Shown here piece by piece: positions 1-64,000 of a DNA stretch of 64,000 bases (the first letter of the stretch is position 1; each line of letters starts with the position of its first letter). Source of the stretch: Niebla homalea (lineage: Eukaryota > Ascomycota > Lecanoromycetes > Lecanorales > Ramalinaceae); the NCBI GenBank assembly GCA_019925105.1, contig JAHGAU010000003.1, positions 1,550,001-1,614,000 on the forward strand, written 5' to 3'. The position numbers and the translations under genes were made by a program. The notes below the pieces were generated by a model. It did no database searches. It was not told the origin of the DNA and saw only the letters and a list, made by a program, of their open reading frames with translations.

Positions 1-3000
1 TCCGGGCATGAGCTCATACAGGTCTTTGAAGCTTCTATTGCTACGAAAGGTTGTCTATGTCAATGTAAATGGTGTCTTTCTCTTCATATGTCCTCCTATC
101 GAATTAGTGATCTAGCAGCTGCGTTATTGCAATCGCTTATCCCGCAAGCTGGAATATGGAAGTAGAAAATGAGAGATAGCATCATGCTCGAGATGATTAT
201 CGATGTTTGTGATGATGGTCAAAGGCCAGGCGATGGAAGTGTCAGCAAAGCGAAGGGTTGATCATTGTGCAAGGATACGGGAACATAAAATATCGAAGTC
301 GAGGCAAATCTCTGTACTAATTCACTAAGATCATACATTCTACTCACTTGTGTGTATAAAATGTGAGAGCGGAAGGAATAAAGGGGAGAACCCTTCAGTT
401 TAAGCTCGATAAGCCTTCAGGATTGTTGGAAGAGACGGCTCTTCTTCAGCCACTGACAAGAATCTCAAGTCTGATACGACTTTAGCAAGGACAGTGGAGC
501 TGTCGAGTTGCATGAAATTGGCATAGCTCGAAGGCCAGGCTAATAAGGGATGTCACAAGCCGGCTTACATCATGCGAATCAGTATGGAGGATTGATTTCA
601 TCATCCATCCGCCAAATTATTCTCGAGAATTGGGAGAATGTGTCGGCGTCTATTCAAATTTATGAAACCTTCTCATCACGATGATCGGAAGAGTCATTGA
701 CTTCTACATGTGACAAGCTCAGTTTGTCGTCCTCGAATGAAGGCAAAAGAATGTCTAGCATGGCTGGTCTGGACGGCAAGCATTCCTTGGTGACATGTAG
801 CCATTGAAGTTCCCAAATAGCGTACAAAAGACAATGAGATCATTCTCCGTAGGCTCAATTATGGGTACCATCGTTTTTCAGAGCCAAGAGTCTGAGAATC
901 ACTTCTGATTTCACTATTTGGAAGGCTGGGCCATTCAGAGGAAAAGTACCTTCTGGTGATAGAGTTGGAGAATACCAATTTGCTGCTGGCAGCACGGCTT
1001 GCTTTGGGTACGAAGTCATTGAGCATCGCAACATATACAAAAAGGTTGGAAGCAATCGACTTGATTCCAGGTCCATTATGAGAGCCTGATGCATCACTGG
1101 TCGCGTTTTGCTTCATTTTGCTTATTTCTTCAGCCAATTGGCGCCATACCTCACAGCTTCATATATCTACATCTCATAGGTCTGTGACAGTGCCTTCCCC
1201 TTGGCTACCAACTCAAGAGAAACATTCCTAGTTGACAAATTTCAAGCGCTGAAGGCAGAGGGGGCACAAGCCAATTTCCTGAGCGGGCAGATTGATCGAC
1301 AGATGCCCAGACCTCGTATTCAAAAAGGAGAACATCCTTTCGCTTGCCCTGGTTGCCTCACCACCCTGCATTAGCTCCACTCTCAAGTCTGGTACCGAAG
1401 AATCCGCATTGAACGCTGAACAATTCAATTTCCCTGAAGGGACTAGCTACTGAATTTGTCAGACACAGCGGGGCCCCCTTTGCGGGGCAATTTTAAGAAG
1501 AGATTGGCATGACGGAGCAAATGCTGAGATTTGGGATTATGTAATCCCCAGTTGAACCCTGGACAATCGAAATGTTTGAAAAGGGCCTAGCTTGTTGTTG
1601 ATGGCGGCCGTGTCATGATGCTGCTATTCTTTCCTTGAAGGATCCAGTCACTTAGCCTGTAGTTATTCTGTAAGCATCCGCTCCATTCATTCTTGAGAAC
1701 ATTCAGCATGTTACAATTTTTCCTTCCTGTCACTGATGGCTCCTATCCTATTGATTCCGAGAGTTGAAGATTGTACTCAATTTGATGCCACAAGCACCAT
1801 TGGATCGCTTCATTCATGCTCCTATGTACGGTAGGAGAAAAAGCAAGTTAGATCAGTGTAGAGAACAGATCCACCTCGGGTATGAAAAATAGAATATGGA
1901 CTTCGATCAACTTCGACGCAGCCACGTGACAAGCCAGCAAATTTGAGGCCATCCCTGCGTGACCAAGGGTCAAGCCACTCCGGGGCTTGCCTCTCCTCTC
2001 CTGGTCAATGATTGGTCGAGAGAATTGTGCATTGAATGCTGGACAGTCGAGTTGATAGAAAGGGGACTAGCTCTGGAGTGACCGTAATGTTACCCACTCC
2101 TCGGACCACCCCCCCCTCTGGCGCCGTCACTATATGGCTACCCCCTTCAAGGCGCCGTCAGTACGGACTAATCCATTTTCAACGAAACCCAGCAGCTCCA
2201 GCGTTCTCGGGTAACGCGCTTGGGCCTATCATGTTGTATCTATTCCCGTCTCTCTGAGGTGTAGTATTCGGACTATTCCTTTTTCAACCAAACTCAGCAG
2301 CTCCAGCGTTCTCGGGTAACGCGCTTGGGCCTATCATTTGGTATCTTTTCCCGTCTCTCTGAAGTGTAGTATTCGCCCCTCCAGAATTAATTCGTATTGC
2401 ACAAATTCGGATGAGACGGCAAATATTGCCTTCGGCCTTCAATTCCTCATACATGTAGAGATTCACACGACAGGAATAGTCAAGGGCCTACAGAGACCAG
2501 ATTTTCTATCCCAGGTGGAGATACAGATGGAAGATCTCTGTCCTCAATAACAATGAGCATGTCATTGTTCGAGGATCCTCTCCGGGGTATAATGCTGCAA
2601 AGAGCAACTTTGTTGTCCTTGACCTTAGAGCTTGCTCACTCTACCTTCAAGAAGTAAGCTTCAGCTATGAATCTCGTAGGCCATGCCTTTGATATGGTGC
2701 TGGAAGCTCGTATCCACGAGCAAAGCATTCATCACAGACGGGAGAGTCCATTTCTCTGGGATTGTGAGGCGTAACATCATTTCTTCACGAGCACAATCGT
2801 ATTCCTAGGGGCTATGACTGATTAACAGCATAGATACCCATTGAATGCTCGCTTTTGAGTCATTTCTGGCCCTGCTGAGTAGTGATTAGGCAACGTGATT
2901 GTTGACTTATTTGTCTACGGTGAGAAAAAGGGGCAGACTCAACACGCGGAAGGTCAATGCTACGTCTACTTTCATCAAAACCTGATTCACATCATATTGT

Positions 3001-4360
3001 AATAATAATTGAAGGCTCAGTAGTCATGCTGCGGACGGGGGTGGCGAAAAGGGTAGTTTTGGGGTGGTTTAGGGTGTTAAATAGATGCGACCGAAGCCTA
3101 GAACAATGAGCGCAGTGTTCTTGTCCTCCTTCTCATCTTTCCTGCTTTCTCCTCAACCACATCGCTCCTTCAACAGACAGTCATTACCTTTTTGCGATTT
3201 GTTTTCACCTTTGTATCTTTCCCCTTGACGAGCATACAAGCACTCTTTTGCTTTACGGCAGCCTACGATATCCTGTCGTGGACACCAGCACTGCAGAACG
3301 AGAGACGCGAAAATTGCGACGGGTGTCATGCAAAGCCATCTACCTTCTTGTGCCTCTTACTTTTTCCACACGATGACTTGCAGCTCCAAAGCACCCTCCC
3401 TACCTTCACGACAGCTGGCATTCGTGGAATTTCGGATGTCGCAATCCCTACCCATCGTGATCGAGTCAGACAGAGTCTGGAAGACCCATTTTCCTCAAAC
3501 CAACGAGCGGCAACCCCTTCAAAGCAGCCCATCACCTAGGGTCATCTCTCAAAGAGCCAGAAGGATCAAGGAAAGAGCCTGATCATTCTAAGCATCACCA
3601 GAGCGACTTGCTCGACAGAGAAACAAGAACTTCAGTCAGGAACCTGGCTCAACGCGTCCAGATCTCAACACAACAGTCTTGACACAACCATTTCAGAAGT
3701 CTCAGTTTGATGTCAAGCTGTGCTGTACGCGCGTACTCCTACCCACAGCACCAAGGATAAAATTCAGAAACGCATCCTTGGTAAATCTCTTATCGTTGTT
3801 CAGCCTGTTGACTTGTTCCCTTCAAAGCAGAGTCAAAGTGAGGGGATGAGCGGCGACGTCGACCTCACTGCCTACTAAGCACCAGCAGCTTCCGTCCAGT
3901 CATTACTTTGTGCTACAGAGACCGCCGCCGGCATCGACATCTTTTTTCCAATTTGCAAGACTTCCTACGACTGGCAAGTCTGGTCCTACAAACTGTGTTG
4001 AGGTGGAATCAGCATTAGAACGCCCCGACAGAGCAGGCGAAATGAAAGAGCTAGGAAGGAGGTACACCATCATGTCAGCCTGGAAGATGAACACTGTGCC
4101 AGCACCTGTCAGCCGCAAATCAAGATCCATACTTTATCTTTACGACAACGGCGAACTCTGACAAGCCACATCCGCTTGTTTTGCCTTAACGCCTATATAA
4201 TCAAGGGGTCCTGTTCGGATTCTACTTTTTGCAAGCATTCTAGAAGTACAACTTCTAAATATATACCCGCATGTGCGGATGAGAGAGTGTGTGAGCGGTC
4301 CTCTCGATAGACTTTTTGGTGGCGCTGACGTTTTGTTTAGTAGTATTTGGGAAAAGGGAT
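1..4360. other. Gene-poor region, no supportable gene
   Basis: I read both strands and found no open frame with a convincing ATG start, spliced structure or family motif. The longest frames are under 120 codons, overlap one another on both strands and often lack an ATG. The only clear structure is the 105-bp tandem duplication near 2.17-2.38 kb, listed separately. A stretch at 3.1-3.5 kb is pyrimidine-rich and could be an old promoter or leader, but no gene follows it. Confidence 0.6.
2169..2375. repeat. 105-bp tandem duplication
   Basis: Two head-to-tail copies with a period of 105 bp. Both hold AGCAGCTCCAGCGTTCTCGG and, further on, the segments CGCTTGGGCCTATCAT and CCCGTCTCTCTGA. They differ at only a few positions. 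A CCC/GGCGCC-rich stretch at 2.10-2.16 kb lies just upstream. No open frame crosses both copies with an ATG, so this looks like non-coding duplication. Confidence 0.85.
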
Positions 4361-5461
4361 ATGGCCCCTACTGGAAAACGTCTGATCCAGCTGCACCACC
4401 AGAATCCTCCTCACCTACCGGGGTGTGGGAGCGACAGGCAGACGATCTATGGGAGCTGGACGATGGGACTAGGCCGGACACTCATGGGCCCCTACCGGAA
4501 AACGTCTCATCCAGTAGAGGATGGGCCTGGGCCGGACGCTCAAGGTGCGTATTCTTTCACTACCCACGCCGAAGCTCTGACATCTTAATAGAGACCCTCG
4601 CTGTTCACTTTACAGCAATGCAAGCCCGCGGAAGCCGGCATGGGCTTTTTTCAAGAGTTCCGACAACTCAAGACCGACAGTTCTCGGTCTGGCGGAGATG
4701 CCTTCCACGCCCACTTCACCTCGACAGGTGCTCCCCAGGGCAAAAGTCCAGCAGCACAGCGTTTGTGGGCAACCTCAGCTCGGGTTCTGGGATAGATAAC
4801 AAAATTTGGGCATAATCAATGGAGTGTAAACTCTCTTCTGAGCACCCGAACATCGTCAGGATCCGATGCTGAGACCCTATGAGATTGCATCCGCTGTGGA
4901 AAACCAAAGGAACACGGATCAACTCCAGTGGGCAACGACTTCAACATGATCCCACCGGGTCACCTTTGAGGACCACCCATCTTACGAGGCTGCTCCAGCC
5001 GCCAAGCAGCATGCGACGGAAGAGTCCGAGGGCGTTGGCGCTGCTTCGGATACCATTGGTAAGTCATCCAACGACAGAGTCAGGGCAACCTAGGCCTCTC
5101 GCCCAGATACGCGGATCTCTGGAAGAAGGTGCGCCAGATGAACGCGATTTTCGAGCCAACTTGGGTCTGGTTTTTGGGTGGTCAATATCCCTCCGACCTG
5201 CTCCTCCAGCATGCTGGCAACGCCCTCACCACACGCGTGACTACCCATTACCCCGATCTTCTCCATGCCTGGCTGATGGCCAAAGGTGCCAGGGCATACG
5301 GCGCCCTCCATGCCCAGGGCATCGAATGGGAAGACTTCCACAGTACGATCGCTCCCATTCTCTGCAGCTATGAAATTCCCACTGCGAGGCAAATACCAAT
5401 GCCATGCCGTAACGCGGGCTTGGATTGTCTCAACTGGAAGGTCGTCATGGGGCATGGGTGA
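4361..5461 (+). pseudogene. Eroded spliced gene of unknown function
   Basis: I do not recognise this protein. Several stretches look coding. An ATG at 4361 opens a short exon reading MAPTGKRLIQ, and a near copy of that segment recurs about 120 bp on in another frame. A 47-nt intron is likely (4545-4591: GTGCGT donor, CTGAC branch site, TAATAG acceptor). A Cys-x2-Cys segment (DCIRCGKPKEHG) lies near 4883. A 35-nt intron (5059-5093, GTAAGT..TAG) joins the segment ending AASDTI in phase to LSPRYADLWKKV and on to a stop at 5461. The last exon has long hydrophobic/aromatic runs such as PTWVWFLGGQYPSDLL. The upstream pieces do not connect without frameshifts or stops, so I call it a remnant. The intron phases are what suggest it was once a real gene. 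Confidence 0.45.
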
Positions 5462-8400
5462 GGCATTATCAAGGGTCTAATGAGTTGCTGGAGGTGGTGC
5501 TGGTGGTGAAGCAGCCACCTACGAGGGCGTCCGTGGGATTATAATATAAGGAGGCTTTCCCGGAGAATGGTCGAAACGTTGGCCGAGCAATCCAACGATC
5601 CAACCGCTTGGCTTGAGATCCAGAAACATCGTCGAAGAGTTTCCGGTTTCAGGAGCAATTCAACGATCCACCATGTGTTGCCGTGAGTGACAATACGGCC
5701 ATGGGTTACACAAGCTTTGTTGACGTACCTTTACGGTAGTAAAAGGTATCTTCTTCTTCTACAGCCAAGGTTTGCGCAAATAAACGCCCAACACATCCCG
5801 AAGAGGATCAGGAAACGAGCCGCCCGCCCAAAAGGGGCTCTGAAAGGCAATCTACAGGCCTATGGCCAGCAGCCCAGTCAAGAGCATTGTGCGTCGTACT
5901 CAGATCAATCCGAGCAACGAGTTACTGGACTCTCTAATCGGATATCCAAAGCAACACCCGAGATACTCTCTGAGTGGCAGCATTCTTCCAGGATACTGCC
6001 TCGCCATCTCGTTCTGTCACAAATGCATCGGCAGGCACCTATTCCACGGCTCAGCTTCGCAGACTCCTACTAACGCTCATTTCCCCCAACCCTTTACCCA
6101 AGAGCAAGAGGTTGAGCAGTGTGGGAGTGGTTCAATAGTTATGAGAGGAATGACCAGATGATCCATTCAGGACGACCTTGAAAAAGATGGAAGCAGAAGT
6201 CTGCCCTTGTGGCGACAGTCCATCAAGGCGGCTCATTACCAACCGCGCTTGAAGTAGCTCTTATCTCTCCTTCTTACAACGACTAATATCAGCTGGATGA
6301 ACGACAAGCCATTTTTAATCTTCAAGACGTCCTTTTCGCTCATGTCATCGCTGGTCGTCATACACATCGATTTCTCGACGCCGTTCTGGGTCAACAGCTC
6401 CTCTTCTTTCAGACACCAATTTTTCTTCATGATTACCTTGATACTCACTAGAGTACCTACTTTTACAGTACTTACATATCATCTATCTATAGCATACCAC
6501 TAGTGTCAGCAACTTATCCTGGTACGTCGACTAATGGGTATCATCTTTCTAAATATATACGACTAGTGAGCATCTCAAAAGTGGATGAGGAGCAGCTTTT
6601 CGTCAAGCTCATGCAGATGAAGTTGGAAAGCGCTACCTCGACAATGCAGACGCCCGGGACAGACGCATGTTCCCCTGAGTCGGCCAAGGCGCTGCCAGAG
6701 GCCAAGGCAGCAGAGCGCCGCAACTGCTTTCGCACGGCGAAACTTCTCCAGAAAGAGTAGATGGGAAGGAAGACCAATGTGAAAGCTCCATGCTGAGGTC
6801 ACCTTCGTGCCGCCCGCCCCTGCAAGCCAAGCCCATCGAATCTCGATCCGAACGGATGATGCTCTTGATGCTCTTGGAGACTTCATGGAAATGAACAGCA
6901 AGTCCAGGAAAAATTCAACCATTGCGTCACCAGTCACTAAAAAGCTGCAATTGGTGCCCGCTCACCTGCACGAGGCCCTGAATCAGACCTAGAGGCAACT
7001 TCGGATTCTGCAGACGACTTGATCAATCCAAGGAAGCATAGACGTTTACAGCGAGGCCTCAGAAATAGGCAAGACTTCTCGCCCACTCGTGAAGATCAGC
7101 CTCTAAATCGGAAGTCATAAGATTGACGCGGACTCCATCGTAAACGGCCAATTGGTACGGTGGAGTTCCTTTGCGACCAAGCCACCTCCTTGAGCATGGA
7201 CCGCAAGAGCTATGCCGAGATGTGGCTGTGCCGTGCGCCTAGCGCATAGTGATTGGAAATTCAACGAGGAAGAATACGGTATGGATGAGCACTTCTCCAT
7301 AACTTACCAATTCCGCGTCGCTGCGCACCAACCTGCAATTCAGCCATTTCCCTTCATGCAGCTTCGCCCGGAGCTGTGGAGTATGGCGTACAAGGATCTA
7401 GTCAAGGTATTCCTCACCCCCCACACATCTCCTGAAATTTCTTCAAAGAACGATGTATCTATATGGGCTTTATCAGTGTAACCTCCGGCAACAGTCGAAT
7501 GCTGCAGTCGAATGCTGAAGTCGAAAACGCGGAGGTCCGTTTCAGTAGGGATCATATCAGGCCGCCATTCTTGGTCAATCTCTGTATAAGTCATTCCATG
7601 CAATGCCGCCATCCTCGTCCTAAGCTCCTCAGGCGAGGGCAGACACTGACGCTGTCATCGTTTTAGTCCAAGAACATGCTTTTTTGGACTTGGATGCCGT
7701 GATTGATTCTCTTCACTTGGGCAACCACGTCATTTGCATACCAAAGCTAAGGCCAAACCGGAACATGGTAGACTGCGCCATCTCGGACACTGTGTTCGTA
7801 GCGAAGACGTACATCCACCTAATCAGAGAATAAGCACCACAATGAAGTGGGCTACTGGAAACCCTTCCCTCTCGACAGCGAGCTCCGTCGAGCTACCAAT
7901 GACAGTGAGCTCCGTCTGACAGCGAGCTTTCCGTGACAACAGCTCCATTGAGGCCCCAAGAAGTCCTTGAGCTCCGATGAGCTATCCACCACGAATTCCT
8001 GTGAGACAGCATGCTTAACTCCAGTGTTTGGTACACCTCCTCAGTCGATATGATTCGGTGGGTCAGCTGAAGCTTCAGACTCTGTCATCACTGGTTCGTG
8101 GGTAGGATCGCAAGCATAGAGCCCAAGTCATTCGGGGTCTTCAATGCTCTGCGTGGGCCCGGCTTGTCAGGGTGACGCTGATGGTTGTCAGCTACAAGGT
8201 TTTGATACCCGGCGACGTCGATGTACATTTGCCAAGGAGGCGGTGCGTTCCAATCGTAACAACCAAGGCAATGGACACGGTACATAGGACAGCCCTTTGT
8301 CCCAGTGATGGTGTGGTTCGTCTTCCTGTCGATCTTTGAACCAACGACTTCGAGTGTATCATAATGTCCTCCCTCATCGTCGACGTGTACCGGCGGGTCC

Positions 8401-10388
8401 TGGCGAAGGTGACTTTGTATGGTGATGCAGCACGAGACGGGCTCCTTTCATTGGGTCAGACAGCTCCAGTTTGCACCTCTCGTGAAGGACTTGGCCTTGG
8501 ATGACGAGATTGAAAGAAGACGCAGAGTGGCCTGCTGATGTTCGTGGGCTACCTCCAAAACCGATGTTCGACCTCCCGGAGTGGTAAGGAGTGAGGCTGG
8601 AAGTGTGCAGGATGAAAGAAGTCCATGGCAAGAAGGACTAAACCAAGGAATGAACTAGACCGCTTTTGGAACCTCTGCACAAGCGAGAAGTCACTCCCAG
8701 CAGAGACTACCGAGCTCACCGGCTAGCCATCTCAATAAGCGCCGGCAGAAATTACTCCGGTATGAGAAGTTTTCCACTAGTCAAGCAAAGACTCTCAACC
8801 AATGGTCCCTTTAGATTGCGGGCTCCCCGGCAATGCTCCAATCCACTGGCGGTGATGCTTCCTTCGAACATGAGCCTGTGCTTGGTAGTCCCCAATGGAA
8901 AAAGTCGGTATGGAACGACAGCTAAGTAGACCGATCTTCTTTCTTCCGTCTACTCTGATGAAATCGGCCGCTCGAACACATTTAGAAGCCTACCAATAAC
9001 CGTCACGCATGATTGTTCCCCTTATCAAAAAATCCGCTACAAATGATGAGGCTGATGGAGATCGCTCCGTCGCTGCAAAGAGCCCATGGAGGTCATGCTA
9101 CCGTTGAAGATGAAGGATATCCGCCTGGGAAATTCAAAGCAGTTATGAAACTACGCGATGAAAAAGCTCGCCCCGCCGATGCTTCCATTCGGCCGGACCC
9201 ACGTAGAAACGGGGAGGATCAGATCCCAGCCAGATCCGAATAGGACCTGTGGAATTACCAAGGGGGAAGAGATCTTTCCGTGTGGAAGGCTGATTTAGCA
9301 TTGGAGTCAAAGACGTCATCAAGGCAAACGCGCATAGCGAATGCTGGAAAAAGGAGTGGTCATCAGGAGCAAAAGGCTCTGCCAAAGCTTCAATTCGTTC
9401 AGCACATCCACGAGTCGGTCTAGATCCTCCATTACAGCAAGCGAAGATAGTGGATATCCTGCTGAGGAGGAGGCCATGAGCCGAGAATGTAGCCCTAGCA
9501 ATGAGGCAGAAGACAGTCTCTTCTATCGCAATCCGTTTGACACCATAAGCCAACAATCAAGGAAGCGCTCACATCCAGACACTGCAGCAGCGACCAAACC
9601 CCAGCAACGGAACACAGCTAAAATCGGTCAAGAAGCCAAGAAAAGCCACGGCTTGCAAGTCACAAGCAAAACACGGAAAACCTCTCACACCGTAGGCTCC
9701 TCAGGGGAAATCTGAAGCTGTCCGAACAAGCTCCAATCGCAGCCCAGCGCATCAATCGATCAAACGAGAGGTGATCAAGGACTGGAATCAAAAGGGTCTA
9801 CATTCAATACTTCTTGGAGCAAGATTCGGTCTTCTGCATTCGTTATTTCGTCTTGCTCGCACAAGCAGCGGCATTGGCATTGCTCGTCCGTTACAGTCCT
9901 CAGGATAGTGACACCTTACTTCTTAACAGCACGGAAGTTCGTCGTCTACTGAAACATGTCTAGCATGGTCATCGAGTTGTTCTCGATCTAAGTAACGATG
10001 ATAAATATATAGTCATGTATTGACTCAATCACCATGATTCACGACCGCCTCAGGGCAATTTGGGCCTCTATCCAATGTCCTCAGGTAACTGACATCACCA
10101 TGCGGCCCCTTCTTCCGCTACAGTTTCCATCTCCTGCAACCCCGGACTACCAGACCTCGTTGATAGAAAGACTTGAAATCATGAGCCCGTCACACAGAGC
10201 ATTTCTCATGTGGCGATGCCCAGTATGGTCATCGCATTATTCTCAATCTGAGCAACGAGGACAACAAAGTTGTCACGTGTCTACTGGAGTTCCTGTACTT
10301 AGGGAAGTACACGGACCTATCCGATGGCGAGACATGGAATCATGAGCGGGTCACACTGAACACTTCTCGTGTGTAATTCCACCGACAA
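5462..10388. other. Gene-poor region with weak ORFs only
   Basis: The frames here are short and mostly lack an ATG, without domain motifs. Possible coding traces are at 6503-6992 (+), 7340-7612 (-) and 9341-9715 (+, a Ser-rich charged frame), but none could be joined by plausible introns. A 38-bp segment at about 9964-10002 recurs in diverged form at 10226-10262, and an ATCATGAGC..GTCACAC segment recurs at about 10180 and 10338. This suggests old local duplications before the 21-bp array. Confidence 0.5.
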
Positions 10389-10594
10389 CTTTACCTACAG
10401 GCAAGAGGACTTTACCTGCAGGCAAGAGGACTTTACCTGCAGGCAAGAGGACATTACCTGCAGGCAAGAGGACTTTACCTGCAGGCAAGAGGACTTTACC
10501 TGCAGGCAAGAGGACTTTACCTGCAGGCAAGAGGATTTTACCTGCAAGAGGAATTTACCTGCAGGAAAGAGGACTTTACCTACAGGCAAGAGGA
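10389..10594. repeat. 21-bp tandem array, about 10 units
   Basis: The unit is CTTTACCTGCAGGCAAGAGG plus A, repeated about ten times. Six or seven central units are almost perfect and the outer ones are diverged; one internal unit has lost a few bases. Each unit carries a PstI-type CTGCAG palindrome. The length is a multiple of three, so the plus strand reads as a seven-residue DFTCRQE repeat, but the frame has no convincing ATG or conserved flanks. I treat it as a minisatellite rather than a gene. Confidence 0.9.
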
Positions 10595-10743
10595 CACCAC
10601 ACCCTCGGACTATAAGCTTATGCCTGGAGCCGAGAGTAAGGCAGTCGGCTGCATCTCCAAAATTCAACCTCCACAAAATGATTGGAGATGGGGAGGGTTT
10701 CCACAATAATTAGTGCCACGATGTGTCCCAGCTCATCAGCATC

Positions 10744-10953
10744 ATGGCCTTCGACACCAACACTGTTCCAAGGTCCTTTCGCAGCGACCTCAACGAGCTT
10801 CGGGACGCGGTCATTGAAGGCCTCTATGCCAACAAGATGAGCATGGAGTAACTGAGGGCTGACATCTCTGCCCTCAAAGGAAAAGCTACAGAATCCCACG
10901 TCCTGGTGCATGGTACCGCGACGGCTGGAAAGGAAAACCCAAATTGCCTCTGA
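10744..10953 (+). pseudogene. Short helical ORF broken by one TAA
   Basis: An ATG at 10744 opens a frame reading MAFDTNTVPRSFRSDLNE and a heptad-like helix. The frame meets TAA at 10849-10851, right after SME, then continues in the same frame as LRADISALKGKATE to a TGA at 10951-10953. One change from CAA (Gln) to TAA would explain the break. The intact frame would be about 69 codons. The family is unknown. It may be the 5' part of a longer lost gene, since the small ORF at 11007 follows closely. Confidence 0.4.
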
Positions 10954-11006
10954 CCCTTAGCAGCTCCACTTTCACTACTCCCTCAACTCACTAACGCACT
11001 ACGGCA

Positions 11007-11225
11007 ATGCTCCCCACCATCCTCATCTTCCTAATCTTCCTCATCCTCGCAATCCAGTTAATCCTCCAGGGGAAACAAAGGAGCCTGCTGGGTCTAGATA
11101 CGAAGCGGGCGAAGGAGCTTAAATTATCAAAAGGGAATGCAATGTCACGAGATCGTGCGATTCAAGGATGGAACGAGATGCGGTTCAAGGATGGAACGAG
11201 AAAGCAGATATTAAGAGCTCTGTAG
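11007..11225 (+). CDS. Small hypothetical protein with N-terminal membrane anchor
   Basis: ATG at 11007, 72 codons. Residues 3-20 form one hydrophobic helix (Leu/Ile/Phe-rich), followed by a basic, charged tail containing two copies of the sequence RFKDG/QGWNE type. The ATG follows a C/T-rich stretch with ACTCACTAACG that resembles a fungal leader. No family is recognised. The tail DNA has a short internal duplication (AAGGATGGAACGAGA twice, near 11165 and 11186). It could be real, or a remnant linked to the broken frame just upstream. Confidence 0.3.
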   Translation: MLPTILIFLIFLILAIQLILQGKQRSLLGLDTKRAKELKLSKGNAMSRDRAIQGWNEMRFKDGTRKQILRAL

Positions 11226-12339
11226 GCTGATGATCATGGCCCTATGGTGGGGTTTCACATGCGAGGTGAAGGCGGCACTTGAAATGCGTTCTTATATAGC
11301 AAATTGAGTGAAGATCTGGTAAAAGAGGATGGCAGTATAATACTGAGAGACCAATGTTTGCCTTCCAAAGTCGTCTCCAACAGATAGGGCGAGGTTGGAA
11401 CAGTAGTTTTGCAATATCACGAACGTTTAGCTCGACACTAAACTAAATATCAAAATATTGGGCCTTCCATGTCACGTCGTCATCTAAGATTGCCGGTCAA
11501 TCTCGCCTCATTGCAGCAAGAATCATCTTTGAAAAAGGTCATATTCCATACAAATGCCCTTAGCCCATGTTGAGACCTTTCCCTTGCTCCAAGCACTTCT
11601 GGAAGCCGAATGAGGGAAACGCTGTTCATACAAGCTGCGCATCCATGATAGTCGATGAATCCTATGAAGCTTTGACAAAAGCTCTAATACCATACGACCG
11701 ATGCGACACGTGTGGGTTGTGGATTGTGTCCGTGATAGAAATCTCCCACTCTATTCCTCCCTGAGCCTTGTCCCCCGTCAAATCATGCCCTTACCGAGAT
11801 AATAGTTCGTCTGGTAGCTTCTTGACGTCTTGTGAATACAGTGTGCAAGTTTCAGGACGCTGTTTGCCATGCTCTAGATCGCCGATGACGGCCTCGGATA
11901 CCAGATCTTCCTTGAGCCTCCGACATCGCTCATCCCGTACACCGCCCATTGTGTCCGCTTGCAATGCCTCCTTCGGGATGGTCCCGTAGTATTAGATTTA
12001 GATTAGAGGGTCACTTCAATGTAACGCTAATAGCGTGGGTGAGGCCCCTGACTTTCCTTTTGATTGGCTGAGAGGCTTTTCCAGGTGTAATCTGCCAATA
12101 GAAATCGAGCCTGGGCAATCCGGACGGCGTAGATAAGCCTGGGGTAATATTACAGGGCTTGGTTTGCCTAGTGACACATGCAATGAGTGTTATCATTGTT
12201 CAAAATTCGTATTGAGTTGATGTCCCTGGCTTCAGCATTGATTTTTTCCACGCTCTAGACACGTCTATCGCTTACCAAGTCCCCTTGAAGCTCTTCCACT
12301 ATCACATTTACACATTGAGAAGAACAATCGACTTCATTA
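11226..12339. other. Intergenic, no gene seen
   Basis: Only short frames without motifs. The last part is the promoter side of the orphan gene that starts at 12459. Confidence 0.6.
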
Positions 12340-12430
12340 AGATCAGCTCAATTACAATCATTTCCATTACGACCAACTCATTTACGATTAGCTCCATTAC
12401 GATCAGCTCCATCACAATCAGCTTCATTCA
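12340..12430. repeat. 15-nt repeats in the 5' leader
   Basis: Five to six diverged copies of a roughly 15-nt unit close to TCCATTACGATCAGC lie directly upstream of the ATG at 12459. If translated they would give a Ser/Ile/Thr repeat, but no ATG precedes them in frame, so they most likely sit in the 5' untranslated leader or core promoter. Confidence 0.6.
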
Positions 12431-12458
12431 ACTACAGTCAGAGACTCTCAAGACAGAC

Positions 12459-13136
12459 ATGGCTCCGGTCGACACACTAGAGCTCATCCGATACAAGCAC
12501 GGCGTCTTAACTGTGACATGGTCCAGAACGGACCCAGACGCAGTCCCAGTGTCGGAGAGCCAGACATCGAATCACTCGGATGTGGCTCCTTTCGTGGAGA
12601 TCAAAGCCCAGATACACTGGGTAGATGCAACAACCAGGACATTGCTCCACACACAACGCACCACGTACGTACCTAGTTGCCTGGCCCGACTCGTCTTGCT
12701 TTACGCAGAAACTCAGCATCGTCACATGTTTACTCATGAAGCTAATCAAATCGGTAGCATCACCCATCCCAACGGCACCCAAACTCTCAGGACCACCCTA
12801 ACACACTACCCACTACCCCCACCAGCATATCGCTGGCCCGCTCCCGATTACATAACGGAAATCAGCTCCTCGCCAGCCATCACGACCCATGAGTGGCTGA
12901 GGCACCATTGGCAGGGCCTGAACAATGTTTGGGAGGAGCTCGGCCGGCCCGAAACGAGACTCCGCTTCTACAAAGATGAGATTATGTATATCTTGGAGCA
13001 ACTGGATCGCTTGCAAGGGCAAATTGCGGAAATACGCAATGCGGCCAGGGCGGCTGAGGAGGCTGAGGAGGCTGGGGAAGGGGTGGGCGAGGATGGAGCG
13101 CCTTCTGGAGTGGATTGTCTGGATGGTTCAGGGTGA
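12459..13136 (+). CDS. Orphan hypothetical protein, 225 aa
   Basis: Single-exon frame starting MAPVDTLELIRYKHG. I chose the ATG at 12459 because the in-frame extension upstream has no ATG and is made of the leader repeat. The N-terminal half is mixed alpha/beta with no known motif. A Pro/Tyr-rich segment lies near residues 120-150. Residues 160-205 look like an amphipathic helix (EELGRPETRLRFYKDE onward), and the tail is rich in Ala, Glu and Gly. There is no signal peptide and no membrane segment. It faces another orphan gene (14178-14831, minus). Function unknown; lineage-restricted genes of this kind are common in fungi. Confidence 0.55.
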   Translation: MAPVDTLELIRYKHGVLTVTWSRTDPDAVPVSESQTSNHSDVAPFVEIKAQIHWVDATTRTLLHTQRTTYVPSCLARLVLLYAETQHRHMFTHEANQIGSITHPNGTQTLRTTLTHYPLPPPAYRWPAPDYITEISSSPAITTHEWLRHHWQGLNNVWEELGRPETRLRFYKDEIMYILEQLDRLQGQIAEIRNAARAAEEAEEAGEGVGEDGAPSGVDCLDGSG

Positions 13137-14177
13137 GGCTTGAGGGTGACGTTGGGGGGGCGGCTGGAGGTCGGTTGATAGCCAATCATGCCTCAAGGTG
13201 ATGGGATGTGAGAGATTTAGGGTGTCCGAGCGTTGCGAAGCTGCTTGCGTGTGTTTATGATTTGCTGTTTCGGGAGCTAGAAGTGGGCATGTGAAGCAGA
13301 CGAGATGATTCGGGGGTCTTTGTGACGTGGTAATAGGTCAGGGAGAGATACAAACTTGCTGCTTTGTGGATAGACGGCCTGCTGTCGTGAAAATGAGGTC
13401 GTGACATGGATCCTAGCTGTATTCAACGAGCTTCCAAGTCATTTACGTCAACTATCCCATGCTTTATCCCCAGAGGGGAGACTTGTGCTTTGTACCGTCA
13501 TCAGTTCAGTCATTTGGATGGGAGTAGCTAGGCACGATATGCCCGTGATGACGCACGGAAGTAAACCATTTGCCACTTAGTGAATCTTGATTGGGTGGCT
13601 ACGATACATAATGATGAGTACTCTGTTCCTGCTCTTCTGGAGTCTTCCGCCGCGCTGCTACGGTAGCAAAAAGAGGGGATCGCCTGGCTAACAGAGTGCC
13701 TGGCTGCTGCAGAGCAGCAGAGAGAAGCGGATGAGGAGTAACTGCAGATTTAAGACGGAGAATCAACCGCATGGTTGATATGTTTGTGAGCTGGGGCTTG
13801 CTCAATGTATCTGCTCCAGGGGTTCTGACAATACATACATATCAAGAAACAGACATACACGCTCTCAAACAAGTTCCTCCCTTCAACAAAACTTTCTGGG
13901 AGAGAGACACATTCTGGGAGAGAGAAACTTCCCTCTCTCTCTCCACCTAGCTTCACTTGCGTCCCTTCATGCCCCCAGTTGCCTTCTTCTCCGAACCCTT
14001 CTGGAAGAGAGACATATTCTGGGAGAGAGAAACTTACTTGTCTCTCTCCGGAGCTTCACTGGCGTCCTTTCATGCCCCTGAATCACCCAGCTGTCGTCAG
14101 TATCAGCACTGCGACTATGACGGCGACAGGCCCACCATTTCTTTCTTCCGCTCCAGGGTGAATCGTTTCCTCATGCT
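13137..14177. other. Region between two converging orphan genes
   Basis: No gene. At 13905-14060 a segment around TCTGGGAGAGAGA..CTTC..CTCTCTCTCC appears twice, about 110 bp apart: ACATTCTGGGAGAGAGAAACTT and ATATTCTGGGAGAGAGAAACTT in blocks. This is an imperfect direct duplication. Confidence 0.55.
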
Positions 14178-14831
14178 CTATCCATGAAATTGAATCACCA
14201 GAGCATTCAAATGCTCCCGGATCCGCTCCACGTCGCGTAACTCGGGATATGCGTCTCTGAAGTATTGAAGGACAACTTCGACGGAGTTGTCCTCCAGCAG
14301 TGCTATTGCCTCTGCGTTCATCTCCTGGCTGAACCCGTCCGGGTTGGAGAGGTAGCTAGCTGTACGTTGTAGAGCTGGACGCGTACCATGATTGGCTAGA
14401 GATACGTCGACGGTGAGGTTATTCGTAGCGTTGCTACGTGACGGAAAAGGCTGTGGAGCACGATTGTGCTCACGCTCAGGCGAAATTCGAGGGGATTGAA
14501 CCCCACTGGGCCTACCACTGTTCGTGGCGGTATCATAGGCGTCATCGTGCGCCATCTCCATGCTTGATGCACGGTGGTGTTGGTAAGGAGGCCTTGGGGC
14601 CAAGGGAGAGCCGATGTGAGTCTCCGTGGGGACTCGGAAGGTTACAGTTCTTGGTTGATACGCGTAGAGCCGATTTTCACGGTTCTGTATCTCTTCGAAT
14701 TGAGCTGAGAAGGTGTAGGGAAGGCTTGAATGAGGCGCAGGATTGCTGGGAGAACGCGAAGTAGAACGATGTGGTGTATGTTGATTCGGCTGACCGTTCA
14801 TTTGCGAACGTTGATTCGGCTGACCATTCAT
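14178..14831 (-). CDS. Orphan hypothetical protein, 217 aa
   Basis: Single-exon frame. The start chosen is the ATG at 14831 (MNGQPNQRSQMNGQPNQ); the frame stays open upstream but that part resembles a leader. The first 20 residues are a duplicated MNGQPNQ motif. Residues 20-150 are low-complexity, rich in Ser, Pro, Arg and His, and probably disordered. The C-terminal 60 residues look folded and helical (SVEVVLQYFRDAYPELRDVE). No targeting signal is seen. Function unknown. It is likely a real but lineage-specific gene, since the C-terminal helix is well formed and the frame is clean. Confidence 0.5.
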   Translation of the reverse strand: MNGQPNQRSQMNGQPNQHTPHRSTSRSPSNPAPHSSLPYTFSAQFEEIQNRENRLYAYQPRTVTFRVPTETHIGSPLAPRPPYQHHRASSMEMAHDDAYDTATNSGRPSGVQSPRISPEREHNRAPQPFPSRSNATNNLTVDVSLANHGTRPALQRTASYLSNPDGFSQEMNAEAIALLEDNSVEVVLQYFRDAYPELRDVERIREHLNALVIQFHG

Positions 14832-16997
14832 TTTGGGTTTGTTGCTATAGTTGATGGATATTGATTGACGGTTGAAGATAGATAGCTGATGGGACAGGCT
14901 TGATGAATAATGATTCTGTAGTCTCACTCGAGGAAGATCGAAGCTGATGCTGAAATATCTGATGCCCTCGAATATAACAATCCTAGACGTGTCGAGGCTC
15001 ACATGTGTCATGCAAAACAATAAGGAGCTCCCGGGTAAAGGTTATACCGCTCCTTCAATGGCATATTAGGGCATTTGCCACTCAATGTTCTAAGGCGTCC
15101 GATTTCGCAAAGTATGCTTTCGATTGATCAGAACATTATATAACACTACTTCGACCATAATCGTCACTCTGAGCACTGCAGATTTTGCTGCCCTTGGGTA
15201 CAATTCAGACCATTATGTCTTAAGATAAAAAGATGATTGTTCTTGCAAGATAGAGCCTCTGAACGTTGTCGACATGTTGTTCACTACAGACTTGAGGCTT
15301 CATGTGCATAGCGCAAGACCACACAAGGATCCATGGATAACCATATTAGATTCTTCAGCACACACCGCGGAACGAGATAGAAAAATGTTCTCATGAGAAT
15401 TATCGTCCCATCCAAAGAGCCAGCGAATGTTTCCCCCTCATGTACCTTCATATTAGAGTCTCTCACGATAGTAGCTGCCAAAGATTCGTGACCTACGATA
15501 CCTTAGATACCACAAATCTATGACTGGAATTGAGCTCCATCAAGCAAAGGGTGCCGAGGACTGGCACTATATTCGTTCCAGTCGCCGCCTTGAGGTACAC
15601 CTGAGATGATCCACCCATTGGAGAGTAACCAAAAAGTTTGGTTCTCAGACAGAGAGGCAAAACCTATGACTATTCCTATTGATATATTCCTCATTTTGGA
15701 GATTTGTAAAATGATCATACTTGCTAGAATGGTACCGACAATGAGACAACCCCTTCCATTCGCTTCGCGGACTCGACAGTCGAGCGGGCTTGTGACAGGG
15801 AATACTTATGTATCAGTCGAATGTATGAGAGAACTAATATAGAGAGTAATGACATTGTAAGTCGAATGCAAAGCATCGAAACACATCGATTGGTTGCGCA
15901 GCTGTAGAGGATCCCTAGGTGGTGCCCCTGAAAATCGAGGACCCTGCCGCGGCTAACCGCAGCCGCGATCGTCAACGGCAGGCTATCCGGACATTCCCGC
16001 AAAAAAGAAGATGCTTCAATCTGAGCTGCATTCTCCATGCCTCAATTCCTGTAGTGTCCAAGACTGGAATAAATCTCCAAAACATCTATTGATACCATAC
16101 AGATTCGGTTGACTCCATGACCACTTCCAGTGTCATACCCTATTTCTGTGTCCCAACACCCTAAGGCATAACTTTGCTGCTACACTCTCCTTGAACCACC
16201 CCTATCGCCATAGAGTACCTCGTCTCTGACTTCGTCGTGACGACCTCAATTTGCTTCATCCTCCCATTCATGGTTCCTTTCTCTCCTTGAATCCATCGTC
16301 GATCAGCGATGTCCTGTCAGGGTAACCCTCTTCAAGTGCAATCGTGCAGATAAGTAGAGTCTTCTGTTCGCTGCGTAGCAAGTCTCGCTTTGCTCCGGTA
16401 CCAGTGACAATCTGTCCAGGCCTGAGTCGAACAGGCAGGTCTGTATTGTATTTCCAGGGCCTCGGCCAGCTGAAAGGAAGAGTACGATGATTACTGAAGG
16501 CTTGCGTCGCAGTCGTGATGTTTGCTAGTCGCGCTTATGCCTTCTAGCAGCAGGATAGAGTCCAAGATTGAGGCCAAGTCCTAGAAATTTGATCTCGGAC
16601 CAGGTTCAAGCAGGTTCACTGTGCTTTAGAGTGGTTTTTCTCCAGTCTAGCATGGTATCCTCGAGAGGGAAAGGTTGTACGACCAGGCAAAACCTCACTT
16701 CTGAGTGATATTCAAATCAGCATTGTTCTATCAGATGTACTCCTCGAGAGATCGACAATAGTGAGTAAAATGTCTTCGGAGCTTGCTTACCCCCCTTTCA
16801 CGATGACCGGGAAGGACGAATCTGTCGCTGTTACTCCTCGAAGGAAAATTATTCCTTTCCACGACATTCTGCTTGAATATTAGTCCGACCGCTAAGAATC
16901 AGGAAAGATTTCATACCATGCACAACACCGTGGTCCGTCCTCAAGAGAAAAGGCTGTTTCCGTTACGCGAAGCGCAGACTTGTTTGGTATGCTCTTC
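14832..16997. other. Intergenic, no gene seen
   Basis: I find only short frames. The first 200 bp upstream of 14831 are the promoter and leader of the gene on the minus strand. Nothing else is supportable. Confidence 0.6.
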
Positions 16998-17190
16998 TTA
17001 AGGGCAGAGTCTCCTCGACCGCGCAAACCGCACCCATAATGAATCATACGCCCCGGACCCCAAGGGCAGAGTCTTGTCGACTGCGCAAAGCGCAGCCATG
17101 ATGAATCATACTCCCCGGCCCCAAGGGCAGAGTCTTGTCGACCGCGCAAAGCGCAGCCATGATGAATCATACTCCCCGGCCCCGAAGGGA
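16998..17190. repeat. 61-bp tandem repeat, three units
   Basis: Three copies of a 61-62 bp unit, anchored by AGGGCAGAGTC at 17001, 17063 and 17124. Each unit contains the imperfect palindrome TGCGCAAAGCGCA and the segment ATGATGAATCATAC followed by CCCCGGCCCC. The third unit runs into a CCCCCC..GGGGGGG stretch near 17190-17220. The repeat is about 20 bp short of a fourth, diverged unit upstream. Non-coding. Confidence 0.85.
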
Positions 17191-17669
17191 CCCCCCCTTC
17201 ACAACGGCCAGGGGGGGGTTCTTGTCTACTCCTCATCGGAGGAGGGGTAATCCTCCTCACCCCGAAGTTGGATGTATCGGCTGCAAGATGTCAGTGCACC
17301 TAACGCTTGCACAGTGTAGCTGCTGATATCTAAAACGCCAGCTGGATATATCACTTACCGCTCGAAACGAGCCCGACGGCGCCCGTGGGCGACCAAGTGG
17401 GGGCGGACTTGGTTGATGAGGAAGTGGGTGAGGTGATCCAACACCGCCATCTCCTCAGCCCCAACGCCCTCTTCTTCCCTAGATACCGAATAAGCACCTA
17501 ACCAGGTTGACCGAGGCTCGAGACACGTTATGCTTACCTTCTGGCGTGTATCGCCACGATCAAGCCGACCCCATCTGGGGTGAAGGGAAAGCTGTAGCGG
17601 TATATAGTGGTTAGCTTACGCGTACTTAAAGGTGACAGAACCCGACTTACAGGAGGAGGCGTCGGAACT

Positions 17670-17835
17670 GAGGATTTGGCGGTGGAGGCGGAGGCGGAGG
17701 CGGAGGAGAGGGGGGAGATGGAGGAGAGGGGGGAGAGCGAGGAGAGGAGGGAGGTGAGGAAAGGGCTGATGAGGCCCTTGATGGTGGAGGCGCAGGGAGA
17801 GGAGAGGGGGTACGGGATGGAGGGGTGGAGAGCCG
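17670..17835. repeat. GA/GGCGGA-rich low-complexity tract
   Basis: Repeated GGAGGCGGAGGC and GAGGAGAGGGGGGA units on the plus strand (polypurine, with the polypyrimidine partner opposite). Frames on either strand are only Glu/Gly- or Leu/Pro-rich low complexity. I do not call a gene. Confidence 0.8.
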
Positions 17836-18141
17836 CCTATCAAATGATTCATGAATAAGTGATCAGGCCAGGCTTCATGGACAGTGAGCTTACCCGCGAA
17901 CGGGGGCTTCCCCAAGCGATGATGCCCCGCGAGGGACGATTGTTATGGTCTGAGAACGAGGTCAGTATCTATGCGGTCATCGTATAACACGGTCAGGGGT
18001 ATCAAGAACAGCTTCAAAAGGAGTCAGACATGGGCTACTAACGATTCTGTATGAATCCATGAAGACGGTTTGTGTTGGTGATATAGTAGAAGAGAGTAAG
18101 CCACGTACATCAAGTTATCAAAACAAGCCGGCCTTTCATCA

Positions 18142-19128
18142 TCACATCACGACGACGACTTTACCACCCGCCTTATTCTCCTCCATCACCGTATGAGCAC
18201 TTACAATGTCTTCCTGACCAAAAGTCCTTCCAATTTGGACAGGCATTTCACCCTTTTGGATTTGTTGAATCATCTCCTCCAATGGTGTATTGACGAAATC
18301 GACCTGATCGCCCTGGTACGTCGTGAGATACACCTCTGTCGGCACGTCTTCGAACGGCACAAACTCCTTCATTGCCCACGCATTCCCCACGATACCAGTC
18401 ATGCAGCAAGTGCCGCCAGTCTTGACGCAACGCAGCGAGTCCTTGAGCGATGTCGTTCCAACGAGCTCCAGGACCTTGCCAACCCCATCTGGGTATAGCT
18501 TCCTCAGTTCTGTCTCAACGCTGCCAGAATCAATCACCACATGGTCCATTCCGGCACCCTTCATCAGCTGTTCCCTTCCCGATTTGCGACTCGTACCGAT
18601 CACAGCTTTCGCACCATGCTTCTTCGCAATGGCAGCCGCCGCAAGCCCTACACTGGTGGTCCCTCCTCGCACCAAAAGCGTCTCACCTGCCTTCCACTTC
18701 AGACTGCGGAACAAGCTCCCATAGGCCGTCTGCAACATCTCTGGCACCGTCCCCAAAACCTTTCACTCCAACTGAGGCTCTCCAAGCTTCACGACGTTCG
18801 CGACGGGCACGCACGTGTACTCGGCATACCCACCATCGAACTTCCTACCCAGGCCGCCCATAGCTGTGGCGACGACAGCACCCTCTGTAAATTCACCGCC
18901 CGGGCATTTGGAGACAAGGCCGCAGCATTCGATGCCCAGCACGCGGGGAAAGGGGACAGCGTCACCGGAATCGCCACGGCGAGTGAAGAGTTCGGAGCGG
19001 TTGAGCCCGCAGGCTTTGATGCGGATGAGGACTTGACGTTTCTGCGGGGTGGGAATGGGCCAATCCTCGAGCTTAAGGACGGAGGGGGGGCCAGGTTGGT
19101 GGATCACGGCGGCACGCATGGTGGACAT
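18142..19128 (-). pseudogene. Zinc-type quinone oxidoreductase broken by one TGA
   Basis: Full-length member of the medium-chain dehydrogenase/reductase superfamily, quinone oxidoreductase branch, which reduces quinones or enals with NADPH. The start ATG at 19128 gives MSTMRAAVIHQPG. The GroES-like half covers residues 1-120 (ACGLNRSELFTRRGDS, then a GxxxEGAVV segment). The Rossmann half has VRGGTTSVGLAAAAIAKK for the cofactor, and the frame ends at GGKVVVVM. Length 328 codons is normal. Codon 122 is TGA (18763-18765) and the frame continues unchanged on both sides. Family members have LPWxVLGxxPEMLQTA here, so the stop sits exactly on the conserved Trp: one TGG-to-TGA change. No other damage is seen, so the loss is recent, strain-specific or an assembly error. 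No intron could remove it cleanly. Confidence 0.85.
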
Positions 19129-20104
19129 CTTGCGGTGTGGTGTGATGAGTGAAGAGAAGATACTCAGACCGATTGGAGGTGAATGACTAGATGAGGAGAG
19201 TAGAAAGGCTCGCCTTGCTGCAAGGGTTAGGATGCTAATGTGGGTGATGTTGACAGGTATCAAATACGTTAGGCTTGCTCTCGCTCGCTGGAAGAAGGCC
19301 AGGGTGGAAGATCCAGATGGGTGCTCTGATTCACTCTGCGCCCACCCTGGACGGCATGGGCGAAGCCTTTCCTTTTATCTCGCATCCCTAGGCATGATCG
19401 ACTGACGTTGGAATTAGGTTTCTTGCAGCAAAGACAGGGGGCTGAGTGGAACGACAGAGCATGCAGCCCCCACAGCACTTGTACCGAAATCTTTTCAGGG
19501 GCTGGCTGCTTCTCGACCGGTTTTCGGCAGGCAGACGGGCAGACCGAAGTGCTTCACTCCACACTTTCGCCCGATACCACAATATTACATTACAAGCCTG
19601 ACAGCGGCAGAGCAGATCGGCTTATCAATACCTTGGTGGGGGCTTACAAAGGCATTGGAAATGGCCCTGGTGCGGGGATGGGAGGCCTGAAAGCGTGGAT
19701 GGCGGAGCCTGGTTTGTGCGATTGGCCTGATGCAAACGCGTCTACCTGGTAACCGGTCGGTTCAGGAATAACGTTGGAGGGCTTAGTGAGGTATGATGAG
19801 AGCGTTGGAAATCGGGTGGGAGATGCAATGGCGACTGGGGGGGGGGGGCCGAGAAATGGAAGGAACAAGCGCAAGGAGAGAGATTTCTGGGAAAGGATTG
19901 AGATCGACTATAATTCATTTATTTGTTTCCAAATTATCCACCCAGACATTCACCTTGCCATCATCGCTGTGCTGAAAAGACCGTTATCGTCGTCGTGTAC
20001 AAAGCACCAATGCCACTCCTGCCCAAGCTTATGCTCCGCACCCCTCGCCAACAGTCTGACCGCCCAACTCCTCCATTCATATCAAAAGTATGCGGATCAT
20101 AGTC
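19129..20104. other. Intergenic, no gene seen
   Basis: The first 150 bp are the promoter of the minus-strand oxidoreductase. The rest has only short frames in conflicting phases, with a poly-G run near 19840-19850. No supportable gene. Confidence 0.55.
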
Positions 20105-20259
20105 CTAGACAGGGCACGTCTGCGCAATACGCTACAATCAGTGTTCTGGCCAAGGCGCATTGGCTTTCTACGGTGCAACGGTACCTTTCCACAAGCCGAG
20201 CAAGTCTTGTTCTCGCCCTCGATGGAGGCGCCGCAGCTGGGGCAGGAAGTGTGACCCAT
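20105..20259 (-). CDS. Tiny Cys-rich protein, two exons, 29 aa
   Basis: Predicted by hand. Exon 1 (20259-20185) starts at an ATG and encodes MGHTSCPSCGASIEG, then ENKTCSACGK. A 65-nt intron (20184-20120, GTACCG..GCAG, with CTGAT as likely branch site) joins it in phase to TCPV and a TAG stop at 20105. The product has two CxxC pairs and a fifth Cys at the end, like a minimal zinc ribbon or metal-binding peptide. Without splicing the frame would run on into a basic tail without motif. The compact Cys spacing and matching intron phase support the spliced model. I have an uncertain memory of similar ~30-aa fungal peptides. It is divergent from the DUF89 gene, 248 bp away, and may share its promoter. 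Confidence 0.5.
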
Positions 20260-20506
20260 TGTTCCTATCACTCTCCGATAATAGACTTGAGCCTCTGACG
20301 CAGATATTCTTGCTTGCGATGAGTAAAGGTGATGCTAGATAGAAGAATAGAAAGTTTTGTTGGATGAAGAGGAGGTAGTAGATTACGCAGATGAAACCAA
20401 TGCCAGCGGCTCTTCTCCGCGGCAATCTGCTCCTCAAGCTTTGGCCCAATGCAGCCTATCACAGACCAGCTCCTCTCGTCCCCCTGTCGTTGACGTTCCT
20501 TCGGAG

Positions 20507-22165
20507 ATGCTCTTGAAGAGCGAGTCTTCTTCTCTACATTCACGCCTGCTCTCCGATAAGACATCTTTCGCGTGGGTGGCCGCAACGCGACAGTGGCCGG
20601 AAAATCTCGTGAGTAACATCCCCCAGATCCAGAGGGGGGATGCACGGAACTGACGAGGACAGACGCAAATCATTGATGCTGTAGCTCAGCGCGGCTACCA
20701 CTCCAAGGACGATGGAGGCGTCCGACGACAGGCCCATGGCTTTATTCAGCAGCTCTCCGCGCTGAAATACGAGCTTACGCATAATAAGACTATTGAGGTG
20801 GAGGATGAAGTGTACAAGGCCCAGCTGGAGGCCATGGGGAGGCCCAAGTGGATGGATGTACCGTGGATCTTTGCTGAGTCCGTCATGTATCGGTAGGGAC
20901 GCGTCTAGAATGCATGATGTGGCAGAGCATGGACTGATGGGGTCTTGCAGGAGGATTTCGGCCATCTTTCCCTCACCCGATGATTTCAAGGATTTCGATC
21001 ACCCCGTCAAGGATGGGTTAGTATTGCCATTGAGCTGTCTCGTTGGTCGTCCCATGGTCTGACGAGCTTGTCTAGACAGCTTGCAAAGCGGTTTCCCAAT
21101 GTCAATGATCCTACCAATTTTGCCCAATCCGGACCTTGGAGCGAGGACGCGAGAGTGACTCGTGATACCATTCGCTCCCATGCAGAACGATTTCAAGAGC
21201 GCATGGAGAGGATAAAGGAAGAGCTGCCCGCAGCACAATTAGAGGAGCGCAAGAAAGAAATATTCTTGTCGCTTTGTGAGGAGAGCCTCTGGGCCACAGC
21301 GACAGAGCGACCGTTCTTGCCTTCGCAGACGTCTCAAGACTTCCTGCATCGCTCCAAATCCAGCGAAGATGTCCTGGTAGATGATCTGCAATTTGCGTAT
21401 GATGTACTGAGAAAGGCACGTGGGGAAAACAAGGCACAGAGGAAAGTGGACATCGTGCTCAACAAAGCTGGCCTTGAAATGTCTCGAGATTTACTCTTGG
21501 CTGTGTATCTACTCGAGGCGCAGCTTGCGACGCACGTCGTCCTACATGCGCCACGTCCGCTGCAGGATCCCTCGCATAATACGAGCACCTATCTCAAGGA
21601 CTTTGCCATGATCCATGACCTGCCACCAGGTGAGCTGATTGACCAGAAATACCCTCCATCTATCAAAGATCTGATAGAGAGGTGGCGTGCTGGGAGCAAA
21701 GGGGCTCTCACCATTCAACAAGACTCATTCTGGAGTATGTGGTACAGTTTTCGGGACTTGTGGGATCATGCGCCCAAACTCTTACGGCAATTCCAGCAAT
21801 CAGAGCTCGTTATTGTCAAGGGAGACTTCAACTACCGCAAGTTGACTGCGGATGTACGCTCGCTCCCCCTCTGGCTGAAAGGTCGCTATCCCCTGCTGAC
21901 CGCCGTACTGTAGGCTGACTGGCCAACTGCAACCTCCTTCCAAAAGGCAATTGGGCCAATGGGAGGCGAGTACGGCGTCCGAACACTTGCCTTACGAACG
22001 ATCGCATCTGATACAGTGGTGGGATTGAGAGCAGGACAAGACGAAGTCTTGAAGTCCAATGAACAACGACATATGGAGCCGAAGCGGATGGAGCAGGAGA
22101 AGAGGATGTGGGCATGGTATAGCAGATTCGCCATGATGCAGTTCTGTGATGGGAAGGGTACATAG
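20507..22165 (+). CDS. DUF89/ARMT1-type damage-control phosphatase-like protein, five exons
   Basis: Hand-spliced: 20507-20608, 20663-20892, 20951-21016, 21076-21853 and 21914-22165. Introns are 54-60 nt, three with a CTGAC branch site. Product 475 aa, close to yeast YMR027W (about 470). The family are metal-dependent phosphatases that clear damaged phospho-metabolites. Signatures: SDKTSFAW..RQWPENLTQIID at the start, WIFAESVMYRRI (~100), KGDFNYRKLTAD (381) and SWGN-type LWATAT (~205). The ATG at 20507 gives the usual N-terminus before SDKTSFA. Odd: the family's LDNSGFE metal site reads LNKAGLE (N262, K263), and the second SDV Asp region (about residue 295) is replaced by a DPSHNTS segment. 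The fold looks intact but the Mg-binding Asp-Asn-Asp set appears lost, so it may be an inactive paralogue. Confidence 0.85.
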
Positions 22166-22568
22166 ATGGACGGCTACGCTGTGAGGATGAGAGCACCGCT
22201 GGCTGGCTTTGTACAATAGCTGTGATAGAGGACGAGCATACGCTTCGCAAGATCAATGAATCATCAGTGGACAGAAGCCATGAATTTATGAGGCTCCCCT
22301 CCCAAACATTTTCTGATTAGGAAGGCCCAAGGGCCCCCGAGTTATCGTTTGTGTGCCAAGCTTGGGACACAAGGCGGATTTTTGAAATCAAAATTCTTCT
22401 CATCATCCAACAACTTCCGCGTTGGCCGCCTAAGGAATCATTGCCATTCATCATTAATATTCATCAATCCTTCATCGCCTCCAATGATTCAGGGCCATGC
22501 CCTCAATAACCTCGCCACAGAGGGCTGCGCCGAGATCTGCTCTCTGGATCGGCATCGCTCCCCCATAC
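22166..22568. other. Short intergenic region
   Basis: 3' side of the DUF89 gene and promoter side of the next small gene. No separate gene seen. Confidence 0.6.
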
Positions 22569-22876
22569 ATGCCATTGCAATTTGACTACTTCCGGGGCGC
22601 AGATGACACAGACGAATATGCCAGTGATGACTATTGATCGCGCCCTACTTCACAGAGGGAGCTCGCTCCATCTTCGCTCGCCTGTTGGAGCCATCCTTGC
22701 CCTCCCATACGCCGCAGCCCCCACGAATCATTTTGTTTCAGGGGAAGATGACTATGCAGCCTGACGAGGTTATCCACCCGTCTTTTCGTACGATGTGGCT
22801 GAGGAGATGGAAAGAGTTGGTTGCATTCTATGCAGGCGGAAATGATGGGGCTACCACCCCTGCGACGCCGCGGTGA
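22569..22876 (+). pseudogene. Small conserved-looking gene with one frameshift
   Basis: An ATG at 22569 opens MPLQFDYFRGADDTDEYA, which stops at SDDY followed by TGA (22635-22637). One base further the next frame reads LIAPYFTEGARSIFARLL and continues with RIILFQGKM, DEVIHPSFRTMWLRRWKE and FYAGG to a stop at 22876. Adding one base near 22636 would join the two into a frame of about 103 residues. No intron of usable length fits between them. The family is not recognised; the acidic start and Trp/Arg-rich end look like a genuine small protein. It is either a one-base deletion or a sequencing error. Confidence 0.45.
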
Positions 22877-23075
22877 CTGTTTTCACTCGCTGCTTTCCAT
22901 GGCTGTTTCGTCCTATATTCGGAGCCTTTGTCAGATAAGATGATGTCGTGCCTTCTATTACTTCGTTTCTCACGTGTCTATATATCGCCAGCTCGCCAGA
23001 TCAACAGCAGTCTCCCCAGCCCTCCAGAACACCAAAATCCCATCACCCATCCCACACCCATCCAAGCCATCCACC

Positions 23076-24063
23076 ATGCTTTCCTTCTTCATCCTAACCA
23101 TCCTCTCATCCCTTTCTTCAGCAACGCTCCTCGTCGACTACACCCCGACCTCGCCAGCCTCCTCCCTCGGCGAAGTACAACTCGAGACCTCTGAAGGCAA
23201 CTTCGTCTCACCGTCCTCGGCCGGCACAGACGCCTACATCAAACCCGACACCGATCCCAACGGGAAACCATGCCTCCATTACCACCGTGAACCCTCGTAC
23301 GAACGTGCCGAGGTGAAGGCGAAGGGGGCATACGCCGCGGGCAAGAATTATTTTGTTGGGTACGAGTTCGCGCTGGGGGCGGTGCATGAGCACCTTTCGA
23401 TATTCCAATGGTAGATGTGGTTTTTTCTTCTTCTTTTCCCCCCCCTGGATTTCCTGCATCGGGCGGGCGGGCGAAAGCGAGAAGGGCCGGCTGGCTGACG
23501 AGTTGGTGGTGCCGAACAAATCAAATAGGAAAAAGAGTGACAAAACTGCCTCCCCGCTCCAGAACATCCCCTTCAACCTCATCTTCACCTCCGCCGCGCC
23601 CACCCGCCTCTCCATCACCTACCAACCCCCCGGCCAGGGATCCAACCCCGATGGCGCGAACCAACACGAGACCATCTGGACCTCTTCTGCCACCACCGAC
23701 TTCGCACTCTCGCCGCAGACCCACCACGTGGCTCTGGCGTTCGACACCAAGGCCGGTGGGAACAATAGATTGCAGATGTGGCTGGATGGGACAAGCGTAT
23801 TTGAGAAGGAAGGCTTGAGCCTGTGGACGGGGGCGACGTACCCGAAGTTCGGGCTCTACCGGGGGGAGAAGGGGGATCATGATGGTGGCGGGTACGGCAA
23901 CACGTTCGATGAGTATGTGTATCGAGTGCAGATCAGCGATGAGGGGATGGATGAGATTGGAGCGAGTAGTGGGCTCACTGGGGGCGGAGCGGCGGCGGCG
24001 GCGGCGGCGGCGGTGAAGGGGAATGCGACCACGGTGGCGGTGGAGAGGGCGTTCAGAGCTTGA
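23076..24063 (+). CDS. Secreted polysaccharide lyase, PL20 (glucuronan lyase)-like
   Basis: Two exons (23076-23410, 23529-24063) around a 118-nt intron (GTAGAT..ATAG) that restores FQWKKSDK. Product 289 aa. Residues 1-16 are a signal peptide (MLSFFILTILSSLSSA). The core matches the PL20 beta-jelly-roll: VGYEFALG..HLSIFQWK (~100), the IPFNLIF strand and the diagnostic YPKFGLYRGE..FDEYVYRVQIS near the end. PL20 lyases cut beta-1,4-glucuronan by beta-elimination outside the cell. Odd: the C-terminus adds a GGGAAAAAAAA run made by a GCG repeat and a short Val/Thr tail not usual in the family. The upstream leader is C/T-rich and the ATG lies in a CCACCATG context. Substrate is inferred from the family only. 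Confidence 0.75.
23985..24012. repeat. GCG trinucleotide run in the lyase gene
   Basis: About eight GCG units in the coding frame give a poly-Ala stretch just after GGG. Likely slippage-prone and variable between strains. Confidence 0.85.
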
Positions 24064-26001
24064 AAGGGGATGGGGGACGGTGTGCAAGTGCGCTTTGAAG
24101 GTTTAACATTTCCTTTGGTCTTCTTCTTCATACCACCAGTCTCAATACTCTGCTGCTTCATTTAGGCAAAACTATTCATCGCCTTTCCATTCCACCGTTG
24201 AAAAAGATCCGAACCCTGGCGCGCGACTCGAACCAGCTGTTCACAGGGTGTTTCCATGGTCACTCATCTCGATGCGCATTCTCTTCTCTTCTCTTCTCAT
24301 CTCTTCAAGGACAAAAGGAACCACGCCGGGATACTCACTCTTCCGCCAGCATGAATAATCGGAGAGAGAGATCACGCCCCCAACAAGTCACCCTCAAGAT
24401 CGCAGCAACCTCCGGTCCGGTGAGGCTTTGCCCGCTTACGGTCCCCAAAGAACCTAGGTATACTCCCAGCATGGCGGCTCCACCACAAAAGCCCCGCTGC
24501 GCTGTTCTCTCTCTCTCTCGCTTCGAGGCCGGGACCCTCGATTGTCAGCAACACTACATGAGGCGGGGCTCACATGTACAGTAGTGTGGCATAACGCGGT
24601 GACTACTCCGGCCATCGGGTTGACCAGCTACGGACGCACGGGTTAAGCAGGGAAGCTCCATCACCAAAAAAAAAAATATTTCGGTTAGATGGAAGTCGGG
24701 ATGGCATACCCAGCTTCTACATCGAACCTGGCTGACGACGATAACCATCCCTTGCCGCGTGCCGACGCTACCAGGGGCTGAATGGGAACAGCCCGATCCC
24801 CTCGTCTGGGTCGTAACTCTTGTTTTTTTGGCTTTGGGGGGGGTTTCTCAGCCCTGTGGCTTCACCACGCGGGGGGTGTGCCTGCGACGGCGAGGTGCCC
24901 TGGGACTTGAGACGGCGAGGTGCCCTGTAGCTCAGGAAAACATGTTGAAAGCTCGAGAGAGAGAAGAAAAAAGAAGCGCAAATGTCTTGGCTCATTATTC
25001 TCCAGTCAGTCGGTCAGTCAGATCATGTTGTTGTTGGCGGGGGGGCTCGGATACTCCGTATCAGCCATCTGAAAAAAATCAAAAATTAGGGTGGGTTTGC
25101 TCTGAGCTCGAATCTGATCGGTTTTCATTCCATAATGGAGGTGAGAGAGGGATTGGTGGGGTCCAAAACATTTGTGAATTTTTTCCCCCAGAGTATTTTG
25201 AGCGCGTTTTTTGGGGGGAGGGGGACGGTGAGCTGAGAATATCAGTCTTGAGCTCGCTCTGTTCCTGCAATTCTTCGTGCAGCTGTATTGACGCGAAAGG
25301 ACAGTGGTTCAAATTGCAGTAAACGGCTTCATGACTACCCTCGGTAGCTCTACGGTATCTGGAGAAGGTGTGATGCCACGTCTCAACTCCTCAGTTCCAC
25401 TCATAATACTACATAATCCCCTCTCCATCCTCATTCACATCGGACGGAACGGCACCACCATCACCAAGTGCTTGGAAATTCTGCAATCACCTACCCCTCA
25501 TCCTGAAGATGAACCCAACGCCCTTGCGCCTCCTCTCCTCGCTGTCGCTCAAATGTCCTTTTTACCCACCTTGGGTAGAGCTGTGCCGCTGCTACTCCGT
25601 GTCTGGTCACGCAAACTGGATGGCCTGCACCCCCTGTCGCAGGAACTTATCCCCACGATGAAGTTCGTCCAAAAGCGACCTGTCTCCAAGACACGCTCAA
25701 TCGCTCCCCCTCACGGATATGATCGAGGAGGGGATGGACCAGAATCGACCAGAAGGCGGAGATACCGATTAACCGCGAAAGAGAAGATGGTGCTTTCGAA
25801 TAGTTCGTCCTTCATCAGGTGCAGAATTTTTCGGTCGCGTCGGGGAAGGGCGCTTGCGGGGATCTTGACCTCTGGGTAATGGACCGTGGGCATGCGAGGC
25901 CCGCGCTGACGTTCAATGATCTCGTAAGGATGCTATGCCACCAATGCAGGCTGTGCAGGTACAAAACTCATCATTATGGCGTTAAACGCAATACCGTATG
26001 A
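24064..26001. other. Intergenic region, one doubtful micro-ORF
   Basis: CT repeats lie at 24271-24305 and homopolymers at 24666-24676 (A) and 24830 (G). The plus frame at 24759-25322 is low complexity. A 50-codon ATG frame at 25509-25661 (MNPTPLRLLSSLSL start, later CRCY and CTPC) has a mitochondrial-presequence-like start and two CxC/CxxC motifs, but there is no support beyond that, so I do not list it as a gene. Confidence 0.5.
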
Positions 26002-27742
26002 TCACAATACCGTATGATCACAAAGGCCGATGCCATGCGGATCCGCCCTACACTGAAAGGGTTTTGGCGTGGACGATGCCGGTGCTGTCGCATCTGTGGT
26101 CGGGGTATCTGGTCCTGTGTTGGTCCTGTTGCTCATGTTGGTATCAGGGTGGACACAGCCGGGACCCCAACGGACCGAAGCTGCGCAGTCGCCGGCCTGG
26201 CAATCATCTTTCAAGGGACAGCTTTGGCCCGGGGGCAGTTCCACCGCACAGCCCCCGCCGCACGAGTTTTTCACGGGAAGATGCGAGATGCAGCTTGTGT
26301 CAAGTGCATTTGTGGTCGGGTCGATCTTGAGCACGTTGCCAGATGAATAGTCGCCGCTCAACGCGCATTCGTACGCTCCGTTGAAGAGAATGTCCAGGTC
26401 CGTCCATCCATTGTTGGTGATGGTTCGCATCATATCTCCAGGCGAGAGCGGAATTGTTTGTTCGTCATGCTCGACCATGAAGTGGTAGCGTCGCGTGGTA
26501 GTGGGGGACCAATACCATTCATCTCTGTGCGATGGGGATTGCAGGCACCTGCCCAGAGGCCCTGGGCTGCACGGTGGGACGAGAGGCAGGTCTTGATTGA
26601 ACTCGTCCTGGGTACTGGTCTTACCGGGGATGATATACCACTTGTTCTTGCCCAACGCCTCGGAGACGATGTAGGTCTGTAAGGCAAGGCCGGTATAATT
26701 GAGGGTATCAACGATGTCAAGTGGGTTGCTCGCCGCAAAGACGCCATGGTCAGCGAATTCCACGAATAAGTTCGGATCCAACATGACTGCTTTCAGTCCA
26801 TTATTCAGCATATTCTGGTAATCATCTGTGATGTTCTTGACTTGAGCCTGGATCTCATTAATCTGCCAGGTAATGGATGAATCGGTCCCCTGCGGCCAGA
26901 TGGATTTGGCGACGCCGGGTGCTGAGGCCAGACTAACAGCCCAGACAGATGCCGCCTTCTGTAAGGCCAGATGCTGGATACTCATGATGGCAGTAGCACC
27001 AAGAGCGGGCGCCTTTTTGGTCGCACCAGCAGCTATTAGCCATCTTGCGCATCGAGGAACGAAGTTGGCTTTGCAGAGAACTACTTACAGTGAGAAACGA
27101 CAATCCAACGGTCAACGAGGTCAGAATATTGGTTACACTCAGAGCGGTATTCTGCTTGGGATCAATAGCACGTGTTATGGACCCGATGATCAGATTCACG
27201 CTGGTAATCGCGTCGCCGAGCGCTAAAGACCCTATCAGCAACCTGTTTCACATTCGGTACGGTTCGCAAGGACTACCAGTAAAGTAGGAGCCAAAGAACG
27301 ATTCCACCATATAGATACTCCTCACGATATACCGCACCTCACCAAGAATGGTAAGAGCTAGGTTCGGATCGAGCTTGCTGTTCTTGTCGCAACCTTGGCC
27401 ATCAAGGCTCATACAGCTCTCGCCGGCATTCAGCTCCGCGATCCTTAGGTAACAGGTCGACCATGGCTCGTCAGCCAAGCACGTTCGAGTGGTATCGCAG
27501 TCCCCCGCATCCGCCACGGTGCCACAGACCGTCTTCATCATCGTCTGATTCCAGTTCCGGAGGTAGTCAGACAAGTCATATTTGTCCCAGCACGACGCCC
27601 GGTAGACCTCGCCTGTTGAATTACACTCGGCATCGGTTTGCCTCGATAGCAGTTGTGGTGCGGACGATGGCAACGCATTGGCGAATGAACATAGGCAAAC
27701 CACAGAGAGTGCGGTAGCGGTCACCGCTGACGGAAAATGCAT
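26002..27742 (-). CDS. Secreted Cys-rich glycoprotein of unknown function, three exons
   Basis: Hand-spliced: 27742-27277, 27231-27089 and 27012-26002, giving 539 aa. The introns are 45 nt (27276-27232, bridging an in-frame TGA at 27248) and 76 nt (27088-27013, GTAAGT donor). The first is at the short limit. Residues 1-23 form a signal peptide (MHFPSAVTATALSVVCLCSF). Residues 35-120 hold about ten Cys (CWDKYDLSDYLRNWN, CDTTRTC). Around residues 145-190 there are hydrophobic runs (GSLALGDAITSVNLIIGSI), perhaps a buried helix. The last 100 residues are Cys-rich again (CGGGCAVELPPGQSC) and end in a Ser/Thr/Pro stretch. N-x-S/T sites are frequent. Architecture resembles uncharacterised fungal secreted proteins; I cannot name a domain. 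If the first intron is wrong, the gene is broken at the TGA. Confidence 0.65.
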
Positions 27743-28439
27743 CTTAGTGTTATTGCTGATCCTCCTGTTAGCATTATTTTGAAAGAATGGGAAAAGAGCG
27801 AGCAACAGGAGGTCTGACAGATAAGGCAACCCAGCATATTCAAATGACTATACTATATACTGCCGTACTGCCGTGAAACGCCAAGTCAACGCATTGAGAA
27901 AGCAGAGACAGGACCGCATGTATGTTTTGATGAAAAAAGATCATGATGGCTGAGTGAAACCCCCACAACGTCACATGAGATGATGGGGTCTCCACTTCCA
28001 CAGTCCATATCGTTCGGGGGCGCAGCGTAGATCACTGGCAAAATCATGGGCGGTTCCCGACGCAGGAGCAACGTGCAGGGATAGTCATCAGTCTCACTCT
28101 AGAACATCAGAGCTTCAGCATCGTCGAAGAAGCAGGCCGAATTATTATTCCCCTGACAACTCCGTGCACCTCGATTCGAAAGGACCGCATGTACGGGTAA
28201 CGGAGAGCAATATCTACAGAACGCCAAGCTTCGTGAAGCGCGGCGCGGCTAATTTGAGATGCGAGACATTGCGCATCAAACTCTTCCATGATCGCTGATT
28301 AGTCTATCCTAATTTCTGATCTGAGGATCTGCTTTCGTCTTTGCCGCGATCCGAACCCAACTTGCAGTCTAAAAGCGGAACGTCGATCATGACGGCTACA
28401 CCCCACGTCGCAGATCCCTCCTGCATGCACCGTCATGAT
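27743..28439. other. Promoter side of the secreted-protein gene
   Basis: No gene seen. The block GGACCGCATGTA occurs twice, near 27911 and 28182, inside otherwise different surroundings. Confidence 0.55.
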
Positions 28440-28825
28440 TGACCAAGACGACCAGCTCCGCAGTCGCTCCAATGTCCTTTCTGCAGCTCCTTTTCGACCG
28501 AGGCAATCCTTGCGTATCGCTCTCCGCACAAATTTGCCAGAGGACAGATCTGATCGAGCATCTGTTGCTTGTGGGACCTGAGTTCATTGACTGCTTCCAG
28601 AGCGCTCCCCTCGGATGTAGTAGTTCCTGCGAAGACCTTTGGAGCTAAGCTCGAGTGCTTGGCTTATGATCATGATTTAATAGAGTTAATATACAATTGG
28701 TATCTCCACTCGGTGCGGAAGCGCGCAAAGTCGTTGTTGACAGCTAGATTGTCAACTGTGTGTTGCAGAGACTGGCGGATGGCCGAGAAGAATTCGTCTT
28801 TTGAAACTCCAGAACACGATTGGTC
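28440..28825 (-). pseudogene. Fragment of a repeated coiled-coil/zinc-finger family (copy 1)
   Basis: Minus-strand frame reading DQSCSGVSKDEFFSAIRQ, then HTVDNLAVNNDFARFRTEW, ending at a TGA at 28670. A second block in another frame (ALEAVNELRSHKQQMLDQI) follows. DNA of the first block matches the 39.5-kb gene over about 28 bp with few differences (GACCAATCGTGTTCTGGAG here, GACTAATCATGTCCTGGAG there), and HTVDN matches HTVEN. The segment near 28640-28665 (GCTCGAGTGCTTGGCT) also recurs at 38470. So this is a decayed relative of the 38.4-39.6-kb gene. Function unknown. Confidence 0.5.
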
Positions 28826-28899
28826 TTTTTCTGGACCATTGAGTTTTTGTAGCGCACCCTATCAACCTTTTCGGAACAGGGTGGGTCTACCTCCTTACT

Positions 28900-29623
28900 G
28901 GAACTCGTCGGCGCTATTACGGACTTTTTTGATCAGATTGAACCTGTCTGTACAATTCGTGAGAAAGTGCGGCAAGTTGTTGCTCGTGTTGGGCGTGCGC
29001 CAGGCCTCTTTGGATCTGGTCTGCTTATTGTTGTTTGGCCACTAGCCGATACAGAAGATCAAGGTTTTCTTAACCGTGTTGATAGAAGACATTGAGTCGA
29101 AGTTGGTACACTTCCGTGTCTAGCTGTTGGTCTCTCAATGCGCAAAGTTGGCCGATGAGGATTCCGTGACTGTGCGGAGCTATTATGTTGCCCCTGTTGG
29201 GCGTGCGGCTGTGAAATTTGGGCCAGCTGTGTCTGGACGTAGTCCACTTGTTTTTGCTTGATTATGAGCTGGTCAAGACGATCAATATTTTCTTGACCGT
29301 GCCGGTACGGGAATTTGGCTCGAAGGTGGTCCCTTTCTGTGTTCAGCTGTAGGTTTTTCAATTGGGAAAGTTCGCCGATCAGGTATTCAGGTTATCGTAG
29401 TCGTGCGGAAATATTCCGTTATCCATTGTGCCAGCTGTGTCTGGACGTGGTCCACTTGCTTCTGCTTGGCTACAAGCTGGTCAAGACGATCAAGGTTTTC
29501 CTGGCCGTGTCGGTACAGGAAGTTCGCACGAAGATGATCTCTTTCTGTGTTGAGGTGGAGGTTCTCCAGTTGGTTGATTAGATAATCGTAATCAAGCGGA
29601 GGATTTCCGCTATTGAAATCCAT
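28900..29623 (-). pseudogene. Broken coiled-coil repeat gene, three tandem units
   Basis: ATG at 29623 opens MDFNSGNPPLDYDYLINQ and a charged helix containing NTERDHLRANFLYRHGQEN and KQKQVDHVQTQLAQ, stopping at 29387. The same helix recurs in the next unit (RDHLRAKFPYRHGQENIDR, period 208 bp) after a one-base frameshift near 29383, and in a third, worn unit (period about 223 bp) where two codons became TAA (YQHG*ENLD and KQQ*AD). The second unit also begins with a copy of the MD..PxDYD start. Read together, this was one gene with about 66-residue coiled-coil repeats, or tandem copies of a small gene. No catalytic motif. A promoter-like module lies just upstream (29735-29850). Confidence 0.6.
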
Positions 29624-29734
29624 GGTTGTCGAACATTATTCGTACTCGGGCAGAGAATCGAAACCCGGGGCATTGTCAGCGGGCTTTGGATCCGGGGGGG
29701 CGGGCCTCTTCAACCTATTCGGAAAGAGGCCGTC

Positions 29735-29850
29735 ATAGTTTAAGGGCATTGCGGCCCCTCCGTAGCAAGACCCTACTCCCACGGAGCTCTATGTAGAGCC
29801 TTGCGGGTGTAAAGATTGGTTATGACTATATAAGTATCTCGATGCCTGCT
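29735..29850 (-). promoter_or_regulatory. Promoter-like module, copy A
   Basis: Read on the minus strand: ACTTATATAG, then about 90 nt, then GGGCCGCAATGCCCTTAAAC followed by TAT. The same two boxes and much of the intervening DNA (AGTAGG..CTTG) recur at 31.46 kb, and the boxes recur at 39.72 kb. Here the ATG of the coiled-coil gene lies 112 nt downstream of the TTAAACTAT box. Promoter function is inferred from position and conservation. Confidence 0.55.
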
Positions 29851-30009
29851 CTCGCTGAACGTATCGCTTCCAACACACCGCACAAAATGTGCCTTGGCTT
29901 CGCTCGCGCGCGCCGAGCCAAACCAGAACCCTTGACGATGTCCATAACAAAGCTCGACAGCTTGCTTAACCCTTCCCGCCAAATCCGTCAGGGCCTTGAT
30001 GGCGACGGG

Positions 30010-30125
30010 TGATCCATCAGAAATTGATGGTTCTCAGGAATTGATCATCCATCAGGAATTGGTCGTCTACGGGAAATGGGTGATCCATGAGGAGTTCCTG
30101 ACGCATGGGAAATTGGTGATCCACG
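30010..30125. repeat. Degenerate ~20-bp repeat
   Basis: About five or six diverged units around ATCCATCAGGAATTGGT (also TCTACGGGAAATGGGT, GCATGGGAAATTGGTGATCC). Unit length varies from 18 to 24 bp. No coding role is clear. Confidence 0.55.
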
Positions 30126-30544
30126 GGGTTGAATAGATGGAGATAGGCAACTTTTCGCGTCAGAGCTCGGAAGGAACGAATTCGAAGCGTGAGGTGCGTG
30201 AATACGTTTCCCTCCACTTTTCAGGGGTGATGGTACTTCCACACCCTTTCCTTTGAGGGCCGCGCAATCTTTCGACATGGAGGTCACTTTTTGCAGTTAG
30301 AGCAAATGACTTTGCTCCTGTCCTTGGGTTTCGGGCACGACCGGATGTGCCGCGAGGGTGGTCCTACCTTTCCAGAGCTCCCACGAAAGATGCGCGAGCA
30401 TTCTGGTCTTCTCCATTATTCATCGCCCTGCTGCCATCTTGGTCCTTCAAATTCAACCCTCTTCCTCACTTGTGACGGTAGTAGAGCAAACTCCTAGGTT
30501 ATCCATGGGAAGGTCCATCTTGGCAGCTCTTTTGCTGTACTCCG

Positions 30545-31173
30545 TCATATCAGCAGATCCAGGTGCAGGAATTCAATCTTCCGTTGACTTCGGTGTTGGG
30601 GGCAAGGGTACATTGGCTTGTTGAGTGGATCGTTGTGAGTACGAGCACCATCCTCTGGCACAGGGCGAATCGTGTGTTGTTGCTCGAGACGGAGACTTCT
30701 CAAAAACTTTCCCGACCTCAGACTAGGCAGAAATACCTTTTTGGTACTCTGCCTGAGCCTGGGCGAGCCCTCATTACCCCCTTCACGTGCGGACTGTGGT
30801 TCTTCAATGGATCCTCGAGGTTGATAAGCCACGCCATTCCCATCTTTCCGGAGCCGTGTCATATCGTTCAGGTGAGACCGCCTGAAAAGGCTGCTTGCTG
30901 GCGAGGATTGCGAAGATGAGGATGACAGCGAAGACGAGTCAGATTGCGATGAAGGAGGTGGTGCCGCGCTTTACATGTGTCGAGGCTATTTGAGCAAAAC
31001 TCGATGACCTATATATTTATGGATGTCAGATATTTCTGCCGTTCCCACGGGTTGGCGGTATGAAAGCTAGCGCCGCCTGGAGATGTGTATGAAATGTCCG
31101 AGCCAGCGAACATATCAGTTGAAATAAGATTCGAGGTCGCGGCCGGAGATTGAATGTTCTGGGCCACGATCAT
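30545..31173 (-). CDS. Hypothetical Ser-rich basic protein, two exons, 182 aa
   Basis: Predicted by hand. Exon 1 (31173-31049) starts MIVAQNIQSPAATSNLIS. An 80-nt intron (31048-30969: GTGGGA donor, CTGAC in the first third, AAAG acceptor) joins in phase to exon 2 (30968-30545), which opens with APPPSSQSDSSSLSSSSSQ, then basic segments (LRQSTKKVFLPSLRSGKF), and stops at 30545. No signal peptide or known domain. The support is the codon-like Ser run, phase match and position below promoter-like module B. The acceptor is weak, and an unspliced alternative would start at the internal ATG at 30862. Function unknown. Confidence 0.4.
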
Positions 31174-31455
31174 TGTTGCTGAGCAAGTCAGCAGGATCCC
31201 CGGATGAAGATTGCGAGATACATACCTGCGGTCTGCGAGACCTCAAAGTCATCGATCTCACACGATAGATCTACGCCTGTTGCACAACAGGGCCAGGTTC
31301 AGCCCTGCAATTATCGCCGTGATCCCAGCGGCCGGCTTCCTGACGGATGATATGATTGGCTTTACACTCATGCGCCACTAAACCTCAGACCTGAATAGTT
31401 GAGTAATGGTTGGCAGCTTTGGCAGGTGTAGCTCTCCGTCTGGTTTGCAAATGGT

Positions 31456-31590
31456 CGTGATAGTTTAAGGGCTTTCCGGCCCGCAAAGCGACACAAGATT
31501 CCTACTCCTCAGAAGCCCAACAAGGAGCCTCCGAGGTGTAGAGACTATTGACTATATTATATAAGATGCTGCTTGACCGAGAAAACCTTC
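31456..31590 (-). promoter_or_regulatory. Promoter-like module, copy B
   Basis: Minus-strand order: CTTATATAATATAGTCAATA, about 95 nt, then CCGGAAAGCCCTTAAACTAT. It aligns along its length with copy A (shared TCTTTACACC/TCTCTACACC, AGTAGG, CTTG, TTAAACTATxACG). The nearest minus-strand gene is the predicted one starting at 31173, 287 bp downstream. Confidence 0.55.
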
Positions 31591-34500
31591 TCGCAGCTTG
31601 CACTTGCAAGGAACTCGCGAGAATCCCTTCCCAGTTCTTCTCAAACACCAGGACCACACTCACGAGTTTCCAGCTCCCACCCAACCGTATTTGGATTGGG
31701 ACGCCATCTCAGAATATAACCATGGCCCGAATGATAACCCCTAATATATTTCCCAAGCTCTTGAATTATCTCACATTCCAGCACAGAAGGCAAGTCGAGC
31801 ATGCTGGTGAAGACAGGATAAGCACACTCTTCGAAAGTGCAGTAGTTGTCATTGGGGACAAGTAGCCACCACCTTCTTCTCCACCCAGACCACAAGGGTT
31901 CCTTCCTCCTCCCCCATCTTGCAATTTCTCTTCTTCCCCCAGAACCCTTCGTCATCCTTCCCGATGAGATTTATGTGCTTTTCGCGAAGACACTTGTCCT
32001 TCGATCTTAGAAGACGAACCCAGGCAGGCCTTTGACTCGAATGGGACGAGTTGGACTTCGAATAAAATTGGCCCTCATGCCATAAGCATCCTCGAATATC
32101 ACTGCTGGATTCACACTCCACCGCACGTGGGTAAAAGCTACCTACCGCAGTATATAGGCTGGGGGGTAGAAGGTGGCCTCCCATTCTGCATACCAAGCCC
32201 GTCAGCAGCAAGAACGTCAGAGATGGGTGGCAATCTACTGTTCGTCTGAGCGGCTGGGGTGTGCTGAATTTGGGACATATGAGAGAGTTCGAGCTTTGGT
32301 TTGCAATGTGCCGAGTCAAGCTGTGGCCTTGGCTGTTCAATTTGGTCTTCCTTCTGGCTACTCTTTCTCGAGAAGTTTCGCTGTGCGAACTTTGATTTGC
32401 TGGGCGCTACCATCACTCGTTTGAGCAATTGAGTCGTAGGTTCCACACATTTTTAACGCTCTATGTACCACGACGGAGATCAGCTCATGAATCTGCCTGA
32501 AGAGAGATAATTTGAGTGGACAGGATGACTCGGGGGTGTGGGTGCCTCACTTACTAGCACTTGTGTTATTCTGCCACGGTGGTAGACGTCCAGACGAGTC
32601 GATTAGTGGCTGGATAAGTTTGGCAACTGGTGTGCTCCTCGTCACCGAGTCTAGTATGCTGATCGGCTGAATGACTCTTTGGTTGATGAATTATTGATCT
32701 GATGGTGGGATAAGGAAGGGGCGCTTTGCAGGCCACCACTTTTTCCTTACGCAAGGTGTCTTCGCTCGACCTCCAATACGTTATTTGCTATACTCCTTCT
32801 TTGGGGTTGGTCTGGGTCAATCCAATTATTGCGGAGGAACTGTTCGTTCCATCTCGGCAATTGAATATGACGGCTTCGGCATCTGCGAGTATCTTCAGAC
32901 TTCCTGCAAATATCGTCCGTAGTCGGATGTCCGTTGATGATGGGAGTCCTGAGACAAGCTGGGCAGCTGTCAGAGAGCGACATGTTTGGAAAGAGTCCTC
33001 AAGCGGACGAAATGCTCTTGGTTGTGGCCAAAGACCCCTCTCAAGGAACACCATGGAGCAGGGCTTTCCAAGTCCAAGAGGTACATCTAATTCTCACTTA
33101 CGGCCAGTGATCAACGACGTGTGGCGTTTAAAGTCAAGCTCTGAGTTTTTGATATCAGCTTGTAGACCCTCGAGGAGATTGATATGGAATGATCGCGTGC
33201 TGTCTCGAGAACGTCACAGCTTGTGGAGAATTCTGAGCGAGAGTCAAGGCTGCTGGAATTGGCCTGTCTCAACAAGCAAGATGTGACTGCGAATATTGTA
33301 GAGGCTCCTCGGCAGAAAACCCAATAGGGGAGTTCAGGACGAAGTGAGAAGGAAGGAGTCCTTTGGGTTTGAGTCTTTCGGTACACTGTCGATTGGAGCT
33401 CAAATCCTGCTTCTTTCGCTGCTCGTTTTTTTCATCCATGAATAGTAAAACCCATCAACCTTTTGAACAATCATGGAAGAGAGGTAAGGAGTTTGTGGGT
33501 TTTGATGAGTGGAGGTCGGAGGCTCGAGTTGAGTATGGGTACCCCGAGAGGTCTGACACAAATTATCAACAAAGTGTGTTCATTCAGTGAGTGTTCTGCT
33601 CTGTTCTGCTCACTGTTAATGATCCTAGTGTTCAGACGATGACAGCTGACAAGGTGTAATAACACGTCTGGCAAGCATAGTCGGCAAAGATGCTGGCCCC
33701 TAGCTCCAATAAGAGTGGAGGTGTGTCTTGATACCTGTGGGTGGGTTGTACCACTACCAGAATATCTGCTTGTCAGAATGGCCCTCTGTCTTTGCTGCTG
33801 AGATTGGCCTTTTGAACTTGGTTGCAGATGAGTGGTAGCTCAAGGCTGCAAAAGTCCTTGAATATGGTCAGCAAGAATCTTCCAACCGGTAAGTGTCATG
33901 CTCACCATCCATGATTGAAGTTTTCCTGACAATCTCCTCGTCCAAGACGCGACAGTACATCTGCAGCAGGTTACTCAGATGTACAAAAAGACAACAAAGC
34001 TGTCCTTTTGTGCCTCGACAATGAACTGGTTGAAGGCAAAAACATACTGTTCTCAACACCGAACGGCCCAAGCACTTCTCGTTCGGACCCTCCTTGGACA
34101 AGTGACCCACTATCCAAGTCAGCACCATTTGAACACTCCTCAGATAAATGAAGAGATACTTTCACTACATTTGCGGTGTTCGACCGTGGAGACGCCTCGT
34201 GGGTTTGGGCATTCGTTGCCACATTGTCCAGTCCCTCTTGCGAGCTACACGTCAACAGCAGATTCCCTTCAGCAGAGAATAAGCTAGACTCACTCGCAGT
34301 TGGGACGAGGACACATAGACATAGCAGCCTTGTCAAGAGGCTCGGGAAAGAGTGGGCATGAAAATCTCAGACAGCAGGGGCGGATGTTTGGACCGAGACG
34401 AGCTAACACATTGTACCTACCACTAAAAATAGCCCGTTACCGCCAGCAAACGCGTGACACATGACCAGGACTAAATTGGCCAATCATCTGCAAGGCATTG

Positions 34501-34791
34501 ACTTCTCATTCATTCTCCTATCCACGTACGAAGCACTCCCCATCATCTACCTGTCAGTCAGTCTTACATCGATCTCCCGTCCAATTTCCTATCCAGATCT
34601 GAATCACCCCCCATACTCTGCCAGTCACCAGTCTTTGTATCAATCTCATTGGCCACCTCACTACCAACCAACCAACATCTTAATCCCACTACCATCGCTA
34701 CCCGTCAAGTCACAGCCCACATTCCACCACCCTATCAAATCCCCCACATATTCCACACAAACCACACCAGACCACCCAACATCCCACAACA
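31591..34791. other. Gene-poor region
   Basis: Frames at 31849-32340 (-), 32726-33286 (+) and 32747-33386 (-) are open but overlap, lack clear starts and show no motif. A minus frame at 32747-32983 has CPACLRTP and other Cys/His residues, but it could not be extended. A long C/T-rich stretch at 34480-34790 is the leader of the ORF at 34792. Confidence 0.5.
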
Positions 34792-35052
34792 ATGCCACTC
34801 CAATTCGACTGCACCCAGCAGTCCTCCACCTTCATCGACCGCAAACACCTCAGTTACTTCTCCATGCACACCCCCATCGTCCGCGTGTCCCCCTCCAGCT
34901 TGTACCACAGGCCGGTCCGCGGCCACCTGCGCCACTGGGTCCTCACCGCCAAGTGCGGGGACAGGTATGCCGGCGTGCGGGTCGCGCTGCTGTGGACCAG
35001 GAGCCCCTGCCTGCGCTTGCGGGTCAATTTGGATCGGGGAAGGTCGAGTTGA
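34792..35052 (+). CDS. Small hypothetical protein, 86 aa
   Basis: ATG at 34792 in a CAACAATG context after about 300 bp of pyrimidine- and CACC-rich DNA, which is typical of a strongly transcribed fungal leader. The frame reads MPLQFDCTQQSSTFIDRK and ends RVNLDRGRSS. It is basic, with no signal peptide, membrane helix or motif. GC content rises sharply from the ATG, as in real genes here. A TG-rich stretch follows the stop. It may also be the first exon of a longer gene, but no clear donor was found. Low confidence. Confidence 0.35.
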   Translation: MPLQFDCTQQSSTFIDRKHLSYFSMHTPIVRVSPSSLYHRPVRGHLRHWVLTAKCGDRYAGVRVALLWTRSPCLRLRVNLDRGRSS

Positions 35053-36110
35053 GGTGAGCGGGAGGCTCTTGTAGCCGTTGTTGCGTGATTGTGTATGCTT
35101 ATGTGATTGGATAGGAGAGGAGGCGTGCCGGGGGAGCGTCAAGGGGGCGCGGTTTGTGAGGATGGGGTGGCTTGTGGCTGTGCTGGTAGGCGTGGTAGAC
35201 CCTTGGGTGGGATTTGCTTGGCTAACGGGAGGCAGTGACGAGGAGGGACGGGGAGGCGTTTCTGTGCTCGCGCGGGTAGTGGGGATGATGGTATAAGGGG
35301 ATGACTTGTGGGGGGGATGACGGCGTTTTCAGTGGTAGATAGATCAATTGCAATGAATGAATTCATGGCTCTGAGATGATGCATCATTGCTTTGAACTAT
35401 ATACTATGCATTCTGTCCATTTGCTATATATGTATGCGGAGACCAGTCAGTGAATGTCTTGAGACGCCTCCATGAGATTCCGTGGCGTTTCTTGGGATCC
35501 AAGAAAGCATGGATTTGCTTTCATGCTCAGTTCCTCGAACGATGGTAGCATAGAAACGGGGTACATTGCGAGAGGAGCTTTTGCTGCTGAGCTACACGTT
35601 GAGAGTGCGGCAACACCAAATGATGTTTCCAGAGTAGGAAATTCACTTGACTGCTTAGTATACTTTCGAAAGACACCTGACTCTGCGGGCCCCTCGAAGT
35701 TCACTTCAATGCCGGGTATATTTGTGAGGGAGGTCTGACTCTCCGGGACCCCAAAGAGGTCGGACAACGTGAGCACGAGCTCGAGCTTCGTGATCCAATA
35801 CCTATGGGGGTTTTTTTTCCACTGCCGAAAAGAATCTTGCCATAGATTCCCTGGTTGATAGGACGAAGGTTCTGTTAGAAAAGAGCATCCAGGATGCTTC
35901 GTCATAAACCTCTTTTGTTGACTCGCAAAAGGTCCATGAGTAAGCTATCCTGCTCCTAAATAGGGCATATTTATTTAAAATTTTGCTCATTCTTTGATCA
36001 GAGTCGAATTTCGATCAAAGCTAGCAGAGGATTTATAGAAAGTGCGATTCACCCATTATCGGTATGTTGACTGACATTCTACGCCTTGTTGCGCAGAAAG
36101 ACATTTCGGA
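35053..36110. other. Intergenic region
   Basis: Opposing frames around 35447-35905 are short and motif-free. A TTTATTTAAAATTTTG AT-rich patch lies near 35975. Nothing supportable. Confidence 0.5.
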
Positions 36111-36590
36111 GTTGTATGACCGTTCATGAGGGCGAAGGTTGTCCATTAAGCACTCTGGCCATATCGGTGTTGTCTGACCGTTCATGAGGGCGAAGCCTGT
36201 TCATTCAGCACTCTGGCCATATCGGCGTTGTCTGACCGTTCATGAGAGCGAAGGTTGTCCATTAAGCACTCTGGCCATATCGGTGTTGTCTGACCGTTCA
36301 TGAGGGCGAAGCCTGTTCATTCAGCACTCTGGCCATATCGGCGTTGTCTGACCGTTCATGAGAGCGAAGGTTGTCCATTAAGCACTCTGGCCATATCGGC
36401 GCTGTCTGACCGTTCATGAGAGCGAAGGTTGTCCATTAAGCACTCTGGCCATATCGGGATTGTCTGACCGTTCATGATGGCGAAGATCATGATTCACCAA
36501 GCACTCTGGCCCTTTCACGAGGGAAAAGATTGCGATTGACGAAGCACTCTGGCCCGTTCACGAGGGAGAAGATCGTGATTATTGGGAGTA
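36111..36590. repeat. 58-bp satellite with alternating A and B units
   Basis: Seven regular 58-bp units, anchored by TCTGACCGTTCATGA at 36174, 36232, 36290, 36348, 36406 and 36464, plus one worn unit before and two shorter ones after (to about 36580). The core is GCACTCTGGCCATATCGG. Two unit types differ in the middle (A: GAAGGTTGTCCATTAAGC; B: GAAGCCTGTTCATTCAGC). The order is A B A B A A, i.e. partly a 116-bp higher-order repeat. There are no spacers, so it is not CRISPR-like. It ends about 170 bp from the stop codon of the repeat-peptide precursor. Confidence 0.92.
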
Positions 36591-36763
36591 GCAACTGATG
36601 TATTTGATGGCAATTGGCCGACCTCATCAAGCTCCAAGATATCTTCAAGCTCTTGATGCTGTTCAATAGTACCATTGTAGGTAGGCAAGTGCCCACCCAT
36701 CTGCATTAAGGCAATATCGTGTGATTGTATATCTCCTGTATTTAAGAGCGAAGATGATGGTGG

Positions 36764-37306
36764 TCAGATGACAAGGTACCGAGCATTGTCCGAAGCTGTA
36801 ATTGTTATAGTGTCGACTCGATCATCAGACTCATTCTGAGAGCGAAATTCTGAATGATTCCAATGCTCACACTGTCCACAATTGAGACAAACCTCACGCT
36901 TGGCGACGTAGGCGGTGCCAGTGGCATATGCGGCAGCCACAGGATCCGGTCGCGGCTCGGGGATGGGGTACGGTGCCGGGTTAACCTTACGCTTGGCGAC
37001 GTAGGCGGTGCCAGTGGCATATGCGGTAACCACAGGATCCGGTCGCGGCTTGGGGATGGGATACGGTGCCGGGTTAACCTTACGCTTAACGACGTAAGCG
37101 GTGCCAGTAGCATATATAGTAGCCACAGGATCCGGTCGCGGCTCGGGGATAGGGTACGGTGCCGGGTTGGCCTCACGCTTGGCGACGTAGGCGGTGCCAG
37201 TGGCATATGCGGAAGCCACAGGATCCGGTCGCGGCTCGGGGAGGGGGTACGGCGCCGGGTTGGGCTGGCAAGAATGTGAAGGTGTATTCTTGGGATGGCA
37301 GCACAA
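36764..37306 (-). CDS. Kex2-type repeat-peptide precursor (KEP/RiPP-like), 5' end not found
   Basis: Frame of about 180 codons with four copies of a 31-residue unit (93-bp DNA period: 36902, 36995, 37088, 37181). Each unit is NPAPYP-I/L-P-E/K-PRPDPV, three variable residues, then YATGTAYV-A/V-KR. Lys-Arg plus a dipeptide (EA, KV or EV) separates units, as in precursors cut by Kex2 and trimmed by a dipeptidyl peptidase (yeast alpha-factor, dikaritins such as UstA and PhomA). After the last KR comes a different tail with CLNCGQC (CxxCxxC) and an acidic/Thr-rich end. The frame has no ATG and no signal peptide. A TTGCCAG acceptor just before the first unit (about 37261) suggests an upstream exon, or truncation: an F-box-like remnant lies there on the other strand. 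No UstYa-like partner seen nearby. Export and processing are inferred. Confidence 0.6.
   Translation of the reverse strand: MCCHPKNTPSHSCQPNPAPYPLPEPRPDPVASAYATGTAYVAKREANPAPYPIPEPRPDPVATIYATGTAYVVKRKVNPAPYPIPKPRPDPVVTAYATGTAYVAKRKVNPAPYPIPEPRPDPVAAAYATGTAYVAKREVCLNCGQCEHWNHSEFRSQNESDDRVDTITITASDNARYLVI
36902..37260. repeat. 93-bp coding tandem repeat, four units
   Basis: Four in-frame 93-bp units within the precursor gene, differing mostly at third positions and at a few variable residues. Exact length conservation with no frame break indicates selection on the reading frame or recent expansion. Confidence 0.92.
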
Positions 37307-37395
37307 AGGTGAGCCGGTTGAGAATTACATCATATACCTCTCATCGGACTTAATGGTCTACCAGTAGCCAATTACTCAATATTGCTCATGGCGGC

Positions 37396-37900
37396 TTGAA
37401 GGTGGTCGAGGAAGAAAGCGCCTATCGACCGCCGTCCGACATTCTGTGGGAGTGTGGTATATCATCTTCTCGCCCAAGCTTGTCGTTCTCTCCTCGCGTG
37501 AGGAGGAAATTACCTGCCCTCCGTGAAGCACATGCAGTAGATATTGGCCCTGATGTTTCGGGGGATGTCGAGAGAATCTTCGTCGTTCTGCTATTGTTAT
37601 GCCCAGAAATACATATTGTGACTTTTCAACCGATTGATTGGTTTCAGGACTGCTCTCACCCAGTGCTTTCACGATCTTCAGCCTGTCAACGCTCGCCTCG
37701 AGGTCTTTGGGTGCGTCGAGCGAGTCCACGTCCTCGGTGGCATTCATCTTGATGGTGCGGAAACCCTGATCCTGTCTTCGAGCTGGATTGCCAGTGGCAG
37801 TCGAAGATCACTGCGCTCAGGCCTTCCACGGGACTCAATCTTACCAAAGGGGTAAACCCTGCTAATGACAAGACACTCCTTGTACACCAATTCTCGGATT
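37396..37900 (+). pseudogene. Remnant of a leucine-rich F-box-type protein
   Basis: Two plus-strand frames that would join with one frameshift near 37640. The first reads VDIGPDVSGDVERIFVVL, then CPEIHIVTFQPIDWFQ. The second reads CFHDLQPVNARLEVFGCVE and GAETLILSSSWIASG. Leu-rich, with the look of the C-terminal half of fungal F-box/LRR-like proteins. No start or F-box is left. It lies next to, and opposite to, the precursor gene, and may have replaced that gene's first exon. Confidence 0.4.
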
Positions 37901-38391
37901 TCCTGCGGCAATTTCAAGAAGCTCCGCTTCCTTGCCGACGATTCTTGAGGTTGAAGATCATTGGTGCCGTTGGAGCTCGGGTTGCGAACCGCCTCTGAAA
38001 TTGAGTGAAATCAGAGGAATCGGCTCTGCACTTGGTTGCAAAACCAATCCACCCCAGCTAGACTACCACTCACCTCTACGGAAGCGGCAATCCAGCTGGG
38101 AGGTTAGCTGTGAGCTTGATTTCCTCATTCGTACACAAAGTTAACAAGGTCCGTGTACTCAGCCGAGTACAGGAATTCGAGTAAGCACATGACAGATTGC
38201 CGGAGCAGAACAGTGGCGAGTGGCAATCTTGTGTCCTTCTTCGTCCCAAACGAGGCTTTGGAGCAGTCTTCAGCGCCGCGCTCGTGTTGGATTTTGCGAT
38301 GGCGATCAGCACTGGCTATTGCAAGTTAACCATGCCCCGGTCAAGCTTTAAAAACGGCCAAATCGTTCACATAACCCACCTCTTGCTTTAA

Positions 38392-39624
38392 TTATAGCTG
38401 GTGGACTCGAAGATGATCATTGGCGCAAAAGAGTTTGTGGCTCTCGCGGAGACCTTCGGCGCCAAGCTCGAGTGCTTGGCTCATGATGATCTCGTTATCC
38501 AGACGTGGCTGCAGGTTCGTTGACTGCTTCCAAAGCGTTTCAGTGGCTCTCACGGGGATCTTCAGCGCCAAAGGATAACCATGACTTTTGATCAAACCAC
38601 CATTGACTTCATCGGAAAGGCCAAGCACAGGCAATGATTGTATTCCGTGATTTTCACGGATAGTAGTATCGGTCTTCATCGTTGTAGTACTGGCTGTACT
38701 TTGATGATCTTGTCGGTACCCGGCGTGCGCCGGATGACCCAGGAGTGACTGTTTAGCAGGTGGAGCTCCGCTTGCTGCTGGGCCTGAGTCCATAGATGTG
38801 GAGTTACAGCATGTTTGCATGTCATATGTGGCAGTGGGAAGAAAACCCATGGTAGTGGCATGCATTTGGTTTCCACGGCGTTCCGGCTGCGAGAAAACCC
38901 TTTCCATGGCCATGTGCGAGGAGTATTCCAAACTTTGGAAACCATCAATCCCGTTATAGATAGCATTTGTTCTATCTGTACTGACTTCATGACCATACCT
39001 GGGATCATAGTCCTGAGTAAAGGGATCCAGCTTATGCGTATAATTCCTGATCGATCCATGCCTACGAGTATCCTTGGCCTTGGTAACAGCCTTGAATTTT
39101 GCCATGACTGTTGATGCAGATGTTGTAGGAATAGCCAAATGAAGAGAGATCCCCTTGGAAGGCGAGTTCCAGATGTAGCCCCAGGTGTTTATCTTGTGGT
39201 TGTTCTTGTGATCGAGACTTTGCTGCAGGTCCTGTGTCAGGTCACGCTCCTCACCAAGGAGGTTCAAGAGCTGCTGAATTTTCTCTTGGGCCATTGTGAA
39301 GTGAGCTGTCCCGGAGGACAGATACCTTGACTTGACCGAGTCCGCGTAGCGTTGACGATTTCGCTCAATACGGACGCGAGCGAAATTCTCCACAGTATGG
39401 CGCAGCAGGGTATCGGAAGCCGCAAGGTCTGACTGTAAGAATGTGTCCAAGCAGAACGGGCAGTGTAAGAGCCAGCCACTTGCAACGCTTGGTGTGAAGT
39501 TTGGTGGACAGGACCCTTTGAGAACTCCAGGACATGATTAGTCTGCTCGAGACCCGTTGAAGAACCATTGCCATGCCTGGTCCGTCACGTTTCCAGTCCA
39601 AGTGTCTCCTTCCACCGCATACAA
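38392..39624 (-). pseudogene. Zinc-finger/coiled-coil family gene with one TAA (copy 2)
   Basis: One minus-strand frame stays open from 39624 to 38392 except for TAA at 39538-39540. It reads GDTWTGNVTDQAWQWFFNG, SRAD, stop, SCPGVLKGSCPPNF, then CPFCLDTFLQSDLAASDTLL-RH, a single Cys-x2-Cys..His pattern, then helices (HTVENFARVRIERNRQRYAD; EKIQQLLNLLGEERDLTQDL) and a long low-motif tail ending LRVHQL. The related fragment at 28.8 kb has CAA at the stop position (DQSCSG), so CAA-to-TAA is the likely event. No ATG is seen at the 5' end; a first exon probably lies toward promoter-like module C at 39718. Function unknown. C-terminal DNA (GCTCGAGTGCTTGGCT) is also shared with copy 1. Confidence 0.5.
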
Positions 39625-39717
39625 CTATCGATCGACAGGTCGTTCTACTGCCGACCGCCAGGTTGAAAAATGCCTGAATATTTATTTAGATAAGAAATGC
39701 TGAGACAAAATAAAGAA

Positions 39718-39860
39718 ATAGTTTAAGGACATCGCGGTCCGTCAGTCTTGGGGGCTGCTGAATCGATCTTCTGCAATGAATTGCCACAAAGTGCTGGGGG
39801 AAGTCATGTTATTCGTTCGTGTATTGACATACTATGGCTCTATATAAGTATGTGTATGGG
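39718..39860 (-). promoter_or_regulatory. Promoter-like module, copy C
   Basis: Minus-strand order: ACTTATATAGAGCCATAG, about 120 nt, then GACCGCGATGTCCTTAAACT. It shares both boxes with copies A and B but has a longer, unrelated middle. It lies about 95 bp upstream of the open frame at 39624. Confidence 0.5.
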
Positions 39861-41150
39861 CATCAGATTTTGTGGTGGTGGAATCGAATGCAATAATGCG
39901 GAAAATCCAGGAAGCAACCTGGCCACGCTGAGAGTATGTTGTACGCCTCTGTGGCGAAGTCTGTCTTGCTCTGGCCTCCCTCATCTGGAGAGGTCCAGCT
40001 ACTTATGAATGCCTCAACCATTACTCGGCGGCTCATTTGTTGGCCCTTGTGAGAGAGGAGAGCGTCCTCTGAATCCAGTATCATGGTCAGCCATCCCGGT
40101 TGACAATTTAAGAGATACACACTAGGTATTGTCAGTATCCTGTTGAAAGATAGAAAGGCGAAAGCGCGCAGGACAATTTTCAATCAAACGAGAAGCAAGA
40201 AAAAAAGGTGTAGACGTCGTTGAGGTGAAGCTTGTTGTGCTCCGATGCTGGTGGATCGAGGATCAGCCCGTTTCAAAACATGAGACAGCATAAAGAGCAT
40301 CTCACACAGTTTATCAGCTCTCTCTAGCTTCTGGTGAGTCGGGAATGTCTGCTTCATTCCCAAGTTCCAACGAATGACTTACTGCCACGGTTTTCAACGG
40401 CTAAATCGCGAGCATGCTCTCACATCAGTTCCATGAAGAGCTGCTCTTCGATTACATGAATGTATTATTGTTCTTTTCAGGACAGCATTCGAGTTCCATG
40501 CGCTGCCATCCAACGATAGTATGTCTTGCGTACACAAATTGTCGTTGAACCAGCTTCATAGGAAGGTCACAAGGGCTCATTTTGTTCGCCGGTAAGGATG
40601 TAGAAGGCGAGATCTTACCTGAAACAGTGAACATAAAATCAAGAGCGATGGCAAAGCACCTTCATTCAAGCTTGTCGGCTGGCCGCTATGAGCTTGAAGG
40701 TAGAAGCACTGCCGCTCTTTGCGAGGAACCAGTATAGTAAGACTGGTTGCAGCCAGCAACCCAGCTGTCTTGATTTAGCGCAAGTGAGTGGTAGACTTCC
40801 TGTCCTACCAGTTCTGGTAGTCGTCGCCGGAGATGGAAGGGCCTCTGTGGATCGCAGCAGCTTGCCTGTACTGTGAATACTTCGATGTCTCTTATGCCTC
40901 GCCCACAACACAATCTGTTCGTCACGAGCCGCTAAGAGACGGTGAGCATGAGGTTCATTGCCGTAATCTGAGGCGAAGTCGGTACTGCGTCAAGAATAAA
41001 GACGGAAAGGCAGGAGAGAGGTTCTGTGTTTGTAGAGGGATGACGATCTGGATATGGGGACACTACTTTAAGAAATGAGTGATCAGCTCCGGCAATCATA
41101 GGTGGGGATTTCATGTACTTATATTAGAGGGTATAGAGCGAGACTGGGTG
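39861..41150. other. Gene-poor region
   Basis: Short opposing frames only, for example 40666-40925 (-) and 40833-41078 (+). No motif, start context or intron pattern. Confidence 0.5.
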
Positions 41151-41990
41151 TCAACAGGCTCTAAGAATGTACGTCTGTGTTGAATCTAGACATTCGTGAA
41201 AAGATCCCACATGTGCTATTTTGGGACATATGTGAAGCCTCGAATGAACCTCCAGACGATCAGCCGTAGAGGTCTTTCGTTTATAGCCATCAAGCGTGTT
41301 CGTGAAGGTGCTGATAAGATGGATGCAAGGGAATGAGAGGGTATGAAGCAACGTTCTTTGTCAATAGAGAATTCGATACGAGGAACCATCCCTTTGAGCG
41401 TTAAGAATCAATGAGATTACCGAGGTGACCATGTGGGGTGTATGTGAAGCCATCAGCTATTCTTTAGACGAGCAGCGATGCTCTATCTTCGTAGATCGCT
41501 GTCAGGCATGTACTTGAAGTTGCTTATTAGATGGATCCGAGGGTATCAAACGAGATCTGGTACCAATAGGGGAGGTGTAAACTTTGAGGCTTGTGTTGAG
41601 CCTCGAGATTCATGATGAGATCAGTGAGGTGGCACAGTGGGATGTATGTGAAGCCTTCAGCTACCTTCAAGACCAGCAGCGATGCTCTGTCTTCGTAGAC
41701 AGCTGTCAGGCATGCGCTTGAAGGTTCTTGAGAGATGATAATGAGGGAATGAGAGGGTATGAAGCGATAACCAGTATGAAAAGAGAAGGTGTAGACGCGG
41801 AGGCTTGTGTTGAACCTGGATATTCATGGAGAGATCACCGAGGTGACACAGTGGGGTGTATGTGAAGCCTTTGACTACCTCCAAGACGAGCAGCAATGCT
41901 CTATCTTGGTAGATGGTCATGAGGCATGTTCTTGAAGGTGCTGGTGAGGTGTTTATCAGGAAGTGAGAGGATATGAGTGTCTTAACACCG
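41150..41990. repeat. Four tandem ~210-bp units
   Basis: Four diverged head-to-tail copies, anchored by TATGTGAAGCC at 41229, 41441, 41645 and 41859 (spacings 212, 204 and 214 bp). Shared blocks are GTGTTGAxCCTxGA, GATCACCGAGGTGACAC, GACGAGCAGCGATGCTCTAT, GTAGATxGCTGTCAGGCATG and GGGAATGAGAGGGTATGAAG. Copies 3 and 4 are the most alike. Frames are broken in every copy, so a coding role is unlikely now. Confidence 0.85.
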
Positions 41991-43282
41991 CTTCGGGAGA
42001 TTATTCCTGATGGTGGTGTCATTCTCAAGTGTTGGGAAGCAGCTATTGAGTGTTTTGAGGAGCTCAATACGCAGTTCGAGGGCAAGAAAAGCAGGTATGG
42101 GAGTAGGCGGAGGTCATAGAGATAGAAGGATGTCGCTGTTCGCATCACACAATGCAAGGAGATCCAAGCCCACGAGCGTTGATGAAGATTGAAAGGAAAG
42201 GAAGAAAGAGAGGGCAGAGACCGTCTTATAAGGTATTCATTCTCTCAGATCAGGGGGGCTGTAAGCGCTCAGAGGTCACCGGTGCAGAAAAATTAAATTG
42301 TGGCACCATTGCCACTGGCTCTTCACCCACGTAATGACAGCACATGAGGCAGCCTGAAACCCTCTCTTGCGGTGTTTTACATTCACAGTCCATATTGACA
42401 TGTGGTCTGGCTTGTTTCCTGTTGTACGACTTGACGGATAGGATTTTCTTCGGTCTCCGGGGGCGAAAACTCGACAGAACTTCACAATGAAGAGTGCTAG
42501 GGAATCAGCAGCACGTCTACGTTGGAAATGATGCACTTCATATCCGGAAGAAGCTGCTCTTGCATATTTTTGATTCTTTGCTAAGGTGAAGCCGCGCGTT
42601 GCTAGAGCGGCGATAATCGAGGTACAAGGTACCTGGGGCAAATAAGGGGCTGATCGGCGAGAGGCGTCCTGTAACCTTATGCTTGATCAGACTTCAGGCG
42701 AACGCACACTCATTGCCATGATGATGCTGAATAGATGATTCTCCCCTCCTTTCTGTGTATCCATCTCTTGTTGTGCTTATGCTTTGTTCACCAGCCTCAT
42801 GCTACCAGGTGCGCAAGTGTCTCCTTTGTCCAAGCTCTGGCCATCCATCATCAACCGTTCAACAGCTTCTTTGTTCGCTGGCTTTGACATGTCGACGTAG
42901 TGGGGGCCGCGAAATTAGAGTATGAGGAGGATTCTCTTTGCTGGGTGGTGGGTGCTAGAGGATCGGTTCAGGCGTGGAGACGTCCCTGTGAAAGGTTCGA
43001 TTAGTCCAGATTCATCAGATAGAAGTCAGGAGACCATAGGACCTACAATTTAGCTCTGGCGTCTCGCAATTGAAAGCTGGGCTGGGTGGGAGCCCGTGGC
43101 TTTGATTTATTAGGGACATTATCTCCCTGCTCAGCGCCTTGCCTACGTTTTTCGCGTCAGTGATCATGCGCGCACGGATGGCCAAATGCTGAACATGCGC
43201 CTGCTAGATTCGCCTTGCGTAGCGACTCGATCGCTGAAACGCCGGGCTTGCCTTTGACCATACACGAGATAGTTGATTGTGT
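41991..43282. other. Gene-poor region
   Basis: Nothing supportable. The minus frame at 42276-42641 lacks a motif. Confidence 0.5.
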
Positions 43283-43840
43283 TCATGAGCTGTTGTTCGA
43301 CTTACCAACGAAACCTTGAAGAAGTAAGCTTTGACATGGTTGTCTTACTGTACTCGTCATCTTCTTCATAGCTTTGCGCACCGCCAAAAAAAGAGGATTG
43401 TATCCGTTTTGTAACTTGCCATCGCTCTTAAACTGATATACAGTGATGTAGTCCCCTTCGCCGACATACAGGTGCAAAAGGAGACCGGCAGCTGCCATTT
43501 TTGGTTCACCGACCGCGGGATGTCGCGCTTTCATTGACGTTGGGGAGCAGAAGCTCTTGTCGGACGAGAGACTCGGCTTTGAGTACTACCTCATAATACT
43601 TGATGTCATCGATGCCTTTCAACAGGAGGTACCCCTGAAGGCTTGCTTGGACCAGACTGTTGGACGACTTGTATTACTACTCGACAGATCCACAGCCATT
43701 GTACCAACGGGCAAGATGTCCCTGTGGATCGGGAACCAGATGCTCACTCGAACTCTGCTCCCGTCGAACCTTTTGGTCGTATATCGAAGTCTGCTGCTGA
43801 GGGCCCCGCGTTCCCCTTTCTTTTGCCCATGTTCGATTAT
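43283..43840 (-). pseudogene. Eroded gene of unknown function
   Basis: Coding-like minus-strand blocks in order: an ATG near 43833 with MGKRKGNAGPSAADFDIRPK, a second frame with EHLVPDPQGHLARWYNG that meets two adjacent stops (TAG TAA), the same frame continuing LQGYLLLKGIDDIKYYEVVL and VRQELLLPNV, then a third frame with AAAGLLLHLYVGEGDYITVY and YNPLFLAVRKAMKK. Frameshifts separate the blocks. The last block resembles an ankyrin-type turn only weakly. No family call. Confidence 0.4.
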
Positions 43841-43998
43841 CTCATCTGTTCTGAATGAGGTGAAGAATTAGTGAGGCGAGCTTTGGTAGCCGTACCCTCG
43901 GCGGGTCCATTAGCAAATTTATAGCGGGGCCGACTTTTTTGTTCATTCATGCACCAAATCCACACTTTTCCAACTACAGCTTCCATACATCCACCATT

Positions 43999-45168
43999 AT
44001 GGCTACTACGAGAGCTTTCAAAACTCTATCTGATACCCCTCGCAATTAAAAGACCCAAAACAACCCAAAAAAGAGCATGGACGCATATACAGACCCTGAT
44101 GAAAGAGAAGACTTTGTCGCTCGGTCGCAGAACCAAACCCGCCTTGACCTCGAGGCCCATGATAAAATGAATATCTCCATGGCAGGAACTAATCCTTGCG
44201 GAAAACAGGCCCGGGACCGCGAAGAACTGTCCAGAGCAATCTGACGAGCGGGGAAGGAAGCGGAATCCAGTGAGGCTGAATTGGACGACGTTGGAAAATC
44301 GATGGACACCCACCCGGATGTTGGGTCAAAGAGCTGGAACCACACGGCCTCCTTATCCAAGACATGTGATCTCATGGGCGAAATCGAGTCCGAATGTCTA
44401 CGGAAAAATACACAGAGAAGGGGAAAGCATACAGGTGTTGCTTGCCCAAAGGACGAGGTTCCTGGGCCCCTTGCCAAAAAGCGACGGCTGTTCGCCGAGC
44501 GGACGTCGAGAGACTGCCCAGATCCAGAGGAATGGGAAGAGGTAATCTCTATAGACGAGCGTCACTTCTGCTGAGGTCCTGAGGGCAAGCTCCACGTCGT
44601 CAGGAAGGCGAACGTTATGCGCCAAAAATATCCAACACCATTGCCGACGGACAGAAAAGGAAGATCAGGAACTCCTCCATCCTTGGGCTGCTTTGGGTAC
44701 AATTTCATCTTACCATGGGACTTCTATGACGCAAAGAACAGCAATGATAAAATGACACAAAAGGTACATCGCGACAAAATCCTCGAGCCTGTTGTAAAGC
44801 AATGGAAAGATGAAGGCTGGGACTTCCCTCTCGAGAAGGATAATGATTCAAGCTATGGGATATCCTCATTAGACAACATCTATGCTAAGCATGAACGAGA
44901 GATTGGTATCAAGAGTCTGTACAACGCCGAGTATCGCCCTGACCTCGCCATCATCGAGACACACTGGTCGTCCTCAAAACAAGAGATAAGGAAGTACCAT
45001 CGATTCAACGACGAGCCGACAGGAAGGCCCATTATTGAGCGATGGAACCGACTTGATTACGAGGGTGTCAACAAGATGGTCCATTCCATCGCAGCGGATG
45101 AAGGACGTCGTGAGATTGAAGGGACAGAGGACAGCTTACTGACAACACCACAAATGTACGATATTTAG
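43999..45168 (+). mobile_element. Decayed Tc1/mariner-like transposase
   Basis: ATG at 43999 (MATTRAFKTLSDTPRN, then TAA). A second frame from about 44281 runs to 45168 with one TGA at 44572-44574. Transposase signatures in order: PDPEEWEEVISIDERHF, stop, GPEGKLHVVRK, CFGYNF, KMTQKVHRDKILEPVVKQW, LEKDNDSSYG and YRPDLAIIETHW. Functional relatives have SDExHFG[W/Y]GPxGK, LEEDxDSGHG and SPDLxPIENxW, so the stop sits on a Trp or Tyr codon, and the DDE-type residues around the second and third motifs are partly altered. Fungal Tc1-like elements are 1.5-2 kb with short inverted repeats and a TA target; I could not define the ends. An old, inactive insertion. Confidence 0.8.
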
Positions 45169-45186
45169 CCATAAAAAGAGTCAATA

Positions 45187-45873
45187 TCACCATTTGCAGA
45201 AGAATTCCATAGTCATGCATACGTAGTAGGCGTTGATAAATGATTTTGCTATGGTAATTTGTATGGGCATGCCAAGGATCTGGGCTTGCACAAAAACCTT
45301 CTTAACCCACCCCAAAAGCCATGGCACAGTGTCTATGATATCCTTTAGACCGATCATGCGATTTGTTGGCGGTATGGTCTTGCGAGAGACCAATCTGGCT
45401 GTCCCATTCACGGATCGCCTGACACGGGGACACTGATAGGCCTTGTGCCTTTGGCGGTGTTCAGATAAGGTGATCATGGCACCATAGAAGGAACTGTCTG
45501 CCACACCGCGAAACTGGTGATCAAACAGTTCCCCGGACACTTGTATCCTTGCTCGTTCTTTCGGGTGAAGTACTCTTGCCATCAATTCTGCCACAGGAGT
45601 AGCGGGCGTACAGCCAAAATCCGGGAGAGTGTAATCACGATGTGCTGTCTTCTGGTGACCGCAGCGATGGAAGCATCGACTTCATGCTCAGAGAAAGCGA
45701 AACGGTGCCTGAATCGGGCTCTGGACGTAGATGAGGCTTTTGTTTCTCGCTCTTTCTGCTTTGACCACTCTCCAGAGTTCATCCGTGTATCCTCTAAGGC
45801 TTCGGAACTCTTCGTGGCTGAAGGCCTTTATGGAGGTGAGGATTGAAGCCTGTAGGTATGATGCGATCGCCAA
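45187..45873 (-). pseudogene. Coding remnant of unknown function
   Basis: Minus-strand blocks in different frames: AIASYLQASILTSIKAFSH then RSLRGYTDELWRVVKAERAR (to 45688), EHEVDASIAAVTRRQHIVI, and a 135-codon frame (45594-45187) with GELFDHQFRGVADSSFYGA, KAYQCPRVRRSVNGTARLV and IDTVPWLLGWVKKVF. They look coding but are joined only by frameshifts, and the first has no ATG. Directly behind the transposase, tail to tail with it. Confidence 0.35.
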
Positions 45874-46840
45874 TGGATCCTAGATCATGTATTTGGTGCC
45901 AATCAGCAATGGATTCGAACCTCAAGACATCACTGGGTTTGGGAGCGCCCAAGCTCCGTCGACACTGCCGTGGTCTGGAACTCTGTAAAGCACTGGGAGG
46001 GCGGTTTTTTGGAGAGCCCCCGGGGTTTCGAGGGTGGTAAGACCGATGGTTTCAAATGAGAATTGTCTTGATACAGCATTCCAGGCTGACTAGTTCAGAT
46101 TCAAAGCAAAGCCTCCATAAATTGTACGCGATGATCTCAAAGTAGATACTGCTAGAGCGAAACATGCGGTACACACATGACATCGCGAAGCTGGTTTGTC
46201 GTGGAGCGGGGAGCTGTCATCTGTTTGGGTCCGGCTTGATCCAACACGTGGCCTTTTTATAGCGCTGGAAGAAATGCTCTGTGAGGTCTCATTCCTGCGA
46301 TGGACAGGCACCGATTTGCTGCTTCCGTGAATTTCATCATACTCTATGCCTCGTTCAAATAGACTGAAGGGCACCCCTCGCTTGGTGCCATGGAATCTTT
46401 GCAGAGGGACTTCTTGACCGGGTCTACTCGGCCATTCAAGATCTTAGACCAAGGATGTGAACGTCTTCCCTTGAAGTTTTGCATTTGACGGCTTTCGTTC
46501 CACGTCTGTTCGTCAAGGTGCAAGGACGTTCAGCAGTAAATGTAGTCAAAATTGAGGAGATCGATATGCGTCAAGGGAACATGGCCGGTGAGCAGCTGAA
46601 AGGCCTCCATTGGGATCATTTGAGGTTGACATGGAAGAAAAGGGACGACATCCTGAAGACGTGGGCGAGATCCTGTGTCTCCAAGATTAGATGTAGCTCT
46701 GTGGATCGTTTTAGAGGGCCGATCGTCAACGAGATGTCTCTTGTTGTCACATTTGTGCCGTGTAGGAGAGAAAGGTATTGAGGCAGCGGGCTAGGAGGTG
46801 AAATCACTCTTTCTTGCTTGTTTACTCACGGTCCAGTCGA
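45874..46840. other. Gene-poor region
   Basis: Short frames on both strands, no motif. Confidence 0.5.
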
Positions 46841-46899
46841 GTCTTCCCTTTTAAAGTCAGTGCTTGTATTTTGGAATTTGGAAGAGCTTCGTACGAACC

Positions 46900-47450
46900 A
46901 TTGCGTTGCCAAAACGTCATTGGAGATGTCCAGCATCTATTTAGCATGAGAATATTGAATTCAAGAGATCCTTGTGACGGTATATGATGGGTACGTAGAT
47001 AGGGATGTTGAGATCCATTGGCTCTCCTAGCCAGGTGTGACCAGAAGGTTCGTAGCCAGCACCACGTACAGGTTGGTCTCGAGGCTGACCGTAGGTTTTT
47101 CTTTCCGAATTGCTCCAACTTCATCCTTGAGAGGCGGGAACGCAATGTCGTTGAGCTTGGAAACGTGGTGACGAAGTGCTTGAACCTCACTCTCGAGAGA
47201 GTGACTAGTCTCAATTGCCTTCTGGATAAGCTGGGACACGTCTTCACGAAGTGCTTGAACGTCACTCTCCAGTTTCTGCTGCCAATGGTGCTTGAGAAAA
47301 AGTGATGGCAGCAAATTGAGCCAAAATCTTGATGTTGAGGGGGTTGAGAGTTGTGTTGGTGGCAACTTGAGCCTGGATCTCCATATTGAAGAGAAGGAGG
47401 ATGCTCTTCGCCCAGTCAGTCTGAAACATGCCGAAAGGCAGCGGCAAGCC
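46900..47450 (-). pseudogene. Frameshifted coiled-coil gene remnant
   Basis: First block: NMEIQAQVATNTTLNPLNI, LAQFAAITFSQ, to a stop at 47262. A one-base shift earlier moves into a frame with WQQKLESDVQALREDVSQL, SHSLESEVQALRHHVSKL and a Pro/Lys-rich end. The two LES-x-VQALR-x-x-VS helices are a 78-bp internal duplication. A third frame continues with HTWLGEPMDLNIPIYVPII. Heptad-rich with no recognised domain. It might be related to the other coiled-coil genes of this tract, but I see no shared DNA blocks. Confidence 0.4.
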
Positions 47451-49208
47451 TCGCTGGAGTAATGGGTGCCAATACCCCCTTGGTCCAACGGTGTGTATAT
47501 GGTATTCTTTTCATCCAGGTGCCACCTCTCACAATTCTCCCTTGTCATCGAGCATGCGCCTCCCTAACTAGAATGGCCAGCATGAGCAGTTTCAGCCAGA
47601 CTGGAGTACTTCTTGCCTAGCAGGCACTCACCACGCGCTGAGGCCGACGCGTTCGGTGTCTGCCGTTATACAAGCGGCTCAAGGCTACTTGAGCCTTGAA
47701 TGAACAGATCTTCTGTGCTAGATAGGGAAACTCAGGAAGAATGATCATCAACACTGCTCCCTGTCAGTACTCTGATTTGGAGGAGAGGTGGCCATGGACG
47801 GTGAAGAAAATGCATGCGAGAAAGCTGCACCTTCTTGTTCCTTTGCAAAGGATATCATGAGGCAAATGCGCACGGGGGCTCTTCCGTCGATGCAATGTGG
47901 ATGCTAATGGGTTCGTGGCTCTGGACAGGGAATTTGCTCCGGACGTGCAGAACATTTGGAAACGACATTTTTGGCAGTGTGACAGCACGGGAGTCTTCAT
48001 TCCGGAGGCATTGCTCTGTAAGTGTTATGACTGCTCCTGGACCCGCGGAATTCCCTCGCCTGGCACTGCATTTTCTCATGGGATGACGAGAAGCAACGCG
48101 TTCAACAGGCTCAAAAGTAGAATTAAATGAGATCCAAGTAATTTGTACGTCAATGGCAGTCAAGGAAGCCCTTTTGCATCCTAATCTGTGGCTTGACTAC
48201 CTAACACTGTCCACCTTCTTGATAAAGGGGCTTCTATCCCCAAACTAGAACTCGACCAACGCCCGTACAGACTCTGAAGGTAGATTACTTACCGCCAGAT
48301 GAATGTAATAAGGAAGTGGAAGGCATCATACAGGACTTTTCTGAAGTTGTAAATGAGAGCCACAACTGCCCAATTGCCACCCATGGGATCCAGACCTCTC
48401 AGCTCCGCCCCTGATCTCGAGAATTATGTCAGCCGAAAACGGCCGCTTTTACTTCTCCCATCTGTAAATCCTCTTAGGTGATAGTGTGAACCTTGCGATA
48501 CTTTCTTGAGGCTAAGGCGGCCCTGGTTGCCTGGCAAGAAATATCCAGATTCAGAGGATGTGTCCAGATTCAGCCATTGCACCCTTGAGTCGCTTACTCC
48601 TGGCCAATTAGATCCGATGTTCGTACACCTTTTAGTCTCATATACTTGCCGGCTTCCGCATTCACGTCACACTCATGTTTTTTCCGTCGGGTTCCATCCT
48701 GCCACTTGCCAACATAAAAGAGCGTCTTGCTCCTCGAAAATTTCAGCAGTCCTCCTCTCTCTCTACCCTCGCTCTAAGTCAATCATCCAATTATACACTC
48801 AACCCAACCTCCGTCAGCCATCCTACTCTCTGTCTATCCTCTCTCGACATCAATATTTCGATCACACACTCAATCCAACCTTATTCACCTCCCCACAATC
48901 CCCTCCGCCGCAGCCAACATCTTTCTATTGGTGTTCAAGTCCCTTTCCCAACTTCAATACGGCTTTTTTTAGCCCTTTGGGATAGCAATTGGCAGCAGCC
49001 AAGACGGTAATTCTCACCATTCTTCTCCCCAAGCCTCTTTTCTATGAAGGTTTCAAAGCTCATTTACTTCATAGACGCTGCCTCAGTCATCAACAGATCT
49101 GTTTAGGTGAGGTGGGGCCTCGCCGGTCCCTAGCGGGCACGTGGACCTAGTTGGCCACAGAGGTGCGGTGGGATTCCATTGCAGGAATATGTGTGTGCGC
49201 TCTGGGGT
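47451..49208. other. Gene-poor region with an orphan pyrimidine-rich stretch
   Basis: 48680-48970 is strongly C/T-rich (CTCTCTCTACCCTCGC, CTATCCTCTCTCGAC), as in fungal leaders, but no ATG frame of quality follows. It may be an abandoned promoter. Confidence 0.45.
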
Positions 49209-49436
49209 TGTGAGAGATTCAGTTGAAAGGGTAGTCATTATACCACGCCGTTTGTTGCTCTCGACGAAGTTTGCTTCACTCGGCTGGTTGGTCGCCTACT
49301 GTTCCCAGCTCCAAAGTCTGCCGCAGAGTGCGGAGAAGGTGCAGTGGGCCACCCACCAGCCGGGTGAAGCCAACTTCCTCGAGAGCAATGAACGGTGTGG
49401 TATAATGACTATTCTTTCAACTGAATCTCTCGCCAC
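49209..49436. repeat. 228-bp imperfect inverted repeat (hairpin)
   Basis: The left arm, about 49210-49297, begins GAGAGATTCAGTTGAAAG. The right arm, about 49345-49436, ends CTTTCAACTGAATCTCTC. Over about 88 bp the arms pair with roughly a dozen mismatches, mostly G/A or T/C. Matching blocks include AGTCATTATACCAC, TTGCTCTCGA and GGCTGGT. The loop of about 50 bp has its own small stem (CCGC..GCGG). This could be a foldback MITE, an inverted duplication or a hairpin RNA source. No flanking target duplication was identified. Confidence 0.85.
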
Positions 49437-49868
49437 CTCCCCCTGGAATTTGAAGTCCGTTGGGGCTCTTCCGGCTCAAGTTTAAACACGGGGATGATTC
49501 TTGACACCATGGAGCTAGAGGACACTCAACTCCTCCCAAGCACCATATACCGTCTCAAGCCTGAAACGGTTCCATACCCATCAGAAGGTGTCAATTATCT
49601 TTTCCAACCATCGTGAGCTATTTGATCCTACTTTTACACGTATCCAGATTGTCTAACGTCTTACTAGAGTTCTGCAAGATCTGTGTCCGAATTGGGTGAG
49701 ACTTACAGGGTCTTTCTTCTTTTGATAGCTTGTGGGGTACAAAGGAAGGGTGCCAACCCACCGACGTCTGCGTCTGTTGCAGACAAATCTGGTAAGGTCC
49801 AAGTGTAGCTTCTTTTTGCCAAAACGCTTACCGTTGCTAGTCACGTCGGATTTCACTGCACAGAGGTC

Positions 49869-49990
49869 GGGTGGACTCCTCTTTTAGGGTGGACTCCTCT
49901 TTTAGGGTGGACTCCTCTTTTAAGGTGAAACCCTCATTTAGGGTGGACGGGGGTGGACTTCTCTTTTATGGTGGACTCCTCCCTTAACTC
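49869..49990. repeat. 18-bp tandem repeat
   Basis: Three perfect units of GGTGGACTCCTCTTTTAG followed by three diverged ones (GGTGAAACCCTCATTTAG, GGTGGACTTCTCTTTTAT, GGTGGACTCCTCCCTTAA). It ends about 105 bp past the stop codon of the gene at 50094. Confidence 0.9.
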
Positions 49991-50093
49991 TTGGGAGCAT
50001 TGTATATAACAGCTTCAATCTACATCTCTTCTTGATCTACTGTAAACGACTCCCATTCGTGCGTGCACTCGATGTCTACCCCCAAAAATCGAA

Positions 50094-51782
50094 TTACCAA
50101 GTGGGGTTTCTCTGCTCTGTCTCATCCCTATCCTTCTTCTGCCGTAACCACCTCATCTTGTCCCTCAGACCCTCCTTCTGCTCCGGCGAGTCCACGTCTT
50201 TGTTCCCTTCCGATTTCCTCTTCTCTGCCTTCTTGTCTATCTTATCCTGCTCTTTCTTGGCCTTTGCTCTCTGCTTCTCCCGTTCCTTTTCCAGCTTCTC
50301 CTTTTCTCTAAGCCGCTCCTTGGCTTCCTTCTCCCGCTCCCTCTCCATCTTTTGAAGCGTCTTCTCGGCTTCTTTCTCCGCTTTCCCTTCCTCCTTTGCC
50401 TTGTCCTTGTCTTTACCGCCCGCGGAGAGCCTCAAGGCGAGCCGTGACTCGCTCACGAACCTACTCAACCCCCTCCTCTTCCCCTCGCTCGGCACAGCTA
50501 GCCCTGACCGCCTCTCCTCTCCCTCTTCTTCTTCTTCTTCCTCCTCCTGCTCCTCTTCCTTTTGTCCTCCACCGGCGAATGGGTCGCTCACCCGTACCAT
50601 CGATCCAAACACCTCTCTAGGCCCGTATCCCACAGCCAAACCCCCCTCTGTCCCACACTCATCCACGAATTGTGGCCCGCGTTCGTCTTTACCAAGCTCC
50701 TTCAGACTCTCCATGCAGAGGAATTCGTAATCCTCTGCCCTCTCCCACCTATCCATCCCTTGGCAAGGGACCCTCGCCTGTTCTGACCCTTGCCGGCGCC
50801 CCAGGCCGGCATACTCCCCCTCAGGGGTATCCGCATCCCCGTCCTCCCCTTCCCCGCCTTCCTCTATTCCAGTCATCTCCTCCGCCTCACCAACCAAGTC
50901 AGGCACATACACCCCCTCCACACCGACCACCACCACACTCACCGCATTACCCAAACCCTTGAACAACGGCTTGGCCAACGCGCGGTACCGCTGCCTTACC
51001 GTGGGTTCATAGATGGCGCACGTGGGGTGTATCCTCAACACCTCGGGAATCACCTCCACGACCACCAACTCCACCCGGCTCAGGCACGGCATCCCGACCT
51101 GCCACATCAGCACCATCAGCTTCTCCAGCGCTTCGATGATGGTGGTGCCGTTCCCGCCTCGCGGGGGCGCGGCCGCGGCGGGTGGAGCTGGGCATAAGAA
51201 GAAGAGGCCGCTCAGATCGACGTGCAGGTGCACCCGCAGCGAGGTGATCCAGCCCGCGCGCGGCACCCGCGGCGTCGTCGCCGTGGCGGGGCTGAATAGG
51301 CCACCGGCCGCGATGCCGGTGCCGTTGAGGACGATGTTGAAGGTGTTGTTGACGGTGAGGAAGGCGCGGCATTCGCCGTGGAGGTGCCGGCAGACGCAGA
51401 GGACCGCCGACGGGAAGGCGTGCGAGCTGTAGGGAATGAGAGGGCGTGTTGAGGAGGAGGGGGATGGTGTGGTGGTGGGGCTACGGGGGGAGAGGAGGTG
51501 TGTGTAGATGCCTTCGCGGAGGAGGGAGGGGATGCCCAGGAAGGTTGGGTGGCCGAGAGGGTGGTATGTAGGTGTGGAGGAGCCGGATCGGTCGGAGAGA
51601 TTGGAGGGGAGGAACGCAGCTTGGGTTGGGGTCGTTGGTGTAGAGGGTGGAGAGAACTGGGCAGTCTGTGAGGATTCTGCTTGCTGAAATGTTTGGGGAC
51701 CCGGTCGAGGCCTCAGGGGTTGGGGCAAAGCGGCTGAGTGGCGTGGGAGGGAGGAGGAGCGCGGGTTGTAGGGCCTGTCCAT
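50094..51782 (-). CDS. F-box-like protein with a long charged C-terminal helix, 562 aa
   Basis: Single exon from ATG at 51782 (MDRPYNPRSSSLPRH). Residues 1-75 are Pro/Ser-rich and disordered. Residues 78-100 (FLGIPSLLREGIYTHLL) look like the F-box-like LP-x-E-x-R-x-x-I-Y helix found in many fungal proteins, weakly. Residues 105-290 are a mixed domain with hydrophobic strands (SRVELVVVEVIPEVLRIHP, AVSVVVVGVEGVYVPDL), as in the ligand-binding part of such proteins. Then an acidic stretch, a Glu run (about residues 410-425), and residues 455-545 form a very long Lys/Glu helix (EREREKEAKERLREKEK). Nothing indicates secretion. Partners are unknown. The helix could mediate oligomerisation or RNA contact. 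The clean, GC-rich frame supports a real gene. Confidence 0.7.
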   Translation of the reverse strand: MDRPYNPRSSSLPRHSAALPQPLRPRPGPQTFQQAESSQTAQFSPPSTPTTPTQAAFLPSNLSDRSGSSTPTYHPLGHPTFLGIPSLLREGIYTHLLSPRSPTTTPSPSSSTRPLIPYSSHAFPSAVLCVCRHLHGECRAFLTVNNTFNIVLNGTGIAAGGLFSPATATTPRVPRAGWITSLRVHLHVDLSGLFFLCPAPPAAAAPPRGGNGTTIIEALEKLMVLMWQVGMPCLSRVELVVVEVIPEVLRIHPTCAIYEPTVRQRYRALAKPLFKGLGNAVSVVVVGVEGVYVPDLVGEAEEMTGIEEGGEGEDGDADTPEGEYAGLGRRQGSEQARVPCQGMDRWERAEDYEFLCMESLKELGKDERGPQFVDECGTEGGLAVGYGPREVFGSMVRVSDPFAGGGQKEEEQEEEEEEEEGEERRSGLAVPSEGKRRGLSRFVSESRLALRLSAGGKDKDKAKEEGKAEKEAEKTLQKMEREREKEAKERLREKEKLEKEREKQRAKAKKEQDKIDKKAEKRKSEGNKDVDSPEQKEGLRDKMRWLRQKKDRDETEQRNPTW

Positions 51783-52742
51783 GGATTGAGAGGTATGTGT
51801 GCGATTATTGTGAGCTGAAGGCTACTGTGTGTGTCAATGGCGGTGCCGCTGGCGATGATGAGTGGTGATCGGCCCAGTCAGGTCGATGTGATAGCTTGTA
51901 AGGTGCTGCTTGACCAATGCTTGTCGTTCCGCTTGCTCTCACGTCGAAGATGCTTCAGATTTCCGTGCAATTGATGCTGTTGTGTGTAGGTCACCGACGA
52001 ACCCGGTGGCGATACTGTAGGCAATTTGGGCGTCTTGTTGTGACACTCGACGTGACGCTGCTTCTAGCAACACTCTCGCTAGTGCTTTGCAAGCAGTACG
52101 ATGCTTTGCGATGCTCGTATCAATGAGGACAATCAATGGGCAATGACGTCTGTGCCAACGAAATACGCGAAAGTGCGCTGTTAAAGCTGGAGGTTGGAGC
52201 AATTTCGAAACACCAAGGCCGAGTGAAAGAGTCGCAGGGAAGTGTTACAGCCAATCGGCCGTGTCGCGGAACGTTTCAGCAACAAATTTTGCAGCAAGCC
52301 AATAGCATTGAGCACTTTGAACAGCCAGATGTTGCAGTGAAAGCATTCAGAGCTTAGCGACAAGCTGGATAGCGCAATGCTCGACAAGCTGGTCACATAG
52401 GGGAGGAATAAGGGAGCAGGGTACCTTCTAAGCCCGCCAATTGCTTACCGTAGGTAGGGATGATGATGTATTTTATCGCAAGCTCGTGAAAAGGAGGACC
52501 GGATTGGTAGAAGTAGAATGAACGAACGTACGTGTAGTTATTCATTTTGCAAGGAAAGGGGTTAAGAGGAGCAATTGAGACGAACAGTAATGGAACAGGG
52601 CAAACTCCATATTTCCATGAAAAATCATTGCGATTTCTTACTACTCTATTGGCTTAGAAGCCAGTCAGCTGGGTTGCTCATCGTTGATTAAAGTATGTGC
52701 CCTTTTGGGCCTGTAGCGAAACAAGGAAAGCACACACAATCC
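51783..52742. other. Promoter side of the F-box-like gene and 3' side of the phosphatase
   Basis: No supportable gene; short opposing frames at 51917-52396 only. Confidence 0.6.
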
Positions 52743-55700
52743 TCACACATCATTATCTGAAGCACCTTGGAAAAGCTCCATTACAATCCTCATTCGCGCA
52801 ATCAAGGCCTTTCTGTCCTTCTCCGAGATGCGTGACGGTAGGCGAAACAGGTGCTCTGCAAAGTACTGGGCGTAGACACCCTCTGTCAGCTGACGGAGCG
52901 CCTCTCCACCAATGCCAGCAGGCGTCTCGAAAGTCGTCTGCTTGGCTCCATCGGCGACTTGTCTGGCGATATCTGCCAGCATGAAGACAATGAAGGTGAA
53001 GCATGTTGAATTGGCGGGACATTGCGCCAGATTCTCCAGCACCCACCCCTGCGCTTCTTCGACGTCCTCCGGCTTGCGGTTGCGATAGCGGTATATGATG
53101 CCGGTCTCCAGGTCCGCCGTGACTTGGACCGGGACGACCCCGTCCTCCAATCGATCAACGAATTCGATGAGGAGAGTAGCGATTGCCTCGGAGCGGACGA
53201 AGGCGTCCTCCCCGTGTGCCCAATCGGCTGCGAGATCTGCACCAGTGTCCAAGAGCTCCCGGGCGTGAGCTTGCAGAGCTTCATTGGTGGAGGCAGGACG
53301 TTCTGTTTGACCCAAAAAGGGCCATCCTGGCTGCGAGATCCAATTCGGGCTTGATTTGAGATTGTCACAGCCCTGTTCAATGGCTGCAGCGACAGTGGTG
53401 GACAGGTCGTGAGTAAGGCGGAGAAATTCTGCCGGGGCGGAGCGTGGAGCTGGCTTGGCTGGGTCATCGTTCCAGACATAGTACTGCAATTGGCGGACAG
53501 ACGATGTGGGTAGGCGCGTTAGCTCGGGGATGGACCTCCCAAAGGCAGACTGTTGCCAATTCCCATGGATGGGAATGAAATGGTCCCTACCATTCTGAAC
53601 CCGGAGCACGAGATTCTCGTCGAGGCGTTGCACGCGGTGGTTGAGGAGGCGAACATGCTGGATATTGGTGACGAAAATGGTTAGCTCGATGTTGATAGCA
53701 TCACCAGGCTGCACGGTGTACTCGCGTAAGGCATGTGGATTAGGGTTCTGGTTGTCTGATTGGCGATCAAAGCTGATCGCTAGCCATTCTGGCGCAACGC
53801 CGCTGTGACTGGCTGGCGTTTCGGTGGGACGGTCTATGAAGCCAACAACCGCGGCAACCGGGCCGGTATTGGCGACAGTGAGGGAGCACGAGACGGGAAG
53901 CCGGTACCGTACAGCTCCGAAGTCGATAGAGTAGTCTCCAGGGCTGAGATCGGCGGGATAGGGTGAATCAAGGCTCCTGCTTTGTACAATGGTGATGACT
54001 GGACGGCCTTCATTCTCTGCTTGATCGAATTCGCGAGCGATTTGATGTCGGATTCGGGTTCTGCTTTGAGGGTCATATGAGAAGTAATCGATGTCATACA
54101 GGGCCGTAATGGGCTTGTGGTCTGAGGACAGTACGCGTTGATGCGATGTGTACTCCTCCAGATGCAGCGAGTTGAGTTCGCGTGTTAGAGGCTTATCCTC
54201 AAGTGCGTGGATGTCAGTCTCTTCCCCTTCCTCTTCAGCGCCGTCATTCTCCGGGTCATATTCGAAAAGCACGCGTTCATCTTGGGCGGAGTCAACAACA
54301 CCCTGTGTCTTCATTTCGCTGTCTTTGGCCTTGGCCGCGATTCGTTCGGCTGACATCTTCTCGTATTCGAGTCTGTCCTGTCGCGATCTGAAAAGGATCC
54401 TGTCACAGAAGCTTGGTCCGCGCTTCTTTTCGCTTGTGTCGAATAAGCCAACGCTGCCAACGTCGTATTTGTAAGTCGGTAAAAAGTGTATGTCTCCCTC
54501 TCGCCAGCCTTCGTGGAAACAGGTGTGAGAACGAATTTGCTGATGGAGTTGATCGTGTGATAGTAATGAATCGAGCGTTGCTTTGAGCGAAGTGGGATCA
54601 GTAGAAGGGTCGATATGGTCGGTCGAGGCAGTCTCAGGAGCAGCGTGATCAGTGTGGGTAGAAAATTTAGCTGAGACTTGACTACCGCTATCAACATTGC
54701 TCCGCGACGATGATTGGGAAATTGCTAGGTCCTGCTCGGGGAACTTGGGCCGGTTTCGGGGTTCTGATACCGCAGCATTCGGACTTGTTACATTCACCTC
54801 TTGCGCAATCTTGGGTTGCGAAGCACGCCCTTGGCCATATTCACCTTGAGTGTGAAGCATGAGAAGGCGACGAACATCCTCGTCAGGGATACCCTCGAGT
54901 CTGTAATTCAAATCACCCAACCAGAACGCAAAATCTTCATCGCCAATCATTTCGGGTTTGTGCTTTATTGGATGGACACCATCATCGACTGGCTCAAATT
55001 TCGTCTTTCCGAGAATTTGAGCAGCGTCCCAATTTCTTCTTTCAAGACTACTCTTCTCCGTGCCCGCAGATAGATGACAATTGATGAAAACTAATCTGGT
55101 GGTTTCGCCCAGGACGACTCTTACAGAAACCGAACCTTTGTTGGCCATATACCCTAATAGACCAGTACCTACGCTTGATACACTGACGTTAGATATTTCA
55201 GGTAGGATTTTTGGTGACGCATAAACAACGATGAAAAGTCCCAGTAATTGCTGTTCGGCAACGCGATGATAGCCTGGAGGTAAGGCTTCTGCCATTGCTT
55301 GCTTCCATTTCCTTGTCGGCCCCGCATCAGTGTATGGTCTCAGCGTTTCTGTCGGCGATGAGACGTCGACAATCTCTTGCAAGCCGAGGACGTAGAGTCC
55401 GATCTCATCTCCTCTAGAAACCGCGCCTGGATCATCCTTGGGAATTGTAGAGGCTGCCTTAGATTTGGGAACGCTTCGATATTTCTTTCCTGCCCTCTCC
55501 TCTTGATGCTCTACAGACTCTACAGGCTTCCCTCCCTTATCCCCTGCCCCGCCCTCATCATGCAATGTTACGCCAGAAAGCCGCTCAGATATGCCCTTCC
55601 CCTCAACGAACCATCCCTTGATATCCTTTTCCGTGCCATGTAAAGACGCGACATTCCACGTGCCCACCTTTATCCTGATTTTCCTCTTCACAGTGTACTC

Positions 55701-55829
55701 AGCGCGGCGTTTGTAAACTGCTTGTGCAAGGGTGAGCTCGGGGTCCACGTGGACAGGCGACTCAGGTTCCGGAGAAGTAGGGAAAGCCCCTGGAGCAGGC
55801 TCCAAAGGTAGATCTGGCTTTGATGACAT
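52743..55829 (-). CDS. OCRL/INPP5B-type inositol polyphosphate 5-phosphatase, 1028 aa
   Basis: Removes the 5-phosphate from phosphoinositides such as PI(4,5)P2 on membranes. Single exon from ATG at 55829. Domain order is that of OCRL-type proteins. The catalytic domain spans about residues 50-585: GTWNVASLHG (56), YVLGLQEIVD (146), NKGSVSVR (230), NCHLSAG (250), FWLGDLNYRL (302), PTYKYD (451), PSFCDRIL (472) and SSDHKPI (568). An ASH/PapD-like domain covers about 630-770 (IDFGAVRYRLPVSCSLTVAN). A RhoGAP-like region fills about 830-1010. Inserts at 75-140, 335-410 and 500-560 are low complexity and unlike animal OCRL. Odd: the usual PAWCDR/PSWCDR motif reads PSFCDR. All other catalytic residues look present, so activity is expected. 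Divergent from dcp1 across 456 bp. Strong identification by motif. Confidence 0.92.
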   Translation of the reverse strand: MSSKPDLPLEPAPGAFPTSPEPESPVHVDPELTLAQAVYKRRAEYTVKRKIRIKVGTWNVASLHGTEKDIKGWFVEGKGISERLSGVTLHDEGGAGDKGGKPVESVEHQEERAGKKYRSVPKSKAASTIPKDDPGAVSRGDEIGLYVLGLQEIVDVSSPTETLRPYTDAGPTRKWKQAMAEALPPGYHRVAEQQLLGLFIVVYASPKILPEISNVSVSSVGTGLLGYMANKGSVSVRVVLGETTRLVFINCHLSAGTEKSSLERRNWDAAQILGKTKFEPVDDGVHPIKHKPEMIGDEDFAFWLGDLNYRLEGIPDEDVRRLLMLHTQGEYGQGRASQPKIAQEVNVTSPNAAVSEPRNRPKFPEQDLAISQSSSRSNVDSGSQVSAKFSTHTDHAAPETASTDHIDPSTDPTSLKATLDSLLSHDQLHQQIRSHTCFHEGWREGDIHFLPTYKYDVGSVGLFDTSEKKRGPSFCDRILFRSRQDRLEYEKMSAERIAAKAKDSEMKTQGVVDSAQDERVLFEYDPENDGAEEEGEETDIHALEDKPLTRELNSLHLEEYTSHQRVLSSDHKPITALYDIDYFSYDPQSRTRIRHQIAREFDQAENEGRPVITIVQSRSLDSPYPADLSPGDYSIDFGAVRYRLPVSCSLTVANTGPVAAVVGFIDRPTETPASHSGVAPEWLAISFDRQSDNQNPNPHALREYTVQPGDAINIELTIFVTNIQHVRLLNHRVQRLDENLVLRVQNGRDHFIPIHGNWQQSAFGRSIPELTRLPTSSVRQLQYYVWNDDPAKPAPRSAPAEFLRLTHDLSTTVAAAIEQGCDNLKSSPNWISQPGWPFLGQTERPASTNEALQAHARELLDTGADLAADWAHGEDAFVRSEAIATLLIEFVDRLEDGVVPVQVTADLETGIIYRYRNRKPEDVEEAQGWVLENLAQCPANSTCFTFIVFMLADIARQVADGAKQTTFETPAGIGGEALRQLTEGVYAQYFAEHLFRLPSRISEKDRKALIARMRIVMELFQGASDNDV

Positions 55830-56285
55830 GATTTTGAGTCATGATGGGTATTTTGGGTTGTTTACGAAGCGTCTCGGGAATCTACAAGGAGGTTTTGCAA
55901 CTTCCAGGGTCTAGAATCTCAACTTCCATCAGCTTTGAGACATGGTTTAGCGTTAGGGTGTGATTAAGCACGTGACTAGCTTCTCCTTTCTTGTCTGCCA
56001 AGCCTGCATGCTTTCAATATGGAACTTCATTGCCTTCAAGAATCCCAATTTCCAAGCACATAATCGACTCTTAATTATTTTCAACAGGGTAGACTGACGG
56101 AATAGATCTCGCACTGCAAAAATTCGAATTCGATTATTCTAATCTCTCATTTATCAAAATTCTTCCAAGCTCCATTCACTGTCCTACATTTTCTTCATCA
56201 AAAAAGATAGCCATCCTCCTACCAAACCGCGGTCCATACCCCCCCATAAGCACCAATCAAATCTCGCGAATCCACCACCATCACC
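55830..56285. promoter_or_regulatory. Shared divergent promoter, 5-phosphatase and dcp1
   Basis: 456 bp between the two start codons. AT-rich in its middle (56040-56200), C/T- and CACC-rich on the dcp1 side, with CACCATCACCATG directly before the dcp1 start. No specific operator identified. Confidence 0.5.
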
Positions 56286-56951
56286 ATGCTCTCACGACAA
56301 AACATCCACCCACCACAACACCACCCCCAACAGAATGGCACAACAAATCTCCCCTCCATCTCCCCACCCAGCGCAGTCTCCCCCTCTTCACCCGCAGCAG
56401 CAGCACCCCAACCACTCACCCAACACGACCTCAACTTCAGCGTCATCAAGCGCCAACTCCCCGCCCTCGAAGCCATCATCGCCAAAGTCTCGCACACGAC
56501 CATCTACGCCTACTCCCCCACCCTCTCCACGTGGGAGAAATCCAACATCGAGGGCTGCCTCTTCTTACTCCGTCTATCACCCTTACCATCGTCATCGTCG
56601 TCGTCGTCGCAGAATTCGCCACCGAATCCCCCTGGACGGCCCCGCTACGCCCTCTTCCTACTCAATCGACGCTACTTATCCACGTGGGCGATAACGCTCA
56701 CCAACCCCGCAGGCATCGATTTATCCAGCCCGATCATCCAACTCAGGGGCCAAGCCACGATCACGGACGCCGCGGACGGGACGTTCGGCACCAGCGCGTC
56801 CGATACGGTGGCGCAATCCGGGGGGGGCGGCCAGGAGGATCGGATTTGGGGGGTCTGGGTGTACGAGGATACGGCGGGGAGTACGCAGAATGAGCGCGCC
56901 GTGCTGGATGGTGCAATCTTGGCTTGTCTTGCTGGAGATGGGGCCCGTTGA
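56286..56951 (+). CDS. dcp1: mRNA-decapping enzyme subunit 1 (Dcp1-like), 221 aa
   Basis: Dcp1 is the EVH1-fold activator of the Dcp2 decapping enzyme in cytoplasmic mRNA decay (P-bodies). The ATG at 56286 gives MLSRQNIHPPQHHPQQNG; residues 1-45 are disordered, rich in Pro, Gln and Ser. The EVH1 region (about 47-200) shows the family order: LNFSVIKRQLPALEAIIAK, TTIYAYSPTLSTWEKSNIEG, CLFLLRL, RPRYALFLLNRRYLSTWAI and RIWGVWVYED near the end. A Ser-rich loop (108-118) and a Gly/Asp loop (180-193) are fungal insertions. The frame stops at 56951, but an overlapping frame (56890-57084) has a helix (LLTLLKERRERMEAAEALL) that could be the true C-terminus through an unseen intron. Divergent from the 5-phosphatase and convergent with the next gene. 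Confidence 0.82.
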   Translation: MLSRQNIHPPQHHPQQNGTTNLPSISPPSAVSPSSPAAAAPQPLTQHDLNFSVIKRQLPALEAIIAKVSHTTIYAYSPTLSTWEKSNIEGCLFLLRLSPLPSSSSSSSQNSPPNPPGRPRYALFLLNRRYLSTWAITLTNPAGIDLSSPIIQLRGQATITDAADGTFGTSASDTVAQSGGGGQEDRIWGVWVYEDTAGSTQNERAVLDGAILACLAGDGAR

Positions 56952-57255
56952 GATGGCGGGGGTGGGGGTGTTGTTGACGTTGTTGAAGGAGAGGAGGGAG
57001 AGGATGGAGGCGGCGGAGGCGTTGCTGATGTTGAGTCTGGGAAAGGAGAGGGATGGCGTAGGAGGGGAGGGTAGGGGGGTGTAGGGGGCTAGGGGTGGAG
57101 TAGGGGGGTGATTATGTAGTCATGACTGATGCAGAATGATTCATTTCGCGGGTTTACTTGCTCGAAAGGCGTTCAATTCATCATATGCATGCTTAACTCA
57201 CTATTCAGAGCTCGTCCAATCATCCTGCATGCATTTCTCGCCATGTTTGATCCAC

Positions 57256-58710
57256 TCATTGCCTCTCTCCCCATCCCACCCACCTCCTCACCACTTCATC
57301 CACCCCCCTAACGCCCCTCCTACTACCCTCGACTTCGAACCACTCCCTATGCTCCTTCCCACAGGCTTCACATTCCCGCTTCACCCTTCGCTCCGCCAAT
57401 TCCAGATGTATCAACCTTTCAACCTTGTGTGCATAACGCACCTGCCCCGAAGCCGACGAAGCAGCGGCTGCAGAAGAGGAGGGCCGGTAGGGGTAGTATC
57501 TGATGAGCGACAGATTATACCCACACTGCCTCGTCCACTGATTCATCCGCCTCTGCACATTCGCAGCCCGCCCGATCTTGAGAAGTACTGTAGTCGGGCC
57601 TGAAAGGGGATCGGTACCCGGTGTGAGAGATCTTGGGCCTCCACTGCTGCCGCGATTTTGCGAAGCGTACCGCTGCAGCACATCTGCTCCGACGCTTTTC
57701 CTTCGCGGGCTGCGAGGATCGTGCTCCGTGACGAGCGTGGACGCTGCGTCGTCGTCGGGGCGATCACCGTCCGGGTGGTCCGTCAGCCAGAATATGTAAA
57801 TGTAGCCCGGTTCGTCGAGACTTGAGATTGGTTTCGCGAGCTCAGCGAGGAGGGCGGACGTAGTAGTTGGAGAGAGGTGTGGAGGGATCAGGGACAGGAA
57901 CTGTTGGGTTTGGGAAGAAGGATCACGGCGCGGTGGGGGCCGCTGTGAGGGGGAAGGTGGGTATGAGGGGCTATGGGCAGGGAGATTGGTGGCGTGGTAT
58001 TTGTTGGGTGTGTGGGGTGGGCGTGAGTGCCGGCCGTTGCTGTTGCGGCGACCTGCAGGCGGCCGATGTGAGTTGGCGGACTGCTGATAGGGGTTCGATA
58101 CCCTGTACGGCTTCTCCAACGTAGCATGTGGGCGTGAAGGTGGGAGCTCCTCGTGATCCGTCGTTTTGAGGCAGCAAAATAATCCTGAGCCTACGGATCT
58201 CTGCGCAGGCCTTGACTTCTTGGTCGGTCGACCCCCTTTTTCTGGCACAGCCAACAGAGGTCCATCCATATCCTGCCAGATCTGCGGCAACGTCTCTTTC
58301 CTCGCAGGTCGTGCATGCTGCTTCTTGCGACGCGTCTTTCTGGTGTGCTCAGAGGGGTCGGTATCGAGAATTCCAAGCCTCTCGGCAAGAGTATCGATGC
58401 TGCTTCTTTTCTGTATGGGTACTATATTCGCGGTCCTGCCAACAGAATTATCTGTGGCGAGCGCCGCAGCCTGATCTTTGTGCTGCCAGCAGAAGTAGGC
58501 AGCTGCGCCATCGTGGTCGTCATCGCTAGGGGAGAGCACGGCAATGACGCCAACTTTTGAGGCTCTCTGGTTCGCGAGCGGTGACTGCTGCGAGGCTATG
58601 TCTCTCCTGCAATGTCTACCATCCGCAGTGATACCCTTGCAAGTCGTCGCAGGGTTCTTTGAGTCGGATCTTTTGATCAGAGCCTCGGGCGTGTGTGGAA
58701 TGAAGGGCAT
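57256..58710 (-). CDS. T5orf172/DUF1766 (Mug113-type) protein, 484 aa
   Basis: Single exon from ATG at 58710 (MPFIPHTPEALIKRSDSK). Residues 23-80 hold a Cys/His pattern (CKGITADGRHCRR, then YFCWQHK), likely a zinc-binding start common to this fungal family. Residues 100-290 are basic and Pro/Ser-rich, probably disordered. The T5orf172 domain, a GIY-YIG-nuclease relative, covers about 305-465: GYIYIFWLTD, LLKIGRAANVQRRMNQWTRQ, CGYNL and VERLIHLELAERRV, then CEACGKEHREWFEV. The S. pombe relative is meiotically upregulated (mug113). Nuclease activity is uncertain in eukaryotic members; the GIY-YIG-like GYIYIF and the R in NVQRRM are present, with E at HLELAE. Long linkers between motifs are lineage-specific. 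Tail to tail with dcp1. Confidence 0.85.
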   Translation of the reverse strand: MPFIPHTPEALIKRSDSKNPATTCKGITADGRHCRRDIASQQSPLANQRASKVGVIAVLSPSDDDHDGAAAYFCWQHKDQAAALATDNSVGRTANIVPIQKRSSIDTLAERLGILDTDPSEHTRKTRRKKQHARPARKETLPQIWQDMDGPLLAVPEKGGRPTKKSRPAQRSVGSGLFCCLKTTDHEELPPSRPHATLEKPYRVSNPYQQSANSHRPPAGRRNSNGRHSRPPHTPNKYHATNLPAHSPSYPPSPSQRPPPRRDPSSQTQQFLSLIPPHLSPTTTSALLAELAKPISSLDEPGYIYIFWLTDHPDGDRPDDDAASTLVTEHDPRSPRRKSVGADVLQRYASQNRGSSGGPRSLTPGTDPLSGPTTVLLKIGRAANVQRRMNQWTRQCGYNLSLIRYYPYRPSSSAAAASSASGQVRYAHKVERLIHLELAERRVKRECEACGKEHREWFEVEGSRRGVRGVDEVVRRWVGWGERQ

Positions 58711-59590
58711 GAGTAATGATGGTGCTAATCAGCTCCGATTGTCGCAGTCTTTCGAATTTCAGATAGCCTTCTTTACCTCAACATCACCATTTTTCCATCA
58801 CGATCCAGTCTCGTGTCGGGAGAGAACAAAAGCATGAGTCAGGGAGAATGTGGCTGGGGACTCGTATCGAGTTGGACAAAAACGCCTAAATCGCGGGCTC
58901 ACGTGACTTGGACTTTGAGCCTCGCCGTCGTCTCCCCAGACTCTGCAAGAATTCGACATCTCATATGACATTTGAGCAATTCCAGACAGACATCGTATTG
59001 GAGACTTTCTACGTTTCTCGGATCTAGGCCTAACGATCACCATCAGCGCTGGTCCATGTGACCCTCGATGAGAGCGATCTGTCGAGCTAACACAAATACC
59101 CTCATTGAGTGACCGCTGGTGAGCACTCCAACTTTTAGCTTCAGCATGCGGGTACATTGCCACGATAGGCATGGAAAGCGCGATGAGGCATCCCTCAATT
59201 CCTGAAGCTCGTTCCAGGAATACAGTCACCAGAATATGAATATTACGTCAAGATATATCGTCAACCAAGGCACTGGAAGCTCCTTCTCAGCCGGCGCATG
59301 CAGCTGTCCAAGGACCATATTAATCTGGCATCGCTGATCCACATATATGTGTCAATCCTTAATTCACCCTACGCCGGTTCAGAAGCCTTGCTTTTGGTAT
59401 GAGTAGATAAGCTTTCACGGCGTCTGAAGGCTTGTTGCCGATCAAAGTTGCGGGAGTCATAGCAGTATGTCACTTCAAACATAAATGGAAGCACTCGCAC
59501 TAGAGCAAGAAACCATCAATTCCAAGAATTTCGTCCTCAGGGATTCCCATTTCCGACTACTAGCGTCATCAAATACCCTCATCATTAGTC
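58711..59590. other. Intergenic region
   Basis: Promoter of the Mug113-type gene (minus) and of the F-box-like gene (plus) with no gene of its own. The minus frame at 58798-59229 has no motif. Confidence 0.6.
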
Positions 59591-60505
59591 ATGTTCGAGG
59601 TTGAAGAAATGCGAATCTACCGAGAAATCGTCACCCAAATGGCTTTGCCCAATTCGGACCATGTATTCGAGGCAACGATACCTTTCAAACCATCCTCCTG
59701 GAAGCTACTGCACCTCTTGACTCAACGGACCAAGGCTCGTTGGAAGTGGTTCGACGATGCCAAGCAAAGAGACAAGCTTCAAGGAACCTCGCTCGGTACT
59801 TTGGCTTACCTCCCATTAGAGATTCGTCAGGCCATTTACTCTATTCTTGGGAGAGAGGTGCGGCCGGGAAATACTTTGGAGCTGGTACTCAACACAAAAC
59901 ATGAGTTCCAGCGCCTTGAAAATTCGAGCACAAAAGCAAGTGCTGCAAGGATGCGCTACATCAAACCCTGGGTACTCAAGTCTTCCCCCAGCATTGAAGC
60001 GGAGTATAAATCAAGTTTCTTCGCAACCCGATTCATAGTCATAGCGGGATGGGTATTACTGATCGACTGGGAGGATGTTTCACCCGACTACTCTGGAACT
60101 ACCTGGGCAGTTTTCCCCAGATCCCTCCAACTCCACTGGCGTCGCATCGTCCTGGACATTGAATGCCGCTGTTTTGTCTCAAAAGTTCGCAGGGCCAAGA
60201 CTGACGCGCTACTGGAAGAAGTGTCTTCCTGTATGCCTTCAAATGTCATGTTGATAGAATTTCGAGTCTACGCGTGCTTGTGCTACAGGTCCATGCGCAA
60301 GGTGAGGAAACGGGTACGTTGGCTTGAATGGCTCGTTGGGAGGCTCAAGGTCATGGCTCAGATCATACGAGAGTTGAATCCAGCCGTGCAAGTGAAGATG
60401 TCCACCCTTGATTTCGATAATCACTGGAGGTCACCAATCAGCAAGTATAACTGGTGGCTCCAAGCCAGTGAGCACGAGAAGGACCTCGTCCTAGATATCT
60501 TGTAA
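59591..60505 (+). CDS. F-box-like hypothetical protein, 304 aa
   Basis: Single exon, ATG at 59591 (MFEVEEMRIYREIVTQ). Residues 68-84 (LAYLPLEIRQAIYSIL) match the L-P-x-E-I-R-x-x-I-Y start found in a large group of fungal F-box-like proteins, usually followed by a poorly conserved body. The first 65 residues are charged helix with Trp/Lys. Later segments (IVLDIECRCFVSKVRRAK; MLIEFRVYACLCYRSMRKV) are alternating hydrophobic strands, followed by a basic helix around residue 240. No secretion signal. The family is expanded and often lineage-specific; substrates are unknown. It could be an adaptor of an SCF-type ubiquitin ligase, but with only an F-box-like motif that is a guess. Confidence 0.65.
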   Translation: MFEVEEMRIYREIVTQMALPNSDHVFEATIPFKPSSWKLLHLLTQRTKARWKWFDDAKQRDKLQGTSLGTLAYLPLEIRQAIYSILGREVRPGNTLELVLNTKHEFQRLENSSTKASAARMRYIKPWVLKSSPSIEAEYKSSFFATRFIVIAGWVLLIDWEDVSPDYSGTTWAVFPRSLQLHWRRIVLDIECRCFVSKVRRAKTDALLEEVSSCMPSNVMLIEFRVYACLCYRSMRKVRKRVRWLEWLVGRLKVMAQIIRELNPAVQVKMSTLDFDNHWRSPISKYNWWLQASEHEKDLVLDIL

Positions 60506-61103
60506 GAAACTCGATCAAGGCGGAAACGTGCCAGAAGAGTGCCATCCAGACGAGCAGCCAGGACGGTGGACTTCTATCGAGCCAAGTCCTGAGCGTTGGC
60601 AACCAGCATATGGGATGCGAGTTTAGTAGGGCCGACCCATGCCATTGCTATGAATACACTGGGTGCATACTTGGATGGAGGGTGTACGTCAGGGTACGTG
60701 TGTTTCATGCGGGCAGATTGATAGTGAAAGGCTGACCTTAATCATGATCCAGCAGTCAACGGACGTTAAATTATTCGCCGTACAGCTCTGCGGGAAGATG
60801 CTCGAATGCGTTTTGTTTCCTTCAAAAGTGGGCTCATGCCCAAAAGAGTGCCTCTCTCCTGTTATCTTCTTACGTAGCTCTCATTGCTTTCTGACACGAT
60901 CGCTCCACCTTTTTGCAATGGACTCTCTCAAACGAAATTGCGTCAGCCATGAAGGCTGTGTCGCCTGTGCCTCTTACTATCGTCTCTTTCCTGGCTTTAC
61001 TTTGGCTTTACCGTCATCAATTACCCCAGCCGTCTTTCCATTCTCAATGCCAGTCAAACTTGATATACATAACATGCGAGAAACCCCTCAGTCCAGCTAA
61101 GCC
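60506..61103. other. Intergenic region
   Basis: A plus frame at 60663-61100 is open but motif-free and its codon pattern is unlike a gene. Nothing called. Confidence 0.5.
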
Positions 61104-61493
61104 ATGAGACAGATTACAATCGCCCCCGACTTGTCCACGCCATGCACTGACGACGCGGATTGCAACTCTCCAAACCCATTCATCGAGGCGCAGAGCTCAG
61201 GTGATATGGCCAAGACGCATCTCACCATCCATGACATACCTCCCCAGACCACTGCAACGTTTCTCAAGCTCTCACGTTCATTCTGCAGCACAGTCCTTCA
61301 CTGCCTTCTCGAAAGGCAGTGCATCATGCATCAAAGCAGCCTCCTTCTCCTCATACCGCGAACCACAGAGATCTGGATAGGCATTCACGTACCCTTGGCG
61401 GTGGCGGTGACAGGCCTTTTAACGTGGCTTCTCGTCCGGCATCGGATTCATAGGTCTTCTTCTCGATCAAGGCATCTGGCCTCCTTCATCTGA
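61104..61493 (+). CDS. Small hypothetical protein with a C-terminal membrane helix, 129 aa
   Basis: ATG at 61104 (MRQITIAPDLSTPCTDDA). The N-terminal half is polar with two Cys and a Ser/Thr-rich stretch. Residues 92-110 (IGIHVPLAVAVTGLLTWLL) form one hydrophobic helix, followed by a basic Arg/Ser/His tail: a tail-anchored layout with the positive residues at the C-terminus. No family recognised. Frame quality is only moderate, so this is a candidate rather than a firm gene. Confidence 0.3.
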   Translation: MRQITIAPDLSTPCTDDADCNSPNPFIEAQSSGDMAKTHLTIHDIPPQTTATFLKLSRSFCSTVLHCLLERQCIMHQSSLLLLIPRTTEIWIGIHVPLAVAVTGLLTWLLVRHRIHRSSSRSRHLASFI

Positions 61494-62330
61494 TGTTCCC
61501 AGAGGGCACAGGCGTCGCCAGTGGAAGAGGCATTGGTCCCAATAATGCCGTAATACTCCACGCCATAGGTCGAGACGAGGGGCCGGGAGGCCTGAACTGC
61601 ATGATGGAGATGTGCCTTCGCATTTCATGAGAGCTGGAGGGCTAGTTGTTCTGGGCCCGAGGATTCACCACCATGGATGAGAAGATGTTAGTGAGTTGGG
61701 GTTGGTGAGGTTACATTGTTGCTAGTCGATGAGACGGCACGTCTGGGTATGGATGTCGTGTCGTTGCTTCTCGATTAGGGGAGAGCAGGGAACGGAGTTG
61801 CTCGAGGCAGGGTATGAAAGTTGGACCAATTATCACGTTAGTGTGAAACATGCAGGAACGTTTTGAGAGAATGGATACGACAGAAAAGATGGGTTCGCGG
61901 AAACGATGGGAGGAGCGAGCGGTGATTTATAAGATATGCATCGAACATCCATGTCATGTGCGCATACGCAGTAACGCCATAGCGAGTAGGTCGTCACCCT
62001 CTGCAAAGTCAGAAGGCTAGACCCCAAGCTGAACGTGCATGTCCAATTGCCTGTCCAAGTAGATGCCCACCATCAGACGCCCAGCGATACACCCATCTCC
62101 ACCATGTTGTATTCACGCTCCTCCATCAGAACTGTATCCAAAGCCCCAGCATCCCGTTGATTTCCTGCAAAGCACTCACCGCCCCTTCCTGCGTACAACT
62201 CGTGATCATGCCCGCCAGATGACTCGCCGTCTGCGCGCACTCTGCACTGGCCCGTCCCCTCCTTGCCACCCATGTCCGTGAACATCCAGACCCTTGCAGC
62301 TTTATTCGTTCACCGGCGCAGCACTCCTCG
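61494..62330. other. Intergenic region
   Basis: Nothing supportable. The end may hold the worn 3' part of the pseudogene that follows. Confidence 0.5.
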
Positions 62331-63290
62331 CCACCGTGCGCGTCGAGCGCATCGTCCATCTTCTTCACGGCCTCGACGCTGGGGCTGCCGTTCTCGGGGG
62401 GAGCCGGGGGGGTGGGGGGTGCACTCCGCATCCGATTCGAGGATCAGATCGATCTCCATCTGCGCGATGATGGCGCCCTTTGGTAGCGGTGTAGCCGGGC
62501 GCTTTGGGATGGAAGGGACGCTGCTGCCAGTCTTGGCATGCCTCCCTCATCGCTGCCGGCTTGGGGGCCCGATGTCGGCGGTGGTGACAAGCCCCTGATG
62601 AGCGTTGTCCTCGTCCGGCGGCCCGTTCAAGATGTCGTTCGCATCGACGGAGATGTTGTCCAAGACCAGGAATGAGAGGTTTCAGCCAGACGGAGATCCA
62701 ATCATGTTGGGCACGAGAATCACCAGGCCCGCTGCAGGAGGGAGGGTCCCATGCAGAATCGATTCTTCTCGAAGCCGGGGTCGATGTCGATGAAGCACAT
62801 GCCGTGGGCGGGAGGTCCTTCACGGTGGCGCGGTAGAGGTCGTTGAGGTCTTGAGTCTGGCCACTGATGGCTTCTGCGGAGATCGAGGGTGAGCTATGGT
62901 TTGGGGAGTTTGGCGCCAAAGGATCCGTTGTTGTCGCACCAGGTGCCGCTCACGTACGAAGAATTGGGCGTAGCCTGTCAGGTAGAAGGAAAAGCCCAGG
63001 TGGCTCCGAGCGGCATCCGTATCCATGAGGTCGGCCAGTTTTGCGTGGAGGTCGTAGGCAAGGTTGGCCTGTCACTCCGAGTGATCCTTACGGATAAAGT
63101 CGTGGCTGCTCTGTATGCTTTTCGCACATTCACTTGCAGGTTCAGTATAATTCGGACCGTAGTGCTTGTCCGAGTAGCTGGTAAATACAGTCCATGGCAG
63201 TGGGCTAGAAACCGGCATCATTAGCACCCGCCGTCATCGTGACCAGACAAGGACTGCCATTGTTCCTAATTTGTACTTGGCCTTTCGCCA
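62331..63290 (-). pseudogene. GDSL/SGNH hydrolase (lipase-like) pseudogene
   Basis: Minus-strand blocks of the SGNH hydrolase family, which are secreted esterases or lipases in fungi: KGQVQIRN, then LVTMTAGANDAGF (block III GxND, near 63240) followed by a stop; FSFYLTGYAQFF (near 62975); after a frameshift SGTWCDNNGSFGAKL, then a TAG; FIDIDPGFEKNRFCM (block V region, near 62780) followed by a stop. Functional relatives read LVTLTIGGND, YVTGYxxFF, WCDNxSFG and FVDIDxxFxGHRFCE. At least two frameshifts and three stops separate the pieces, and the first block (GDSYS) is not visible upstream. The downstream 62.33-62.6 kb is GC-rich and also broken. This is a long-dead gene. Confidence 0.7.
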
Positions 63291-64000
63291 TGCCACCTAT
63301 GTGAAAGGGCGAGTCGGTATAGCTTTGCCATGTACTACGTGCTCTGGAACCCTTGAAATAATTAAAAGATGGAAACGTCATTGACTGACGAAGTTTCGAT
63401 ACATAACAGGCGGCAAAGTAGAAGTTCTCCTTGTTACCACCAGCCCAATGATCGACTCCTAAGCCCGATAGATGAAATGAAATGGGCTTGGGCTATGTAC
63501 ATAGACTTTTGGCAATCTGAGGATGAGGCTTTGCAAGCTCTGTGCGAGGACGATGTGTCAAAGTCGGCTATTGATATGAACATTGAAATCCTCCCCAGAT
63601 GAATGTTGTGCATGTTGGTGGATTCCCCGGAGCGCTGAGGCTGAAGACAGCAGCATGTGAAGAACGCGCATGGTACGTCCCTGGTCTCTGTGGCACGCTT
63701 GATTGAGGCTCCGTGTAGCTAACTACTCGTGGACTCCATCTCCAAAGATCTCCTACATGCGCCTGTGCGACAATCGTTTTTCGTGAAATAATGCCTATGA
63801 TCTGTGTATGTCTTTCCCCACATACCCGTCGATGAGCAGTGCTCAAAGATTTCGCAATATACTGGTAACAGTCTGAACGCTGTTCATTCTGGACCAGCCC
63901 CCTAGTCAGCATCAGTCTTGTCGGCTTCGCTCGTAATCGGAATGGCCTTGACTGCCACACTATGCTGCTCGATCGTTCTTCTCGAACACGGATCATGGCG
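63291..64000. other. End of window, no gene seen
   Basis: The missing 5' part of the hydrolase would be here, but no signal peptide or GDS block is found. Frames at 63369-63602 (+) and 63568-63996 (-) have no motif. Confidence 0.5.

Follow-up and report, generated by a model that had tools for sequence, protein, structure and literature searches.

The window studied here is the whole 64-kb stretch of DNA (C3:1550001-1614000), and the genome searched is the 50.6-Mb assembly of 52 contigs. Between 35695 and 39366 the minus strand of the window is a 3.7-kb mosaic to which seven contigs (C1, C3, C6, C13, C14, C16 and C17) have contributed nine donor stretches, some of them nested and all in sense orientation. 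The features of this region are as follows.

35695-35965, minus strand: piece related to C16:986338-986606, 89% identity.
36582-36886, minus strand: 305-bp piece of the apparent gene C1:2793721-2794025, 93% identity, starting in apparent last intron bases; the C1 frame has no Pfam family.
36764-37324, minus strand: stop-to-stop frame of the original prediction, 186 residues; KEP fragment plus foreign tail.
36892-37263, minus strand: 372-bp KEP fragment of four 93-bp units, a partial duplicate of the parent precursor gene C3:1718870-1720080 (86.8% DNA identity to L005:4366-4734).
37268-37563, minus strand: decayed gene piece with five in-frame stops, 72% DNA identity to L054:5790-6084 (C16; paralogue of a weakly 2EXR/DUF7730-like gene, Pfam below cut-off).
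37619-37768, minus strand: piece of the mandelate racemase/enolase-type gene C6:1611727-1611878, 97% identity.
37773-37982, minus strand: piece of the gene C16:981596-981805, 87% identity; weakly 2EXR/DUF7730-like, Pfam below curated cut-offs.
38515-38571, minus strand: second C17-like piece, 77% identity, beyond the C14/C13 insertion.
38567-39208, minus strand: piece of the apparent gene C14:440134-440623, 89% identity (65-bp second part 80%), split by the C13 piece.
38631-38784, minus strand: piece of the apparent gene C13:1297718-1297871, 93% identity, nested in the C14 piece.
39201-39366, minus strand: piece related to the tandem-CCCH zinc-finger/DUF7923 gene C17:179085-179250, 83% identity.

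The original prediction of four near-identical units, each ending in KR and followed by a dipeptide, is borne out. In the window, Tandem Repeats Finder places a repeat with a period of 93, 4.0 copies, 89% matches and a score of 611 at 36890-37261. The four units read NPAPYP(I/L)P(E/K)PRPDPV..YATGTAYV(A/V)KR on the minus strand. KR closes four of four, and the next dipeptides are, in order, EA, KV, KV and EV, the last of which straddles the junction with foreign sequence. The repeats are thus parted by KR, as is the rule in the KEP class, while the frame at 36764-37324 has neither a start codon ahead of the repeats nor a signal peptide. A protein search with the window ORF finds four places in the genome: its own locus, two that overlap within C3:1719274-1719870 (best E 2.4e-56), and C1:2793718-2793822 (E 1.8e-14), which covers the tail alone. 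The repeat is not a product of chance, since another gene of this contig carries it too. That gene lies 132 kb away and is 87% identical to the window fragment, the likeness ending with the four units.

Both flanks of the KEP fragment are foreign. Four bases upstream of it lies the decayed C16-like piece, whose five in-frame stops are seen in the protein alignment, and five bases downstream the C1 piece starts. The C-x2-C-x2-C motif that had been pointed out in the C-terminal tail is indeed present after the last KR, but the tail derives from the unrelated C1 gene. The first bases of the C1 piece sit between CTAAC and ACAG at the C1 locus; we read these bases as the end of an intron, so that the motif-bearing tail would be partly intronic. 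Near the C1 fragment there is also a 58-bp tandem array (36102-36485, 6.6 copies, 90% matches).

The nested part of the mosaic is the most readable. The C13 piece parts two bases that are neighbours in the C14 donor. The C14 piece is in turn enclosed by two pieces of the C17-like gene, from which 21 donor bases are missing. No target duplication is seen at either nested insertion. In the longer nested pieces the identity to the donor rises inward from 83 to 89 and 93%, which fits successive insertions; the shorter second pieces have 77 and 80%. The remaining junctions are gaps of 3 to 5 bases or overlaps of 1 to 8, and one gap is of 55 bases. Pfam matches gave the sense of the C17 and C6 donors, the gene model that of the KEP, and weak matches to Pfam or to paralogues that of two C16 genes; for C1, C13, C14 and the third C16 piece the longest frames were used. 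Nine stretches would fall in one orientation by chance in about 1/256 of cases (two-sided) if they were independent, which is a rough guide, as some of them may stem from one older host gene.

Several further observations concern this region. A 381-residue open frame at 38392-39537 (minus strand) runs through the C17, C14 and C13 pieces. To either side of the nested insertions it agrees with the C17 and C14 frames, and it has no Pfam match; it is possibly a chimeric new gene, possibly a coincidence. The dN/dS ratios of seven fragments are mixed, from 0.19 to 2.30, and are not used as a main argument; the comparisons with C14, C13 and C1 contain one stop apiece. RIP was considered as a source of the changes: over nine fragment pairs, with C14 taken as two and the 72% C16 fragment left out, changes from donor to window number 83 for C>T or G>A and 58 for T>C or A>G, and 28 of the 83 are in CpA/TpG context, which gives no clear RIP. 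The window has no Rfam match at gathering thresholds.

Elsewhere in the window, genome searches in 10-kb pieces give short partial matches at 23-33 kb (31, many of them to one short repeat family) and at 43-53 kb (14). Short matches to the C17 locus recur at 28479-28603 and 28705-28831, and four more (4948-5065, 29874-29912, 31869-31956 and 39953-40060) go to one C38 locus; these scattered matches again point to fragment accretion. A stretch of about 233 bp at 49206-49437 is 81-82% identical to its own reverse complement and forms a long palindrome.

The fragment, its donor and the junctions are read directly from the DNA; the way in which the fragment arrived is what we infer. We suggest that an internal piece of the precursor gene, of about 0.4 kb, was placed in a decaying gene region beside the C1, C6, C13, C14, C16 and C17 pieces, most likely by templated (filler) insertion during the repair of a double-strand break. 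The fragment would then have drifted and been partly re-duplicated in place. The proposed mechanism rests on the two nested junctions free of target duplication and on the short gaps and overlaps elsewhere. The mosaic resembles both templated insertions at repaired breaks and Helitron gene capture, as short fragments of distant genes (57-421 bp in the window) are joined end to end and as the two nested insertions show no target duplication; it is unlike both in that nine donor stretches within 3.7 kb are all in sense.

Repair-templated insertion is favoured as the most likely route, with Helitron capture as its rival. That the mosaic was made by a gene-capturing transposon, a Helitron or a Pack-type element, would agree with the nine sense stretches on one strand; we nevertheless consider it unlikely. 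Among 25 inverted-repeat pairs in the 33-42 kb interval there is no convincing terminal repeat: the best (23 nt at 83%) lies inside the mosaic, although the mosaic is flanked by one pair (34590/41028) with 27 nt at 70%. The nested pieces of differing identity suggest stepwise accretion, and the 10-kb genome search, in which very common words are skipped, gives no multicopy flanks.

The parent gene of the KEP fragment is modelled from the sequence at C3:1718870-1720080 (L005:3871-5081), with a first exon of 53 bp, a GT-AG intron of 101 bp and a second exon of 1,057 bp, and encodes 369 amino acids. Its N-terminus, MRSSCTLFAALSVLGFIS, is hydrophobic and signal-like in a hydropathy scan. The first KR is at residues 53-54 and is followed by six KR-closed units (one of 45 residues, four of 31 and one of 30) and then by 116 residues. 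Seven of the eight KRs are followed by an unbroken series of dipeptides that end in Ala or Pro and reach up to the core (109 dipeptides in total); the eighth has no such series after it. When the residues were shuffled 200,000 times each, the full series arose 0 times for unit 1, 21 times for unit 2 and 0 times for the tail. These series are plain in the sequence and give the parent the Ste13 signature, X-Ala or X-Pro after Kex2 sites. The original prediction of a precursor cut by Kex2 and a dipeptidase was therefore right as to the kind of sequence, but the gene is this one and not the window locus, where a sequence scan finds a 372-bp fragment that lacks a signal peptide and a pro-region.

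Like KEPs in general (PMC6339444, PMC7329392), the parent combines a signal peptide, as judged by hydropathy, with near-identical repeats between KRs, the marks of a secreted precursor; the window copy is unlike them in having no signal peptide. According to PMC6339444, KR followed by repeated XA or XP dipeptides is a Kex2/Kex1/Ste13 signature that is generally dedicated to alpha-type pheromones in Ascomycota, whereas KEPs that carry it and have an unknown role occur in Basidiomycota and Rhizophagus. The core of the parent, TGTAYVA, contains none of WC..GQ.C, C..PGQ.C and PYG[LM]P[IV]G, in line with the earlier remark that it does not look like known alpha-pheromones. Neither the window ORF nor the spliced parent gave a homologue at E <= 1 in scored candidate lists of 7992 and 7996 entries, which Pro/Ala-rich words may have crowded, and Pfam gives only matches below cut-off for the KEP sequence. 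We found no description of the repeat in print: neither YATG nor TAYV occurs in the main texts of the KEP surveys PMC6339444 and PMC7329392, and TAYV is absent from the main text of PMC12048977. Beyond its last RR the parent closes with GEGEMGLFKPGVNVG, whose GVxVG end is loosely like the PYG[LM]P[IV]G end of Pleosporales pheromones given in PMC6339444 and may be a matter of chance. The parent is thus a further KEP with the Ste13 signature, and possibly an unrecognised pheromone.

The dikaritin precursors UstA, PhomA and AsuA have Tyr-containing cores repeated between KR sites, and the parent is like them in this respect. The parent might be a RiPP precursor of this kind, with the YATGTAY core cyclised by a UstYa-type oxidase encoded elsewhere; two Tyr stand in the repeated core, and the genome gives 33 six-frame matches to UstYa (PF11807), which are exon pieces and not genes. 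Some of these matches lie close together on C12, C14, C24, C29 and C35. We judge this reading improbable, as the earlier RiPP option (UstA- or PhomA-like) has position against it. Only two of the 33 matches are on C3 (429,469-429,630 and 1,011,006-1,011,758), at least 575 kb from the window copy, and the nearer ends 707 kb from the parent, so that no UstYa/DUF3328 match lies within this distance of the parent on the contig. The parent also has the Ste13 series, and PMC6339444 reports that ustiloxin- and phomopsin-type precursors are not predicted to be Ste13 substrates. In PMC7329392 a UstYa-type gene is near 22.3% of 7,878 KEPs and absent nearby for 100% of 227 yeast alpha-factor-type and 98.6% of 216 fungal-pheromone-type precursors. 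In favour of a distant oxidase, PMC12048977 describes two Parmeliaceae RiPP cluster clans with no repeated precursor inside, for which its authors suggest either that the precursor lies outside the cluster or that there is just one core; in this genome too a precursor may act from elsewhere.

Comparison with the parent shows how far the window copy has departed from it. The X-Ala/X-Pro runs after successive KRs count 9, 0, 0 and 0 in the window and 18, 11, 11, 11, 11, 11, 36 and 0 in the parent; unit 1 of the window, which is not preceded by a KR, retains the dipeptide series. Of the base changes present in window units and absent from every parent unit, 11 are nonsynonymous and none is synonymous; for changes restricted to one parent unit the figures are 2 nonsynonymous and 6 synonymous (Fisher p = 0.001). 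If singletons are defined alike in window and parent, the numbers become 7/0 and 2/6 (p = 0.007). These counts omit columns 92-93 and, in parent unit 1, the first 24 columns, which are diverged. They are small, and the units are non-independent, being open to exchange by duplication or conversion, with two of the changes in one codon. The pooled dN/dS of the window fragment against one parent span is 0.19, a figure that takes in changes arisen in the parent array. Window-only changes common to units 2 and 3 (GAG to AAG, Ala to Thr) suggest that these units were locally re-duplicated after the insertion.

Signal-peptide-like starts were sought by a hydropathy scan of ATGs with a cut-off of 2.0. 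On the minus strand of 37264-40500 there is no plausible start, just three ATGs at 2.02 in one alternative-frame stretch of the C14 fragment. Across 3 kb before the parent repeats the scan recovered exon 1 (2.39) and one other ATG. The upstream signal-peptide exon, whose absence was named in advance as grounds for giving up the precursor claim, is thus missing from the scanned sequence of the window copy but present in the parent. Since the flanks are foreign or decayed and hold no signal-peptide start, the window-only changes are all nonsynonymous and the series after the KRs are mostly lost, we conclude that the window copy is very probably a dead, non-functional and headless fragment of the precursor gene. 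That it is itself a working gene, whether as a chimeric precursor that has an upstream exon of its own or as a second precursor giving variant peptides, is very hard to credit: its frame is open over all four units, its pooled dN/dS is low and an acceptor-like 'ttcttgccag' lies ahead of the first unit, but a relic with stops is directly upstream, the scan of 37264-40500 gives no plausible start, every window-only change is nonsynonymous, KV, KV and EV stand after three of the four KRs, and the tail is a fragment of another gene, partly intronic by our reading.

The parent, by contrast with this relic, most likely works like an ascomycete alpha-pheromone precursor; its processing, product and role are what we infer from the layout of the protein. 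The precursor would enter the secretory pathway by means of its signal peptide, and Kex2 would cut it after KR. A Ste13-type dipeptidyl aminopeptidase would then remove the X-Ala/X-Pro series two residues per step, and Kex1 would trim the KR, freeing six copies of a short Tyr-containing peptide. The predicted product is TGTAYVA, with TGTAYV from one unit, or YATGTAYVA if the last dipeptide is kept. The genome has two loci matching PF00930 (DPPIV_N), which we take to be the family that includes Ste13; the family is also found in 5 of 14 bacterial and archaeal control genomes and is alone not proof of a Ste13.

The parent shares with ascomycete alpha-type precursors processed by Kex2, Kex1 and Ste13 (for example Ppg1, PpgA and Ccg-4) a signal-like N-terminus, a short pro-region, tandem KR-closed units, X-Ala/X-Pro dipeptides after most of its KRs and the lack of a UstYa match nearby. 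It is unlike them in its core, free of WCxxxGQxC, CxxPGQxC and PYG[LM]P[IV]G, in the length of its series, which take up 22 of the 30-31 residues in five units and 72 residues in the tail, and in having no homologue that we could find. We put forward only tentatively, and with some doubt, that the parent encodes an alpha-type mating pheromone or a sister signalling peptide, whose Cys-free core (TGTAYVA or YATGTAYVA) differs from both described types and whose Ste13 series is very long.

The Ste2 receptor gene is present in the genome at C24:353289-354172 (PF02116, E 2.4e-84). Its best matches among named proteins are in Psora crenata (71%), Psora testacea (69%) and Bacidia gigantensis (64%), and the best overall is 94%. 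As these genera belong to the Lecanoromycetes, the fungus is most likely a lichen-forming member of that class. Searched as DNA patterns, WCx3-4GQxC gives 15 matches in the genome versus 4 for the reversed control, CxxPGQxC gives 11 versus 5, and PYG[LM]P[IV]G-KR gives none. At the loci of the two Cys motifs no repeat precursor was seen in any of the 14 inspected, a search that other motifs or intron-split cores would escape; the 14 are all in-frame WCx3-4GQxC and CxxPGQxC matches with no stop inside the motif, plus one with a stop (C6). The parent could accordingly be the alpha-type pheromone of this fungus, but the lack of three motifs is weak evidence and the core is like that of no described pheromone. 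A missing canonical precursor has a precedent in the lichen fungus Endocarpon, which according to PMC3897900 lost both the alpha-like precursor and the receptor, so that there, unlike here, the receptor is reportedly gone too. We found little literature on lichen mating pheromones.

The mosaic is a case in which the stepwise accretion of gene fragments in a fungal genome can be read. The claim of the original prediction now passes from the dead fragment to its proper gene, an intact-looking precursor in what is probably a lichen-forming fungus. This precursor combines a signature that PMC6339444 calls generally confined to alpha-pheromones in Ascomycota with a core unlike the described ones. 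If the pheromone reading is true, a Cys-free pheromone would account for the presence of Ste2 in a genome where no precursor with the described core motifs was found, and the study of lichen mating would gain a testable peptide.
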